Source: Actinocatenispora thailandica (GTDB lineage: Bacteria > Actinomycetota > Actinomycetes > Mycobacteriales > Micromonosporaceae). Taken from it: a DNA stretch of 64,000 nt. This document shows, piece after piece, positions 1 through 64,000 of the stretch. The notes under the pieces are model-generated. The model saw only the letters and a program-made list of their open reading frames with translations. It was not told the origin of the DNA and searched no databases. A program made the translations under genes and the position numbers. The stretch covers positions 7,314,198-7,378,197 of the forward strand of contig NZ_AP023355.1 of NCBI RefSeq assembly GCF_016865425.1. Direction: 5' to 3'. Within the stretch, counting starts at the first letter, position 1. Every line of letters begins with the position of its first letter.

Positions 1-81
1 CAGCCACTGCCACCGGAGATCTTCTCTCGCGGTATCCGCTCCGCCCTCGACGGAATAGCGGGAAACATCCCCAAGGGGTGA
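1..81 (+). CDS. C-terminal end of an unidentified protein (partial)
   Basis: An open frame runs from the first base to a TGA at 79-81 and encodes 26 residues ending in NIPKG. The 5' part lies outside the window. The residues (PPEIFSRGIRSALDGI) look like ordinary protein sequence, but no family is recognisable. It converges on the minus-strand gene ending at 89. The coding call rests only on an uninterrupted frame and plausible composition, so it is tentative. Confidence 0.4.
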   Translation, partial: QPLPPEIFSRGIRSALDGIAGNIPKG

Positions 82-88
82 CATGCCA

Positions 89-487
89 CTATGGCGCAAC
101 CTTGGGCCAGTGCCCCTTCGGTAGATAGGATCGCGTATTCCCCTGATCAAACAGGTCCATCGTCTTTGCGTAGTCGCCAGCGAACTTTTTGACCATGTCG
201 ATCAGGTTGTTCAAACCCTCTTCCACGATCGACCCGCATGCCCCAGCGAGCTTGTCCAAAGCCTCAGGAATCGACACAATCCCGGCCGTATCGACAGCGG
301 CATCCGTCATCGCCCCCAGAAGCTTCGTCACAATCTTCGCGGTTTCGAGCATGAAGCTCAAGTTGTCAACGGCCTGGGTTTCCAAGAACGTCGCGACTGC
401 CTTGGCATCGTCCACGCCTGTTTGAGGATCGCGTTGTCGCGCTTGAGTTCCGCATTCAGCGGAGCTGCCCACCGAGATCACGAACAA
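89..487 (-). CDS. Hypothetical protein, helical, low-GC region
   Basis: This frame encodes up to 132 residues and no family is recognised. The central part (about residues 27-115) is rich in Ala, Leu, Val, Asp and Lys and should be mostly alpha-helical (ETAKIVTKLLGAMTDAAVDT; NNLIDMVKKFAGDYAKTMD), rather like small WXG100-type helical proteins, though no WXG motif is visible. The longest frame starts at TTG 487. GTG codons downstream (481 and one around 419, before DDAKAVATFL) are at least as likely. Base composition is clearly lower in GC than the genes to the right, which suggests foreign origin. It follows the next minus-strand gene by 34 bp and could be co-transcribed with it. Confidence 0.5.
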   Translation of the reverse strand: MFVISVGSSAECGTQARQRDPQTGVDDAKAVATFLETQAVDNLSFMLETAKIVTKLLGAMTDAAVDTAGIVSIPEALDKLAGACGSIVEEGLNNLIDMVKKFAGDYAKTMDLFDQGNTRSYLPKGHWPKVAP

Positions 488-521
488 CGAAGATTCGTGC
501 GATAAAAGACCATGATCGAGG

Positions 522-803
522 TTAGCTAGCGGAATTGTCCCACTCGGAAGCAGTCATGCCGAAATCCCGCGATATCGGCTTGACGGTAGATCGAAATTTC
601 TCACGGAGGCCCTCTATATTAGGCGAGTCCCCCTCCGATGCCATGACATTCGCAGTTTCTATGACTTCCCTATATGCGGCAACTACTCGAATTTGGAACT
701 GAGACTCGTCAACCTCATGGTCAATGTTGGGGTAGACGACCGGAATGTCGAGAGACGGGTCAGAATAGTCCAATATCGCATGAATGTAGAACCCTGTCTT
801 CAT
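522..803 (-). CDS. Hypothetical protein, low-GC region
   Basis: A 93-residue frame starting at ATG 803 (a TTG precedes it in frame). No family is recognised. The sequence has an acidic middle (YPNIDHEVDESQFQIRV) followed by a predicted helical stretch (VAAYREVIETANVMASEGD). No signal peptide or membrane segment is visible. No good Shine-Dalgarno lies before the start. Its composition matches the gene at 89-487 and differs from the genome to the right of about 840, so the two are probably cargo of the same laterally acquired segment. An immunity or toxin-partner role could be imagined but nothing in the sequence shows it. Confidence 0.45.
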   Translation of the reverse strand: MKTGFYIHAILDYSDPSLDIPVVYPNIDHEVDESQFQIRVVAAYREVIETANVMASEGDSPNIEGLREKFRSTVKPISRDFGMTASEWDNSAS

Positions 804-840
804 CAATTCATAGCGTGGGCTTAGGCCTCCAACCTCGCTG

Positions 841-1402
841 TTTGCTGGGGATCTGCGGAAGATGTTGCCGCGGGTTCCGAAGGCGCCAGATCGGGAGCGG
901 TTCGAGGCGTTCGTCCGCGGCCGGCAGCGTGACCCGCCGCTGCGGGTCGAGCCGGCCGTCGGCGACGTTCGCCGAGGCCGGTCGGCAACTGGCGCATTTG
1001 CATGTGGACTACGAGTCGGTCAAGCCATACCCGCTGGAGATGCAGCTCAGGGAGAAGTCGGCGCAGGGCGAGCGGGAGCTGTGGCGGGTCACGAAGCTGA
1101 AGTGGCGGTCGAAGTCGGACCACTCCGCGATCGTCTACAACTCGCAGGTCACCCTGGCCGGCATCCCGGACGAGGCACACCGCTACCAGCTCGGCTCGCG
1201 TACGGCGTTGGAGTGGCTGATCGATCGGTACCAGGTGAAGATCGACAAGGCGGCCGGCATCGTTAACGACCCGAACGACTGGTGTGACGAGCACGACGAC
1301 CCACGCTACATCGTTGACTTGATCTGTCGGGTGACAACGGTCAGTATCGAAACAATGCGCGTTGTTGACGGGCTGCCTACGCTTGATCTCCTGCCGCGGT
1401 AA
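841..1402 (+). pseudogene. Remnant of a Type ISP restriction-modification enzyme (C-terminal domain)
   Basis: From about 985 to the TAA at 1400-1402 one frame reads FAEAGRQLAHLHVDYESV, then RYQLGSRTALEWLIDRYQV, KAAGIVNDPNDW, DPRYIVDLICRV and SIETMRVVDGLP. This string matches the conserved C-terminal target-recognition region of Type ISP (LlaGI/LlaBIII-like) restriction-modification helicases. Just upstream a different frame (about 841-925) reads DLRKMLPRVPKAPD and RFEAF, which is what should directly precede the AEAGRQLA segment. About 60 bp of unrelated sequence and a frame change separate the two parts. The helicase, nuclease and methylase domains (over 1000 residues) are absent. This is a decayed 3' fragment of a defence gene next to a tRNA gene. 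Confidence 0.75.
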
Positions 1403-1438
1403 AAGCCCGTGACTCTCAGCGAAGCTAGGGACCTTCCA

Positions 1439-1455
1439 ATGAGAAAGCGTCTCAT
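1439..1455. terminator. Small hairpin 3' of the tRNA-Lys gene
   Basis: A perfect inverted repeat ATGAGA, 5-nt loop, TCTCAT lies 8 bp beyond the 3' end of the minus-strand tRNA. It could end the tRNA transcript, but it has no T tract on either strand and only six base pairs, so function is uncertain. Confidence 0.3.
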
Positions 1456-1462
1456 AACAGCG

Positions 1463-1536
1463 TGGGTCGCGTGGGACTCGAACCCACAACCTACGGATTA
1501 AAAGTCCGCAGCTCTGCCAATTGAGCTAGCGACCCT
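1463..1536 (-). tRNA. tRNA-Lys (UUU) with an 8-nt anticodon loop
   Basis: The minus strand folds into a complete cloverleaf. The acceptor stem GGGTCGC pairs with GCGACCC, the D stem GCTC with GAGC, the anticodon stem GCGGA with TCCGT and the T stem GTGGG with CCCAC around TTCGAGT, with discriminator A. No CCA is encoded. The anticodon loop (1505 to 1498) reads C, five T, AA, which is eight nucleotides where seven are normal. A standard lysine tRNA would have C, four T, AA. Identity is therefore lysine by the body, but the loop carries one extra T. Either the T run is miscounted in the assembly or this is an expanded-loop tRNA. The foreign segment lies on the 3' side of the gene, the usual integration side. 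Confidence 0.85.
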
Positions 1537-1687
1537 GCACCGGACACGGTACCCCAAGCGGAGTGCTGCCTGCGTGCCCGGTCGGCGCCGCCAAGTCCAG
1601 GTATTGGTGCAGGTCACAGCGGCCTGCGGGTGGTTCCTGGGCCGGGCTGCGGGCGGTGGCGGGGTCGGCGCGGGCCGGGCCGCGGGG

Positions 1688-2260
1688 TCACGGCGCCGCC
1701 GGCGGCAGGGTGGGGTGCTCGGCCGGATAGAGGCTGACCACGAACGAGTACGAGGTGTCTCCTTCCCGAGGCAGCTGGTCGAACTCGTTGAGCAGGGCGA
1801 CGACGCGTTCCCAGAAGGCGCCGGCCTGGGCGGCGGAGATGTGTGCGTGGTGGCGCAGCGCCCGCATCTGGTCGGCGTGGTAGGCGGGCATGGATTCCTC
1901 GGCGGCGTCGGCGAGTTCGTTGGGCCAGGGCGGTGGCGTGACGTCCTGTGGCCGCACCTTGCCCACGGAGATGTTGCGGGCTGTCCGACCGTAGAAGCTC
2001 TCCTCGATCGCCCGCACTCGCCGGGTCCGCACCACTCGGACGAGTCCCGCGTCCAGCAGCACCTTCACGTGATGGGCGACGGTGCTCTTCGGGCGGCCGA
2101 CCGCCTGGGCGAGTTCGGTGACCGTCGCTGCTCGTTCCAGCAGTAGGTCGAGCAGGATGCCGCGGAACGGGTCGGCGATCGCGCGCAGCTCGTGCGGCGC
2201 GGTCACGATCTTGGCTGCGTCGAGATCGTAGTCCGGGAAGCTCCTATTGATCGAAGTCAC
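1688..2260 (-). CDS. ArsR/HTH_20-type winged-helix transcriptional regulator
   Basis: A 190-residue cytosolic DNA-binding protein. Residues about 20-85 form an ArsR-like winged helix: a DPFRGILLDLL helix, then TVTELAQAVGRPKSTVAHHVKV as recognition helix-turn-helix, and a wing region (AGLVRVVRTRRVRAIEE). The C-terminal half is helical and probably mediates dimerisation or ligand sensing; no metal-binding CxC is seen. The start is GTG 2260, placed exactly 6 nt after a TAGTAT -10 hexamer, so the mRNA is probably leaderless. It diverges from the hydrolase gene at 2321 with 60 bp between starts and likely controls both. The effector is unknown. Confidence 0.85.
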   Translation of the reverse strand: MTSINRSFPDYDLDAAKIVTAPHELRAIADPFRGILLDLLLERAATVTELAQAVGRPKSTVAHHVKVLLDAGLVRVVRTRRVRAIEESFYGRTARNISVGKVRPQDVTPPPWPNELADAAEESMPAYHADQMRALRHHAHISAAQAGAFWERVVALLNEFDQLPREGDTSYSFVVSLYPAEHPTLPPAAP

Positions 2261-2261
2261 T

Positions 2262-2278
2262 CGAATATACTAACTTCG
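2262..2278. promoter_or_regulatory. Leaderless -10 and candidate operator for the ArsR-type gene
   Basis: On the minus strand TAGTAT (2272-2267) lies 6 nt before the GTG start at 2260. The same stretch forms an imperfect inverted repeat CGAA-N9-TTCG in the divergent intergenic space, a plausible autoregulatory site. The geometry is seen in the sequence; binding is inferred. Confidence 0.45.
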
Positions 2279-2320
2279 TGGATCATTGGCGGTGACCCGC
2301 CGTTCGATCAGGGAGGAAGC

Positions 2321-2899
2321 ATGGCCGAAGTCGTCCTGTTCCACCACGCGCTCGGGCTCACGCCTGGCGTCGTCGGCTTCGCCGACCAGTTGCGCCGCGC
2401 CGGCCACATCGTCCACACCCCGGACCTGTTCGAGGGACGGACGTTCGGCAGCATCGCCGAGGGGATGAGTCACGTCGAGCAGATCGGCTTCGGCGAGGTG
2501 ATCGAACGAGGCACCCGCGCTGTGGACGACCTGCCCGCCGCGTTGGTCTATGCGGGCTTCTCGCTGGGGGTGCTGCCGGCGCAGAAGCTCGCCCAGACCC
2601 GGGCGGGTGCGCGCGGCGCCCTGCTGTACCACGCGTGCGTGCCGACCGTGGAGTTCGGCGGCCGCTGGCCGGGAGACGTCCCGGTGCAGGTGCACGGCAT
2701 GGACGCCGATCCGATCTTCGCCGGGGAAGGCGACCTCGACGCGGCGCGGGAACTGGCGAAGGAGAGCCGGCACGCCGAACTGTTCGTCTACCCCGGTGAC
2801 CAGCACTACTTCGCCGACCCGACGCTGCCCTCCTACCGGGCGGAAGCGGCGGCGCTGCTGACCTCGCGCACGCTGGAGTTCCTGTCCACCCGCTCCTGA
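2321..2899 (+). CDS. Dienelactone hydrolase family protein (alpha/beta hydrolase)
   Basis: A 192-residue cytosolic alpha/beta hydrolase of the DLH family. It begins MAEVVLFHHALGLTPGV, the usual oxyanion/N-terminal strand of this actinobacterial subgroup. The nucleophile elbow reads GFSLG, so the nucleophile is Ser rather than the Cys of classical dienelactone hydrolases. The acid (GMDADPIF) and the histidine (GDQHYFADP) follow in the expected order. ATG 2321 is preceded by GGGAGGAAGC, a strong ribosome site, so longer upstream frames are rejected. It is divergent from the ArsR-type gene, which probably represses it. The substrate is unknown; members of this subgroup hydrolyse small esters or lactones. 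Confidence 0.87.
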   Translation: MAEVVLFHHALGLTPGVVGFADQLRRAGHIVHTPDLFEGRTFGSIAEGMSHVEQIGFGEVIERGTRAVDDLPAALVYAGFSLGVLPAQKLAQTRAGARGALLYHACVPTVEFGGRWPGDVPVQVHGMDADPIFAGEGDLDAARELAKESRHAELFVYPGDQHYFADPTLPSYRAEAAALLTSRTLEFLSTRS

Positions 2900-3111
2900 G
2901 ACCGGCACGGCGAACGCGCTGCCGGCAACTCGGGTATGCAGAGCGGGGGGTTCGTCGGACGATGGTGATCAGCGCGGTCGCGGCGGTGGCATAGGGAGCT
3001 GCTGATCCATGAGCTGTTCCAGTACCTACTGGGCGGCGTCCGCCGCCTGGCCGCGGCTCCGGTGACAGGTGTCCACGGTGTAACGGCAGCTGGATCTCGC
3101 TGCGGACCCGC

Positions 3112-3558
3112 TCACCGCGCCAGCACCAACGCGTGGGCCACGACGATCACCACCGCGAGCAACACCCCGGCACCAGCGACCGCCTGTGGCCATCCGCCGA
3201 CCCGCAGCGTGATGGAGCGCCGGAGGGCGAGCAGCGAGACACCGCCGGATACGAGTCCCAGCGCGAGGCCGATCCGTCCCGCCGTGTGCATCAGCTGTTC
3301 GCCCAGCACGGCCGAGCTGGTCACCGTCAGCGGGCCGGCTATCGCGTACTGCAACAGCTGTAGAAAGTCGGAACCCAGCAGACCGGTCAGCGCCAGCACG
3401 AACCCGGTGAGTGCCAGGGGCTCTGGGCGCCCGAGCGCCGCCCACACGCTCGGACGAGCCTCTTTCCGACGAACCGCTTCCCCGCGGCCGGCTGGTTCGG
3501 AATCCAGGTCGATGCAAGGCTCGTCGTACTTCTCCTGATCTGCGCCCCGTTCGCTCAT
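3112..3558 (-). CDS. Hypothetical small integral membrane protein
   Basis: A 148-residue protein with a charged cytoplasmic N-terminus (about 45 residues, MSERGADQEKYDEP) followed by three to four hydrophobic helices (LALTGFVLALTGLL, LLQYAIAGPLTV, IGLALGLVSGGVSLLAL, AGAGVLLAVVIVVAHALVLA). The family is not recognised, but the layout resembles small actinobacterial membrane proteins of unknown role. ATG 3558 has no clear ribosome site, so the start could be different. It stands alone between two plus-strand units, and context gives no function. Confidence 0.6.
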   Translation of the reverse strand: MSERGADQEKYDEPCIDLDSEPAGRGEAVRRKEARPSVWAALGRPEPLALTGFVLALTGLLGSDFLQLLQYAIAGPLTVTSSAVLGEQLMHTAGRIGLALGLVSGGVSLLALRRSITLRVGGWPQAVAGAGVLLAVVIVVAHALVLAR

Positions 3559-3758
3559 CCGGAAATGGTATGCACGGCGTCGATGGTCCGCGATCGTCAC
3601 GCGCGCGGATGCCGGTCGGGCAGCACGGCGGGCGGTGCCGGTGTCCGGCGCGGCACGGTGTCTCCGACGAGACCTCGCGGCCGGAAGGGCTGATCGCGTC
3701 GAGCGTGGTGCGGGCGCGGCGGAACTACGGGGGCTGGCCCCAGGGTGCTCGCCGGATC

Positions 3759-3781
3759 TCACTCTTACGGTGTAAAAGTGA
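3759..3781. promoter_or_regulatory. TetR operator overlapping a leaderless promoter
   Basis: A 23-bp imperfect palindrome has arms TCACT.TTAC and GTAA.AGTGA. It covers a TACGGT -10 hexamer (3766-3771) and the GTG start codon at 3778, six nt downstream. A repressor bound here would block both transcription and initiation of the TetR-lnt unit, which suggests autoregulation. Confidence 0.6.
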
Positions 3782-4353
3782 CCGAGACACGAGCGACGAT
3801 CGCGGCGGCGGCCCGGCGGATCCTGGAGGACGAGGGCGTCGCCGCGGTGACCATGCGGCGCATCGCGACCGAGTGCGGGGTCAGCGCGATGACGCCCTAC
3901 TGGCACTTCCCGAACCGGGAGACGCTGCTGGAACAGGTCTGCCAGGAGGCGTTCGACGAGGTGGCGGCCGGCTGGCGGCAGCGCACCACGAAACAGGATC
4001 CGCTGGCCGACCTGCACGCGACGACCGACCTGCTGCTCGACTTCGCGCTGCACCGGCCACGCCTCTACGACTACCTGTTCACCGCGCCGCGCCCCGCCGC
4101 CCGCCGGTACCCGGACGACTTCGCCGCCGGCGACTCGCCCACCCTCAACGTCCTGATCGAGGCGCTGCGCAACGGAATGCGCCGCGGCGTCCTGCGCGAC
4201 GACGATCCGGTCGGCGTCGCGCTGACCCTCGCCGCCCAGCTGCACGGGCTGATCGCGCTGCACCACGGAGGTCGGATCGGCCTGCCGGACGACGAATTCC
4301 GCGCGCTGTGCCACCGCAACCTGGAGAGGATCCTCGATGGCATCACCGGATGA
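3778..4353 (+). CDS. TetR/AcrR family transcriptional regulator
   Basis: A 191-residue regulator with a typical N-terminal TetR helix-turn-helix (about residues 3-50: RATIAAAARRILEDEGVAAV, then RRIATECGVSAMTPYWHF). The C-terminal part is a helical ligand pocket that resembles the TetR_C domain with Trp/Phe-rich helices (DYLFTAPRP; LAAQLHGLIALHHGG). I take GTG 3778 rather than GTG 3745 because it follows TACGGT by 6 nt and the extra residues do not belong to the family. The end overlaps the start of the acyltransferase gene by 17 nt, so the two are co-translated. The palindrome over the start suggests it represses its own unit. The ligand is unknown. Confidence 0.85.
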   Translation: MTETRATIAAAARRILEDEGVAAVTMRRIATECGVSAMTPYWHFPNRETLLEQVCQEAFDEVAAGWRQRTTKQDPLADLHATTDLLLDFALHRPRLYDYLFTAPRPAARRYPDDFAAGDSPTLNVLIEALRNGMRRGVLRDDDPVGVALTLAAQLHGLIALHHGGRIGLPDDEFRALCHRNLERILDGITG

Positions 4354-5890
4354 GCGGTCCATCGGGCGAAGCGCCGTACTCGCGCTGGTCGCCGCCGCAT
4401 CGTCGGGCGCCCTGGGCTACCTCGGTACCGGGTTGCACCCGGTCGCCGCGCTGACCTGGCTGGTGCCGCTGCCGGTGCTGCTCGCCGCGCCCCGGCTGCG
4501 CTGGCCGTGGGCGCTCGGTGCCACCGCGGCCGGTTGGATCGCCGCCCAGTCCACCCTGTGGTCCTACTTCGCCCACCAGCTCCGGATGCCGCCCGGCATC
4601 CTGGTGGCGGTACTGGCGTTCTACCCGCTGCTCGCGGTCGCCGCGGTCGGGCTGTTCCGGGTACTGCTGCGCCGGGGCCGGCCGGTGGCTGCGGCGCTGG
4701 CGGTTCCCGCGGTGTGGGCGGCCGGCGAGTACCTGTTGTCGATCGCGCAACCGCACGGCGCCTGGCTGAGTCTCGCCTACACCCAGGCCGGGCTGCGCCC
4801 CGTCGTCCAGGTCGCGTCGCTCACCGGCGCCTGGGGGGTCACGTTCCTGGTCACCGGCGTACCGGCGGTCATCGCCGCGCTCGCGGCGCCGGCCGTGCCG
4901 CGGTTGCGCCTCGCCGTCGCGGCGACCGTACTGCTTCTGCTGACCGCCGGTTACACGACCTACCGGCTGGCCGCCGCGCCGCCCGCGAACCGGGTCCGGG
5001 TGGCGGTACTGGGCGGGCCGGTCGACGGTGAGCCGACGCCCGACTCGGCCGCCGGCCGCGCGCTGCTTTCCCGCTACACCAGGCAGATCGCCGCGGCCGC
5101 CGCGGCCGGTGCGCGGGTCGCGGTACTGCCGGAGAAGGTCTTCGACACCACACCCCGCACCTGGCCGCTGGTCGCCGGCCCGCTGGCCCGGCTGGCTCGA
5201 CGGCGGCACGTCGACATCGTGGTCGGTGCCGTCGCCCGGCGCGGCGGTACGGCCACCAACGTCGCCGTCGCGTTCCCCGCCGACGGCGCGGCCCCGGTCA
5301 GCTACTCCAAGCGGCACCTGATCCCCGGGCTGGAGACCGACGAGGTGCAACCCGGCCACGGCCCGCTGCGGCGGGTACCGGGCACCCGGTACGGGCTGAT
5401 CGTCTGCAAGGATCTCGACTTCCCGGATCTGGTGCGGGACAACCGGAATCACGGCGCCTCGGTGCTGCTCGCGCCGGCCTGGGACCTGGGTGGTGACGGC
5501 TGGCTGCACTCCCGGATGGCGGTGCTGCGCGGGGTGGAGAGCGGGCTGTGGATCGCCCGCGCCGGCCGCTACGGCAGGCTCACCGTCAGCGACCCCACCG
5601 GCCGTGTCGTCGCGGAGGCGGATGCCACCGCACGGCCGGACGCCGTCCTCGTCGCCGCGGTCGCCACCGGGGCGACGCCCACCCCGTACGCCCGGGTTGG
5701 CGACTGGTTCGCCTGGCTGTGCGCTGCTGCCGCCGTCGCGCTGCTCGCCGTCGCCCTCCGCGGTCGGCGCAACGCCGGCCCGGCACGGCGCGCCGGGCGC
5801 GAGCCGTCCGGTGCCCGGCTCACCGGCTCTGCTGGGCCCGGAACACCAGCAGCGCCAGTTGCACGCGATTGTCCAGGCCCGTCTTGGTGA
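4337..5890 (+). CDS. lnt: Apolipoprotein N-acyltransferase
   Basis: A 517-residue membrane enzyme that would transfer a third acyl chain to the N-terminal Cys of lipoproteins. The first about 205 residues contain several membrane helices. Residues about 215-455 form a periplasmic nitrilase/CN-hydrolase domain with the catalytic triad visible: Glu in VLPEKVF, Lys in YSKRHLIPG and Cys in IVCKDLDFPD. A last membrane helix (WFAWLCAAAAVALLAVAL) follows. ATG 4337 is preceded by GGAGAGG and overlaps the TetR gene. The C-terminal tail (about 40 residues, RRNAGPARR onward) is low complexity and overlaps the convergent response-regulator gene by 71 bp, so the natural end of the fold is earlier. Having lnt under a dedicated TetR gene is unusual. 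Confidence 0.87.
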   Translation: MASPDERSIGRSAVLALVAAASSGALGYLGTGLHPVAALTWLVPLPVLLAAPRLRWPWALGATAAGWIAAQSTLWSYFAHQLRMPPGILVAVLAFYPLLAVAAVGLFRVLLRRGRPVAAALAVPAVWAAGEYLLSIAQPHGAWLSLAYTQAGLRPVVQVASLTGAWGVTFLVTGVPAVIAALAAPAVPRLRLAVAATVLLLLTAGYTTYRLAAAPPANRVRVAVLGGPVDGEPTPDSAAGRALLSRYTRQIAAAAAAGARVAVLPEKVFDTTPRTWPLVAGPLARLARRRHVDIVVGAVARRGGTATNVAVAFPADGAAPVSYSKRHLIPGLETDEVQPGHGPLRRVPGTRYGLIVCKDLDFPDLVRDNRNHGASVLLAPAWDLGGDGWLHSRMAVLRGVESGLWIARAGRYGRLTVSDPTGRVVAEADATARPDAVLVAAVATGATPTPYARVGDWFAWLCAAAAVALLAVALRGRRNAGPARRAGREPSGARLTGSAGPGTPAAPVARDCPGPSW

Positions 5891-6482
5891 GTGCGCGCGA
5901 GATGTGCGTCTTGACGGTGCCCTCGCTCATGAACAGGGCCTTGGCGATCGTCGCGTTGGCGGCCCCTTCGGCCACCGCTTCGGCCACCGCACGTTCCCGT
6001 TCGGTGAGTACCGCGAGGGTGCGCGCGGCCCGGGCGTTGCCGTCGTCGCCGCGCGACCGCGCCTGGCGGGCCACCAGCTGCCGGGTGATGGTCGCGGAGA
6101 ACGCGGATTCGCCGGCGGCGGCGAGGTGGATGGCGTGGCAGAGTTCCTGTGGCGCCACGTCCTTCAGCAGGTAGCCGCTGGCGCCCGCCTGCAGCGCGTC
6201 GAGCACGTGGGTGTCCAGGTGGAACGTGGTGAGCATCAGGACCGCGGCGGATGGCACCGCGTGGTGGATCCGGCGGGTCGCCTCGACGCCGTTCATCTCG
6301 GGCATCTGCAGGTCCATCAGTACGACGTCGGGCCGGTGCCGGATGGCGGCGGCGACGGCGTCGGCACCGCTCGGTGCCTCGGCGACGATGGTGATCGTGG
6401 GGTCGGCCGACAGGACCATCGACAGCCCGGCGCGGACCATCGCGTCGTCGTCGACGATGAGGATCGAAACGGTGGTGTTCAT
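5820..6482 (-). CDS. LuxR/NarL-type response regulator
   Basis: A 220-residue two-component response regulator. The receiver (residues about 6-122) has the acidic pair in ILIVDDDAMVRAG, the phosphoacceptor Asp in PDVVLMDLQMPEMNG, and the conserved Thr/Lys in MLTTFHLD and GYLLKDVAP. The C-terminal LuxR HTH (about 150-212) reads LTERERAVAEAVAEGAANATIAKALFMSEGTVKTHISRAL. Its ATG (6480-6482) overlaps the TGA of the kinase gene by 4 nt (ATGA), so the pair is translationally coupled. The gene converges on and overlaps lnt. Target genes are unknown; the membrane proteins at 7767-8776 are the nearest candidates. Confidence 0.92.
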   Translation of the reverse strand: MNTTVSILIVDDDAMVRAGLSMVLSADPTITIVAEAPSGADAVAAAIRHRPDVVLMDLQMPEMNGVEATRRIHHAVPSAAVLMLTTFHLDTHVLDALQAGASGYLLKDVAPQELCHAIHLAAAGESAFSATITRQLVARQARSRGDDGNARAARTLAVLTERERAVAEAVAEGAANATIAKALFMSEGTVKTHISRALTKTGLDNRVQLALLVFRAQQSR

Positions 6483-7636
6483 CGGTGAGGGACTCTGCCA
6501 CGCATCCGGAACTCGCCGGAACCGTCCCCGTGCTCGATGATCTCGTGCTGCACCGTGCCGCCGATGGCGGTGGCACGTTCGGCGAGGCCGCGCAGCCCGG
6601 CGCCGCTGCCGGGCAGCGCCGGGGCGCCCTCGTCGACCGGGTTCGTGACGGTCACCAGGATGTCCCGGCCGTCCCGGCGCACGCCGACGGTCACCAGCGC
6701 GCCGGGGGCGTGTTTGCGCGCGTTGGTCAGCCCCTCCTGGACGATGCGGTAGACCTCTTCCGCGGCCGGGCCCGACTCCTGCCCGGTGTCCTGGTCGAGG
6801 TGCGCGACGACGAGCTGTCCCGCCTGCCGGGCCTCGTCGACGAGGCTCTGGACGGTCCGCTCCTGGTCGGTTTCCTGCGGTACCACCAGGGTGCCGTCGC
6901 GCAGCATGCCGATCACCGAGCGCAGCTCGTCCAGCGCCTTGATCGCGGTCGTGCGGATGGTGGTGGCGGCGGGCCCCACGTCCTTCGCGCTCGCGCCGGC
7001 GACTTCGAGCCCGCCGGCGTACAGCGCGATCAGGGACATGTAGTGCGCGACCGAGTCGTGCATGTCCCGGGCGATCCGGGCACGTTCGGCCTGCTGGATC
7101 TGTTCGGCCCGCAGCGCGCGCTCCCGCTCGATGCGCGCCGCCCGGTCCCGGTAGACGGCCACCAGATCCTGCTGCTTCTGCTGCAGCGCCCCCCAGCCCA
7201 CGACCGCCAGCGCGATCGCCGCGTTGACCACGATGGTCAGGCTGAGTACGGAGTTGGCCGGGTAGAGAAGCCAGAAGCCGAGCGCGCCGGCCAGGTCGGC
7301 GAACGCGACCAGGAAAGCGAGCTCGATGCGCCGGGTACGTGCCACGGCGAACAGTGCCACGTAGTTGGCGACGCCGGCGGTCGCGGCGAAGCCGGCGACG
7401 ACCGCGAGCGCCAGTCCGACGCCGACCGGGGCGCGCCGCCGGAGCAGCAGGGTGATGCTGGCGGCAGCACCCACCGTGACGTCCAGGACGCGCCACCCGC
7501 CGCCGGGCCGCTGTTCGAGGACCAGGAACAGCATCGCGAGGCCACCGGCGAACGAGGCGAGCACCAGCAGCGCCGACCTCCCGCGTGATTCCCATCGCTG
7601 CCGGCTGCCGCGCGAGTCGGTCGCAGAGAGCTGCAC
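6479..7636 (-). CDS. Sensor histidine kinase (NarL-partner type, HisKA_3)
   Basis: A 385-residue membrane kinase. About five hydrophobic helices occupy residues 22-165, followed by a basic coiled segment (RAARIERERALRAEQIQQ) and the HisKA_3 dimerisation box ARIARDMHDSVAHYMSLIAL with the phosphorylated His. The ATPase part shows EEVYRIVQEGLTNARKHA (N box) and GSGAGLRGLAERA (G box). The start is GTG 7636, exactly 6 nt after a TAGGCT hexamer, so the transcript is likely leaderless. It pairs with the overlapping response regulator. No extracytoplasmic sensor domain is present, so the signal is probably membrane-related, as in LiaS/DesK-like kinases. Confidence 0.9.
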   Translation of the reverse strand: MQLSATDSRGSRQRWESRGRSALLVLASFAGGLAMLFLVLEQRPGGGWRVLDVTVGAAASITLLLRRRAPVGVGLALAVVAGFAATAGVANYVALFAVARTRRIELAFLVAFADLAGALGFWLLYPANSVLSLTIVVNAAIALAVVGWGALQQKQQDLVAVYRDRAARIERERALRAEQIQQAERARIARDMHDSVAHYMSLIALYAGGLEVAGASAKDVGPAATTIRTTAIKALDELRSVIGMLRDGTLVVPQETDQERTVQSLVDEARQAGQLVVAHLDQDTGQESGPAAEEVYRIVQEGLTNARKHAPGALVTVGVRRDGRDILVTVTNPVDEGAPALPGSGAGLRGLAERATAIGGTVQHEIIEHGDGSGEFRMRGRVPHR

Positions 7637-7766
7637 CCGGTCAGCCTAGGCGGCAGCGCCGGCCCGGACAGTCAACGAAAGTGGTAGTCACCGATGGCCG
7701 TTGGCTGACCCGCCCGGCCCGAACGGCAGACGTCCCGGGACGGTGCGGGGCGACATCGTTGCCGGC

Positions 7767-8066
7767 ATGAACAAGACCCGACACCACCTCAGCATGCTGC
7801 TGGGGCTGAACCCAGCCGAGCGGCACCCCGCTACCACTACCCGAGCGCGTTTCACCGCCACGGCCGTTGCCGCCTTCGCCACCGCGGTACAGGTCATCGT
7901 CTGGTTGATGCTGGCCATCTTCGGGGCGCACCTGGACGGCCCGTGGTGGCTCTGGACACCGGCCAGCGCGGTGCTGATCGACGCCGGGTTGCTGCTGCTC
8001 GACCAGGTCCGACGGCACTGGTCGACCGCCGCCAACCGGACCGGGACCGTCCGGGGGTCGCTGTGA
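7767..8066 (+). CDS. Hypothetical protein with two membrane helices
   Basis: A 99-residue protein starting MNKTRHHLSMLLG (ATG 7767; an in-frame TTG lies upstream). Two hydrophobic helices are seen (ATAVAAFATAVQVIVWLMLAIF and LWTPASAVLIDAGLLLLDQV) with a short basic C-terminus. It resembles small 2TM actinobacterial proteins of unknown function. Its TGA overlaps the GTG start of the following gene (GTGA), so they form a coupled pair. It is divergent from the kinase operon across 130 bp and may be its target. Confidence 0.6.
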   Translation: MNKTRHHLSMLLGLNPAERHPATTTRARFTATAVAAFATAVQVIVWLMLAIFGAHLDGPWWLWTPASAVLIDAGLLLLDQVRRHWSTAANRTGTVRGSL

Positions 8067-8776
8067 CGACGCCATCGATCGCACCCGGCGCGTCCACCAC
8101 CCGTTCCGCGGCCACCGCGCCGGACCGGTCGTCCGCACGGCTCGCCGGGTGGGCCGGCGGTACGGTCGGTGTGCTGTCCGTGCTCCTGGTTGCCCTCTAC
8201 TTCGTCTACTCCGGCCCGCCACCGGCCTGGAACGTCCTGACGCGCAGCCTGCTGACGCTGGCCATCGTCGCCGTGCTGACCCTCTTCGGCGTCGCGCTGT
8301 CCCGGCTGCTGCCCGTCGACGACGGCGGCTGGCGCACCGTCGCCGGGCAGCTGTCGATCGTGTCGCTGCTGACCTACGGGGCGGTCATCCTGTTCGCGAC
8401 CTCGCTCGAAGCCGGTACCCCGCTCGCCTACCCGGGCAGGTCGCTGGACCCGACCACCGACGGTCCGCTGGCCGCCGCGATGGCACTGGCACACGGGCCG
8501 ATCGCGCACCTGTGGATCGCGATGTTCTTCCTCGGGTTCGTCCGCGCCGTGCGGCGATCGACCGGACCGCGCATCGTCCCCGGTTGGACCCTGGGCGGCA
8601 GCGTCGTCGTCGCGGCGATCAACCTGCTCGCCGTGCCGTCGCTCTACTTCGGCATGAACGCCGCCGACTTCTACGCCGTCAACGGCTGGGGCGCGGACGC
8701 TCTGGTCGGCCTGGTCACCTTGATGTGGGTGGGCTGCATCGGGCTCGGCATCCACCGCGCCCGCACGAAGCGCTGA
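8063..8776 (+). CDS. Hypothetical multi-pass membrane protein
   Basis: A 237-residue protein starting at GTG 8063, overlapping the previous stop. After a short polar N-terminus it has about six hydrophobic helices: VGVLSVLLVALYFVYSG, LTLAIVAVLTLFGVALSRLL, LSIVSLLTYGAVILFATSL, GPIAHLWIAMFFLGFV, GGSVVVAAINLLAVPSLYFG and ADALVGLVTLMWVGCIGLGI. No catalytic motif is recognised. Proteins of this general type sit beside two-component systems in related genomes, but that parallel is loose. The longer frame starting at 7943 is rejected because it would run through the upstream gene. Confidence 0.65.
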   Translation: MTTPSIAPGASTTRSAATAPDRSSARLAGWAGGTVGVLSVLLVALYFVYSGPPPAWNVLTRSLLTLAIVAVLTLFGVALSRLLPVDDGGWRTVAGQLSIVSLLTYGAVILFATSLEAGTPLAYPGRSLDPTTDGPLAAAMALAHGPIAHLWIAMFFLGFVRAVRRSTGPRIVPGWTLGGSVVVAAINLLAVPSLYFGMNAADFYAVNGWGADALVGLVTLMWVGCIGLGIHRARTKR

Positions 8777-8859
8777 CCCGATCGGCGAAGCCGGCCGGCC
8801 CCGGCCGGCACGCCCGCCCCGGCCCGGCTGGCCGGGCCCGCCCCGGCTGGCCGGCCCGC

Positions 8860-8919
8860 CCTGGCCCGCCCCGCCCTGGCCCGCCCCGCCCTGGCCCGCC
8901 CCGACCCGGCCCGCCCCGG
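8860..8919. repeat. 15-bp GC-rich tandem repeat between convergent genes
   Basis: Four successive 15-bp units starting from CCTGGCCCGCCCCGC, the last two slightly diverged, lie between the convergent membrane-protein and MFS genes. The flanking 8777-8941 is also extremely GC-rich and contains no gene. It may act as a transcription barrier. Confidence 0.7.
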
Positions 8920-8941
8920 CCCGAACCGCGCCGCCCGCCGG

Positions 8942-10552
8942 TCAGGGCTCCGTGCCCGGCTGGCGGCGCGGGATGCCGCGGGTGACGAACAGCGCGACGA
9001 GGGCGCCGACGGCCAGTACGGCGAGGGCGGAGCGCAGCCCGGCCAACCGGGCGGCCTCGTTCTCCTGGACCACCGCGGACTTCGTCGGCTCGGTCACGCC
9101 CGCCTCGTCCAGCGCGGCGGACAGGTCGCGGTCGGACAGGAACGGCACCCCGCCGGCGAGCTCGACCTGCGCCCGCGACGACAGGTTCGCCGGTACGGCG
9201 GGATTGGCCTCGATACCGGCGAAGAACGACGAGCTGAGTGCAGAGATCAGTACCGCGCCGGCGAGCGCGGTGCCGATCGACGCGCCGAGGTTCGTCATGG
9301 TGTTCTGCAGGCCACCCACCTCGGTGCTCTTCTCGTCGCCGACCGCCGACACGGTGACGCTGCCGAGCTGGGAGGCCAGCGCGCCGACGCCGATCCCGGC
9401 CAGTACCAGCGGCCAGGTGACCACCTCGGGGCCGACACCGGCGTCCAGCGCCGCGGCCAGCGCCACGATCCCCGCGAACAGTGCGAGGAACCCGAGCCGG
9501 ACGACGCGGCGCGGTGACGCCTTCGGGAACAGCTTCGGTACGCCGATCGCGGTGGCCAGCAACGCCACCGACAGCGGGAGGATCCGCAGCCCGGTCTCGA
9601 TCGCCGACAGGCCGAGCGCGACGGACAGGAACAGCGGGATGGCGAAGAACAGACCCGCCTGCAGCAGGTACTGGAAGAAGAACGACAGCAGGCCACCGCG
9701 CAGGTTCCGGATGCGCAGCAGCGCCGGATCGACGAGCGCGTCGGCCTGTCGCCGCCGGCGGTGGCGTTCCCACCCGAGGAAGACGAGCAGCACGCAACCG
9801 CCGGCGAGGGTCAGCCAGAGGACCGGAGACAGGCCGAGCCAGGACGGCCCGCCGGGCTTCGGGTTCACGAAGCCCCAGGCGCCGGCGCGCAGGATCCCGA
9901 ACACGACCAGGGCCAGGCCGAGCGTGGACAGGCCGGTACCGACCAGGTCCAGGTGACCGGCGCGCTCCGGCCGGGTGTCCCGGACGCGCCGGGCGAGCAG
10001 CAGGATGGCGACCACGATGACGACCTCGCCGGCGAACACCCACCGCCAGGACGCGTACGTGGTGAGCAGCCCGCCGATCAGCGGGCCGGCGGCGACCGCG
10101 ATGGCGCCGGCGGCGGCGACCAGCCCGTAGGCGCGCGGCCGTTGCGAGCGGTCGAAGTTCGACGCGACCAGCGCGACGATCGCCGGCATGATCAGTGCGG
10201 CGCCGATGCCCTCCAGAAACGACCAGCCGAGCAGCAGGACGGGCAGGTTCGGTGCGATGGCGGTGGTGAACGAGCCCAGCGCGTACACCACGCACCCGGC
10301 GGCGAACGCGCGCTGCCGGCCGAGGATCTCGCCGGCCTTCGCCCCGGTGATCATCAACGACGCCATCACCAGCGTGTACAGGGTGATCGCGGTCTGGATG
10401 CCGGTCACCGTCGTGTTCAGGTCGGTGGCGACGGTCGCGATCGACACGTTCATCACCGAACTGTCGAGCGTCATCAGGAACTGCGCCGAGGCCAGCGTGA
10501 ACAGGATCAACCCGGACGCCGTTCCGGCCCTGGCACGTGCCGTCGCTGTCAT
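8942..10552 (-). CDS. MFS drug exporter, DHA2 (14-TM) family
   Basis: A 536-residue proton-coupled exporter of the EmrB/QacA type. It has 14 hydrophobic segments from residue about 13 to 525. The family signature after TM1 is present (ASAQFLMTLDSSVMNVSIATV), as is the loop GAKAGEILGRQRAF and motif C-like GAIAVAAGPLIGGLL. A large extracytoplasmic loop rich in charged residues (about 455-505: NPAVPANLSSRAQVELAGGV) precedes the last helix, as in many actinobacterial DHA2 members. ATG 10552 has GAGGAGG upstream. The RDD-protein gene lies 30 bp upstream on the same strand. The substrate is probably a lipophilic drug or metabolite but is not deducible. Confidence 0.92.
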   Translation of the reverse strand: MTATARARAGTASGLILFTLASAQFLMTLDSSVMNVSIATVATDLNTTVTGIQTAITLYTLVMASLMITGAKAGEILGRQRAFAAGCVVYALGSFTTAIAPNLPVLLLGWSFLEGIGAALIMPAIVALVASNFDRSQRPRAYGLVAAAGAIAVAAGPLIGGLLTTYASWRWVFAGEVVIVVAILLLARRVRDTRPERAGHLDLVGTGLSTLGLALVVFGILRAGAWGFVNPKPGGPSWLGLSPVLWLTLAGGCVLLVFLGWERHRRRRQADALVDPALLRIRNLRGGLLSFFFQYLLQAGLFFAIPLFLSVALGLSAIETGLRILPLSVALLATAIGVPKLFPKASPRRVVRLGFLALFAGIVALAAALDAGVGPEVVTWPLVLAGIGVGALASQLGSVTVSAVGDEKSTEVGGLQNTMTNLGASIGTALAGAVLISALSSSFFAGIEANPAVPANLSSRAQVELAGGVPFLSDRDLSAALDEAGVTEPTKSAVVQENEAARLAGLRSALAVLAVGALVALFVTRGIPRRQPGTEP

Positions 10553-10582
10553 CCTCGCCGCCTCCTCGGCCGGTACCGGCGA

Positions 10583-11098
10583 TCACCGCGCCAGGCGGCC
10601 CGCCGGCCCCGCCCGGCGCCGTGCCGGCCGGGTACGCCCGGCGTCGAACGGCGACAGCCCGGCGCCGGTGCGGCGCACGACGGTGCCGAACAGCCGGTCG
10701 TGCCAGGCCCGCCGGTGCCCGTCGGTGAGGACGCCGAGCAGGCCGACGAGCCAGACCGGCGCCGCGGCGAGGCCGACGAACGCGCGTGCCGCGGCGCGGC
10801 CGGGCCCGAGCGGCGCGCCGTCCGCCCGGCAGGTACGGGTACCGACGAGCAGCCCGCCGATCGTGGCGCCGGCCATGGCCCAGCACGCCGTGAAGTACGC
10901 CCACGGGAGCAGCGCGGCGAGCACGCCGCAGAGCACGTCGAGCCAGCGCGGTTCGTCCCCGATCAGCTGCCGCCAGGCGGCCGGCGGGAGGCTGCTGAGG
11001 GCGAGGCTGGCGATGGTCAGCAGGCCGACGTCGGTGACCAGGCCGGTGAGCCGGGTGACCAGGCCGGCGAAGCCGTGCCGATCGGCGGGCGCGGTCAC
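10583..11098 (-). CDS. RDD family membrane protein
   Basis: A 171-residue protein starting at GTG 11098. The RDD domain covers most of it. The first helix (ADRHGFAGLVTRLTGLVTDVGLL) carries an Asp in place of the typical RxxD, and further helices follow (VLCGVLAALLPWAYFTACWAM, AAARAFVGLAAAPVWLVGLLGVL). The C-terminal motif GHRRAWHDRLFGTVV matches the conserved end of RDD domains. GTGA overlap with the upstream 288-residue gene shows coupling. RDD proteins are often linked to transporters; here the MFS exporter follows. Its molecular role is not established. Confidence 0.82.
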   Translation of the reverse strand: MTAPADRHGFAGLVTRLTGLVTDVGLLTIASLALSSLPPAAWRQLIGDEPRWLDVLCGVLAALLPWAYFTACWAMAGATIGGLLVGTRTCRADGAPLGPGRAAARAFVGLAAAPVWLVGLLGVLTDGHRRAWHDRLFGTVVRRTGAGLSPFDAGRTRPARRRAGPAGRLAR

Positions 11099-11961
11099 CG
11101 GTGCCCGCCGAACAGTCGCCGCAGGCCCGTCTCGATGCGGTCGTCTGCGCTGCCCGTCGCGTTCTGCACCTGTTCGGCCGCGGCGGCGACCAGGCCCCGG
11201 CTCTGCTCCCGGACGAGGTCGCGAACCGCCGGGTCGTCGGCGAGATCGTCGATGATGGTCGGTACCAGCCGGTCCCGGATCAGCGGCAGCACGCCGTCGA
11301 GGATGCGCGGCACGATGTCGCCGACCAGTTGCGGCACCGCCATGTCCAGCAGCGGTGGCAGGGCGCGCTGCCCGGCCCAGGCGAGCGTGTCCTCGACCCG
11401 GCCCGCCACGTACCGTTCGGCGTCGGCGCGGCCGGCGCTCGCGGCGGCGTCCCCGGCACGCCGTGCCCGGTCGAGCCGGTGCCGGACCGCGGTGGCGCCG
11501 CGCCGGGCCGGTGCGGTCAGCCGCTGGTGATCGTCGGCGAAGCGGTTCGCCATCCGGTCGACGGTGCCGGCCACCGACCGTACCGTCCGCATCGCCTCCC
11601 GGCGTCCGCGTCGTACCGTGCCGGCGGCCTCGTCCGCCAGGCCGAGGGTCGCGGTCAGCGCGGTCCGTGCCGGTGCCGGTACCGCGTCGGTGATCTTGAG
11701 CCGGTCCGCGGCCAGCAGGACGAGCCCCACCGCGAGCCGGGCGGCCGGTGGCGCCGCGGGCGGCGTACCGGCGGTCGCCCGGCCTTCCGGCTGCTGCGCG
11801 GTCGGCGGCGAGGTGGCTGCCGGGCCTTCCGGCTGCCGCGCGGTCGGCGGCGAGGTGGCTGCCGGGCCTTCCGGCTGCCGCGCGGTCGGCGGCGAGGTGG
11901 CCGCCGCGGCCGGCGGTGCTCCGGCCGGTGCGGCGGTGCGTGTGTCGGTGATCGAGTCCAT
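11095..11961 (-). CDS. Hypothetical protein with N-terminal 14-residue repeats
   Basis: A 288-residue protein of unknown family. Residues about 20-62 consist of three tandem 14-residue repeats (ATSPPTARQPEGPA type), Pro/Ala-rich and probably disordered. A short hydrophobic stretch (ARLAVGLVLLAADRL) is followed by a long Arg/Ala-rich helical region and a segment PLLDMAVPQLVGDIVPRILDGVLPLIRDRLVPTIIDDLADDP, which looks amphipathic and may associate with membranes. ATG 11961 has GGGGGGAG upstream. It overlaps the RDD gene by 4 nt, and together with the MFS exporter forms a three-gene transcription unit. Confidence 0.7.
   Translation of the reverse strand: MDSITDTRTAAPAGAPPAAAATSPPTARQPEGPAATSPPTARQPEGPAATSPPTAQQPEGRATAGTPPAAPPAARLAVGLVLLAADRLKITDAVPAPARTALTATLGLADEAAGTVRRGRREAMRTVRSVAGTVDRMANRFADDHQRLTAPARRGATAVRHRLDRARRAGDAAASAGRADAERYVAGRVEDTLAWAGQRALPPLLDMAVPQLVGDIVPRILDGVLPLIRDRLVPTIIDDLADDPAVRDLVREQSRGLVAAAAEQVQNATGSADDRIETGLRRLFGGHR
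11781..11906. repeat. Three 42-bp tandem repeats inside a gene
   Basis: Three near-perfect 42-bp units begin at 11781, 11823 and 11865 (each starts GGCCTTCCGG). They keep the reading frame and encode the 14-residue repeats of the 288-residue protein. Copy number is likely to vary between strains. Confidence 0.85.
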
Positions 11962-12343
11962 CGTCCGGCTCCCCCCACGGAGGTGCCGCCCGCCGCGCCC
12001 GGACCCCCGTCCCCGCTCGGCGGCCCCCGTCGGCCCAGGTGGCGATGTGGTGCGGCCCTCCTGCCGAGGGTATGCGGCGTGCCGTGCCGCCAGCAGGTCC
12101 GAACGGGGGGTCCCACCGGGGCCGCTCGGTGCACCCGGTCGGCCGTACGGCGCGTGCGGCCGACCCGGGGGTGGCCGGGGGGCGGATCCGCCGGCACGTC
12201 ACGCGGCGGCTCGTCCTGCCGACCCGGGCGTCCACGCTTGCCGGGAACGATGCGGATCGTCGCCACAAGGCCGGCAAGTCCGATGCGGGCCCCGCACCGC
12301 GACGAACGACGCGTGCCGCTCCTCGCGGTGGGGTCGCCGCCGT
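11962..12343. other. Intergenic stretch without a supported gene
   Basis: This 382-bp GC-rich stretch lies upstream of the repeat-protein gene and downstream of the ABM-domain gene, both on the minus strand. Only the ribosome site of the former (GGGGGGAG just before its ATG) is recognisable. Open frames on both strands are Arg/Pro-rich shadows. Confidence 0.6.
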
Positions 12344-12679
12344 TCACCGTTGCGGGGCGGTATCCCCGCCATCATCGTCCACATTGGACACGACGCTGTC
12401 GCAGAACGGCACGATCATCGTCCAGCCCTCCACCAGCTCGTCCAGCACCGCGCCGAACCGCTGCACCGCCGGGTTGGTGATGTGCGCCTGGAAGGCGTCC
12501 TGGTCGACGTACGCCTCGTAGCCGTAGACGACGTCGGGTTCGCCGTCCACGACGTAGGCGTCGAGGCGCAGGGTGCCGGGCTCGCCGTCCCGGGCCAACC
12601 GGGCGGACCAGCGCACGATGTCCAGGAACGCGGACCGCTTGCCGGGCTTGCAGGTGAACCGGATCAGACCCCCGTACAC
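12344..12679 (-). CDS. Antibiotic biosynthesis monooxygenase (ABM) domain protein
   Basis: A 111-residue dimeric alpha-beta barrel (ferredoxin-like fold) protein. It begins MYGGLIRFTCKPGKR and continues with the typical ABM pattern: helix FLDIVRWSARLA, strand GTLRLDAYVVDGEPDVVYGYEAYVDQDAF, and AHITNPAVQRFGAVLDELVEG. ABM proteins oxidise quinols or polyketides without cofactor, or detoxify quinones. It is the last gene of the four-gene operon whose first gene is the FAD oxidase at 14003-15313; the gap to the preceding gene is 3 nt. Substrate unknown. Confidence 0.85.
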   Translation of the reverse strand: MYGGLIRFTCKPGKRSAFLDIVRWSARLARDGEPGTLRLDAYVVDGEPDVVYGYEAYVDQDAFQAHITNPAVQRFGAVLDELVEGWTMIVPFCDSVVSNVDDDGGDTAPQR

Positions 12680-12682
12680 GGC

Positions 12683-13066
12683 TCAGCCCATCCCGAACGA
12701 CTGCCGGTCCGGCTCGATCACGGCCACCACCCGCGGCTGGTCCCGCGGGTAGGTGAGGTCGACGTACTTGGCGACCAGCCGGTCGATGATCCGCCACGCC
12801 TCGTCGCCGTCGATCCAGTCGACCACCCGGCCGCGCACGAGCACCGGCTGGAACGGGTCGTCGGCGGGCGCGACGGACAGCGCCAGCCGCGGGTCGCGGC
12901 GCAGGTTGCGCGCCTTGCGCGAGTCCGGACCGGTGAGGAACACGATCCGGTCGTCGTGCGTACCGATGTAGACGGGTACCGAATGGGGCGCACCGTCCGG
13001 CAGCACGGTGGCCAGGTGGGCGATGGAGGCGCCGTCGAGGACGCGGCGCACGTCGGGATCGAGCAT
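12683..13066 (-). CDS. PPOX-class F420-dependent oxidoreductase
   Basis: A 127-residue split-barrel flavin/deazaflavin protein. Family hallmarks are IAHLATVLPDGAPHSVPVYIGTHDD, RKARNLRRDPRLALSV (cofactor phosphate-binding basic segment) and VLVRGRVVDW followed by a C-terminal helix. The RxARNLRRDP pattern fits the F420-binding group found in actinobacteria. It is 13 nt downstream of the epimerase gene and 3 nt upstream of the ABM gene, inside one operon. It probably reduces or oxidises a small molecule in the same pathway. F420 versus FMN preference is inferred only from family. Confidence 0.85.
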   Translation of the reverse strand: MLDPDVRRVLDGASIAHLATVLPDGAPHSVPVYIGTHDDRIVFLTGPDSRKARNLRRDPRLALSVAPADDPFQPVLVRGRVVDWIDGDEAWRIIDRLVAKYVDLTYPRDQPRVVAVIEPDRQSFGMG

Positions 13067-13079
13067 GCTGGTCTTCCTT

Positions 13080-13973
13080 TCAGCGTGGGTTGTCGGCGCG
13101 CCAGGCGCGGTAGTGGGCGACGGCCCGGGGCAGGTCGAACTCCGGTTCGAAGCCGGTCTCGGCGGTCAACCGGCCGATGTCCTGGTAGGGCGCGGGCTGC
13201 GGGTCGGGGCCCGGATCCGCGGCGCCCAGCGCGATCGCGAGCTCCTGGCGGGTGTACGGGCGGCCACCGGAGACGTTGTACGTGTCGTACCGCAGGTGCT
13301 CCGCCGTCGTCAGCAGCGCGATGGCGCGGCCGGCGTCGGGCGCGTAGCACCAGTCGCCGCCGAGCTGCGCCGGCAGCGGTGCCGGCCGGTCCCCGCGCAG
13401 CTGCGCGCTGACGTAGGACGGGATCGGGTTGAACGGCGACTCCGGGTCCATCAGCGGCCCCCAGATGCTGCCGATGCGCAGCACCACCGGCTGCACCCCG
13501 CTGCCCCGCAGCGCGTGCGTGGTGATCGGCTCGACGGCCTTCTTGAACGCGACGATCAGGTGCGGCAGCTCCGCGGTGGGCAGCGCCAGCTCCTCGTGCC
13601 ACGGCACCTCGTCGCGTCCGAGGTAGACGCCGAGGCTGCTGGCCACGGCGAACCGCCGCACTCCCCAGGCGCGCGCGGCGTCCAGCGCGTTCAGCAGCCC
13701 GGCGGTGTCGGTACGGAAGAACCCGACCGGGTCGTCGCCGGGAACGCTGCCGGCCAGGTGCACGATCTCGGTGACGTCGTACCGGTCCCCGAGCGCGCGG
13801 AACGCGTCGGGGTCGGTGACGTCCAACTGCTCCACCGCGACCCGGCCGGCCAGGAACGCCGGCACGTCGGACCGGCGGTGCGCGGTGACCACCACGTCGC
13901 GGCCGAGGTCGAGCAGGGCGCGGGCGGTGTGCCCGCCGATCATGCCCAACCCTCCGGTGACCAGGATGCTCAT
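13080..13973 (-). CDS. NAD-dependent epimerase/dehydratase family protein (extended SDR)
   Basis: A 297-residue Rossmann-fold enzyme. The dinucleotide site reads [21 protein letters not shown] (GxxGxxG). The Asp for the adenine (EQLDVTD), [11 protein letters not shown], and an ASSLGVYLG serine are visible. The catalytic Tyr-Lys position appears as [11 protein letters not shown], where the expected YxxxK Tyr is replaced by Ile or Val, so catalysis by the classical mechanism is doubtful. ATG 13973 follows GAGGGGAA. The gene is second in the redox operon, 29 nt after the FAD oxidase. The substrate may be a sugar or a polyketide-like ketone. Confidence 0.83.
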
Positions 13974-14002
13974 GTCGTTCCCCTCGCTGGTGTGGGCCGC
14001 AG

Positions 14003-15313
14003 TCAGACGGACTGCGGGAAGTCGAAGAACCGGCCCGGGTCGTAGCTGTTCTTGACCGCGGCCAGCCGGGCGAGGTTGCCCGCGTGGTAGGCCACGGCCC
14101 AGTCGTGCAGCGCCGGGTCGGGGAAGTTGGGGTACACCCGCCCCGAACCGTCCCGGTGCGCGGTCGTCCACGAGTCGTCGACCCAGGGATCGTCCGGTTC
14201 GCCGACGTGTTCGAGCAGGAACCGTTGGCCGCGGTGGGCGAACGCGGTGGCGTCCCCGGCGACCCGGTCGTAGGCGCCGCCCATCGCGGTGAGCGCGAGC
14301 CGCCGGTCCGTGCCACCCGGTACGCCGAGCCGGCCGAGCAGCGCGGCGACGGTGCCCCCGGTCATCGGGCGGGCGAAGAACTCCGACCGGATCCGCACCG
14401 CCCGTCCGGGTGCCTCCCGCGGGTCGGCCAGGGTGCCCTTGACCCGGTGGTACGGCAGGCCGGCGCGCAGCGCGAACCCGGCCGCCGCGCCGGCGCGGCC
14501 GGTGAACTCCCGCAGCAGCCCGCGGGTGGTACCCGCGTCGAGGGTGGCGGCGCCGAACAGCACCGCCCGCGCCGGCGTGCCGGGTTCGGCGACCACGGTG
14601 AGGTTCAGGGTGAGCTGCTCCGGCGCGTCCGGCGCCCACTCCTGCCACGCCGCGACGGTGTCCCCGAGCGGCCAGTGCGCCTCGATGCGCGTGGTGACCG
14701 GCTCGGCGATGGTGTCGAACCGCAGCGAGGTCAGCACGCCGAACTGGCCGCCGCCGGCGCCCCGCAGCGCCCAGAACAGCTCCGGCTCGCGGTCCGCGTC
14801 GCAGTCGACCACGCTGCCGTCGGCCAGCACGACGCGGGCGCCGACCAGCCGGTCGCAGGTCAGCCCGTACTCGCGGCCGAGCAGGCCGATCCCGCCGCCG
14901 AGGGTGAGGCCGGCGATGCCGACCGTGGCACCGCACCCGGCCGGCAGGGTGCGGCCGGCGGCGTGCAGCTCCGCGTACACCTGTCCCAGCCGGGCTCCGG
15001 CACCGATCGTGGCGAGCCCGTCGGGGGCCACCGCGATGCCGGCGAGGCCGGACAGGTCCAGCACCATCCCGTCGGTCGACGACCGTCCGGCGAAGCAGTG
15101 CCCGCCGCCGCGCGGTACGAGGTGGTGACCGTGGGCCTTCGCGTACCGCACGGCGCGCACCACGTCCCGCTCCGAACGGCACCGCACCACCAGCCGCGGC
15201 CGTACGCGCCGGTACGCGGGGTTGGCCGGGCGGCGGATCGCCTCGTACCCGGGGTCTCCCGGGACGAGCGCCGCGCCGTCGAGCGCGGCACGCAGCGAGG
15301 TCAGGTCGGACAC
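14003..15313 (-). CDS. FAD-dependent oxidase, berberine-bridge-enzyme type
   Basis: A 436-residue flavoprotein of the PCMH/BBE family. The FAD-binding part includes [29 protein letters not shown] (the His is the normal 8-alpha covalent FAD anchor) and [20 protein letters not shown], where the Cys matches the second (6-S-cysteinyl) anchor of bicovalent members. The C-terminal BBE domain ends [12 protein letters not shown] and [16 protein letters not shown] place the start at GTG 15313, 6 nt after TACGTT (leaderless); the longer frame adds 25 residues that do not belong. It heads the operon with the epimerase, PPOX and ABM genes, suggesting stepwise oxidation of one metabolite. Confidence 0.9.
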
Positions 15314-15325
15314 CGGCCCAACGTA
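15314..15325 (-). promoter_or_regulatory. Leaderless promoter -10 of the FAD-oxidase operon
   Basis: On the minus strand TACGTT (15325-15320) precedes GTG 15313 by 6 nt, matching the TANNNT plus 6-nt geometry seen at several other starts in this window. No ribosome site is present. Confidence 0.45.
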
Positions 15326-15413
15326 GGGGCGGTGCCACTGCCGGGTCTTGAAGAAAACGCGCGCGTCGCTGCGGCTGTGCCGGAGCACCCGGCGCGTGCC
15401 GCGGCGCGACGGG

Positions 15414-16256
15414 TCACCGCGGCGGCGGGTGGCGGCGGGTGGCCAGGAACGGCCGGTACGAGGCGGAGTGGTCGTGTCCGCACCGGCACCGGTCGATGTC
15501 GCCGCCGAGCAGCTGGCGCGGGGTCAGCCCGGTCAGCCGGACGCACTCCCGGCTCAGGTGTGCCTGGTCGGCGTAGCCCAGGTCGACGGCCAGCCCGGCG
15601 ATGCCGTCCGCACCGCGCCGGCCGCTCGCCGCGGCCCCGGCCTGGGCGAGCGCGAGGAACCCCTGGAACCGCAGGGTCCGTTGCAGCACCTTCGGGCTCA
15701 ACCCCACCGTACGCAGGCAGCGCCGGCGCAGCTGGCTCGCGGACAGCGCCAGGTGGTCGGCGAGCCCGTCGATGTGCACCGGCCGCCACGGCATCAGCGT
15801 CCGCACCGCCGCCCCGATCAGCGGGTCGGCCGGGTGCGTGCTGCGACGCTCGCGGAGCAGGTGTTTCTCCAGGTGGCGGAGCGCCGCCTCGGCCGTTCCG
15901 GCCCCGGCCAGCTCCGCCACCAGCCGGTCCGCGACGCTGCCCCACAGCTCCGCCAGCAGCGGTCGCTGGTCGACCAGCTCGTCCAGCCCGGCCGGCAGCG
16001 CCGGTGCGGCCCCGGGGAGGAACCGCACCCCGACGACCGTGGTGTGCGGTGGGATCACCTCCACGACCGGACCGGTCAACGGCCCGATCAGGGCGGGGTC
16101 CCCACCGATCGGGAAGTGGATCTCGACCCCGCCCGTCGGCAGGTGCCGCTGCACGTACGCGGCCGGGCCGGTGCGGTGGATCCACACCGCCCGCACCACC
16201 GCGGCCAGCTCCGGCATCGGCGGCCGCTCCACGTACGAGTCCATCGGGACCATCAT
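15414..16256 (-). CDS. AraC family transcriptional regulator
   Basis: A 280-residue regulator. The N-terminal half is a DUF6597-like sensor (AVWIHRTGPAAYVQRHLPTGGVEIHFPIGG) of the type found before actinobacterial AraC domains. Residues about 160-255 form the AraC double helix-turn-helix: HIDGLADHLALSASQLRRRCLRTVGLSPK and GIAGLAVDLGYADQAHLSRE followed by LTPRQLL. The tail contains a CRCGHDHS cluster that could bind metal. It lies 100 bp upstream of the redox operon in the same direction and may regulate it. The true start could be ATG 16256 or the ATG before DSYVERPP. Confidence 0.87.
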   Translation of the reverse strand: MMVPMDSYVERPPMPELAAVVRAVWIHRTGPAAYVQRHLPTGGVEIHFPIGGDPALIGPLTGPVVEVIPPHTTVVGVRFLPGAAPALPAGLDELVDQRPLLAELWGSVADRLVAELAGAGTAEAALRHLEKHLLRERRSTHPADPLIGAAVRTLMPWRPVHIDGLADHLALSASQLRRRCLRTVGLSPKVLQRTLRFQGFLALAQAGAAASGRRGADGIAGLAVDLGYADQAHLSRECVRLTGLTPRQLLGGDIDRCRCGHDHSASYRPFLATRRHPPPR

Positions 16257-16298
16257 CGCAGCGCGGCGGCGATCGGCGCGGTACCCACCGGGTCCGGG

Positions 16299-17210
16299 TC
16301 AGCGCGCGCCCGGTTGCCGGAGCAGGTCGAGCAGCTCGCCGAGGTCGGTCGGCGCTGCCACCCCGGCCGGGACGGGCCGGGCCTGCCAGCCGGGTCCGCA
16401 GGTGGCGACGACCGGGGGTCGCGGCCGGGCCGTCGTCGCCGCCTCCAGCTGCCGGCGGTCCTCGCGGTGCAGCCGGTGCGACCAGAGCACGACGGCGCGC
16501 GCGCCGGTCTTGCGGATCGCGGCCGACAGCGCCTGGGCCGGGACGCGCGCGCCCAGCAGCCGGCTGCCCAGCCCCAGCTCGGCCAGGGCGGCGGCCACCG
16601 CCTCCAGCGCCAGGGTGTGTTGCTCGTCCGGACCGCAGGCGAGCAGCACGGTCGGTCGGGCGTCGCTGCGCGGCACCGCGGCGAGGGCCCGGGAGATGGC
16701 GTTCGACAGCAGGTGTTCCACCTCGACGTAGCGGCCGGTACGGGAGTGCCGGCGGCCGATGTCGATCAGTGCGGGGGCCATCAGCGTCGTCCAGGCCGAG
16801 AGGACCCCCCGGCGCAGGGCCTGTGCGAGCAGCCGGTCGGTCTGCCCGACGTCCAGGGCGAGCGCCGCGCGGCGTAGTCCGGCCACCTCCCCGGTCGGGG
16901 CGGTGGGCGGTTCGGGGATGTCGCCGCCGGCGGGTGCGGCCGGGGACTGCCGGGCGATGCGGGCCGCCTCGGCCGGTGCGACGCCGTCGACGGTGAGCTG
17001 CCGCATCAGCCGGAGGCGGGCGAGGTCGGCGCCGTCGTAGCGGCGGTGTCTGCCGGTCTCCCGCCGCGCCGGGCCCAGGCCGTACCGGCGGTCCCAGGTT
17101 CGGATCGTGGTGACGGCGACGCCCAGCTCCCGCGCGACCTCGCCGGCGCTGAGGCTGCGCTCGTCGTCGCTCGTCTCGCCGGGGCCGAGGCTGCGCTCGT
17201 CGTCGCTCAC
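16299..17210 (-). CDS. litR: MerR-type B12-dependent photoreceptor regulator (CarH/LitR family)
   Basis: Reads as a light-sensing repressor of the CarH/LitR family (303 residues from GTG 17210). The N-terminal MerR helix-turn-helix (about 20-50) is SLSAGEVARELGVAVTTIRTWDRRYG. The central four-helix bundle has Trp140 and the VEVEH motif (His about 166). The cobalamin-binding Rossmann part has GPDEQHTL, with His about 198 in the position of the cobalt-coordinating lower ligand, then RLLGARVPAQALSAAI and AVVLWSHRL. CarH proteins bind DNA in the dark as adenosylcobalamin tetramers and release it in light. It diverges from the carotenoid-photolyase operon, the classic context. The longer frame to 17360 overlaps its own promoter; GTG 17210 overlaps the stop of a short upstream ORF. 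Confidence 0.88.
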   Translation of the reverse strand: MSDDERSLGPGETSDDERSLSAGEVARELGVAVTTIRTWDRRYGLGPARRETGRHRRYDGADLARLRLMRQLTVDGVAPAEAARIARQSPAAPAGGDIPEPPTAPTGEVAGLRRAALALDVGQTDRLLAQALRRGVLSAWTTLMAPALIDIGRRHSRTGRYVEVEHLLSNAISRALAAVPRSDARPTVLLACGPDEQHTLALEAVAAALAELGLGSRLLGARVPAQALSAAIRKTGARAVVLWSHRLHREDRRQLEAATTARPRPPVVATCGPGWQARPVPAGVAAPTDLGELLDLLRQPGAR

Positions 17211-17305
17211 CGCTGCGTGCTCCGGCGCGGCGGTGCGGCCGGGGCACCGGCGGGGCGGCGGGTCCGCGTCGCGGTGGACGTCGCGGTGGACGTCGCGGTG
17301 GACAT
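17147..17305. repeat. Short tandem and direct repeats at the 5' end of the photoreceptor gene
   Basis: Three 12-bp units (GTGGACGTCGCG on the plus strand, 17275-17305) and two copies of a roughly 20-bp block containing GAGGCTGCGCTCGTCGTCGC (near 17148-17208) lie in the N-terminal coding part. The latter produce the doubled SDDERSL peptide. Confidence 0.7.
17207..17305 (-). CDS. Short upstream ORF coupled to the photoreceptor gene
   Basis: A 32-codon ORF starts at ATG 17305 with a very strong ribosome site (GGGGAGG, 17320-17314) and ends with a TGA overlapping the GTG start of the CarH-like gene (GTGA). It begins MSTATSTATSTAT, encoded by three 12-bp repeats, and continues Arg/Pro-rich. It may be a leader controlling translation of the regulator, or, if one base has been lost or gained in the repeats, the true N-terminus of the regulator itself. 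Both readings fit the visible promoter at 17348-17353. Confidence 0.45.
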   Translation of the reverse strand: MSTATSTATSTATRTRRPAGAPAAPPRRSTQR

Positions 17306-17347
17306 GCCGTTCCCCTCCCCGATTGGCCGGCCGGACGAGAACACCGT

Positions 17348-17353
17348 AACCTA
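17348..17353 (-). promoter_or_regulatory. litR: Candidate -10 of the CarH/LitR gene
   Basis: TAGGTT on the minus strand predicts a transcript start near 17341, which leaves a roughly 36-nt leader with the GGGGAGG ribosome site before ATG 17305. This makes any start at 17360 unlikely. Confidence 0.4.
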
Positions 17354-17363
17354 ATCTCATAGC

Positions 17364-17384
17364 TGCGTCGTTTTACGCATCGAT
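17364..17384. promoter_or_regulatory. Shared crt promoter element, copy 1
   Basis: A 21-bp element with half-sites TGCGTCG and GCATCGAT, the GCRTCG cores 12 bp apart. It matches 18 of 21 positions of the element at 24740-24760 in front of crtE. It sits between the -10 of the photoreceptor gene and the first codon of crtB, so one bound repressor could control both directions. Probably the CarH/LitR operator (inference). Confidence 0.55.
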
Positions 17385-18308
17385 ATGCCGTCGACTCGGG
17401 GTGGTTTCGTGGCGTCTTTGTCGGCCTCGTACGAATACTGCCGTGCGCTGCACCGTCGGCACGGTCGCAGCTACTACCTGGCGACCCGGCTGCTGCCGGC
17501 GTGGAAACGGCGACACGTGCACGCGCTGTACGGCTTCACCCGGTACACCGACGACATCGTCGACCAGCTCGAGACCGGGCGCGGTGGCGACGCCCAGCAC
17601 CGGGCCAGGCGGCTGGACGGTTGGACGGCGCGGTTCCGGGCCGGCCTGGCCGGCGAGCCCACCGGGCCGGATCCGATCCTGCCCGCGGTGCTGCACACCA
17701 TCGCCGTGTTCGACCTGCCGCTGGCGGACTTCGACGCGTTCCTGACCAGCATGCGGATGGACCTGACCGTCCGGGAGTACCAGGACTATTCCGATCTGCT
17801 CGGCTACATGGAGGGTTCGGCGGCGGTCATCGGCACGATGATGCTGCCCGTCCTGCTGGCCGAGAACCGCGCGGGGCGGCCGGCGGCGGACCGGCTGGCG
17901 GCGATGCGAGAGCCCGCCCGGCAGCTGGGGCTGGGCTTCCAGCTGACGAACTTCATCCGCGACGTCGCCGAGGACCTGCAGCGCGACCGGGTGTACCTGC
18001 CGCAGCGGGATCTGGACCGGTTCGGGGTGTCCCGCGCCGACCTGGCCGCCGACTCGGCCGGCCCGGCGGTCCGCGAGCTGGTCCGCTTCGAGATCGACCG
18101 GGCCCGGGAGCACTACCGGGCGGCCGAGCCGGGCATCGCGCTGCTGCCCCCGGTGTCGCAGCGGTGCATCCGGCTGGCGGCGACGGTCTACGGCGGGATC
18201 CTGGTCGAGATCGAACGCAACGGCTACGACGTGCTGTCCCGGCGCGCGGTGGTGCCGCGGCGGCGCCGGCTGACCGCGGTGATCCAGCAGTTGGGGCGCC
18301 CGGCATGA
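17385..18308 (+). CDS. crtB: Phytoene synthase
   Basis: A 307-residue enzyme condensing two geranylgeranyl diphosphates to phytoene. Both aspartate-rich sites are present: YTDDIVDQLE near residue 55 and NFIRDVAEDLQRDRVYLP near residue 190. Also seen are the YCRALHRRHGRSYYLATRLLP start and the QLGLGFQLTN helix typical of trans-isoprenyl synthases. A squalene-synthase-like role is less likely in this context. ATG 17385 directly follows the putative operator and has no ribosome site. GTG 17409, with GGGGTGG upstream, is a reasonable alternative (299 residues). The TGA overlaps the photolyase ATG. First gene of the light-regulated operon. Confidence 0.9.
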   Translation: MPSTRGGFVASLSASYEYCRALHRRHGRSYYLATRLLPAWKRRHVHALYGFTRYTDDIVDQLETGRGGDAQHRARRLDGWTARFRAGLAGEPTGPDPILPAVLHTIAVFDLPLADFDAFLTSMRMDLTVREYQDYSDLLGYMEGSAAVIGTMMLPVLLAENRAGRPAADRLAAMREPARQLGLGFQLTNFIRDVAEDLQRDRVYLPQRDLDRFGVSRADLAADSAGPAVRELVRFEIDRAREHYRAAEPGIALLPPVSQRCIRLAATVYGGILVEIERNGYDVLSRRAVVPRRRRLTAVIQQLGRPA

Positions 18309-19636
18309 GCGCCGAGCCGACCGCGATCGTGCTGTTCACCCGCGATCTGCGGGTGCACGACAACCCGGCGCTGGAGCTGGCGTGCCGGTCGGCGCGCCGG
18401 GTGGTACCGCTGTTCGTGGTGCACGAGGGGCTGGGTTTCGCGACCCCCAACCGCCGGCGCTTCCTGCACGAGAGCCTGGCCGACCTGCGGGAGAACCTGC
18501 GCGGCCGGGGCGGCGAGCTGATCGTCCGGTACGGCGATCCGGTGGTCGAGCTGCTGCGCCTCGCCGGGGAGGTGCACGCCGAGACGATCGTGCTGGCCCG
18601 GGACGTCAGCCGGTACGCGCAGCGGCGGGCCGACCGCATCGCCCGCGCGGCCGGGCGGCAGCGCATCCGGGTACGCACCGTCGACTCGGTCACCGTGGCC
18701 CCGCCGGCGGCGCTGACCCCGTCCGGCGGCGGCGACCACTTCCGGGTCTTCACCCCGTACTGGCGTGCCTGGTCGGGGCACGCCCGGCGCACCGTGCCGG
18801 CGGCACCGGACCGGATCGAGGTACCCGCCGGGCTGCGCTGCGGCCGGCTGCCACCGGCCGGCTCGCCCCGGGCCCAGCTGCCCACCGGCGGGGAGACCGC
18901 GGCGCGGCGCCGGATGCGGTCCTGGCTTTCCGGCAGGCTGGCCGACTACGCCGACCGGCACGACGACCTGCCCGGCGACGCGACGTCGCGGCTGTCCGCC
19001 GACCTGCACTTCGGCACCCTGTCGCCGCTGGAGTTGACCCTCGCCGCCGAGCGGGTCGGCGGCGACGGCGCCGCCGCGTACGTCCGGCAGCTGTGCTGGC
19101 GGGACTTCCACGCCCAGGTCACCTACGCGTTCCCGGACATCACCCGGGCGGACTACCGGCCGCGCGGCCGGGACTGGCGGGACGACCCGGACGCGCTGGA
19201 CGCCTGGCGGTCCGGGTGGACCGGGTTGCCGATCGTGGACGCCGGGATGCGCCAGCTGGCCGCCGAGGGGTTCCTGCACAACCGGGCCCGGCTGCTCGTC
19301 GCCTCGTTCCTCACCAAGCAGCTCGGCCTGCACTGGGCGGCCGGCGCGCGGCACTTCTTCGACCAGCTGGTCGACGGCGACATCGCCAACAACGCCGGCA
19401 ACTGGCAGTGGGTCGCCGGCACCGGCAACGACACCCGGCCCAACCGCCGGTTCAACCTGCTGCGCCAGGCGCACCGGTTCGACCCCGACGGCGCCTACGT
19501 GCGCCGCTACGTCCCGGAGCTGGCCGGGGTCGCCGGCGCCTCCGTGCACACCCCGTGGCGGCTGGACCGGCCGCCGGCCGGCTACCCGGCACCGCTGCTG
19601 GATCTCGACGGCGACCAGGGCGGGCAGCGCCGATGA
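18305..19636 (+). CDS. phr: Deoxyribodipyrimidine photolyase (CPD photolyase, class I)
   Basis: A 443-residue flavoenzyme that splits UV-induced pyrimidine dimers with blue light. It starts with the photolyase N-terminal alpha/beta domain (IVLFTRDLRVHDNPALELA). The FAD domain shows the signature motifs WRDFHAQVTYAFPD, WRSGWTGLPIVDAGMRQL, FLHNRARLLVASFLTKQLGLHW and the DIANNAGNWQWVAGTGNDTRP segment, which binds flavin and holds the Trp electron chain. ATGA overlap with crtB on the left. Placement inside a carotenoid operon divergent from a CarH-type regulator fits co-induction of photoprotection and photorepair by light. Confidence 0.94.
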   Translation: MSAEPTAIVLFTRDLRVHDNPALELACRSARRVVPLFVVHEGLGFATPNRRRFLHESLADLRENLRGRGGELIVRYGDPVVELLRLAGEVHAETIVLARDVSRYAQRRADRIARAAGRQRIRVRTVDSVTVAPPAALTPSGGGDHFRVFTPYWRAWSGHARRTVPAAPDRIEVPAGLRCGRLPPAGSPRAQLPTGGETAARRRMRSWLSGRLADYADRHDDLPGDATSRLSADLHFGTLSPLELTLAAERVGGDGAAAYVRQLCWRDFHAQVTYAFPDITRADYRPRGRDWRDDPDALDAWRSGWTGLPIVDAGMRQLAAEGFLHNRARLLVASFLTKQLGLHWAAGARHFFDQLVDGDIANNAGNWQWVAGTGNDTRPNRRFNLLRQAHRFDPDGAYVRRYVPELAGVAGASVHTPWRLDRPPAGYPAPLLDLDGDQGGQRR

Positions 19637-19677
19637 GTGCCGGCCGCGCCCTCCGGCGCCATCGGTGGGAGCCGTGA
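19633..19677 (+). CDS. 14-codon ORF bridging photolyase and lycopene cyclase genes
   Basis: ATG 19633 overlaps the photolyase stop (ATGA). The frame reads MSAGRALRRHRWEP and stops with TGA 19675-19677, which overlaps the ATG of the next gene (TGATG). It may only pass ribosomes along the operon. Protein function is doubtful. Confidence 0.35.
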   Translation: MSAGRALRRHRWEP

Positions 19678-19994
19678 TGGACGGCTGGCAGTACCTCGCG
19701 GTGCTGGCGCTGTGCGTGGCGGTCACGGTGCCGCTGGAGTTCGTGCTCGGGGCCCGGGTGTACCGGCGGCCCCGGGTCCTGCTGGCCACGCTGGCGCCGG
19801 TCGTGGTCCTGTTCGGCGGCTGGGACCTGTTCGGCGCTTACCGCGGCGACTGGTGGTACGGCATCCGGCAGACCCTTGGCGTCCGGCTGCTGGGCCTGCC
19901 GGTGGAGGAGTGGCTGTTCTTCCTGGTCGTACCGCTGTGCGCGGTGCTGACGTTCGAGGCGCTCGGGACCGGACGGGGCCGCCGTGATCGGTGA
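19677..19994 (+). CDS. crtYc: Lycopene cyclase, heterodimeric type, subunit c
   Basis: A 105-residue, three-helix membrane protein. It has the actinobacterial CrtYc features: PLEFVLGARVYRRPR after the first helix, a WDLFGAYRGDWWYG loop, and the conserved PVEEWLFFLVVPL motif with acidic residues thought to protonate lycopene. It works with the next gene product as a split cyclase making beta- (or epsilon-) rings at the membrane. ATG 19677 overlaps the stop of the 14-codon ORF, and the 3' end overlaps crtYd by 11 nt. Confusion with a CrtYe subunit is possible because the families are close. Confidence 0.82.
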   Translation: MDGWQYLAVLALCVAVTVPLEFVLGARVYRRPRVLLATLAPVVVLFGGWDLFGAYRGDWWYGIRQTLGVRLLGLPVEEWLFFLVVPLCAVLTFEALGTGRGRRDR

Positions 19995-20343
19995 GTACAC
20001 CCTCGGGGCGATCGTGGCGCCGCCACTCGCGCTGGCGGTGGCCGCGCTGCTGCGTACCGGGCTGCTGTGCCGGGGCCGGTTCTGGCTGACGGTGGCGATC
20101 ACGCTGGCCTTCCAGGTGCCGGTCGACGGCTACCTGACCAGGCTGTCGGACCCGATCGTGCGCTACCGGGACGCGGCGACGTGCGGGATCCGGTTCCCGT
20201 GGGACATCCCGATCGAGGACTTCGGGTTCGGGTTCGCGCTGGTCGTGTGCACCCTGGCGATCTGGGTCCGGCTGAGCAGGCGTCCCACCGCCGGCCCGGC
20301 GGGCACCGGCCGCGAGGTGACCGGGGCGGGGGCGCGGCGATGA
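19984..20343 (+). CDS. crtYd: Lycopene cyclase, heterodimeric type, subunit d
   Basis: A 119-residue membrane protein with three helices and the second-half cyclase motif FPWDIPIEDFGFGFALV, equivalent to the PxE(E/D) box of the first subunit. The soluble loop YLTRLSDPIVRYRDAATCGI precedes it, as in CrtYd/CrtYf. GTG 19984 lies inside the crtYc gene. The TGA overlaps the ATG of the acyltransferase gene. Together the pair converts lycopene into a cyclic carotene, so the final pigment should be a cyclic C40 carotenoid. Confidence 0.8.
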   Translation: MIGEYTLGAIVAPPLALAVAALLRTGLLCRGRFWLTVAITLAFQVPVDGYLTRLSDPIVRYRDAATCGIRFPWDIPIEDFGFGFALVVCTLAIWVRLSRRPTAGPAGTGREVTGAGARR

Positions 20344-20990
20344 TCGACGCCGTACTGCGCGCCACCATGGACCGGGTCCTGCGCCGCGGGCTCGGCGCGG
20401 TGTGGGTACGTGGCGGGCTGCCGCCCGGCCCGGTGGTGTGGGCCGCGAACCACCACAGCTGGTGGGATCCGTTCGTCGCGGCCGGGCTGGTGCGCCGCGC
20501 CGGCCGGCAGCCGGCGCTGTTGATGGACCAGGCGAGCCTGAACCGCTACCCGTTCGCCCGGCGCGTCGGCGGGTTCGGCACCGACGAGCTGCCGTCCGGC
20601 ATCCGGTCGCTACGGGCCGGCCGGGTCCTGGTCATCTACCCGGAGGGCCGGCTGACCGCGCCCGGCCCACCCGGCCGGCTGGCCGCCGGGGCCGGCTGGT
20701 ACGCGCGGCACGCGCCGGCCCGGCTGCTGGTCGCCGCGACGCGGGTCGCCCTGCGCGGCGAGCAGCGGCCCTCGGCGTACGTCACCCTGACCGAACTCGC
20801 CGTCGACGGTGACGTCGAGGCGGTGACCGCGGCGCTGTCGGAGGCGCTGCGCGGGCAGCTGTCCGCGCTGGACACCGCGCTCGCCGAGCACGACCCGCGC
20901 CTCGCCCTGCCCGGCTTCCGGCGCGCCGTCACCGGCCGGCTCAGCTGGGATCAACGGGTCGACCGGCTGCGGCGGGGCCTCCCGTGGTGA
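20340..20990 (+). CDS. PlsC-type acyltransferase
   Basis: A 216-residue lysophospholipid-acyltransferase-like protein. The catalytic H(X4)D box is NHHSWWD near residue 38 and the substrate box is YPEGRL near residue 100. The domain is short, without strong membrane anchors. In carotenoid clusters of several bacteria a PlsC-type enzyme attaches a fatty acid to a carotenoid glycoside, and the next gene here is a glycosyltransferase, so the same role is inferred. A lipid-synthesis role cannot be excluded. ATGA overlap upstream and GTGA overlap downstream. Confidence 0.83.
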
Positions 20991-22069
20991 GCCCGGTCGC
21001 CGCCGGCGTGCTGGCCTTCCACGCGGTCAAGCTGGCCGGCCTGGCGGTCAACATGGTGACCTTCCCGGTACTGCCGGCGCAGCCGCGCACCGCGACGGCC
21101 GGCCGCGTCGCCGTCTCGTTGCTGGTACCGGCGCGGGACGAGGCGGCGCGGCTGCCGGCGACGCTGCCCGGACTGCTCGCTCAGGCGGTGGACGAGATCC
21201 TGGTGCTGGACGACGGCTCCCGGGACGGCACTGCCGCCGTCGTGGCCGCCGCCGCGGCCGGGGATTCGCGGCTCCGGTTGGTACCGGGCCGCGCCGCGCC
21301 GGCCGGCTGGGTCGGCAAGAACTGGGCGTGCCAGCAGCTCGCGCAGGCGGCGCGGGGCGACCGGCTGGTGTTCTGTGACGCCGACGTGCACCTCGCGCCC
21401 GGCGCGGTCGACGCCGTGCTGGCCGAGATGGATCGGCAGCGCGCGCCGGTGCTGTCGGTGTTTCCGCGGCAGCGCACCGGCAGCCTCGGCGAACGGCTGA
21501 CGGTGCCGCTGATCGACGAGGTGCTGCTGTCGTTCCTGCCCTACCCGCTGCTGCGGCTGCCGGTCCCGGCGGCGGCCTGCGCGAACGGTCAGCTGATGGC
21601 CTTCGACCGGGACGGCTACGACCGGATCGGCGGGCACGCGTCGGTGGCCGGCGAGCTGGTCGAGGACCTCGCGCTGGCCCGGCGGGTCCGGCGGCTCGGC
21701 CTCCGGCTCGGCCTCGCACTCGGCGGCGAGGCGGTGCAGGCGCGGCTGTACGGCGGTTACGGCGAGGCGGTGCGCGGGTTCGCCAAGAGCCTGCGTGGCG
21801 CGCACTTCGGCAGCCGCGCGCTACTGCTGGCGAACCTGGCCGGGCACGCCGTGGCGTACACGGTGCCCTGGCTGCGGTGGAACTCCGGCCGGGCCTGGCG
21901 GATCGCCGCGGTCGCCGGCCTGGTCGAGCGGGCCCTGGTCAACGCGAAGACCGGCCGCGGGCAGTACGCCGAGGTCGCGCTGGTGCCGTTCGTCGCCCCG
22001 GCGGTGGTGCCGGCCGTGGCCGCCGCGCTCCGGCGGCGGGTGCGGTGGAAGGGACGCGAGTACCGGTGA
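20987..22069 (+). CDS. Family 2 glycosyltransferase (CrtQ-like)
   Basis: A 360-residue GT-A enzyme. It opens with a hydrophobic helix ([20 protein letters not shown]), then [18 protein letters not shown], the nucleotide-sugar motifs [10 protein letters not shown] and [13 protein letters not shown] (DxD), [12 protein letters not shown], and [15 protein letters not shown] (the ED base). C-terminal hydrophobic segments anchor it in the membrane. The layout matches carotenoid glucosyltransferases such as the diaponeurosporenoate type. It probably glycosylates a hydroxylated or carboxylated carotenoid made by the P450 gene that follows. GTG 20987 overlaps the previous stop; GTG 20984 is also possible. 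Confidence 0.86.
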
Positions 22070-23226
22070 GCGTCGCCATGCCGCCGGCCGTGCCGCTCGC
22101 CGACCTGTGGGGGTGGACGGCGCATCCGCTGCGGTTGCTGTCCGCCGGGGCCGCGGCCGGGCCGGTCTTCCCGCTGCGGCTGTGGCGCCGGGTGCTGGTC
22201 GGCTACCGCCCGGACTGGAACCGGGCCGTGCTCGGTGACCTGGACACGTTCCGCAGCGTCGGGAGCCTCAGCGGGCTGACCCCGTACCTGGCGGCCGGCA
22301 TCGTGCACACCGACGCGCCCGAGCACCACCCGCGTCGCCGTCAGCTCAACCGGCACTTCAGTACGCGCGCCCTCGCGGCGCTGTCGGACCGGCTGGCGGA
22401 GCTGGCGGTCCGGTACCGCCCGGCCGAGACGTTCGAGGCTTCCCGCTGGTCGGCGACGCTGGTCCGGCGGATGCTCAACGCGGCGCTGTTCGGCTCCGCG
22501 CTGCCGGACGCGTTGCTGGCGCGCTTCCTGGCACCGCTGGACCGCCGGCTGCCGGCCCCGCTGCTGCCCCGGCCGCGCATCTTCTCGCGCCTCGACGCGG
22601 CGATCGCGACGGTCCTCGCCGCGCCACCGCCGGGCTGCGTCGCGGCGCAGCTGGTCGGCGCTCCGGACGCGGTCGAGCAGCTTCGTACCGCGTTGGCGGC
22701 CGGCTACGACACCACCGCGCACACCCTGGCGTGGGCGGCGTGGCACCTGGCCGGGGAGACCGACGACCGGTACCGCACCGAGCCGGATCCGCTGATCGAC
22801 GAGGTGCTCCGGCTGTACCCGGCGGGCTGGATCGGCAGCCGGGTCGCCGCCCGCGACACCGGCTGCGCCGGGGTGCCGGTGCCGGCGGGCACCATGGTGC
22901 TCTACTCGCCCTACCTGACCCATCGCGACCCGTCGCTGTGGCCCGATCCGACGGCCTTCCGCCCGGACCGGTTCGCCGATGGCCGGCCCAGCTGGTCGTA
23001 CCTGCCGTTCGCGGCCGGGCCGCGCACCTGCCTGGGTGCGCACCTGGCGAGGCTGATGCTGCGCCGCGCGTTGGACCCGCTGCGTGCGCCGGCGTTCCGG
23101 CAGGGTACGGGTGATCCGGCGCCACGGGCCGGGCTGACCCTGCGGCCCGGTGGCCGGCTGCTGGTCGAGGTCGATCACGCCAGGCTGCGGCCCGCCCGGC
23201 GGTCGGTCAGCGCTGGCGGCCGGTGA
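22066..23226 (+). CDS. Cytochrome P450 of the carotenoid cluster
   Basis: A 386-residue soluble P450. The I-helix oxygen-binding motif is [13 protein letters not shown], the K-helix ExxR is DEVLRLYP and the haem loop is [17 protein letters not shown] with the Cys thiolate. [19 protein letters not shown] and [10 protein letters not shown] are also typical. The organisation resembles CYP175-like carotene hydroxylases. It is the last gene of the overlapping operon (GTGA with the glycosyltransferase gene), so it most likely adds the oxygen that is then glycosylated. The 3' end overlaps crtI, on the opposite strand, by 20 bp. The redox partner is not encoded nearby. Confidence 0.9.
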
Positions 23227-24681
23227 CGCGTTCGGCCGCCAGCCGGGCGCTGACCAGGACCATCGGCACGCCGACGCCGGGCTGGGTACCGGAGCCGACG
23301 AACACCACGTTGTCCAGGCCGGGCGCCAGGTTGCCGGGCCGGAGCGGGCCGGTCTGGCTGAACAGGTGCGCGGCGGCGAACGGGGTACCGGCGGCCATCC
23401 CGGCCCGCGCCCAGTCGGCCGGCGTCACCGTGTGCCGCACCGCGGTCGCCGCGGTGAGGCCGCGGTAGCCACGCTGTTCCAGCGTCTCGAGCAGGTCGTC
23501 GGCGTACCTCTCGCCGATCGCCGGCCAGTCGATGCCGGCGGTCAGGTTCGGCGCCGGGGCGAGCACGTAGTAGGTCTGCCCGCCCGCGGGTGCCAGGCTC
23601 GGGTCGGTCGCGGTGGGGTTGCACACCAGCAGCGACGGGTCGCTCATCAGCTCACCCGCGTCGATGATCTGCCGGAACGTGCGCCGCCAGGCGGTACCGA
23701 AGTGGATGTTGTGGTGCGCGGCGCCGCGGTAGCGGGCGGTGGCACCCAGGTGCAGCAGCACGCAGGACGGCGAGTAGCGCAGTGGCCGGCGGAGCGGCCG
23801 GTGCAGCAGGTCGCGGTAGGCGACCGGCAGGTCGGGGTTGAGGACCACCACGTCGGCGGCGATGCGTTCCCCGTCGGCGGTGCGTACCGCGCGCGCCCGG
23901 GATCCGGCCAGTTCCACCTCGGTGACCGTGCGGCCGTACCGGATGTCGACGCCGTGCTTGGTCGCGGCCCCGGCCAGCGCGGTGGGCAGGGCGTGGACGC
24001 CGCCGCGCGGGAAGAACACGCCGGCCACCGTGTCCAGGTAGCTGATCACGCTGTACAGCGCCAGCGCGCGGTCCGGTGCCACCCCGGCGTACAGGGACTG
24101 GAACGAGAAGATCCGCCGGGTCCGTGGGTCGCGGAAGAAGTTGCCGATCTTGGGGCCGAGCCGGCGGAAGCCGCCCGCCGCGGCCAGCCGGGCGAGGTCG
24201 CGGCCGAGCAGGTCGACCGGCGAGTCGAAGTTGCGGTCGATGAACGAGTTCCACTCGATCTCGTACATCCGGCGCGCGTAGTCGGCGAACCGGAGGAAGC
24301 CGTCGGCCTCCCGCGGGCCGCACACGCGGGCGATCTCGGCGGCGGTACCGGCGGTGCTCTCGCGGATGTCCAGGGTCGAGCCGTCCGGGAAGTGCGCCCG
24401 GTAGCTGGGGTCCAGCCGGACCAGTTCCAGCCAGTCGGCGCGGTTCTCCCCGACGGCGGCGAGCGTGTCGTCGACCAGGTCCGGCATCGTCAGCACCGTC
24501 GGGCCGGTGTCGAAGGCGTACCCGCCGTCGGTGAGCCGGCCGGCCCGGCCGCCCGGCACGTCCGCCTGCTCCAGCACGGTGACCTGGCGGCCGGCGCCGG
24601 CGAGCCGGATGGCGCAGGCCAACCCGCCCAGACCCGCCCCACGATCACGACCCGGTCGGTCGCTCCGATCACCGTACGCAC
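23207..24681 (-). CDS. crtI: Phytoene desaturase, with a frameshift in its FAD-binding motif
   Basis: CrtI introduces the double bonds that turn phytoene into lycopene. The body is intact: DVPGGRAGRLTDGGYAFDTGPTVLTMP, DYARRMYEIEWNSFIDRN, VFFPRGGVHALPTAL and the C-terminal FVGSGTQPGVGVPMVL flavin motif. The N-terminal beta strand RVVIVG, reached from GTG 24681 with a GGAGGT ribosome site, lies in a different frame from the following AGLGGLACAIRL. The run of four C at 24637-24640 would need five to join them. A start at GTG 24688 in the body's frame would give RPGRDRGAGLGG and lose the first strand. Either this copy is damaged or one base is missing from the assembly. Divergent from crtE. Confidence 0.87.
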
Positions 24682-24739
24682 GGTGCACACCTCCACGAGG
24701 ATCCTGCGTCGGCGCCCACGGTAGCGTACGATCGTGTCG

Positions 24740-24760
24740 TGCGTCGATTTCTGCATCGAT
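24740..24760. promoter_or_regulatory. Shared crt promoter element, copy 2
   Basis: TGCGTCG and GCATCGAT half-sites with GCRTCG cores 12 bp apart, nearly the same as the element at 17364-17384. A weaker third unit (ACGATCG at 24728) precedes it in the same 12-bp phase. It lies between crtI and crtE, 59 bp from one start and 75 bp from the other. Confidence 0.55.
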
Positions 24761-24835
24761 TTTGCCGGGCCGCGGGCCGGACAGGCGCAGCGGTCCAGAG
24801 CAGTCCCTGCACCCCGAACACCGAGGTCCGCCGAG

Positions 24836-25942
24836 ATGTTGCCTAGACCGAGCACCGCCACCCCAACCGAGCACGCCGGGCCGGCACGTGCGGTCGGTGC
24901 GCCAGCGCCGGACGCCGACCGGAAGTTCGTCACGCAGCAGGTGATGCCCGCCATCGCGGAGCTGCTCGCCGAGGAGCGGCTGCGCTGGAAGCAGAACGAC
25001 GCGGCCTGGTCGGACCCGGTCGACGCGTTGCAGGACTTCGTCGGCGGCGGGAAGGGGTTGCGGCCCCGCTTCTGCTACTGGGGCCACGCGGCCGTGTCCC
25101 ACCGCGGCGCCGACGACCTGGTCGTCCGGGCCGGCGCGGCGCTGGAACTGCTGCACGCCTTCGCGCTGATCCACGACGACCTGATGGACGCCTCGTCGAT
25201 GCGCCGCGGCCGACCGGCGCTGCACCGGGTCGTCAGCGAAACGCACCGGGAGCGACGCTGGTCCGGCGACCCGACCCGGTACGGCGAGGCCACCGCGATG
25301 CTCACCGGTGACCTCGCCTTCGGGCTGTCCTGCCGGCTCGCCGCGGAACTGCCGCCCGCGACCCGGGAGGTGTGGAACGCGCTGATCAGCACGCTGACCG
25401 CGGGCCAGTTCCTCGACCTCAACGGTGCGGCGCGCCGCGACCGGTCGGTGGCCACCGCGCGCACGGTCGCCGGGTTGAAGTCCGGCCACTACACCGTCAC
25501 CGGGCCGATGGCGCTGGGCGCCGCCGTCGCCGGTCGCGAGCTGCCGCACCGGCTCGTCCGGTACGGGGATCTGGTCGGCGAGGCGTTCCAGCTCCGCGAC
25601 GACCTGCTGGGCGTGTTCGGCGACGACGCGCAGCTCGGCAAGCCGGTCGGCGACGACCTGCGCGAGGGTAAGCCCACGCTGCTGCTCGCCGAGGCCCGCG
25701 CGGTGGCGACACCCGACCAGCTGCGGATGCTCGACCTCGCCGGCCGCCCCGACCTCGACGCCGCCGACATCCGTGCGCTGACCCGGCTGCTGGACACCTG
25801 CGGTGCCCGCGCCCGGGTCGAACGGCGGATCGACACCGACCTTCGGCAGGCCCACGAACTGCTCACCGAACAGCCGCTGGCGCCGGCGGCCCGTGCCGGG
25901 TTGCGCCAGCTCGCCGACGGCGCCGGCCGGCGGACCGCGTGA
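24836..25942 (+). CDS. crtE: Geranylgeranyl diphosphate synthase (polyprenyl synthetase)
   Basis: A 368-residue trans-prenyltransferase supplying the C20 precursor. The first aspartate-rich motif is ALIHDDLMDASSMRRGRP and the second is FQLRDDLLGVFGD. GGGKGLRPRF binds the pyrophosphate and LKSGHYTVTGP follows as expected. The residues before the first DDxxD (LELLHAF) fit a long-chain (C20) product. ATG 24836 is preceded by GAGG. The N-terminal 30 residues are low complexity. Divergent from crtI with the shared operator between them, so it should be co-regulated with the crtB operon. Confidence 0.9.
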   Translation: MLPRPSTATPTEHAGPARAVGAPAPDADRKFVTQQVMPAIAELLAEERLRWKQNDAAWSDPVDALQDFVGGGKGLRPRFCYWGHAAVSHRGADDLVVRAGAALELLHAFALIHDDLMDASSMRRGRPALHRVVSETHRERRWSGDPTRYGEATAMLTGDLAFGLSCRLAAELPPATREVWNALISTLTAGQFLDLNGAARRDRSVATARTVAGLKSGHYTVTGPMALGAAVAGRELPHRLVRYGDLVGEAFQLRDDLLGVFGDDAQLGKPVGDDLREGKPTLLLAEARAVATPDQLRMLDLAGRPDLDAADIRALTRLLDTCGARARVERRIDTDLRQAHELLTEQPLAPAARAGLRQLADGAGRRTA

Positions 25943-25990
25943 CCGGCCGGAAGGCACGGTTCGGACATCGGACGACGATCGGAGCGTTGG

Positions 25991-27553
25991 GTGAGTGACC
26001 AGCACGACGGCCGCCCAGTGGCGGCGCGCGGCCCGTCGACGGGCCGGGCCGGCCAATCGCCTGCGGCGCGGCCGTCCGCCCGCCACCATGGGGGCGTGCG
26101 CTGTGTCGTGTTCGGTGCCAGCGGGTACATCGGCGGGCGCCTGGTACCGGACCTGCTCGAAGCCGGGCATCAGGTCCGCGTCGTCGCGCGCGACCCGGCG
26201 AAGCTGCGCGACCGGCCGTGGCGCGACGACGTCGAGGTCGTCCGGGGCGACGTGCTGGACGCCGAGAGCACCGGGCGGGCGGTGGCGGACCAGCAGGTCG
26301 CGTACTACCTGGTGCACTCGTTGCACAGCACCGACTTCGCCGACCAGGACCGGCGGGCCGCGACGAACCTGTCCGCCGCGGCCGGGCACGCCGGCCTGGC
26401 GCGCATCGTCTACCTCGGCGGCCTGCACCCGGACACCGGCGAGCTGTCGCCGCACCTGGCGTCCCGCAAGGAGGTCGGGGACATCTTCCTCGCCGGGCCG
26501 GCTGATGCGGTGGTGCTGCAGGCCGCGGTGATTCTCGGTTCGGGGTCGGCGAGCTTCGAGATGCTGCGACACCTGACCGAGCGGCTGCCCGCGATGGTGA
26601 CGCCGCACTGGGTGCACAACCGGATCCAACCCATCGCCATCCGCGACGTGCTGCGCTACCTGGTCGGCGCGGCGACGTTCCCGGCCGGGGTCAACCGGAC
26701 GTTCGACATCGGCGGGCCGGACGTGTTGACCTACCTGGACATGATGCGCCGCTACGCGGTCGTCGCCGGCCTGCCGCGCCGGTTCGTGGTGCCGGTACCG
26801 GTGTTGACGCCGTGGTTGTCGGCGCAGTGGGTCAACCTGGTCACCCCGGTACCGCGATCCATCGCGGTACCGCTGATCGCGTCGCTGATCCACGAGGTGG
26901 TCTGCCAGGAGGACGACATCCTCGAACTGGTGCCCGATCCGCCGGAGGGGCGACTGCACTTCGAGCAGGCCGTGGAGCTGGCGCTGACCCGGATCAGCCA
27001 GTACCAGGTGAGCACCCGCTGGTCGGACGCCGGTTCGCCACCCGATCCGTCGGAACCGTCGGCCGCCGACCCGGCCTGGGCGGGCGGCACCGTGTACGAG
27101 GACCGGCGGGAAAGGCACACCACCGCGCCGCCCGAGCAGGTCTGGCGGGTCGTCGAGGGCATCGGCGGCGAGCACGGCTGGTACTCGTTCCCGCTGGCCT
27201 GGGCGGTGCGCGGCTGGGCCGACCGGGTGTCCGGCGGGGTCGGCCTGGGGCGCGGGCGGCGCGACCCGTACCGGCTGCACACCGGCGAGGCGCTGGACTG
27301 GTGGCGGGTCGAGGAGATCGAGCCGGGCCACCGGTTGCTGCTGCGGGCCGAGATGAAGCTGCCGGGCCGCGCGTGGCTGGAACTGTCGGTCTCGCCGGAC
27401 GGCGACGGCGGTACCCGGTACCGGCAGCGGGCGGTGTTCCACCCGCACGGCTTCGCCGGGCACGCGTACTGGAAGCTGATCGCCCCGTTCCACGACCTGG
27501 TGTTCGGCGGGATGGTCGCGAACGTCACCGGTGCGGCGGAGCGACGGAACTGA
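25991..27553 (+). CDS. SDR-like NAD(P)-binding protein with C-terminal DUF2867
   Basis: A 520-residue fusion. Residues about 36-320 form an atypical extended SDR (RCVVFGASGYIGGRLVPDLL; VVRGDVLD; YYLVHSL; RIVYLGGL). Residues about 370-515 match DUF2867, an SRPBCC-like fold (WRVVEGIGGEHGWYSFPLAW; WRVEEIEPGHRLLLRAEMKLPG). The start is GTG 25991 with GGAG upstream; GTG 26096 would remove a 35-residue basic leader. Genes of this type recur beside photolyase and LitR-type regulators in light-induced clusters of other bacteria, which fits its place 48 bp after crtE. The reaction is not known. Confidence 0.85.
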   Translation: MSDQHDGRPVAARGPSTGRAGQSPAARPSARHHGGVRCVVFGASGYIGGRLVPDLLEAGHQVRVVARDPAKLRDRPWRDDVEVVRGDVLDAESTGRAVADQQVAYYLVHSLHSTDFADQDRRAATNLSAAAGHAGLARIVYLGGLHPDTGELSPHLASRKEVGDIFLAGPADAVVLQAAVILGSGSASFEMLRHLTERLPAMVTPHWVHNRIQPIAIRDVLRYLVGAATFPAGVNRTFDIGGPDVLTYLDMMRRYAVVAGLPRRFVVPVPVLTPWLSAQWVNLVTPVPRSIAVPLIASLIHEVVCQEDDILELVPDPPEGRLHFEQAVELALTRISQYQVSTRWSDAGSPPDPSEPSAADPAWAGGTVYEDRRERHTTAPPEQVWRVVEGIGGEHGWYSFPLAWAVRGWADRVSGGVGLGRGRRDPYRLHTGEALDWWRVEEIEPGHRLLLRAEMKLPGRAWLELSVSPDGDGGTRYRQRAVFHPHGFAGHAYWKLIAPFHDLVFGGMVANVTGAAERRN

Positions 27554-27595
27554 CCGCCCGGCCACCACGCAGGGCTCGCGGGGCGCCGCCGGTGC

Positions 27596-28411
27596 TCAGC
27601 GGGGCAGCCGGTAGCCGCGGCGGAGCAGGTCGTCGAACAGTCGTTGCGGGAGCAGCGTTCTGGCTCTCGGCACCCAGAAACTCCCGCGACCCACGCCGTA
27701 CCGCCCGCGCGGCTTCCTGGCCGCCACGACCGCGCTGATCAGTTCGGCGACGGCCCGGGGATCGCCACCCCGGCGTAGCGACTCGTGCAGGGTTCGGCGG
27801 GCGCTCTCCCGGGGACCGTCGTAGTCGGCGATGGTGCCGGCAGCGTCGCCGGGCTCGCGCAGGAACTCGGTGCGGAACGCGGCCGGTTCGACCAGACTGA
27901 CGGAGATCCCGAGGTGCCAGACCTCGTGACGAAGCGCCTCGGTGTAGCGGGCGAGGGCCGCCTTGCTCGCGGCGTAGAAACCCTCACCCGGCTCGCCGAT
28001 CCAGCCGGCCAGCGATCCGACGTTCACGATGCGACCGCGCCGCCGGGCCCGCATGCCCGGCAGTACCGCGTGCGTGACGCGCACGGCGCCGAAGAAGTTG
28101 GTGTCGAACACGGCCTCGGCGGCCGCGGGGCTGGTCTCCTCGGCGAAGCCCTCGCAGCTGGCTCCGGCGTTGTTGACCAGCACGTCGAGCTGCCCGCACC
28201 GGGTGACGACCGCGTCGACGCAGTCTCGCACCGATCGCGCCGACCGTACGTCGAGGACCAGCATCTCGACGCCGGCGTCGGCCGGGCGGGCCTGCCGCGA
28301 GGTACCGAAGACCCGGGCGCCACGCTCGGCGAACAGCCGGGCCGTCGCCCGGCCGATCCCGGTGGCGGCGCCGGTCACCAGCACGGTGGGGCGCGGAGGG
28401 GTGGCGGACAT
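27596..28411 (-). CDS. Short-chain dehydrogenase/reductase
   Basis: A 271-residue classical SDR. The cofactor motif is VLVTGAATGIGRATARLF (TGxxxGxG), with NNAGAS, GRIVNVGSLAGW (catalytic Ser) and YAASKAALARYTEAL (YxxxK). The Arg-rich region after the second strand (GTSRQARP) suggests NADP preference. ATG 28411 has AAAGGA upstream. It ends in a basic segment (RARTLLPQRLFDDLLRRGYRLPR) typical of the oxidoreductases that act on lipids or retinoid-like substrates, but the substrate is unknown. It converges with the DUF2867 gene across 42 bp. Confidence 0.88.
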   Translation of the reverse strand: MSATPPRPTVLVTGAATGIGRATARLFAERGARVFGTSRQARPADAGVEMLVLDVRSARSVRDCVDAVVTRCGQLDVLVNNAGASCEGFAEETSPAAAEAVFDTNFFGAVRVTHAVLPGMRARRRGRIVNVGSLAGWIGEPGEGFYAASKAALARYTEALRHEVWHLGISVSLVEPAAFRTEFLREPGDAAGTIADYDGPRESARRTLHESLRRGGDPRAVAELISAVVAARKPRGRYGVGRGSFWVPRARTLLPQRLFDDLLRRGYRLPR

Positions 28412-28720
28412 CCCGATCCTTTCGACGGTGACGGGTGGCGCGGGCAGCGCCGCTCCGGCGGCCAGCCGGTGACCGGCCGGCGGATCCGTACGGCGCCGAT
28501 GCCGAGACCGTAGCCCTTCGCCCGAATCGACGGTTTCCCCGAACGCCGCGGCCGGCCGCCCCGACGTGGATCGCGGCGCCGCCGGATTGCCGCGGCCGGC
28601 TCGGCGGACCACGAGCGCGCCGCGGCCGCTGCGCCCGGCCGGCTCGACGGGCCGGTCCGGCGGGTGCGGCTGTGGCGTCGCCGCTGGTCACGGCCCCGCG
28701 GGGGTTCGCGGTCACCCGGC

Positions 28721-28750
28721 TTGCCACCGGTGCGGGTGGCGCGCTACCTT
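28721..28750 (+). promoter_or_regulatory. Promoter of the TetR/monooxygenase operon
   Basis: TTGCCA (28721-28726) and TACCTT (28745-28750) are spaced by 18 bp, a good -35/-10 pair. The start would be near 28757, inside the triple repeat. Confidence 0.5.
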
Positions 28751-28752
28751 CA

Positions 28753-28791
28753 GGACGATCGTACAGGACGGTCGTACAGGGCGATCGTCCG
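28753..28791. repeat. Three tandem 13-bp repeats in the TetR leader
   Basis: GGACGATCGTACA, GGACGGTCGTACA and GGGCGATCGTCCG follow each other without gap just downstream of the -10 and 13 bp before the TetR ATG. Likely operator sites of the TetR regulator, though direct repeats are unusual for this family. Confidence 0.6.
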
Positions 28792-28804
28792 GAACGGAGC
28801 GACG

Positions 28805-29404
28805 ATGGACGCGGCGACGCGGGGGCGCGACGTGCGGCAGCGACTGCTGGCCGCGGCGGTCGAGCTGATCCCGGAACGCGGCTGGACCGCGGTGAGCACC
28901 CGGGTGCTGGCCGAGCGGGCCGGCGTGACGCCCAGCGTGGTGCACTACCACTTCCCGTCGGTGTCGGCGCTGCTCGACGAGGCGGTGGTCGGCTTCATGC
29001 GGGAGGTCGTCGCCGGCATCGACGAGGTGCTCGCCGCCGCCGACTCGCCGGCCGCGGCGGTCGACGCGATGGTCGCCTCGGTGGCGCGCTACACGGGGTC
29101 GGATCCGCTGTCGCTGCTGGCCGTGGAGGCGTGCCTGGCCGCCACCCGCGACGACCGGCTCCGCGACCAGATCGCCGCCGTACTGGCCGAGTCCCGGCAC
29201 CGGGTCGGCCGCTGGCTCGCAGCGCACGACGTACCGGATCCGGAGACGACCGCCGCGATGCTGCTCGCCGCGGTGGACGGGCTGCTGCTGCACCGCAGCC
29301 TGGCGGCCGGCCCGGATCCGGCCGCCACCGCGGCGGTGCTGCGCCGGCTGCTCGGTGCCGGGCCCGACCGGACCGGCAAGGTCGAACAGGAGGAGGGTCG
29401 ATGA
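28805..29404 (+). CDS. TetR family transcriptional regulator
   Basis: A 199-residue regulator. The DNA-binding domain (about residues 10-58) reads RQRLLAAAVELIPERGWTAVSTRVLAERAGVTPSVVHYHFPS. The C-terminal helices (SLLAVEACLAATRDDRLRDQIAAVLAESR; AAMLLAAVDGLLLHRSL) form the ligand pocket of a TetR_C subgroup. ATG 28805 is preceded by GGAG. Its TGA overlaps the ATG of the FAD monooxygenase gene (ATGA), so regulator and enzyme are made together; the enzyme's substrate is probably the inducer. Autoregulation through the 13-bp repeats is inferred. Confidence 0.88.
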   Translation: MDAATRGRDVRQRLLAAAVELIPERGWTAVSTRVLAERAGVTPSVVHYHFPSVSALLDEAVVGFMREVVAGIDEVLAAADSPAAAVDAMVASVARYTGSDPLSLLAVEACLAATRDDRLRDQIAAVLAESRHRVGRWLAAHDVPDPETTAAMLLAAVDGLLLHRSLAAGPDPAATAAVLRRLLGAGPDRTGKVEQEEGR

Positions 29405-30606
29405 AGGTCGCCGTCTGCGGTGCCGGCATCGCCGGGCTCGCGCTGGCCAACCGGCTCGCCGCGCACGGGGTCGAGGTCGTGGTGCTGGAACGCTCCGCCG
29501 CACCCCGGCAACAGGGCTACATGGTCGACTTCTTCGGCCCCGGTTACGACGCGCTGGAGGCGATGGGGCTGCTGCCCGCCGCCCGGCAGGTGGCGTACGA
29601 GCTGGACGAGGCGGTGCTGCTGGACGAGCACGGCAACCGGCGGGCCGCCCTGGACCCCAAGCAGTTCGCCAACGGGCCGCAGCTCGACTTCATGCGTCCC
29701 GACCTGGAGAAGGTGCTGCGCGACAGCCTGCCACCGGACGTGCCGGTGCGGTACGGGGCGGCGCTGGTCGACGTCGACCACGACGACACCGGGGTCACCG
29801 TGACGCTGGCCGGCGGCGACACGGTCCGGGCCGATCTGCTGGTCGGCGCGGACGGCATCCACTCGACGGTGCGCCGGCTGGTGTTCGGACCGGAGTCGGA
29901 CCACCTGCGTTACCTCGGCTACCAGACCGCGGCGTTCGTGTTCGACGCGCCGGACATCCACCGCGCCACCGCGGGCCGGTTCTGCCTGACCGACACGATC
30001 GGCCGGCAGATGGGTTTCTACGGGCTGCGCGACGGCCGGGTCGCCTCGTACGCGGTGCACCGGGCCCCCGACCCGGCCCTGCCGGCGGACCCGCGCACCG
30101 CGGTGCGCGAGATCTACCGCGGCCTGGGTTGGGTGGTACCCGAGGCGTTGGACCGGTGCCCGCCGTCCGACGAGATGTACTACGACCAGGTGGCGCAGAT
30201 CGTGGTACCGCGCTGGAGTCGCGGCCGGGTCGCGCTGCTCGGCGACTCGTGCTACGCGGTGTCGTTGCTCGCCGGTCTCGGCTCCTCGCTGGCCGTCGCC
30301 GGGGCGTACGTGCTCGCCGAGCAGCTGCACCGCACGGCGTCGATCGCCGACGCGCTGGCCGGCTACGAACGGATCTGGCGCCCGCTGGCGGAGGAGAAGC
30401 AGCAGACCGGCCGGGACGGCGCCCGCTGGTTCCTGCCGGAGACGCCGATGCAGCTCCGGCTGCGGCGCACCGCGCTGCGGTTCATGCGGCTGCCGGTGGT
30501 CAACCGGTACGTCGCGGCCATCGTCGGCGGCAAGTCCACCGCGGTGATCAAGAACCTCACCCACGACGCGGCGGGCGCCCCGACCACCGGCCCGGCGCCG
30601 CGCTGA
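29401..30606 (+). CDS. FAD-dependent aromatic monooxygenase (TetX/PHBH-like)
   Basis: A 401-residue class A flavoprotein hydroxylase. The FAD Rossmann motif is VAVCGAGIAGLALANRLAAHGVEVVVLER. The second motif DLLVGADGIHSTVR (DG) and the third GRVALLGDSCYAVSLLAGLGSSLAVAGAYVLAEQL (GD) are all present. The active-site DFFGPGYDALEAMGLL and LDFMRPDLEKVLRD fit the group that includes tetracycline-inactivating enzymes, but many members act on other aromatics. It is coupled to the TetR gene, the usual layout for xenobiotic detoxification. The native substrate is unknown. Confidence 0.88.
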   Translation: MKVAVCGAGIAGLALANRLAAHGVEVVVLERSAAPRQQGYMVDFFGPGYDALEAMGLLPAARQVAYELDEAVLLDEHGNRRAALDPKQFANGPQLDFMRPDLEKVLRDSLPPDVPVRYGAALVDVDHDDTGVTVTLAGGDTVRADLLVGADGIHSTVRRLVFGPESDHLRYLGYQTAAFVFDAPDIHRATAGRFCLTDTIGRQMGFYGLRDGRVASYAVHRAPDPALPADPRTAVREIYRGLGWVVPEALDRCPPSDEMYYDQVAQIVVPRWSRGRVALLGDSCYAVSLLAGLGSSLAVAGAYVLAEQLHRTASIADALAGYERIWRPLAEEKQQTGRDGARWFLPETPMQLRLRRTALRFMRLPVVNRYVAAIVGGKSTAVIKNLTHDAAGAPTTGPAPR

Positions 30607-30773
30607 CCGGACCACGGAGGATCGCCGGCGCCGGCGGGTCGGCCGCGTTGCGGGTCAACGGTGCGGCGGGTCGGCCGCGGCCCCGGTCGGCGCCGCGGCT
30701 GGCCGGCGATGCCGACCTCGCCCGGCCGGGCGAGCCCGGCCGGCACCCGGTGCCGGCGGGGGCGCCGGGTCGG

Positions 30774-31127
30774 TCAGCAGCATCGGGCGGACGGCGGGCC
30801 CGGCGGCATCCAGCGACGCCGACCGATCAGCCAGTACGCCAGGGCGGCCGGCGGGCACACCACCAGCAGGACGACGAGCAGGCCCGGGTCGACCGAGCGG
30901 GCCGGCCGGGCCGGAGCCGGGGTCGGCAGGTCTCGGGCCAGCTCGGCGAGCTGCGCGCGGGTGCGGGCGGCGTAAGCGGCCGTGACCCGCGCGTCGAACT
31001 CGGCCAGGCTCAGCCGGCCCGACGCGTGCGCCGACTGCAGCAGCTCGGCGCACTGCTGGCGTTCCGCGTCGGAGGCCCGCACCTCACGCGGGTGCCGGGG
31101 GGCGATCTCACGAGCGGGTTCGGTCAT
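30774..31127 (-). CDS. DUF1707 (SHOCT-like) membrane protein
   Basis: A 117-residue protein. The N-terminal DUF1707 reads PREVRASDAERQQCAELLQSAHASGRLSLAEFDARVTAAYAARTRAQLAELARDLP, the common actinobacterial domain. One membrane segment (DPGLLVVLLVVCPPAALAYWLI) is followed by a short basic tail. It overlaps the ArsR-type gene by 20 nt and is translated after it. DUF1707 proteins are abundant in actinobacteria, and their function is not established; an anchoring or anti-sigma-like role is only speculation. Confidence 0.83.
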   Translation of the reverse strand: MTEPAREIAPRHPREVRASDAERQQCAELLQSAHASGRLSLAEFDARVTAAYAARTRAQLAELARDLPTPAPARPARSVDPGLLVVLLVVCPPAALAYWLIGRRRWMPPGPPSARCC

Positions 31128-31716
31128 CGGACTCACCTCCTTGCCGTGGGTCGGTGGGGCGATCCTGCAGATCGACCAGCGTGACGACCACTCGCGTCCA
31201 GACCGCGCCGGCGGCCGGCTCGGTGGCCGGATCCGGGTCCTCGACCGACGCGGTGAGTTCCTCGATCCGGCTGCGCAGCTCGGCCAGCGCCCGGTCGTCG
31301 AGCCGGGCGGCACCGCGGTGCAGGAACACCTCGCGGCGCTGCCCGCCCTGCTTGGCGCGGTAGGCCGCGGCGATGTCGGCGTGGGTGGCCTCCAGCGCGG
31401 AGCCGAGGAACGCGACGACCTCCTCCGGGCTCGCGGTGTCGCCCGGCGGTTCGGCCACCGCGGGCGCGTAGACCCGTTCCACCTTGCCGCGCGCCAACCG
31501 CCGGTAGTCGGCGACCTCGACCAGCCCGGCCGCTTCGAGCTGGCCGAGGTGGTAGTAGAGCCGGTCGGCGGGCAGTTGCAGGCAGGCGGCGAGTTCCCGG
31601 GCCGACCGCGGCTGCTCCCACAGCGCCTCGACCAGCCGGATGCGCAGCGGATCGGCCAGTGCCCGGTGCACGCCGTGCCAGCGCCCCCGCGCCGACCGGG
31701 CGGCCCGCTCGACCAT
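31108..31716 (-). CDS. ArsR-type winged-helix transcriptional regulator
   Basis: A 202-residue regulator. The winged helix (about residues 12-75) is RALADPLRIRLVEALWEQPRSARELAACLQLPADRLYYHLGQLEAAGLVEV with wing RRLARGKVERVY. The C-terminal helical part (EEVVAFLGSALEATHADIAAAYRAKQGG and ALAELRSRIEELTASV) may dimerise. ATG 31716 follows GGGAGGTG, and a good promoter lies at 31738-31766. It is divergent from the DUF2752 gene and probably represses its own operon with the DUF1707 gene. No metal-binding Cys residues are seen, so the ligand is unlikely to be an arsenical. Confidence 0.86.
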   Translation of the reverse strand: MVERAARSARGRWHGVHRALADPLRIRLVEALWEQPRSARELAACLQLPADRLYYHLGQLEAAGLVEVADYRRLARGKVERVYAPAVAEPPGDTASPEEVVAFLGSALEATHADIAAAYRAKQGGQRREVFLHRGAARLDDRALAELRSRIEELTASVEDPDPATEPAAGAVWTRVVVTLVDLQDRPTDPRQGGESDDRTRS

Positions 31717-31737
31717 CGGCCACACCTCCCGTTGAAC

Positions 31738-31766
31738 ATTCTGGCTTTGATTGGAGAATCTTGCAA
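31738..31766 (-). promoter_or_regulatory. Promoter and candidate operator of the ArsR/DUF1707 unit
   Basis: On the minus strand TTGCAA (31766-31761), a 17-bp spacer and CAGAAT (31743-31738) make a near-consensus promoter. ATTCT (31738-31742) and AGAAT (31755-31759) form an inverted repeat over it, a plausible autoregulatory site. Confidence 0.55.
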
Positions 31767-31849
31767 CAAGTGCCGTGCCGGGCTCGCGGCCGGGCGTGCG
31801 ACCGCCGGGTACGGTCGACGTGACGCCGACCCGAAGGAGTCCGACCGCC

Positions 31850-32359
31850 GTGTCCGAGGTTGTTGCCGGGCCGACCGAGCAGGCCACGTTCGCCGTTCCG
31901 GCGCCGGGACGGATCGCCCGGCTGTGGCGGCGGCTCCGGCTGCTCGGGCCGTGGCTGCTGGTGGTGCCGTTCGGGGCCGCGGTCGGCTGGGTGCAGACGT
32001 TCGACCCGACCAACGGCAAGGAAGGGCCGCTGGGGCCCTGTGCCTGGCACCTGACGTTCGGGATCAACGGCCCGAGCTGCGGCGGCACCCGCGCCTTCTA
32101 CTACCTGATCCACGGCGACCTCGTCGACGCGGTGCGGATGCACCTGCCGTTCGTGCTCGCAGTGCCCTTCCTGCTGTACGGATGGGTCGCCTGGGCGCTG
32201 TCCACGGTCGGGGTGCGGTTGCCGATGCGGCGCCCCGGCACCGGCTGGCTGATCGGCTACGGCGTGTTCTTCCTGCTGTTCACCACGGTGCTGCGCAACC
32301 TGCCGGTCGAGCCGTTCGCCTGGTTCGACATCCCCAACACCGCGCACCGGATGTGGTGA
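31850..32359 (+). CDS. DUF2752 membrane protein
   Basis: A 169-residue protein. The DUF2752 signature is PLGPCAWHLTFGINGPSCGGTRAFYYLIHGD, containing the conserved C-x-x-C/GGTRAF box near the membrane. Hydrophobic helices are LLGPWLLVVPFGAAVGWV, LPFVLAVPFLLYGWVAWAL and LIGYGVFFLLFTTVL. I use GTG 31850, with GAAGGAG upstream and a TACGGT hexamer at 31810-31815. The longer frame to 31751 crosses the promoter region. DUF2752 proteins are small membrane proteins of unestablished role. Divergent from the ArsR-type gene. Confidence 0.85.
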   Translation: MSEVVAGPTEQATFAVPAPGRIARLWRRLRLLGPWLLVVPFGAAVGWVQTFDPTNGKEGPLGPCAWHLTFGINGPSCGGTRAFYYLIHGDLVDAVRMHLPFVLAVPFLLYGWVAWALSTVGVRLPMRRPGTGWLIGYGVFFLLFTTVLRNLPVEPFAWFDIPNTAHRMW

Positions 32360-32510
32360 GCCGCGCCGGCGCAGGTGCCGAACGACCCGGCAGCACCCGC
32401 CGTTGTCCCCGTACCGCCGGGCCGGGATCCGGTGCCGCCGCGGCGATGCGGGAGGCGCCGCGGCAGCCCGGGCGCCCCGACCGTGACCCGGCCGGCGCGG
32501 CGCCGGCCGG

Positions 32511-32999
32511 TCAGCGAGGCCGGCCGAACCCGAAGACCAGGGCGGACCAGCCGGTGTCGGCGACGCCCTCGTCGAGCGCGTTGCGCAGGGCGCGTTCCTC
32601 GTAGCCGAAGTGCGATTCCATGATCGCCATCAGGCCGTCCAGTTCCCGGCCGACCGCCTCCAGCGCGGTACCGGAGGCGCCACGCGCGGCCTCGGCCAGT
32701 TCGGCGGTGCGGGACAGGATCGACGCGATGAGCGCGTGATCCTCGACCAGCTTCGTCACCGTGCCGGCCAGGTCCGGCCGGTCGACCAGCAGCTGCCGGA
32801 ACAGTCCGGCATCCTCGCCCTGATGGTGGGCGGTGAGGGCGGCGCAGAAGGCCAGGCAGTGCGTGGCCAGCAGCTCGTTGGGTACCCGCCCGGTCCCCAG
32901 GTCCTGCTTGAGCCGGGTGAGCTGGTGGCGTAGTTCGTGATGGGCCTGCGCGAGTTGCAGGCTGAGCGCGACGGCGCGGTCGCGGTCCGGGGAGGCCAC
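32511..32999 (-). CDS. Hemerythrin (HHE) domain protein
   Basis: A 162-residue four-helix-bundle protein. Candidate di-iron ligands are seen in order: HHELRHQL, HCLAFCAALTAHHQGEDAGLF (HxxxE type), KLVEDHALIASIL and ESHFGYEERALRNAL. Hemerythrin-like proteins in actinobacteria bind O2 or NO or act in oxidative-stress responses. The start is GTG 32999 with AAGGAAGGGA upstream; longer frames run into low-complexity sequence. It stands alone between DUF2752 and the kdp operon, and no partner is apparent. Confidence 0.87.
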   Translation of the reverse strand: MASPDRDRAVALSLQLAQAHHELRHQLTRLKQDLGTGRVPNELLATHCLAFCAALTAHHQGEDAGLFRQLLVDRPDLAGTVTKLVEDHALIASILSRTAELAEAARGASGTALEAVGRELDGLMAIMESHFGYEERALRNALDEGVADTGWSALVFGFGRPR

Positions 33000-33428
33000 G
33001 AGGGCGGTCCCTTCCTTGCGTTGGCACCTCCATGCCTGACGCGGTCCGCCACCGGCACGCGATGCCGCCGACATCCGATCATGACCGCGCTGCTCGCGCA
33101 ACCACCGGCGCCGCCCGGATGTCGCGGCACCACCCGCGCCGCGGGGGCCGGTGGGCATCGGCCGGCCCGGCTTGGGCCTCCCGACACCAGTGCGCGCCCG
33201 GCGGCGTAGGGATTTCGTCAAGAGCTGCCGGCCGGCCGTTGTTTTTTCGTCAAGAGACCTGGTGGCCGCCGGGCCGGCGGAGATCTACTTCGGGCGGCGA
33301 TCCGGGGCGGATCGCACCGGCCCCCGCGGCACGGGCCTGGCGGCGAGGTGGCCGGCGCCGGTGCGGGAAGGCACGGTGCGTGGCTGCCCGGGCGGGCGAC
33401 GACAACGAGGAAGGCGAGGAGAGGCGCG
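33000..33428 (+). promoter_or_regulatory. kdp upstream region
   Basis: No gene is supported in these 429 bp. Two perfect copies of TTTCGTCAAGAG start at 33213 and 33245, 32 bp (about three helical turns) apart, and look like regulator sites. A perfect hairpin CGATCCG-GGG-CGGATCG lies at 33298-33314 in the presumed leader. GAGGAGAGG at about 33417-33425 is the ribosome site of the first small ORF. No c-di-AMP riboswitch was recognised. Confidence 0.45.
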
Positions 33429-33512
33429 ATGGCTGACGTGGCCTACGTGCTGTTGACGGTGGGGTTGTTCGGTCTGCTGGCGTTGGTGGTCAAGGCGGTG
33501 GACAAGCTGTGA
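33429..33512 (+). CDS. Small membrane protein preceding kdpF
   Basis: A 27-residue single-helix protein starting MADVAYVLLTVGLFGLL and ending VVKAVDKL. ATG 33429 has an excellent ribosome site. Its TGA overlaps the GTG of kdpF (GTGA). Similar tiny ORFs precede kdpF in other actinobacterial kdp operons as far as I recall. A role as an extra stabilising peptide of the Kdp complex is inferred from position only. Confidence 0.65.
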   Translation: MADVAYVLLTVGLFGLLALVVKAVDKL

Positions 33513-33598
33513 GCGCGACGAACCTGGTCGGCCTGGTACTCGTCGTCCTGTTGGCCGTGTTCCTGGTCGTGGCCCTACTGTTCCCGGAGCGTTTCTAG
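33509..33598 (+). CDS. kdpF: Potassium-transporting ATPase subunit KdpF
   Basis: A 29-residue single-helix protein (MSATNLVGLVLVVLLAVFL, ending LLFPERF). The LFPERF ending and size are typical of KdpF, which stabilises the KdpABC complex in the membrane. GTG 33509 overlaps the preceding stop, and the TAG at 33596-33598 directly abuts the kdpA ATG. Confidence 0.85.
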   Translation: MSATNLVGLVLVVLLAVFLVVALLFPERF

Positions 33599-35260
33599 AT
33601 GAGTGCCACCTGGGCCGGCGTCGCGTTCGTCGCCGCCCTGATCCTCGCGCTGGCGGTGTCCTACAAGCCGCTCGGCGACTACCTGTTCCGCACCGTGACC
33701 TCGAAACGGCAGCTGCTTCCCGAGCGGGTGATGTACCGGCTGATCGGGGTGGACCCGAACGGCGAGCAGACCTGGAAGGTGTACGCGCGCAGCGTCCTCG
33801 CCTTCTCCGTGGCGTCCCTGCTGTTCCTGTACCTGCTGATGCGGGTGCAGCACTGGCTGTTCCTGTCGCTCGGCTTCCCGAACGTGGTCCCGTCCGGCGC
33901 CTGGAACACCGCGGTCAGCTTCGTCACCAACACCAACTGGCAGTGGTACTCCGGCGAGTCCACGATGGGGTACGTCGTCCAGGCCGGCGGGCTGGCGGTG
34001 CAGAACTTCGTGTCCTCCGCGGTGGGCATCGCGGTGGCGGTCGCGCTGGTACGCGGCTTCGCCCGCAAACGCACCGACCAGCTGGGCAACTTCTGGGTCG
34101 ACCTGGTCCGCATCGTGGTGCGGGTACTGCTGCCCCTGTCGGTGATCGGCGCGGTCGTGCTGGTGGCGGGCGGCGCGATCCAGAACTTCTCGTCCGGGGT
34201 CGACGCGCACACGGTGGCCGGTGCCACCCAGCACATCACCGGCGGGCCGGTGGCCAGCCAGGAGGTCATCAAGGAACTCGGCACCAACGGCGGCGGGTTC
34301 TACAACGCGAACTCTGCCCACCCGTTCGAGAACCCGACGTCCTGGACCAACTTCATCGAGATCTTCCTGCTGCTGGTCATCTCGTTCAGCCTGCCGCGCA
34401 CCTTCGGCCGGATGGTCGGCGACAACAAGCAGGGCTACGCGATCGTCTCGGCGATGGCCATCATGGCGATCGGCAGCGTCGTGCTGATCAACGTGGTGCA
34501 GGGGCTGCACCACGGCACCGCGCCGATGGCCGCGGGCGCCGCCACCGAGGGCACCGAACAGCGTTTCGGGGTGCTGAACTCGGCGACGTTCGCCAGCTCG
34601 ACGACGCTCACCTCGACGGGGGCGGTGGACTCGTTCCACGACTCGTACACGGCGCTGGGCGGTGGGATCACCATCGTCGACATGCTGCTGGGCGAGGTGG
34701 CGCCCGGCGGTACCGGATCCGGCCTGTACGGCATCCTGATCCTCGCCGTGCTGACGGTGTTCATCGGTGGTCTGATGGTCGGCCGGACGCCGGAGTACCT
34801 GGGCAAGAAGATCGGTGCCCGGGAGGTCAAGTTCGCCTCGCTGTACTTCCTGACCATGCCGGTACTGGTGCTGGTCGGTACCGGCCTGGCGATGGCGTCA
34901 CCGACGCAGCGGGCGGCGATGCTCAACAGCGGCGCGCACGGCCTGTCGGAGGTGCTGTACGCGTTCACCTCGGCGTCCAACAACAACGGGTCCGCGTTCG
35001 CCGGCCTGACGGTCAGCAGTACCTGGTACGACACGGCGTTGGGGTTGGCGATGTTGCTCGGCCGGTTCCTGCCCATCGTGTTCGTGTTGGGGTTGGCCGG
35101 CTCGCTCGCCAGACAGAAACCGGTGCCCGCGTCGCCCGGCACGCTCAAGACTCACCAGCCGCTGTTCGTCGGAATGCTGGTCGGCATCACGCTCGTCATG
35201 GCGGCGCTCACGTTCCTGCCCGTTCTCGCCCTCGGCCCGCTGGCCGACGGCGTGCGCTGA
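33599..35260 (+). CDS. kdpA: Potassium-transporting ATPase subunit KdpA
   Basis: A 553-residue channel-like K+-binding subunit of the high-affinity Kdp P-type ATPase, in the cytoplasmic membrane. Selectivity-filter loops are recognisable: [39 protein letters not shown], and [20 protein letters not shown], with [22 protein letters not shown]. Length and order are normal for the family. The gene starts right after kdpF and ends 35 bp before kdpB. It appears fully intact. Confidence 0.96.
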
Positions 35261-35295
35261 GCGCCGAAGCAGAAGAATCCAGAGGAACCTGAAGA

Positions 35296-37474
35296 ATGGC
35301 TGTCACCTCTCTCGGCAACGAACCGGCGCGGGAACGCCCTGCCGGCGCGGGGCCGCACCGGATCTCCGGTGGGCTGCTGGATCCCCGGCAGCTGTGGAAG
35401 TCCATCCCCGGCGCGCTGCGCAAGCTGAACCCGTACACGCTGTGGCGCAACCCGGTGATGTTCATCGTGGAGATCGGCTCGGTGTTCACCACCGTGCTGG
35501 CGATCAGCCACCCGACCGCGTTCGCCTGGGTGATCACCGGCTGGCTGTGGCTGACCGTGGTGTTCGCGAACCTGGCCGAGGCGGTCGCCGAAGGGCGCGG
35601 CAAGGCGCAGGCCGATGCGCTACGCAAGGCCAAGACCGACACGATGGCCCGCCGCCTGGTCGGCTGGTCCCCGGTGCGACCGGCCTGGCGGAGGAACAGG
35701 TGCCGGCGCCGCAGCTGCAACAGGGCGACATCGTGGTCGTCGAGGCCGGGCAGACGATCCCGGGCGACGGGGATGTCGTGGAAGGCATCGCGTCGGTCGA
35801 CGAGTCGGCGATCACCGGCGAGTCCGCGCCGGTGATCCGGGAGTCCGGCGGCGACCGCTCGGCGGTGACCGGCGGCACCCGGGTACTGTCCGACCGGGTC
35901 GTCGTGCAGATCACCCAGAAGCCCGGTGAGAGCTTCATCGACCGGATGATCGGGCTGGTCGAGGGTGCCAACCGGCAGAAGACGCCGAACGAGATCGCCC
36001 TCAACATCCTGCTGGCCGCGCTGACCGTCATCTTCGTACTGGCGGTGGCGAGCCTGCAGCCGCTGGCGATCTACTCGAAGGCGGTGCAGGCGTTCGCGCC
36101 GAACGACCAGGCCCTCGACGTGCACGGCGTCAGCGGCATCGTGCTGGTGTCCCTGCTGGTGTGCCTGATCCCGACCACGATCGGCGCGCTGCTGTCGGCG
36201 ATCGGTATCGCCGGGATGGACCGGCTGGTGCAGCGCAACGTCCTGGCCATGTCCGGCCGCGCGGTGGAGGCGGCCGGGGACGTGAACACCCTGCTGCTGG
36301 ACAAGACCGGGACGATCACCCTCGGCAACCGGCAGGCCAGCGAGTTCCTGCCGGTGGCCGGCGTCAGCGCCGAGGAACTGGCGGACGCGGCGCAGCTGTC
36401 CAGCCTCGCCGACGAGACCCCGGAGGGGCGCTCGGTGGTGGTGTTCGCGAAGTCGGAGTACGGGCTGCGGGAACGCCATCCGGGCGAGCTGACCGAGGCG
36501 GAGTGGGTGGAGTTCACGGCGCAGACCCGGATGTCGGGTGTCGACCTGCCGGCCGCCGACGATGCGGCCGGCGGCGGGGCGCGGCAGCTGCGCAAGGGCG
36601 CGGCCTCGGCGGTGTCGGACTGGGTTCGCGGCCACGGCGGGACCGTGCCGGCGCAGATCGGTCAGCTGGTGGACGGGATCTCCGCATCCGGCGGTACGCC
36701 GCTGGTGGTCGGCGAGCGGGTCGGCGACCGCAGCCGGGTACTCGGCGTGATCCACCTCAAGGACGTGGTGAAGGCCGGTATGCGGCAACGGTTCGACGAG
36801 ATGCGCCGGATGGGCATCCGCACCGTGATGATCACCGGCGACAACCCGTTGACCGCCAGGGCGATCGCCGAGGAGGCCGGCGTCGACGACTTCCTCGCCG
36901 AGGCCAGGCCGGAGGACAAGCTCGCGCTGATCAGGCGCGAGCAGGAGGGCGGCCGGCTGGTCGCGATGACCGGCGACGGTACCAACGACGCGCCGGCGCT
37001 GGCCCAGGCCGACGTCGGGGTGGCGATGAACACCGGTACCTCGGCGGCCAAGGAAGCCGGCAACATGGTCGACCTGGACTCCGATCCGACCAAGCTGATC
37101 GAGATCGTGGAGATCGGCAAGCAGCTGCTGATCACCCGGGGCGCGCTCACCACGTTCTCGATCGCGAACGACATCGCGAAGTACTTCGCGATCATCCCGG
37201 CCATGTTCGTGGCGCTCTACCCGGGCTGGACGCGCTCAACATCATGCGGCTGCACAGCCCGACCTCGGCGATCCTGTCCGCGGTCGTCTTCAACGCGCTG
37301 GTCATCGTCGCGCTGATCCCGCTCGCCCTGCGCGGCGTGCGGTACCGGCCGTCCAGCGCCGGCTCGATGCTGCGCCGCAACCTGTGGATCTACGGCCTGG
37401 GCGGCATCGTCGTGCCGTTCATCGGCATCAAGCTCATCGACCTGATCATCATGAACATTCCGGGGATCTCGTAA
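35296..37474 (+). pseudogene. kdpB: Potassium-transporting ATPase subunit KdpB, interrupted by two one-base frameshifts
   Basis: KdpB is the ATP-hydrolysing P-type subunit. The first segment (35296 to about 35667) ends MARRLVGW. The reading continues in another frame as [21 protein letters not shown]; one G is missing at 35666-35667 (TGGTCCCC where TGGGTCCCC is needed). The middle segment is complete, with phosphorylation site [12 protein letters not shown] and hinge [18 protein letters not shown]. At 37226 a second base (C) is missing: ALYPG continues as [16 protein letters not shown] in the third frame, to the normal end NIPGIS. All motifs are conserved, so the loss is recent or an assembly error. 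If real, the pump would not work. Confidence 0.88.
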
Positions 37475-38382
37475 TGCGACTGCCGACCTGGATTTCCCAA
37501 CATCTCGCCGCGGTACGCGCGGTGCTGGTCCTGACCGCCCTGCTCGGCGTGCTGTACCCGCTGGTGGTCACCGGCATCGTGCAGCTGCCGGGGCTGCGCG
37601 CGCACGCGAACGGTTCGCTGGTGCGGGTGGGTGACAGCACCGTGGGCAGCCGGATCCTCGGCCAGGGTTTCGTGGACTCGCACGGCAACCCGCTGGTGCA
37701 GTACTTCCAGTCGCGGCCCTCGGCGGCCGGCGCCGCCGGCTGGGATCCGACCGCCAGCGGCGCGTCCAACCTCGGGCCGGAGTCGGTGGTGGACACGCTG
37801 CCGAACCCGAAGCTGGTCGCCGCCGGCAAGACCGACGCGAACGCCCGGCAGAGCCTGCTCACCCAGGTGTGCGCGCGCAGCGTGGCCGTCGGCAAGCTGG
37901 AACACGTGTCCGGCGCCCGGCCGTACTGCACGACCGGCGGGGTGGGCGCGGTGCTCGGCGTGTTCCACCGGCACGGGTCGACCGGGCCGATCACCCGCGT
38001 GGTCAGCCTCGACCAGCAGTGCCCGAGCAGCCCGTTCCTCGCCCGCTACCACGGCGTCGCCGTCGAGTGCGCCCGCTACGGCGCGGACTACTCGCACGCG
38101 GTGGTGATCGCCGTCCGGGGCGACGCGCCGGCGCACCCCGCGGTACCGGCCGACGCGGTGACCGCCAGCGGCAGCGGCCTGGACCCGCAGATCAGCACCG
38201 CCTATGCCGAGCTGCAGGCGCCGCGGGTCGCACGGCAGCGTCGGACGAGCGTGGCGAACGTGCGGACGCTGATCGACCGGTACCGCACCGGGCGGGCCCT
38301 CGGATTCATGGGCCAGCCCGGGGTCAACGTGCTGGAGCTGAACCTGGCCCTCGACCGGCAGTACCCCTACCGGCAGCAGTGA
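37474..38382 (+). CDS. kdpC: Potassium-transporting ATPase subunit KdpC
   Basis: A 302-residue subunit with one N-terminal membrane helix (LAAVRAVLVLTALLGVLYPLVVTGI). Typical motifs are GSRILGQGF, YFQSRPSAAG, ASNLGPES, SGLDPQIS and LGFMGQPGVNVLELNLAL. It is about 100 residues longer than the E. coli protein because of an insert (about residues 130-225, RSVAVGKLEHVSGARPYCTTGG onward), which is common in actinobacterial KdpC. Its ATG overlaps the kdpB TAA (TAATG). No kdpD/kdpE follows, so the sensor genes must be elsewhere. Confidence 0.94.
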   Translation: MRLPTWISQHLAAVRAVLVLTALLGVLYPLVVTGIVQLPGLRAHANGSLVRVGDSTVGSRILGQGFVDSHGNPLVQYFQSRPSAAGAAGWDPTASGASNLGPESVVDTLPNPKLVAAGKTDANARQSLLTQVCARSVAVGKLEHVSGARPYCTTGGVGAVLGVFHRHGSTGPITRVVSLDQQCPSSPFLARYHGVAVECARYGADYSHAVVIAVRGDAPAHPAVPADAVTASGSGLDPQISTAYAELQAPRVARQRRTSVANVRTLIDRYRTGRALGFMGQPGVNVLELNLALDRQYPYRQQ

Positions 38383-38506
38383 CCGCACGACGGGGTGCCA
38401 TCCATCCGGTCACCGAACCCGGCCTGGGCCACCGCCTCCGCCCGTGCCGGCCCGGTGCGCGCCACGGCCGCACCCGGCCGCGCGGCCCTCGTCCCGGCCG
38501 GCCGGG

Positions 38507-40042
38507 TCACCGCCCTGCCCGGCCACGGAGCAGGGCGTCGTCGAGCCATCGCGTCAGGGCCGCCGCCTCGGTGGGCTTGCCACGCCAGGCCAGGTGCGCG
38601 TCGGGCCGCACCAACCAGACATCGCTTCGTTCGGGCCGGGGGATCAGCCGCACCGGGCCGGGGTCGAGGTGGTGGCGGGCCGCCTCGATGAGGTCGCCGG
38701 GGCAGCCGGCCGCGGTCAGCAGCGCCCACCGGCCGCGAAGCTCGGCGTGCAGCCGGGTACCCGTGCCGTCCGGTCGGGTGCAGGCCAGGTCGGGGACGCG
38801 GTCGCCGGGCCGCGGCCGGCGGCCCAGCCGTGCGCGCAACCCACCGGCCAGCGGGCCGCGCCGGTAGCCGACCCACAGCTGCGAGGCGACCCGGCTGGCC
38901 CGTCGCTGCACGGCGGGGAGGCTGGCCGCCGGTACCAGCACCCGGTCGCGCAGCGCCCGCATCAGTGCACCCTGGCCCACCTGCAGGCGGGTTGCGGTGG
39001 TGGTGCGGCGCAGCACCTCGGTGGCCAGCGGGCGGCGCTCGGCCTGGTAGCTGTCCAGCAGCGCCGGGGCGGCCCGGCCGGCGACGACCAGGGCGAGTTT
39101 CCAGGCGAGGTTCTCCGCGTCGCCGATGCCGGTGACCATCCCCTGCCCACCGAGCGGGCTGTGCACGTGCGCCGCGTCGCCGACCAGGAAGACGCGCCCC
39201 CGTCGGTAGCTGTCGGCCAGCCGGCGGTGCACCCGGAAGACCGACGTCCAGGCGGTGGCGCCCAGCTCGATGTCGGTGCGCCCGGTGCGTTCGGGCAGCA
39301 GTTGCCGGAAGCGGTCGAGGATCTGCTCGTCGCCGTGCGGGTCGTCGGCCTTCTCCGGGGCGGGGTCGTATGCCATCAGCCGCCACAGGTCGTCGGCCCG
39401 GCCGACCTCGCGCATCGGTACGGCGAACAGCGGGCCGTCGGGGTGAATCCAGCCGTGCCCGCCGCTGCGCTCGACCGGCCAGCCGGCGTGCACGTCGGCC
39501 AGCAGGAACCGTTCGCTGATCCGTACGCCGGGGAAGCCGATCCCGGTGAGCGCGCGCACCGTGCTGTGCGAGCCGTCGCAGCCGGCCAGCCACCGGCAGG
39601 TGACCGTGCGGCCGTCCTCGACGGTGCCGGTGACGCCGTCCTCGTCCTGTGCCAGGCCCACCAGCGTGGTACACCAGTCGACCCGGACGCCCAGTTCGCG
39701 CAGCCGGTGCCGCAGCTCGGCTTCGAGGTCGGCCTGCGAGACGTACAGCGCCGGCCGAGCGGTGCCCAGGCCCTGATCGCCGAACCGGACCGTGATCGCC
39801 GGCCGGCCGTCGAGGTACTGCGTGATCGTCAGTGCGGTCAGCGCCCGGTCCGGCAGGTCACCGAGGGCTCCGAGCCGATCGAGGACCTCGACGCCGCGGG
39901 CGTGCAGGATGTTCGCCCGCGACGTGGTGGCCGGTGCCGCCGCCGCGTCGATCACCCGGACCGGCACGCCCTGCAGCCGCAGCGCGCAGGCCAGCGCCAG
40001 TCCGGTCGGCCCCGCACCGACCACCAGTACCTCGGTGTCCAT
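38507..40042 (-). CDS. FAD-dependent aromatic hydroxylase (RdmE/MhpA type)
   Basis: A 511-residue flavoprotein monooxygenase of the type found in polyketide tailoring and aromatic degradation. Motifs are VLVVGAGPTGLALACALRLQGVPVRVID (FAD), WLAGCDGSHSTVRAL (DG) and GRVFLVGDAAHVHSPLGGQGMVTGIGDAENLAWKLAL (GD). A thioredoxin-like C-terminal domain (about residues 390-505) matches the three-domain hydroxylases. ATG 40042 has GGAGG upstream. It diverges from the TetR gene at 40147, with two perfect 16-bp palindromes between them, so it is probably induced by its substrate. Confidence 0.9.
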   Translation of the reverse strand: MDTEVLVVGAGPTGLALACALRLQGVPVRVIDAAAAPATTSRANILHARGVEVLDRLGALGDLPDRALTALTITQYLDGRPAITVRFGDQGLGTARPALYVSQADLEAELRHRLRELGVRVDWCTTLVGLAQDEDGVTGTVEDGRTVTCRWLAGCDGSHSTVRALTGIGFPGVRISERFLLADVHAGWPVERSGGHGWIHPDGPLFAVPMREVGRADDLWRLMAYDPAPEKADDPHGDEQILDRFRQLLPERTGRTDIELGATAWTSVFRVHRRLADSYRRGRVFLVGDAAHVHSPLGGQGMVTGIGDAENLAWKLALVVAGRAAPALLDSYQAERRPLATEVLRRTTTATRLQVGQGALMRALRDRVLVPAASLPAVQRRASRVASQLWVGYRRGPLAGGLRARLGRRPRPGDRVPDLACTRPDGTGTRLHAELRGRWALLTAAGCPGDLIEAARHHLDPGPVRLIPRPERSDVWLVRPDAHLAWRGKPTEAAALTRWLDDALLRGRAGR

Positions 40043-40069
40043 CACGCCTCCGCCGCACAACCACAGGCC

Positions 40070-40126
40070 GGAACGGTTCCGTTCCGATCGAGACTAGAGC
40101 GGGCCCGCTCGGAACGCAACCGTTCC
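40070..40126. promoter_or_regulatory. Duplicated TetR operator GGAACG-N4-CGTTCC
   Basis: Two perfect copies lie at 40070-40085 and 40111-40126, 41 bp apart, in the 104-bp divergent region. The right copy ends 10 bp before the TATGAT hexamer of the TetR gene and the left one lies 28 bp from the hydroxylase ATG, so one regulator can control both genes. Confidence 0.75.
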
Positions 40127-40146
40127 GTTCCGCGCTATGATCCGCC

Positions 40147-40767
40147 GTGATGAACGAGCCCACCCGCCCACGCCCGCCCACCGGTGGGGCGCTGCTGCGC
40201 GCCCCCGTCACGGACGCGATCACCAGGGCGGCACTCGACGAACTCGCCGAGTCCGGCTACGCGGGCATGTCCATGGAGGCGGTCGCCCGGCGGGCCCGGG
40301 TCGGGAAGGCCGCGCTCTACCGCCGGTGGAACTCGAAGCAGGAGATGGTCGAACAGATCGTCGCCGGGCTGTCCTGGCACGCCGTGCCGGTCCCGGACAC
40401 CGGATCCCTGCGTGGCGACGTCGACAGCTACCTGGCGCACGCCGCGGCACTCCGGCAGGACCTCCAGGCGACCCGCATCATCGCCGACCTGAGCGCCGAG
40501 GCCATCCGCAATCCCCGCCTCGCCCAGGTCTTCGCCACCGCGCTGCGCGAACCCCGCCGCGCCGCCGGCACCGCGATGCTGCGCCGGGCGGTCGAGCGGG
40601 GCGAACTTCCCGCCGACCTGGACGCAGAGCTGGCGCTGGACTGCCTGGTGGCCCTCGCCCATGCCCGCCCGCAGGCGCTGACCGCATCCGGCGAACTCGC
40701 CGACCCCTACCCGCGGGACAACCTCGTCGAGGTCGTCCTCACCGCCCTGGCCGCCTGCCGTACCTGA
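40147..40767 (+). CDS. TetR family transcriptional regulator
   Basis: A 206-residue regulator with HTH ITRAALDELAESGYAGMSMEAVARRARVGKAALYRRWNSKQEM (about residues 25-68) and a TetR_C_16-like ligand domain (RIIADLSAEAIRNPRLAQVFATAL; DLDAELALDCLVALAHARPQ). Start GTG 40147 (or ATG 40150) comes 5-8 nt after TATGAT, so the message is probably leaderless. It most likely represses the divergent FAD hydroxylase through the paired GGAACG-N4-CGTTCC sites. Confidence 0.88.
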   Translation: MMNEPTRPRPPTGGALLRAPVTDAITRAALDELAESGYAGMSMEAVARRARVGKAALYRRWNSKQEMVEQIVAGLSWHAVPVPDTGSLRGDVDSYLAHAAALRQDLQATRIIADLSAEAIRNPRLAQVFATALREPRRAAGTAMLRRAVERGELPADLDAELALDCLVALAHARPQALTASGELADPYPRDNLVEVVLTALAACRT

Positions 40768-41009
40768 CGGGTGGCCCCTTTCCGGCCCCGCCGGACCGGA
40801 GTCGAGGCCACCACCTCGGCGGGTGCCGCGGCGGCGCCGTCCCGGTGCGTACCGAATCCGGCGCGGAGCCGTCGGCGCACCCTCCCGTACTCGGTGTGCC
40901 GACTTGCGCTGGGCCGGATGATCCGGCATCTTGGCTTCTCGGAGCGCCGGGAAGTCTGGTCGGCACGTGACCCCGCCGGCAGCGGGGATCGATCCGAGGA
41001 AGGCTGTTC

Positions 41010-42224
41010 ATGGCGCTCGTACTCGCGTTCGGCTTGGTCCTGCTCATCAGCGTCTCGCTGTCCGGCGTCGCCGCCCGGACGGTGCTGTCGACGGCGCTGC
41101 TGTTCCTGGTCGCCGGCGCGCTGATCGGGCAGGGCGGCTTCGGCCTGGTCGACATCGCTCCGGGCGATCCGCTGGTCACCTCGCTCGCCGACATCGCGCT
41201 GTTCACGGTGCTGTTCACCGACGGTCAACGCGCGAACCTGCCCGCGCTGCGGGAGGGCTGGAAGCTGTCCGGCCGCGCGCTGGGCCTGGGCATGCCGCTG
41301 ACCATGGTGGGCATCGCGGTGCCGGCGCACTTCCTGGTCGGGCTGGACTGGCCGACCGCGTTGCTGCTCGGGGCGATCCTGTCTCCGACCGATCCGGTGT
41401 TCGCGGCGGCGATCGTCGGCCGGGCGGACGTGCCGTTGCGGCTGCGCCGGCTGCTCAACGTCGAGTCCGGGCTGAACGACGGGCTGGCCCTGCCGTTCGT
41501 GCTGATCTTCCTGGCCACCGCCGCGCACACCTCGTCCCACCTGGCCACGGTCGGCATCGAGCTGGTCCTCGGGCTCGTGTTCGGCATCGCGATCACCGCG
41601 GTGGTGACCCTGGCGTGGCGGTGGAAGATACTCACCGCCGAGCCCCGGCTGCAGGCGCTGGGGCCGCTGGCGATCGGCGTGATGCTGTACGCGGTGTGCC
41701 ACCTGACGCACGCGAACCCGTACCTGGCGGCGTTCGCGGCCGGGTCGACGCTGGCGACCCTGGACCGCACCGCCGCGGAGCAGTTCGAGCCGTTGGGCGA
41801 CATGCTGTCGGAGATCACCAAGTTCGCCGCCCTGCTGGTGTTCGGCGTGCTGATCACACCGGAGCGGCTGTCGCATCTCACCGTCGGCGGTTGGATCGTC
41901 GCGGTCGTCGCGATCATCCTGGTCCGCCCGGCGGCGATGCTGCTGTCGCTGTTGCGCACGCCGCTGACCCGGCGAGAACGGTCGGCCGCGGCCTGGTTCG
42001 GGCCGAAGGGCTTCGCCTCCGTCGTGTACGGGCTGCTCGTGCTGCAGTCCGGGATCGACGCCAACGAGGTGGTCTTCGACCTGGTCGCCATCACGATCGC
42101 GCTGTCGATCGTGCTGCACTCCTCGACCGACGTACCGGTGGCGAAGCTGCTGAGCTACGAGCCGCCGGACAACCTGCCGACCGGCCGCCGGGACAGCTCC
42201 GGCGATACGAGCCCGGCGGGCTGA
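41010..42224 (+). CDS. Na+/H+ or K+/H+ antiporter (CPA1 family)
   Basis: A 404-residue membrane protein with about 12 helices. CPA1 hallmarks are ALLFLVAGALIGQGGFG, LFTVLFTDGQRANLPALREGW, ILSPTDPVFAAAIVGR and LLNVESGLNDGLALPFVLIF, where the ND pair binds the cation. The protein ends soon after the last helix with a short hydrophilic tail and has no RCK domain. ATG 41010 follows GAGGAAGG. It is separate from its neighbours; the kdp operon 2.6 kb away also deals with cations but linkage is not shown. Confidence 0.9.
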   Translation: MALVLAFGLVLLISVSLSGVAARTVLSTALLFLVAGALIGQGGFGLVDIAPGDPLVTSLADIALFTVLFTDGQRANLPALREGWKLSGRALGLGMPLTMVGIAVPAHFLVGLDWPTALLLGAILSPTDPVFAAAIVGRADVPLRLRRLLNVESGLNDGLALPFVLIFLATAAHTSSHLATVGIELVLGLVFGIAITAVVTLAWRWKILTAEPRLQALGPLAIGVMLYAVCHLTHANPYLAAFAAGSTLATLDRTAAEQFEPLGDMLSEITKFAALLVFGVLITPERLSHLTVGGWIVAVVAIILVRPAAMLLSLLRTPLTRRERSAAAWFGPKGFASVVYGLLVLQSGIDANEVVFDLVAITIALSIVLHSSTDVPVAKLLSYEPPDNLPTGRRDSSGDTSPAG

Positions 42225-42294
42225 CCCGGCCCCGCCGGCGGCGGCCTGCCCGAAGGACGCCGGGCCGGCGCCAGGTGCCGCCGGGGCGGACCGG

Positions 42295-43530
42295 ATGAGG
42301 TGGGGTGGGCCGACCGCCGGCGGCGGCCGGCCGGACAGCCGGTTCGGGCCGCCGTTCGACTCCCGCGGCGCCGGCTGGGCCCAGGTGATCACCGACCGGG
42401 TTCACGCTGGTTGGGTGGACTCCGTACCCGGTGGGCCGGCGCGGGTGGCCGAGCCGGCGGAACTGATCGGTCTGGACGAGCTGCGGCTGGCCGCCCGGAA
42501 CCACGGGATGCCGCTGGAGGCGCTGCGGTACGACGTGACGCCGCCCGGCCTGCACTACCTGCTCACGCACTACGACATCCCGGACGTCGATCCGCAGCGC
42601 TGGCGGCTGGTGGTGGACGGCGCGGTCCGGCGACCGCTCCGCTGCACCGCCGCGGATCTGCGGGCGCGTCCCCGGCACACGGTGCGGGTGACGCTGGAGT
42701 GCGCCGGGAACGGGCGGGCCCGCCTCGTCCCCCGGCCGGTGAGCCAGCCGTGGCTGGACGAGGCGGTCGGTACCGCCGACTGGACGGGAACGCCGCTCGC
42801 GGCGCTGCTGTCCGACGCGATCCCCGCCGACGACGCGGCCACGGTCGTGTTCACCGGCGCCGACCACGGTACCGAGCGCGGCGTCGAGCAGGACTACCAG
42901 CGGGCGCTGCCGCTGGCCGAGGCGCTGCGCCCGGAGGTGCTGCTGGCCGACGAGATGAACGGCGCGCCGCTGCCGCCGCAGCACGGCTTCCCGCTGCGCC
43001 TGCTCGTCCCCGGGTGGTACGGGATGGCGCAGGTGAAGTGGCTGCGCGCGATCACCGTGCTGTCCGGCGAGTTCGACGGCTTCCAGAACGCGGTGGCGTA
43101 CCGGCTGAAGCAGCGCCCGGACGAGGACGGCGAGCCGATCACCCGGATCCGGCCGCGGGCGCTGCTGGTGCCGCCCGGCCACCCGGACTTCATGTCCCGC
43201 GTCCGCATCCTGCCCGCCGGCGAGCACGTGTTGACCGGCCGGGCCTGGGCGGGCGCCGGGCCGGTCCGGCGGGTCGAGTTCTCCGCCGGCGGCGGCTGGG
43301 TGGACGCCGAGCTGGGGCCGGCGGCGGGCCCCTGGGCGTGGCGGCCGTTCACGGTCCGCTGGCGGGCCACCCCCGGCCGGTACGAGCTGAGCGTGCGGGC
43401 CACCGACGCGACCGGCGTGGCCCAACCGGTCGACGCGCCGTGGAACGTGCAGGGCATGGCGAACAACACGGCCCAACGGGTACCGGTGGTGGTCCCGCCG
43501 GGCGACGCGGCCGGGGAACAGGGTGCGTGA
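42295..43530 (+). CDS. Sulfite-oxidase-like molybdopterin oxidoreductase
   Basis: A 411-residue protein with the sulfite oxidase fold. The Mo-pterin domain has RYDVTPPGLHYLLTHYDIPDVD, VTLECAGNGR (Cys ligand of molybdenum), GTADWTGTPLAALL and LPPQHGFPLRLLVPGWYGMAQVKWL. The C-terminal Mo-co dimerisation domain is FMSRVRILPAGEHVLTGRAWAGAGPVRRVEFS. No Tat signal or haem domain is present, so it is likely cytosolic. The first 40 residues are low complexity; GTG 42415 (DSVPGGPARVAEP) may be the true start. Its TGA overlaps the ATG of the FAD oxidase (TGATG), so the two act together. The substrate is uncertain. Confidence 0.85.
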   Translation: MRWGGPTAGGGRPDSRFGPPFDSRGAGWAQVITDRVHAGWVDSVPGGPARVAEPAELIGLDELRLAARNHGMPLEALRYDVTPPGLHYLLTHYDIPDVDPQRWRLVVDGAVRRPLRCTAADLRARPRHTVRVTLECAGNGRARLVPRPVSQPWLDEAVGTADWTGTPLAALLSDAIPADDAATVVFTGADHGTERGVEQDYQRALPLAEALRPEVLLADEMNGAPLPPQHGFPLRLLVPGWYGMAQVKWLRAITVLSGEFDGFQNAVAYRLKQRPDEDGEPITRIRPRALLVPPGHPDFMSRVRILPAGEHVLTGRAWAGAGPVRRVEFSAGGGWVDAELGPAAGPWAWRPFTVRWRATPGRYELSVRATDATGVAQPVDAPWNVQGMANNTAQRVPVVVPPGDAAGEQGA

Positions 43531-44894
43531 TGACGACACTGGACCAGCTTCGGGAACAGGTACGTGGGCCGGTGGTGACCGAGCAGGACGAGGGGTACGA
43601 GCAGGCCCGCCGGGTTTACAACGGCATGATCGACCGGCACCCGAAGGTCGTGGTGCGCTGCGCGGACGACACGGACGTGCTGGCGACCGTCGGGTACGCC
43701 CGGGACAACGACCTCGCCCTCGCCGTCCGCGGCGGCGCGCACAGCGTGCCCGGCTTCGGCACGAACGACGGGGGCGTGGTGTGCGACCTGTCGGCCATGT
43801 CGGCCGTACTGGTCGATCCGGCGGCCCGGACCGCCTGGGCGCAGGGCGGCAACACCTGGGGCAGCTTCAACCACGCCACCTACGGCTACGGGCTCGCCAC
43901 CACCGGCGGGATCGTCGCCAGTACCGGCATCGGCGGGTTGACCCTCGGTGGTGGTATCGGCTACCTGGCCCGCGCGCACGGCCTGACCATCGACAACCTG
44001 CTCGCGGCGCGGGTGGTCACCGCCGACGGGCGGGTCGTGACCGCCAGCGCGGACAGCGAGCCGGACCTGTTCTGGGCGCTGCGCGGTGGCGGCGGCAACT
44101 TCGGCGTGGTCACCGCCTTCCGGTACCGGATGCATCCGGTCCGCGACATCATGGCCGGCATCTTCTTCTTCCCGGTGGACCGGGCCGCCGACGTGCTCGC
44201 GAGCTACGACGCGTACATCGCCGACGCACCGGCGGAGCTGGGCGCGTTCCCGGCGTTCCAGATCGCACCGCCGCTGCCGTTCATCCCGCCGCAGGAGCAC
44301 GGCAAACCGTTCTCCATCGTGGTGGCCTGCTGGTCCGGGCCGATGGAGGCGGGCGAGAAGGTGTTCGCGCCGCTGCGGGACGCGGCCCCGCTCGTCGCCG
44401 AGATGGTCGCCCCGATGCCCTACCCGGCGCTCAACGCGATGTTCGACGAGCTGCTGCCGGCCGGACTGCAGCACTACTGGAAGACGGTGTTCTCCCCGGC
44501 GATGACCCCGGAGGTGATCGAGGTGCACGCCGAGCACGGGCCGCGGGTCCCGGCGTTGCAGTCGACCATGCACGCCTATCCGATCAACGGTGCCTGCCAC
44601 GACGTCGCGCCCGACGCGACGGCGTTCGCCCACCGGGACGCCAAGTACGCCACGGTGATCGCCGGCATGTGGCCGGACCCGGCGGACAACGACGCGAACA
44701 TCGCCTGGGTGCGCGACTACTACGCGGCGCTGCGACCGCTCTCGCAGTCCGGCGGGTACGTCAACTTCATGGCCGGGGACGACCAGGACAAGCTGCGCGA
44801 CGCGTACGGCGTCAACTACGACCGGCTGGTCGAGGTGAAGCGGCGGTACGACCCGGGGAACCTGTTCCGCGACAACCAGAACATCGTGCCGTAG
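43530..44894 (+). CDS. FAD-binding oxidoreductase, berberine-bridge type
   Basis: A 454-residue flavoprotein with PCMH FAD domain (VVVRCADDTDVLATVGYARDN; VRGGAHSVPG with the covalent-FAD His; [26 protein letters not shown]) and C-terminal BBE domain (NFMAGDDQDKLRDAYGVNYDRLVEVKRRYDPGNLFRDNQNI). The Cys for a second flavin link, seen in the paralogue at 14003-15313, is absent here, so flavin is probably held by one bond. It is translationally coupled to the sulfite-oxidase-like gene. Sugar or secondary-metabolite oxidation is typical of the family. Confidence 0.9.
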   Translation: MTTLDQLREQVRGPVVTEQDEGYEQARRVYNGMIDRHPKVVVRCADDTDVLATVGYARDNDLALAVRGGAHSVPGFGTNDGGVVCDLSAMSAVLVDPAARTAWAQGGNTWGSFNHATYGYGLATTGGIVASTGIGGLTLGGGIGYLARAHGLTIDNLLAARVVTADGRVVTASADSEPDLFWALRGGGGNFGVVTAFRYRMHPVRDIMAGIFFFPVDRAADVLASYDAYIADAPAELGAFPAFQIAPPLPFIPPQEHGKPFSIVVACWSGPMEAGEKVFAPLRDAAPLVAEMVAPMPYPALNAMFDELLPAGLQHYWKTVFSPAMTPEVIEVHAEHGPRVPALQSTMHAYPINGACHDVAPDATAFAHRDAKYATVIAGMWPDPADNDANIAWVRDYYAALRPLSQSGGYVNFMAGDDQDKLRDAYGVNYDRLVEVKRRYDPGNLFRDNQNIVP

Positions 44895-44910
44895 CGCCCG
44901 GTGCCCGGTG

Positions 44911-45030
44911 CCCGGCGGCGCGGTGCTGGCGGCGCCCGGCGGCGCGGTGCTGGCGGCGCCCGGCGGCGCGGTGCTGGCGGCGCCCGGCGGCGCGGTGCCG
45001 GTGGCGCCCCGCGGCGCGGTGCCGGTCGTC
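44911..45030. repeat. Five tandem 24-bp repeats
   Basis: Units starting CCCGGCGGCGCGGTG follow each other at 44911, 44935, 44959, 44983 and 45007, the last two slightly diverged. They lie between the convergent FAD oxidase and GAF-ANTAR genes, and no gene is supported in 44895-45114. Confidence 0.8.
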
Positions 45031-45114
45031 CACGGTGACCGCGGCGCGCGGCGGTCACCCGGTACCGGTCGTCCACGACGGGCGGGAGCGCCGCGGTCAC
45101 CCGGAACCGGCGCG

Positions 45115-45864
45115 CTACCGGCGCTGGTGGGCGAGTATCGCCCCGAGGTCGGCGGTGCCCGCCGCGACCAGGTGCGCGAGGGTGGCGAGTCGCTGCTGGT
45201 GGCTTCGCGCGTAGCCGCGCAGCTGGTCGAACGCTTCGTCCATCGACACGTTGCCGTGCTCGGCGAGGACGCCCTTGGCCTGCTCGATGATGATGCGGCT
45301 GGTCAGCGCCGTTTCGAGTTGCGCGGCGACCTGCCGGCCCTGGTCGATGGTGCGTTGTTGCAGGATCCCGACGGTGGCGACGTCGGCCAGGGCCTGCCCC
45401 AGCCACGCGGCGTCGACGGCCCGCGGGGCGGTGTTGAGCAGCAGCACCACCCCGATGGTGCGGTCCCGCAGCCGCATCGGCAGGGTGTGCGCGGCGTGGA
45501 ACCCGTAGCCCACCGCCGCGGTGCGGAACCGGGGCCAGCGGGCGCGTTCGGTGGCCAGGTCGAGGCAGGACACCGGCTCGCCGCTGCGGTCGCAGTCGAG
45601 GTGCGGCCCGTCGCCGGTGGTCTCGACGAACCGGGCCAGCAGGTCGGCGCGGTGCCCGGCGGTGGCGGCGAGGCGCAGGTCGCCGTGCGGGCCGCGGAGC
45701 AGGACGGCGGCCGTGTCGGCGGCGAGCAGGTCGGTGCAGCGCTGGCTCAGCATGGTCACGTGCGTGGTGATGTCGAAGCCGGCGACGAGGGTGTCGGCGA
45801 GCGCGACGAACGCCTGGGAGCTGCGCTGCTCCCAGGTGGGGCGGTCACGACCCGGGTCTGTCAC
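45115..45864 (-). CDS. GAF and ANTAR domain RNA-binding regulator (third of three)
   Basis: A 249-residue regulator. The GAF domain (about residues 20-165) contains QRCTDLLAADTAAVLLRG and HTLPMRLRDRTIGVVLLLNTA. The C-terminal ANTAR domain (about 175-235) reads QLETALTSRIIIEQAKGVLAEHGNVSMDEAFDQLRGYARSHQQRLATLAHLV. ANTAR proteins bind paired RNA hairpins and prevent transcription termination; GAF senses a small molecule or light. Its start lies 20 nt inside the preceding GAF-ANTAR gene, so they are co-translated. The targets are not visible here. Confidence 0.9.
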   Translation of the reverse strand: MTDPGRDRPTWEQRSSQAFVALADTLVAGFDITTHVTMLSQRCTDLLAADTAAVLLRGPHGDLRLAATAGHRADLLARFVETTGDGPHLDCDRSGEPVSCLDLATERARWPRFRTAAVGYGFHAAHTLPMRLRDRTIGVVLLLNTAPRAVDAAWLGQALADVATVGILQQRTIDQGRQVAAQLETALTSRIIIEQAKGVLAEHGNVSMDEAFDQLRGYARSHQQRLATLAHLVAAGTADLGAILAHQRR

Positions 45865-46639
45865 GACGCACGCCTTCCTGGCCCGGCTCGTCGGCCCCGG
45901 CGGCGTGCGGCCGACCGCCCAGCACCTCGTCGACGTTCAGCGTGCGGGTGGTCAGGTCACGGGCCACGTCGGACATCCGCCGGCCGGACGCGCGCGCGTA
46001 CCCGCGGAGCACCAGGTACGCGGCGTGCATCTCCAGGTCGCCGCTCTCCGCGAGGACGCCCTTGGCCTGTTCGATCACGGTGCGCCGGTGCAGGGTGGCC
46101 TGCAACTGCTCGTAGATGATCTCTTCCCGGCTGATCGCCCGTTGCTGCAGGATCCCGATCGTGGCGAGGTCGGCCAGCCCCTGACCGAGGGCCTGGCGAT
46201 CGCCGGTCAGCTCGCCGTTCGTGGACGACAGCAGGGTCAGCGCGCCGATCGTGTCGTCCCGCAGCCGCATCGGGATCGCGTACGCGGCGCGGAACCCGGC
46301 CCGCCCGGCGAGGTCGGTGAACTCCGGCCACCGGTCGGCGTCGGCGGCGAGCTCCGGGCTCGTCACGACGGTACCGACGCGTACGCAGGCCGCGCTCGGT
46401 CCCTGCCGGGCCTGGGCGGCGAACAATTCGACCAGTTCGGGCCTTTCGGAGGAACCGGCCGCGGGCCGCCGGCCGCCGCGCCCGTCCGCCAGGATCACGC
46501 TGGCCGCGTCGACCGCGAGCAGGTCGACCGCTCGTTCGGTGAGCTGGGCGAGGAAGTCCAGCACGTCGAAGTCCGCGACCAGGGCGTCCGCCAGCGACAC
46601 GAACGTCGTCGCCACCTGCTGGGGTTGGGTGTCAGTCAT
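45845..46639 (-). CDS. GAF and ANTAR domain RNA-binding regulator (second of three)
   Basis: A 264-residue regulator. The GAF part has LTERAVDLLAVDAASVILADG and YAIPMRLRDDTIGALTLLSS. The ANTAR part is QLQATLHRRTVIEQAKGVLAESGDLEMHAAYLVLRGYARASGRRMSDVARDL. It is clearly a paralogue of the gene downstream, with the same GILQQR junction. ATG 46639 has AAGGAGGG upstream. It lies 16 nt after the first GAF-ANTAR gene and overlaps the third by 20 nt. The C-terminal 25 residues are hydrophilic and probably disordered. Confidence 0.9.
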   Translation of the reverse strand: MTDTQPQQVATTFVSLADALVADFDVLDFLAQLTERAVDLLAVDAASVILADGRGGRRPAAGSSERPELVELFAAQARQGPSAACVRVGTVVTSPELAADADRWPEFTDLAGRAGFRAAYAIPMRLRDDTIGALTLLSSTNGELTGDRQALGQGLADLATIGILQQRAISREEIIYEQLQATLHRRTVIEQAKGVLAESGDLEMHAAYLVLRGYARASGRRMSDVARDLTTRTLNVDEVLGGRPHAAGADEPGQEGVRRDRPGS

Positions 46640-46655
46640 GGCAGACGGCCCTCCT

Positions 46656-47378
46656 TCACCTGGTCTCCGATTCCCGCCGAAAGCGCAGAGTGCGGGCAAC
46701 GACCTGCCGCGCCACCTCCGCCATCGACAGACCATTACTGAAGGCGTACCCACGAAGCCGCATGAACGCCACCTCCGTCGTGACCCCCAACTGCATCTGC
46801 ACCATTCCTACCGCTTGATGTACCTCGATGTGTGGATCGGCCAGCCAGCTGACGTCGGCGGTCTGGTGCCCGTCGATCTCCTCGGCGATCGCCTCGGTGG
46901 CCAGGTCGGCCAGGATCAGAGCGTCGGTCATTTCGGTGTTGGTCAGCCCGCCGACCGCATCGCGGTACAGATCCAGCGATCCCAACCGGACGACCCCGAT
47001 CTGCAGGGGGAAGGAGAACACGGCCGCGGCGCCGAGCGCGACGGCCTGCGGTGCGAACACCGGCCACCGGGACCGCTCGGCGACCAGATCGGGGACCAGC
47101 ACCGGCCCACCGGACTCGAACGCGTCCAGGCACGGGCCCTCGCCCACGGTCAGCTGCAGGTCTTCCAGCGCGGCGCTGGTGGAGTTCGTCGCGTAGACCA
47201 GGCCGCGGTTGGCGCCACGGTCACCGTCATCCCGGTCGAACCCGGACAACACGGTCGCGCCGGCGCCGGACACCGACACCTCGACCACACAGCGGGCACA
47301 CACCAGTGCGACCGCGGATCCACTGTCGGTCGCGCTGTCTGCGGTCAGTCGAGTCTGCAGCCACTCCCGCCTGTCCAC
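46656..47378 (-). CDS. GAF and ANTAR domain RNA-binding regulator (first of three)
   Basis: A 240-residue regulator, more divergent than the next two. The GAF domain reads LVYATNSTSAALEDLQLTVGEGPCLDAFESGGPVLVPDL and VFSFPLQIGVVRLGSLDLYRD, a subtype common in actinobacteria. The ANTAR part is DPHIEVHQAVGMVQMQLGVTTEVAFMRLRGYAFSNGLSMAEVARQVV. The start is GTG 47378 with GGAGG five nt upstream; the longer frame into the intergenic region is rejected. A TAAAAT -10 at 47416-47411 gives a short leader. It heads the run of three genes. Confidence 0.9.
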   Translation of the reverse strand: MDRREWLQTRLTADSATDSGSAVALVCARCVVEVSVSGAGATVLSGFDRDDGDRGANRGLVYATNSTSAALEDLQLTVGEGPCLDAFESGGPVLVPDLVAERSRWPVFAPQAVALGAAAVFSFPLQIGVVRLGSLDLYRDAVGGLTNTEMTDALILADLATEAIAEEIDGHQTADVSWLADPHIEVHQAVGMVQMQLGVTTEVAFMRLRGYAFSNGLSMAEVARQVVARTLRFRRESETR

Positions 47379-47803
47379 ATTGGCCTCCGCCCCTTCTGCC
47401 GCTCCACCGCATTTTACTGTGGACGGACCGGTCGGGGTGGGGATGCCGGCCGGCAGGCGCGCCGTTCGCGGTCGTCCGTGTCCGGTCGGTCCAGATCCCG
47501 GGCGACCGCCGCATCGTGGCCCGAAGGTCCGGTTCCCGCCACCGGTGCGTATCGCCGGTCCGGGCCTGCCGGTACCCGTCGGCCGCGGGTGCCCCGTGCC
47601 GGCTGCACAGCGGACCGGTACCTGACCGTACGGGGGTTGCCTCCGGCGGGCTGGCGGAGCAGAGTACGACGCACCCCGCCGTGGCCGAGACCCCGCTGCC
47701 GGTCGGTGACGGTGAGGGATGCATCCGGAACACGCTTGGGGGAGCGCGGGCATCTGGGGGCGCCGTCCGGCCGGCCGTGGCCCGGCCGCGGCGGGACCCG
47801 TCG
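47379..47803. other. Intergenic region with the GAF-ANTAR promoter
   Basis: This 425-bp stretch contains a TAAAAT -10 hexamer on the minus strand (47416-47411), which should drive the GAF-ANTAR genes, without a convincing -35. The rest is GC-rich with only Arg-rich shadow frames, and no gene is supported. Confidence 0.5.
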
Positions 47804-48238
47804 TCATCCGGTGACGGGTTCTCCGGCCGTGGCCCACGAGTCCGTCGCCGCCACCCGGAGGATGTCGCCCAGACCGACGGGCTGCCGGTGATCGGTGGCC
47901 AGGGACAGCGCCCGATGCGCGGTCAGTGACTCGGTGTCCGCCGGCACGACGAACAGCGTCAGGCTCCGGCCGTACTCGTCGGCGGCGCGCAGCAGGTGAG
48001 CCGGCTCCCCACCCCAGTCGATCGAGATCGTCCGGCCGCTCGCCGTGACCTGGTCGGGATGGTCAGCCCAGTCGGCACGGTGTACGACCAGTTCGCGGGC
48101 GTGCTGGCCGACCCGGCCCAGCAGCGGCAGCAGCCTCGGCACCTCCGCGCTCAGGTTCCGGGACGCCGGCCACCAGGCACCGGCGATACGCCGCGCCGCC
48201 GGCCCCGGCGTGAAGGTGATCCGTACCAGGGCCGTCAT
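47804..48238 (-). CDS. DUF5994 family protein
   Basis: A 144-residue protein matching the actinobacterial DUF5994 pattern: RRIAGAWWPASRNLSAEVPRLLPLLGRV, then RTISIDWGGEPAHLLRAADEYGRSLTLFVVPADT and a C-terminal helix. It is probably cytosolic, without signal peptide or membrane helices. The function of the family is not known. ATG 48238. It lies between the GAF-ANTAR genes and the stress-response module and shows no clear operon partner. Confidence 0.78.
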   Translation of the reverse strand: MTALVRITFTPGPAARRIAGAWWPASRNLSAEVPRLLPLLGRVGQHARELVVHRADWADHPDQVTASGRTISIDWGGEPAHLLRAADEYGRSLTLFVVPADTESLTAHRALSLATDHRQPVGLGDILRVAATDSWATAGEPVTG

Positions 48239-48955
48239 CCGAGGACCCGGCCGGGGTGGCTCGACTCACCGGCAGTCGGCCGGCCCCGGTGCGCCGAGGC
48301 GGCGGGCACCGGGTCGGCCGCTGCCGCTCGGTACATGACATGCGCCTCAGCACATCGGTGGGTCGTCGCGGGCTGGTACCGTCCCGCCGCCGCACGCCGG
48401 CCGCGACGGCGCGCGCTGCGGCCGGCTCGTTGCGGGCCTCCGGTCCGCGCCGACCGGCGGGCGGCGGGACGAGCGAGCTGGCCCTCGGGTGGCTGCCGTG
48501 CCGTCGTGCCGCGCACGGCGGCACGCAGCCAACTGAGGAAGGTGCGCCCTGCTGCCGCTGCGGCCGGGGACGCCTGATCGGGATCCTGCAACGTCGGTGC
48601 CAATGCCCGTCTCCGCGTTCATCTCAACGCCGAGGTCTGGGGCGCGATCGAGGTTGCCGCCGTCAAGGCTACGCCGATCAGGACGGTTTGACGGTGCCAA
48701 CGCGGCGGCTTCGGTAGGCCCCGGTGCTGCCATATGACGACAAATCGCAGCGAGACCTTCGCGCGTGTTCCGCCGACGTCTGCGCCGCAGCGTCGCCCGC
48801 CGGCCGGGATCCGGGGCTGGTGGCCCGATGGCCCGGCGATGGTCCCGGCGTCGCTGGATCGTTCGGCACTGCTGGCGCCCGCGACACCGGCACACGATGG
48901 CGGCAGGACAGCGGCCGCCGGCAGCGGCAGGGCGAACAGGAAAGAAGCCAGCGTC
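48239..48955. other. Long intergenic region upstream of a universal stress gene
   Basis: No gene is convincing in these 717 bp. A minus-strand frame (48235-48603) overlaps the DUF5994 start by 4 nt but is Ala/Arg low complexity. GGGGCTGGTGGCCCG at 48813-48827 is a weak DosR-box-like sequence about 130 bp before the stress-protein ATG. Confidence 0.5.
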
Positions 48956-49855
48956 ATGTACGACTCCACTGTGGACAACGACACCGTCGTGGTCGGCGTC
49001 GACGGGACGCCGAACAGCCGCGCCGCGCTCGCCTGGGCGGCACGATCGGCCGCGGGCGATCACCGGAACCTGCTGATCTGCCACGTGCGGCAGGACCCGT
49101 CCGGCGACGGCGAGGACGCCGCGGAGCTGCTCACCACGGCTCTGGAGGCGGCCCGCCGAACGGTGGACGCCGATCGCATCCAGGTCTGCCTGAGCCACGG
49201 CGACCCGTCGCTCGCGTTGGCGCGGCTGGCCGCCCCGGCGCAGCTGCTGGTGTTGGGCGCCGAACCCGACGCCGACCGGCCGGGGGCCAGCCGGGAACTG
49301 GTGGCGCTGCGTACCGCGATGGCCGCGCGCTGCCCGCTGGTGGTGGTGCGGGCCGACGGCGGGATGCCGGGGCCGTTGCGGGGTCAGGTCGTCGCGGCGG
49401 TGGACGGGTCGCCCGCCGCCCGGTCGGCGCTGGAGTTCGCGTTCGGGTACGCCGATGCGTACGACCTGCCGCTGGCCGCGGCGCACGTGACGCCGGAGCC
49501 GGCGGGCGGGTACTGGTTCGACGAGCGGTTGTTGGAGACCCATTTCGCCACCGAGCCGGCGGCGCTGGGGTTCCTGGAGCGGGAGACGGAGCCGTGGCGG
49601 CGGCGTTTTCCCCGCGTGGCGGTCAAGCTGGTGGTCCTGGGTGGTTCCCGGCTGGCCGCGTTGACGATGGCCAGCCAGGGTGCGAGCCTGCTGGCGATCG
49701 GCCGGGCCGAGCGGGGTTCGCCGCGGGCGGCGCTGGGCCCGATCGCGTACGGCCTGCTGCGCGACGCGGGCTGCCCGGTGGCGGTGCTGAGTCCCGCCGA
49801 GGCCGCCCAGACCGTACCGGCGGCGACCGAGGTCGGCGCGGCGCGCGCCGGCTGA
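48956..49855 (+). CDS. Tandem universal stress protein (two UspA domains)
   Basis: A 299-residue protein with two UspA folds. Domain 1 (about 8-132) starts DTVVVGVDGTPNSRAALAWAA and ends CPLVVVRADG. Domain 2 (about 146-285) starts GQVVAAVDGSPAARSALEFAF and contains the ATP-site-like AIGRAERGSPRAALGPIAYGLLRDAGCPVAVL. Tandem USPs are typical members of the dormancy (DosR) regulon in mycobacteria. ATG 48956 has only AGGAAAG upstream. The gene converges on the DosR-like regulator with a 5-bp gap, so the module is compact. Confidence 0.9.
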   Translation: MYDSTVDNDTVVVGVDGTPNSRAALAWAARSAAGDHRNLLICHVRQDPSGDGEDAAELLTTALEAARRTVDADRIQVCLSHGDPSLALARLAAPAQLLVLGAEPDADRPGASRELVALRTAMAARCPLVVVRADGGMPGPLRGQVVAAVDGSPAARSALEFAFGYADAYDLPLAAAHVTPEPAGGYWFDERLLETHFATEPAALGFLERETEPWRRRFPRVAVKLVVLGGSRLAALTMASQGASLLAIGRAERGSPRAALGPIAYGLLRDAGCPVAVLSPAEAAQTVPAATEVGAARAG

Positions 49856-49860
49856 GCCGG

Positions 49861-50505
49861 TCAGTTCCGGGCGCGGCCCAGCAGCCGGGTGGCGAGCACG
49901 GCCGCCTCGGTGCGCCGGTGCAGGCCCAGCTTGGCCAGGATGCTCGACACGTAGTTCTTGACGGTCTTCTCCGACAGGTTCATCGTCTGGGCGATGTCGC
50001 GGTTGGTGCCGCCCTCGGCCATGTGGGTGAGGATGCGACGCTCCTGGTCGGTGAGGTGGCGTAGCTCGTCGGGCTCGTTCGCGGTGCCGCGGCGGATGCG
50101 TTCCAGCACCCGTTCGGTGATGGCCGGATCCAGCAGCGAGTGGCCGGCCGCGACCTGCCGCACCGCCGCCACCAGGTCGGTGCCGCGGATCTGCTTGAGC
50201 ACGTACCCGGCGGCGCCGGCCATGATCGCGGCGAACAGCGCCTCGTCGTCCTCGTACGAGGTCAGGATCAGCACCTGGATGGACGGGTCCACCGAGCGGA
50301 CCTCGCGGCAGACGTCGATGCCCGAGCCGTCCGGCAGCCGGGCGTCCAGGATCGCGACGTCCGGGCGCAGGGCGGGGATCCGGGCGATCGCCTGGGCTGC
50401 CGAACCGGACTCTCCGACGACGTCGATCTCCCCGTCGTGTTCGAGCAGGCCGCGCAGACCGGCACGCACCACCTCATGGTCGTCGAGCAGGAACACCGTG
50501 ATCAT
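49861..50505 (-). CDS. DosR/DevR-like response regulator
   Basis: A 214-residue NarL-type response regulator. The receiver has VFLLDDHEVVRAGLRGLL, DVAILDARLPDGSGI (phospho-Asp), LILTSYEDDEAL and GYVLKQIRG. The DNA-binding part reads LTDQERRILTHMAEGGTNRDIAQTMNLSEKTVKNYVSSILAKLGLHRRTEAAVLATRL. The EKTVKNYVS..LAKLG..RRTEAAV recognition helix is close to that of mycobacterial DosR, which binds GGGACT-type boxes. Candidate boxes occur upstream of the DoxX and stress genes here. The probable partner kinase is at 51848-53575. Confidence 0.9.
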   Translation of the reverse strand: MITVFLLDDHEVVRAGLRGLLEHDGEIDVVGESGSAAQAIARIPALRPDVAILDARLPDGSGIDVCREVRSVDPSIQVLILTSYEDDEALFAAIMAGAAGYVLKQIRGTDLVAAVRQVAAGHSLLDPAITERVLERIRRGTANEPDELRHLTDQERRILTHMAEGGTNRDIAQTMNLSEKTVKNYVSSILAKLGLHRRTEAAVLATRLLGRARN

Positions 50506-50735
50506 TCCCCCGTTCTACTCCTGCCGGGCTGCCCGTGCGGCCGGTCCAACGGCCCGGATTCCCGGGGCCGAACGGCCCGGACCCGGGCCGCACCGGACGA
50601 TCGGGCCGGCCGCGGCCATCGCGGGCGCACCCACGCGGGTGCCGAAGTGCGGCCGAGACCGGGCCGGACGGCACTGCCGGGACGCGGTGGCGGCGACAAG
50701 CATGGGGCCACAGGCGGTTCGAGGAGATGAGAACG

Positions 50736-53575
<2,840 letters not shown>

Positions 53576-53679
53576 CGAGCCCGCTGCGGAGTCTCGTCCG
53601 GCGGTCCCGGGGAGCCCGGCCCGGACGGGGAGGCCGCGCGGCGGCCCGGAGCGGGAGTCCTGCGCGGCGGTGACGTGGC

Positions 53680-53713
53680 GAGGCCTCACCGGCAGGGTTG
53701 CCGGTGAGACCTC
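53680..53713. terminator. Bidirectional terminator hairpin
   Basis: CTCACCGGCA, loop GGGT, TGCCGGTGAG gives a perfect 10-bp stem, extended by GAGG/CCTC beyond one mismatch. It lies between the convergent kinase and DoxX genes. No T tract is present, as is usual in actinobacteria. Confidence 0.7.
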
Positions 53714-53734
53714 ACGGCCCGGTCGGTGGCTGGC

Positions 53735-54295
53735 TCAGCGCAGCCACGGCATCCGGGTGACCAGCGCGGTACGCGACCACCAGCGGCCCAGCCCGAGCGT
53801 GTCGCCGGAGTTCAGCAGCAGCAACGCGATCAGCAGCCCGGCGTAGATCACGTGATCGTCGAGGAACAGGTTCTGCGCGGGTGGCAGCGTCACGCTCCAC
53901 ATCATCATCAGCAGCACCGCGCCGGCGATGGTGCCGATCCGCATCCCGATACCGGTCAGCAGGACCAGGCCGACGCCGGCGAGGCCCACCATGAACAGCC
54001 AGTCGGCCCAGCCCGCACCCGCGATGCCGTGGTAGAAGCCGGCGAACGGGCCCGTCGCGCTGGACGACAGGAACCCCTTGGTGGGGCTGCCCCCGTTGAG
54101 CCACGCGCCCTGCGACGGGGTGGCGTAGCCGAGACCGAACAGCTTGTCGACGAACGCCCACAGGAAGATCCATGCGAGCCCCAGGCGCAGCCCGGCCAGC
54201 ACGTATCTGCCTGCCGTCGCCGCGCTCACCGTCCGGACAGCCGTACGCGGCATCGCGCCCGCCGGTCGCGACTGTCCATGTGCTGCGGTTGCCAT
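53735..54295 (-). CDS. DoxX/DoxD family membrane protein
   Basis: A 186-residue protein with four membrane helices: YVLAGLRLGLAWIFLWAFVDKLFGLG, WLFMVGLAGVGLVLLTGIGMRIGTIAGAVLLMMMW and HVIYAGLLIALLLLNSG among them. WAFVDKLFGLGYATP and GFYHGIAGAGWADWLFM match the DoxX/thiosulfate-quinone-oxidoreductase small subunit family. ATG 54295 follows GAGGGAG. GGGACCGCTGACCCC, similar to a DosR box, lies 82 bp upstream of the start. It may take part in respiratory or redox adaptation. The longer frame upstream is rejected. Confidence 0.87.
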   Translation of the reverse strand: MATAAHGQSRPAGAMPRTAVRTVSAATAGRYVLAGLRLGLAWIFLWAFVDKLFGLGYATPSQGAWLNGGSPTKGFLSSSATGPFAGFYHGIAGAGWADWLFMVGLAGVGLVLLTGIGMRIGTIAGAVLLMMMWSVTLPPAQNLFLDDHVIYAGLLIALLLLNSGDTLGLGRWWSRTALVTRMPWLR

Positions 54296-54376
54296 CACGT
54301 ACTCCCTCGTCTCGATCCAGTTCCCGGGCCGGCTGTCGTCGGCCGGCCAGGTGGTACGACTCGCTCGGGTGCCGGC

Positions 54377-54391
54377 GGGACCGCTGACCCC
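54377..54391. promoter_or_regulatory. DosR-box-like site upstream of doxX
   Basis: GGGACCGCTGACCCC fits 9 of 12 fixed positions of the mycobacterial GGGACTTNNGNCCCT motif, 82 bp from the DoxX start codon. Confidence 0.45.
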
Positions 54392-54435
54392 GGCGCTGCG
54401 GCTGCGCCCCGGACGTCGCCGGGACGGCACTGCGG

Positions 54436-54879
54436 TTACTGCCGTTCCGGTGGCACGATCACGACCGGGCAGGCCGCGAAGTGCACGCACTTCTGCGCGA
54501 CCGAGCCCAGCAGCGCCTCGGCGAAGCCGCCGTGTCCGCGGGTGCCGAGCACCAGCAGGTCGGCGCCGATCGAGGTGTTGATCAGGGTGCGGGCCGGGTT
54601 GTTGTGCACCACGTGCTGCTCGACCCGTACGTCGGCGCGGGTGCGTTCGACGGCGTCGGAGACCAGCTCGTTGAGTGCCTTGCCGGTCTGCTCGGACAGG
54701 TCCACGTCGAGGGTGGGCGACATGCCGTAGTAGAGCGGCACCTCCCACGCCATGATGGCCTGCACCCGAGCGCCGGACAGCTGTGCCTGGCGAAGTGCCC
54801 AGCGCAGCGCCCGCTGCGAGGGCTCGGAGCCGTCGACTCCCACCACGATGCGCCCGGTGCCTGGTGTCGTGCCGGTCAT
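54436..54879 (-). CDS. Universal stress protein (single UspA domain)
   Basis: A 147-residue UspA protein. It begins RIVVGVDGSEPSQRALRWALRQA and carries the ATP-binding signature ADLLVLGTRGHGGFAEALLGSVAQKCVHFAACPVVIVP (G-2x-G-9x-G-S). ATG 54879 has AGAGAGGTGA upstream. It lies 140 bp upstream of doxX on the same strand. A strong DosR-box-like site lies 88 bp before the start, so it is a likely member of the local hypoxia/dormancy regulon. Confidence 0.92.
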   Translation of the reverse strand: MTGTTPGTGRIVVGVDGSEPSQRALRWALRQAQLSGARVQAIMAWEVPLYYGMSPTLDVDLSEQTGKALNELVSDAVERTRADVRVEQHVVHNNPARTLINTSIGADLLVLGTRGHGGFAEALLGSVAQKCVHFAACPVVIVPPERQ

Positions 54880-55378
54880 GACCGTCACCTCTCTCGCTCG
54901 GTGGGTACGAATTGAGGGTGTTCGCATCACCGAGCGCGCCACAGTGCCGTTCCCACCGGTGCGGGCGGGACCTTCGGCCCGCGGGTCGGGCCGGAGGCTC
55001 GGCGCGGCGTGGAGTGGGGCGCCCGACCGGGCAGCCTCGGTACCGGGGAGCGCTCCGGGCCGGCCGCCGGTGCCGGCGGCATTTCGCCGCATTTGTTGGG
55101 AACGCCGGCGTCCCGGCCTGCCGTTGCCCGACCGCGCGCACTGTCGCGATCGCAACCCTGGGTGAACCACCATGGCGGGCCCTGTCGGGGTGGTCATAGC
55201 ATCGGCTGGTTGGTCGAATTGGTGGAGCCGGCCGAGAGCTTTTGGTGGGTTCCTACAACGATGCGTCCTGAACGTGCGTTAGTTGCTCCATGGCGGGACG
55301 GGTCGGCAGGCGGAATGGTGGACCGGGGCGGCCGCGGCGCGGCGCGCACATCGTTGGTCTACGGAAGGGCTAGGTCGG
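54880..55378. other. Divergent intergenic region, UspA / acyl-CoA carboxylase
   Basis: No gene is supported in these 499 bp. Besides the DosR-like box, the right half (about 55195-55300) is markedly less GC-rich than its surroundings and probably contains the carboxylase promoter, but no clear -35/-10 pair was identified. Confidence 0.5.
54967..54980. promoter_or_regulatory. DosR-box-like site upstream of the UspA gene
   Basis: GGGACCTTCGGCCC fits the mycobacterial GGGACTTNNGNCCCT motif at 10 of 12 fixed positions when the next base is included. It lies 88 bp from the UspA start, the same distance as the site before doxX. Confidence 0.55.
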
Positions 55379-60847
<5,469 letters not shown>

Positions 60848-60859
60848 GGTGGGTATCCG

Positions 60860-60891
60860 CCGCCAGCGGCCCGGCACCGGGCCGCTGGCGG
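60860..60891. terminator. Bidirectional terminator hairpin
   Basis: A perfect 15-bp stem (CCGCCAGCGGCCCGG pairing with CCGGGCCGCTGGCGG) around a 2-nt spacer lies 13 bp after the carboxylase stop and 19 bp before the convergent GH15 stop. There is no T tract. Confidence 0.8.
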
Positions 60892-60909
60892 TGCCCCAGC
60901 TGCATTGTC

Positions 60910-62706
60910 CTATGTGGACGGCGGGCTGGACTCGAACGGGTTCGGGTGGTCGCTGCCGAGCACCCGGGCGGCGTTGATCAGCGCGAGGTGGGTGAACGCC
61001 TGCGGGAAGTTGCCGACCTGCCGGCCGCGGCGCACGTCGTACTCCTCGGCGAGCAGCCCGACGTCGTTCGCGAGCCCGAGCAGCCGTTCGAACAGCTCCC
61101 GCGCCTCGTCCCGCCTTCCGTTCAGCGCCAACGCATCCACCAGCCAGAACGAGCAGGCCAGGAACTGCCCCTCGGTACCGGACAGGCCGTCGTCGGTGTC
61201 GTCGGTGGAGTACCGGGACAGCAGGCCGTCGTGGCCGAGTTCGGCCCGGACCACGTCGATGGTGGAGGTGACCCGCGGGTCGTCGCCGGGCAGGAACCCG
61301 ACCAGCGGGATCATCAGCACGCCGGCGTCCAGTGCGGTGGACCCGTAGTACTGGGTGAACGTGCCGCGCCGCGGATCCCAGGCGTGGGCGAGGATCTCGT
61401 CCCGGATCGTGTCCCGGGTCGCGGCCCAGTGGTCGACCGGGCCGTCCAGGTCGAACCGGGTCGCCATCGTCACCGCCCGGTCGAACGCCACCCACGCCAT
61501 CAGCTTCGACTGGGTGTAGTGCCGGCGCGGCCCGCGCGACTCCCACATCCCGTCGTCCGGCTGCTGCCAGACGCCGTCCAGGTAGTCGAGCAGCTTGCGC
61601 AGCTGCCGCCACTGCCGGTCCGAGTACCGGCCGGAGTGGCCGGCGACCGCGGCGGCGACCCCGAACGCCTCGCCGTACACGTCGAGCTGGAACTGGCCGG
61701 CCGCCGCGTTGCCGACCCGTACCGGCCGGGACCCCTCGTAGCCCGGCAGGTGGTCCAGCTCGTACTCGGCGAGCCGCCGCTCGCCGGCGATCCCGTACAT
61801 GATCTGCATCTGCTCCGGGTGCCCGGCGGTGGCCCGGAACACGCAGGCGGCGAACGCCTGCGCCTCGTCGGTGTAGCCGCCGGCGAGCAGCGCGTTGAGC
61901 GCCAGCACCGAGTCGCGCAGCCACGTGTAGCGGTAGTCCCAGTTGCGCTCGCCGCCGATGTCCTCCGGCAGCGACGTGGTCGGCGCGGCCAGCACCGCGC
62001 CGGTCTGCCGGTCGGTCAGCGCCTTCAGCACGATCAGCGAGCGCAGCACCTCGTCGCGGTAGGCCCCGGTGTAGCGGCACCGGCCGGACCAGTCCAGCCA
62101 CCACTGCTCGGTCCGGGCCAGCGCCGAGTACGCGTCCTCCACCAGCCCGGGCGGCTGGTACGGCGGGAACCAGGTGAGCATGAACCGCTCGGTGCCACCG
62201 GCGGCGAGGTCGAACTCGCCGACCGTGGTCAGCTCGTGCCCGTGCAGCGGTACCGAGGTGGCGAGGTGCAGCGCGTCCGGGCCGGCCTGCGCGACCACCC
62301 CGTCGGGCACCCGCTGCACCCACGGCACGACCGACCCGTACTCGAACCGGACCACCAGCTCGACCTGCATCCGTACCCGGCCGCGCAGCCCCTGCACGAT
62401 CCGGGTGAGCTGGGGCCGGGTGCCGGGCTCGCGCGGCGGCATGAAGTCGATCAGCCGGACCGCGCCGTCCGCGGTCTCCAGGTCGGTCTCCAGGATCAGG
62501 GTGCCGTCCCGGTACCGGCGGGAAGTGCGCGTCACCGGGTCGACCGGCCCGATCAGCCACCGGCCGTGCGTGGCGTCGCCGAGCAGCGCCGCGAAGCAGG
62601 CCGCCGAGTCGAACCGCGGCAGGCACAGCCAGTCGACCGATCCGTTGCGCCCCACCAGCGCGGCGGTCTGCAGGTCGCCGACCAGCGCGTAGTCCTCGAT
62701 CCGCAT
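60910..62706 (-). CDS. Glycoside hydrolase family 15 protein (trehalase/glucoamylase type)
   Basis: A 598-residue enzyme. The N-terminal beta-sandwich begins MRIEDYALVGDLQTAALVGRNGSVDWLCLPRFDS, the standard start of bacterial GH15 proteins. The (alpha/alpha)6 barrel (about 220-585) contains PTTSLPEDIGGERNWDYRYTWLRDS, DVYGEAFGVA, GMWESRGPRRHYTQSKLMAWVAFDRA, and the acid/base pair near GTEGQFLACSFWLVDAL and LLAEEYDVRRGRQVGNFPQAFTHLALI. In actinobacteria this group includes trehalases that split trehalose to glucose. No signal peptide is seen, so it is cytosolic. Separate transcription unit, convergent with the carboxylase gene. Confidence 0.92.
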   Translation of the reverse strand: MRIEDYALVGDLQTAALVGRNGSVDWLCLPRFDSAACFAALLGDATHGRWLIGPVDPVTRTSRRYRDGTLILETDLETADGAVRLIDFMPPREPGTRPQLTRIVQGLRGRVRMQVELVVRFEYGSVVPWVQRVPDGVVAQAGPDALHLATSVPLHGHELTTVGEFDLAAGGTERFMLTWFPPYQPPGLVEDAYSALARTEQWWLDWSGRCRYTGAYRDEVLRSLIVLKALTDRQTGAVLAAPTTSLPEDIGGERNWDYRYTWLRDSVLALNALLAGGYTDEAQAFAACVFRATAGHPEQMQIMYGIAGERRLAEYELDHLPGYEGSRPVRVGNAAAGQFQLDVYGEAFGVAAAVAGHSGRYSDRQWRQLRKLLDYLDGVWQQPDDGMWESRGPRRHYTQSKLMAWVAFDRAVTMATRFDLDGPVDHWAATRDTIRDEILAHAWDPRRGTFTQYYGSTALDAGVLMIPLVGFLPGDDPRVTSTIDVVRAELGHDGLLSRYSTDDTDDGLSGTEGQFLACSFWLVDALALNGRRDEARELFERLLGLANDVGLLAEEYDVRRGRQVGNFPQAFTHLALINAARVLGSDHPNPFESSPPST

Positions 62707-62785
62707 CCGCCACCCCCGTTGGCCACCGCCAACGCTACGTGCCGCTGCGCCGCGTCGAGCCGCAAACGGCGGTACCGGCCGGCGA

Positions 62786-63742
62786 TCAGCCGAGCACCCG
62801 GACCGGGGATCCGTCCAGCCAACCGACCACGTCGGCGACGGCGTCGGCGTAGAACGTCGCGTACGTTTCCCGGGTCACGTACCCGAGGTGCGGGGTGGCG
62901 AGGACGTTCGGCAGCCGGCGCAGCTCGTCGTCGGCCGGCAACGGTTCGGTGTCGTACACGTCGAGGCCGGCGCCGGCGAACCAGCCCTCGCGCAGCGCCC
63001 GCAGCAGCGCGGCCCGGTCCACGATCGGCCCGCGCGACGTGTTGACGAGGTAGCTGGTGGGCCGCATCGCCCGCAGCAACCGCTCGTCGACCAGGCCGCG
63101 GGTCCGCTCGGACAGCACCAGATGGATCGACACCACGTCGCTCGCCGCGAACAGTTCGGTGGCGTCGGCGGCCAGCCGGGCGCCACCCGCCGCGGCGCGC
63201 TCCGGCGTCAGGTGCGGGCTCCAGGCGAGCACCTCCATGCCGAACGCCCGGCCGACCGCCGCGACCGCGCCGCCCAGCCGGCCGAGGCCGAGCAGCCCGA
63301 GAGTACGGCCGCGCAGCTCCAGGCCGATGCCGCGCTGCCAGTCGCCGGCGCGCATCCCGTTCGCCTCGTCGACCAGGCCCCGGGCCAGGCCGAGGATCAG
63401 CGCCCAGGTCAGCTCCGCGGTGGCGGTACTGCTGCCCCGGGTGCCGCACACCGTGACGCCGCGTGCCGCCGCGGCGGCCAGGTCGATCGAGGCGTTGCGC
63501 ATCCCGGTGGTGACCAGCAGCCGCAGGTCGGGCAGCGCGTCGAACGCGGTCGCCGGGAACGGTGTGCGTTCCCGCATGGCCACCACCACCTGGTAGTCGC
63601 GCAGCGCGCCGGCCAGCTCGTCCGGCGCCAGCGGCCGGTCGAACCGGTCCAGCTCGACCCGGCCGGCCAGCGGCGACCAGTCCGTCGAGGTCAGCGCGAC
63701 GTGCTGGTAGTCGTCGAGGATCGCGCAGCGCGGCAGTGCCAT
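62786..63742 (-). CDS. D-2-hydroxyacid dehydrogenase family protein
   Basis: A 318-residue NAD-dependent enzyme. The substrate domain starts RCAILDDYQHVAL and has LRLLVTTGMRNASIDL. The Rossmann domain has LGLLGLGRLGGAVAAVGRAFGMEVLAWSPHL (GxGxxG). Catalytic residues are Arg in NTSRGPIVD, Glu in DVYDTEPLP and His in TPHLGYVTRE, all present. The nearest relatives are hydroxypyruvate/phosphoglycerate dehydrogenase-like proteins, and the substrate cannot be told. ATG 63742 lacks an obvious ribosome site. The GH15 gene follows 79 bp downstream on the same strand. Confidence 0.91.
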   Translation of the reverse strand: MALPRCAILDDYQHVALTSTDWSPLAGRVELDRFDRPLAPDELAGALRDYQVVVAMRERTPFPATAFDALPDLRLLVTTGMRNASIDLAAAAARGVTVCGTRGSSTATAELTWALILGLARGLVDEANGMRAGDWQRGIGLELRGRTLGLLGLGRLGGAVAAVGRAFGMEVLAWSPHLTPERAAAGGARLAADATELFAASDVVSIHLVLSERTRGLVDERLLRAMRPTSYLVNTSRGPIVDRAALLRALREGWFAGAGLDVYDTEPLPADDELRRLPNVLATPHLGYVTRETYATFYADAVADVVGWLDGSPVRVLG

Positions 63743-63755
63743 CCCGCCAGCATGC

Positions 63756-63832
63756 CAGCCGCCGTGGTCGTCCGGGTCGGCGCCGGCCAGCCGCCGTGGT
63801 CGTCCGGGTCGCCGCCGGCCAGCCGCCGCGGC
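63756..63832. repeat. 32-bp tandem repeat between minus-strand genes
   Basis: A unit beginning CCAGCCGCCGTGGTCGTCCG occurs twice in succession (from 63756 and 63788), with a partial third copy. It lies directly 5' of the dehydrogenase gene and may affect its expression. Confidence 0.7.
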
Positions 63833-63837
63833 CGGGG

Positions 63838-64000
63838 TCAGAGCGGGCGCCAGCCGGTGCCGCGGGTGAGGAACCGGGCCGCCTCGGCGTCGGCCTGGTC
63901 GGGGCCGGTGCAGGACACGTACTCGTACGACTCGCGCGGGCCGAGGTGGTCGACCCGCCAGCGCCCGGACCGCTCGTGGATCACCACCTGCTGCCGCCGC
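63838..64000 (-). CDS. C-terminal part of a hypothetical protein (partial)
   Basis: The minus strand encodes 53 residues in one open frame that ends with TGA at 63840-63838. It reads QQVVIHERSGRWRVDHLG, YEYVSCTGPDQADAEAARFL and ends TGWRPL. The beginning is outside the window. The sequence looks like a small globular actinobacterial protein but the family is not recognised. The 95-bp gap to the dehydrogenase start contains the 32-bp repeats. Confidence 0.6.
   Translation of the reverse strand, partial: RRQQVVIHERSGRWRVDHLGPRESYEYVSCTGPDQADAEAARFLTRGTGWRPL

Follow-up and report, generated by a model that had tools for sequence, protein, structure and literature searches.

A degenerate-ANTAR gene and a B-type GAF-ANTAR gene form a conserved two-gene module in Actinocatenispora thailandica and its relatives

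Introduction

A dual-hairpin mechanism has been set out for ANTAR regulators (PMC3369931), and the structure of EutV in complex with RNA, as presented in PMC8934654, defines the residues that hold the hexaloop. EutV is described there as working as a homodimer, with one hexaloop engaged per ANTAR dimer. RNA binding is also reported for an actinobacterial protein, PAL, in PMC7496416, where autoinhibition through the RNA face is treated as established for a third protein, NasR. By the same account, described ANTAR regulators are receiver, pseudo-receiver or one-component proteins, and their ANTAR domains are thought to be unspecialised among these architectures. The actinobacterial ANTAR RNAs reported in PMC8164766 act on translation, and most of them are located at a ribosome-binding site or a start codon; the search that found them required a tuned model.

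Among the open-access publications that we searched, we found none that describes a GAF-ANTAR pair or a pseudo-ANTAR class. One paper mentions a GAF/ANTAR gene near alkB (PMC11854999), and named database records of the gene pair reported here give domain names only. Here we analyse three adjacent GAF-ANTAR genes, called A, B and C, in a 64,000-nucleotide stretch of Actinocatenispora thailandica DNA (the window), and we compare them with their relatives in the genus and in the class.

Results

Genes A, B and C are real genes, arranged head to tail on the minus strand. Gene A (46656..47378) encodes a GAF domain and a degenerate ANTAR domain in 240 amino acids, from a GTG start at 47378 to a stop at 46656. 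Gene B (45845..46639; 264 amino acids; ATG start at 46639) encodes a GAF-ANTAR protein that is of the RNA-competent type as judged by its residues, and gene C (45115..45864; 249 amino acids; GTG start at 45864) encodes a second protein of that kind. The stop of A and the start of B are separated by 16 nt, C starts within the last 20 nt of B, and a purine-rich, Shine-Dalgarno-like stretch precedes each of the three start codons. The original prediction had described this head-to-tail trio, its gap and its overlap correctly, leaving out the strand. The order of A and B and the short gap between them are consistent with a single transcript. Pairwise protein identity is 27% for A and B, 33% for A and C, and 43% for B and C. 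The genome (7.43 Mb in one contig) has eight ANTAR matches, three of which fall within 2.3 kb at this locus. The A-B-C order is present in all three other genomes of the genus examined, in which identity to the window genes is 71–74% for A, 66–68% for B and 61–63% for C. Given the local share of the genome's ANTAR matches and the recurrence of the order throughout these genomes, the clustering of A, B and C is beyond chance.

A TAAAAT sequence resembling a -10 box lies 32 nt ahead of the start of A, at 47411..47416 on the minus strand, and a TANNNT box (TAGGCT) is found at the aligned place in the three other genus genomes. A TAAAAT promoter had been proposed here; the box is present, and a promoter scan recognised no -35 box that would complete a sigma-70-type site upstream of A. 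Apart from the TANNNT box, the leader of A is unconserved across the genus (three other genomes), which leaves the idea of an ANTAR-type autoregulatory leader before A unsupported.

All three proteins score above the curated cut-off of the Pfam ANTAR family (PF03861; 27.3 bits), with 32.8 bits for A, 51.0 for B and 58.6 for C, and all three have a GAF domain above cut-off (Pfam GAF_2 or GAF). In A, the GAF domain spans residues 32–164 (46887..47285, minus; Pfam GAF_2), and its model resembles the GAF domains of DosS and DosT. The ANTAR domain of A spans residues 186–227 (46698..46823, minus); the Pfam match covers profile positions 13–54 and so lacks positions 1–12. In B, the GAF domain (residues 28–163; 46151..46558, minus) is supported by Pfam GAF_2 and by a fold match, and the ANTAR domain (Pfam) occupies residues 177–229 (45953..46111, minus). 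The corresponding Pfam domains of C are GAF at residues 41–162 (45379..45744, minus) and ANTAR at residues 181–231 (45172..45324, minus). Predicted structures of A and B as single chains, built from three-sequence alignments, have moderate pLDDT values (71.7 and 69.7, respectively), and in a Foldseek comparison the N-terminal parts of both fall among GAF domains. We also looked in the models for the coiled-coil dimer helix that precedes an ANTAR domain. In the model of B, a 27-residue helix (174–200) runs into the ANTAR domain (pLDDT moderate, about 70); in that of A, the linker is broken at 172–179, where pLDDT is below 50, and an 18-residue helix (180–197) follows. Across 53 aligned A-B pairs, cysteine is found at position 27 of A in 45, at position 83 of A in 35 and at position 82 of B in 51, and these are candidate sensor residues; the window's own B has serine at position 82. 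None of A, B and C has a family of its own in NCBIfam, where the sole listed match for A is far below cut-off. A protein scan of genome contigs gave one distant match, in Nocardioides.

To compare RNA-contact residues, we took the contacts from the EutV-RNA structure (PMC8934654), mapped EutV numbering onto the PDB chain by alignment, and examined 43 unique A-type and 46 unique B-type ANTAR domains. The two types differ at the contact positions. K149 is found in none of the A-type domains and in 45 of the 46 B-type domains, the remaining one having arginine; R142 is kept in 25/43 versus 46/46, an aromatic residue at 164 in 11/43 versus 45/46, and a basic residue at 177 in 9/43 versus 38/46. 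R168 is retained by both (43/43 A-type, 45/46 B-type). Position 172 is phenylalanine or tyrosine in every A-type domain and arginine in 45/46 B-type domains; most A-type domains have gained an acid or a glycine at 175, and they share a conserved motif of their own, QATGM. Neither type matches EutV completely: K143, K147 and E160 are absent from both, and B-type domains also lack M172 and usually N173 and R175. The window's genes follow their types. A has histidine at 142, valine at 149, phenylalanine at 164, threonine at 160, glycine at 175 and serine at 177, and only R168 is identical to EutV among the 11 contact positions. B and C keep the core set R142, K149, Y/F164 (Y164 in B), R168 and R177 and have lost the other EutV contacts. 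By this alignment, the ANTAR domain of A has lost most of the RNA-contact residues known from EutV, and RNA binding by B is predicted from the core set that it shares with PAL. The original prediction was right that the first gene has a different GAF subtype, and the divergence reaches its ANTAR domain as well. Its claim that all three proteins are RNA-binding antiterminators does not hold up, as most of the known RNA-contact residues are missing from the A-type ANTAR domain in all the relatives that we examined. K149 has been replaced by threonine in two lone B-type genes (L108 and L109, in genomes G199 and G179). Here an RNA-contact residue was lost separately, so loss at this position is not confined to the A-type.

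A first search in 41 relatives showed that most A-type matches are followed by another ANTAR gene. We then counted A-type and B-type genes by score cut-offs in a class sample of 197 genomes, which gave 71 A-type genes (57 genomes, at least 21 families) and 84 B-type genes (64 genomes). The A1 cut-off of 157 bits was picked after viewing the list and marks no sharp gap, since B-type genes begin at 154.5; for A2, the counted entries end at 169.4 and the next stands at 151.9 (partly incomplete genes). A B-type gene lies directly downstream of the A-type gene on the same strand in 62 of the 71 cases, with 6–195 nt between the matches. The window's A and B, an A-type then a B-type gene on the same strand 16 nt apart, are one instance of this arrangement. 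Among other ANTAR genes, same-strand tandems within 1300 nt numbered 6/136; this control set consisted of the 150 best ANTAR matches in the 41 relatives after removal of 14 module members. The difference is very large (Fisher p about 1e-35), although the two genome samples differ and the comparison is rough.

To account for the exceptions, we re-examined the DNA around the 18 B-type genes lacking an A match and around 7 exceptional A-type genes. In one genome (G113) the partner is present but broken, and in another (G109) the A-type gene lies at a contig end. The B-type genes of three further genomes (G048, G073 and G149) have a weaker but true A-type gene upstream, which lies below the cut-off and was found only by reading the surrounding DNA. 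After this follow-up, 63 of 70 A-type genes are paired, the contig-end case being excluded, and one of the seven unpaired genes (in G170) is itself broken. For the 84 B-type genes the dependence is looser: 65 follow an A-type gene, 2 form the second partner of a triple, 3 fall at the edge of a contig and 14 are solitary. These data establish A-B as a widespread, conserved two-gene module in which a gene for a degenerate-ANTAR partner precedes a B-type gene. One of the seven unpaired A-type genes is in the window's own genome: an orphan (G000:C1:1719827-1720537; L008, L097) that is 70% identical to A and has no adjoining B-type gene. The arrangement occurs on plasmids too. On pCspYC1 of Curtobacterium sp. 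YC1, I8920_RS16040 scores as A-type and I8920_RS16035 as B-type, 14 nt apart. Plasmid pDK3 of Rhodococcus sp. DK180 (L146) has, at 3911–6739, an A-type gene and then a GAF gene with only a weak B-type match; another small ANTAR gene, PSR87_RS38475, follows downstream.

Among the orthologues of four genus genomes, dN/dS is 0.10–0.22 for the ANTAR part of A and 0.14–0.36 for that of B. The values for A indicate that its ANTAR domain is not decaying and is under purifying selection. The trees of A and B agree over 53 pairs (Mantel r 0.67; maximum of 2000 permutations 0.224). In genomes with two pairs, true partners correlate better than swapped ones in 6/6 comparisons, four clearly and two by almost nothing. 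This agreement shows A and B to be co-inherited as a unit. It is no proof of contact between the two proteins, because co-divergence is expected of any fixed neighbours.

We scanned for dual hexaloops with A at loop position 1, G at position 4, stems of at least 4 and a linker of 2–25. The module region yielded no such element on its sense strand. The 59 A-type leaders scanned also had none, compared with an average of 0.68 in shuffled sequences, and the whole window had 1 in total (5.8 in shuffled sequences). Nor did we find a terminator-like element in the module region. Rfam at gathering scores returned only a tRNA within the window. For a covariance model built from random synthetic dual hairpins, the best E value across four genomes of the genus was 1.93, each genome having had 150 of its roughly 2800 candidates scored. 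The model's matches in the genus are at chance level, and, as this is a weak search, targets may lie elsewhere. The best covariance match in the window (32771–32810, minus, 21.7 bits) lies inside a hemerythrin-domain gene and was set aside as a probable chance match. Two others close to the module, at 45107–45143 and 45817–45852, are weak (11 bits) and belong to 99 such matches.

A survey of neighbouring genes at 40 module loci of 7–17 kb plus the window found no family that accompanies the pair frequently enough to point to a target. Leaving aside the ANTAR cluster, the commonest family occurs at 9 of the 41 loci, in gene calls that missed some module genes; we take it as DUF5994-like because the window's DUF5994 gene (47804–48238) belongs to it. 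Within 11.7–17 kb around the module in the three other genus genomes, only DUF5994-like genes match, in two of the three, at 30–34% identity. Adjoining the ANTAR genes in the window, the stretch at 48734–53575 holds genes for a universal stress protein, a LuxR-type response regulator and a two-GAF histidine kinase, a layout that we label DosS/DosR-like. Downstream of C, GC-rich tandem repeats at 44906–45022 (24-nt unit, 4.9 copies) and 45017–45110 (42-nt unit, 2.2 copies) separate it from a convergent gene ending at 44894. In some genomes (G091, G049 and G050; L076, L078 and L093, respectively), the A-B pair has in its vicinity genes of 450–700 codons that encode a GAF domain from the same family.

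Discussion

We favour a reading in which an A-type sensor modulates an RNA-binding B through a protein complex, and we give it a probability of roughly one half. In this mechanism B (and C) would be the RNA-binding output, acting in trans on hexaloop hairpins. A would sense a signal of its own without itself binding hexaloop RNA, and would raise or lower RNA binding by B via a hetero-complex. The effect would be as likely to fall on translation initiation as on termination. Two features of the class-wide sample bear on this reading. The constant pairing of A with B makes a protein complex plausible, and the lopsided dependence between the genes, with A rarely found without B and B alone in 14/84 cases, marks A as the accessory partner. 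C is a second effector retained in the genus, and two outputs may share one A. Several signals had originally been proposed to feed one antitermination circuit. The many-sensor, one-output part of that proposal fits the A-B operon; antitermination was an assumption, given that the actinobacterial ANTAR RNAs reported in PMC8164766 are found mostly at translation starts.

A stronger version of the favoured reading, that the A-type is a specialised pseudo-ANTAR class forming an obligate heterodimer with B, strikes us as doubtful. If true, the ANTAR dimer would be asymmetric, combining two unlike GAF sensors with a single arm that reads RNA. This would fit the uneven engagement of one hexaloop by an ANTAR dimer that has been published, and the module would amount to a two-input AND/NOT gate on RNA.

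Just as tentative is the alternative that A, B and C are three independent one-component GAF-ANTAR homodimers, each with its own RNA, that came to be adjacent through duplication and share a transcript for convenience, with A reading another type of RNA through its altered surface. All three proteins are intact and above the Pfam ANTAR cut-off, lone A-type genes exist, and the A-type's own motif (QATGM, with R168 and F/Y172 in 43/43), together with purifying selection, is what would be expected of an altered but working RNA surface. Yet random duplication would not yield an A-then-B order in 62/71 cases over at least 21 families. A phosphate-binding surface at that place is also made less likely by the loss of K149 in all A-type domains and by the acidic residue or glycine that most of them have gained at position 175.

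We consider it improbable that A is specifically an RNA-free antagonist, a decoy or anti-ANTAR that keeps B inactive until the GAF domain receives its signal, as the NIT domain does in NasR, but in trans. The autoinhibition of NasR through its RNA face, as given in PMC7496416, would be a precedent, and the retained ANTAR fold of A, the broken linker in its model and the occurrence of B-type genes alone, with A-type genes seldom so, would all suit such a role; an activating role of A fits the same facts. Least probable is the reading in which three RNA-binding antiterminators pass several signals into one antitermination circuit through heterodimers, for although the operon order, the GAF domain in each protein and the conserved A-B-C order agree with it, the RNA-contact residues of A are mostly lost, the module region yielded neither a terminator-like nor a dual-hexaloop element, and the actinobacterial ANTAR RNAs of PMC8164766 mostly overlap translation starts.

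The preferred reading, modulation of B by A, can be set against the known systems. B and C are like EutV (Enterococcus faecalis; PDB 6WSH/6WW6; PMC8934654) in their three-helix ANTAR domain with R142, K149, an aromatic residue at 164, R168 and R177. EutV is a REC-ANTAR protein with a receiver domain, whereas A, B and C have a GAF domain instead; relative to EutV, B and C are without K143, K147, E160, M172 and R175, and A is without most contacts. With PAL of Nakamurella multipartita (PAS-ANTAR-LOV; PDB 6HMJ), B has in common the core of R142, K149, F/Y164 and basic residues at 168 and 177, but PAL is a single light-sensing protein, and here there are two GAF proteins in an operon. The same genome encodes, outside the module, a response regulator of the Rv1626/PdtaR type (L001) whose ANTAR domain is attached to a receiver domain and has a more EutV-like contact set than A, B or C. 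The Curtobacterium pair on pCspYC1 is an example of the module itself, differing from the window's locus in having two genes only and an A protein of 33% identity. An A-B pair is small and probably soluble, and it is directly testable for RNA binding under the control of a partner.

The likeness to NasR of Klebsiella oxytoca (NIT-ANTAR; PDB 4AKK; PMC7496416) lies in its one-component logic, in which a sensor controls an ANTAR domain that is always folded. In NasR, however, sensor and ANTAR domain share one chain, whereas here a second, degenerate-ANTAR protein is nearly always encoded alongside. Because its fold is kept while most contacts are lost, and because it is still under selection and linked to a partner with the core set intact, the A-type seems to be an exception to the proposal, made in that study (PMC7496416), that ANTAR domains are unspecialised.
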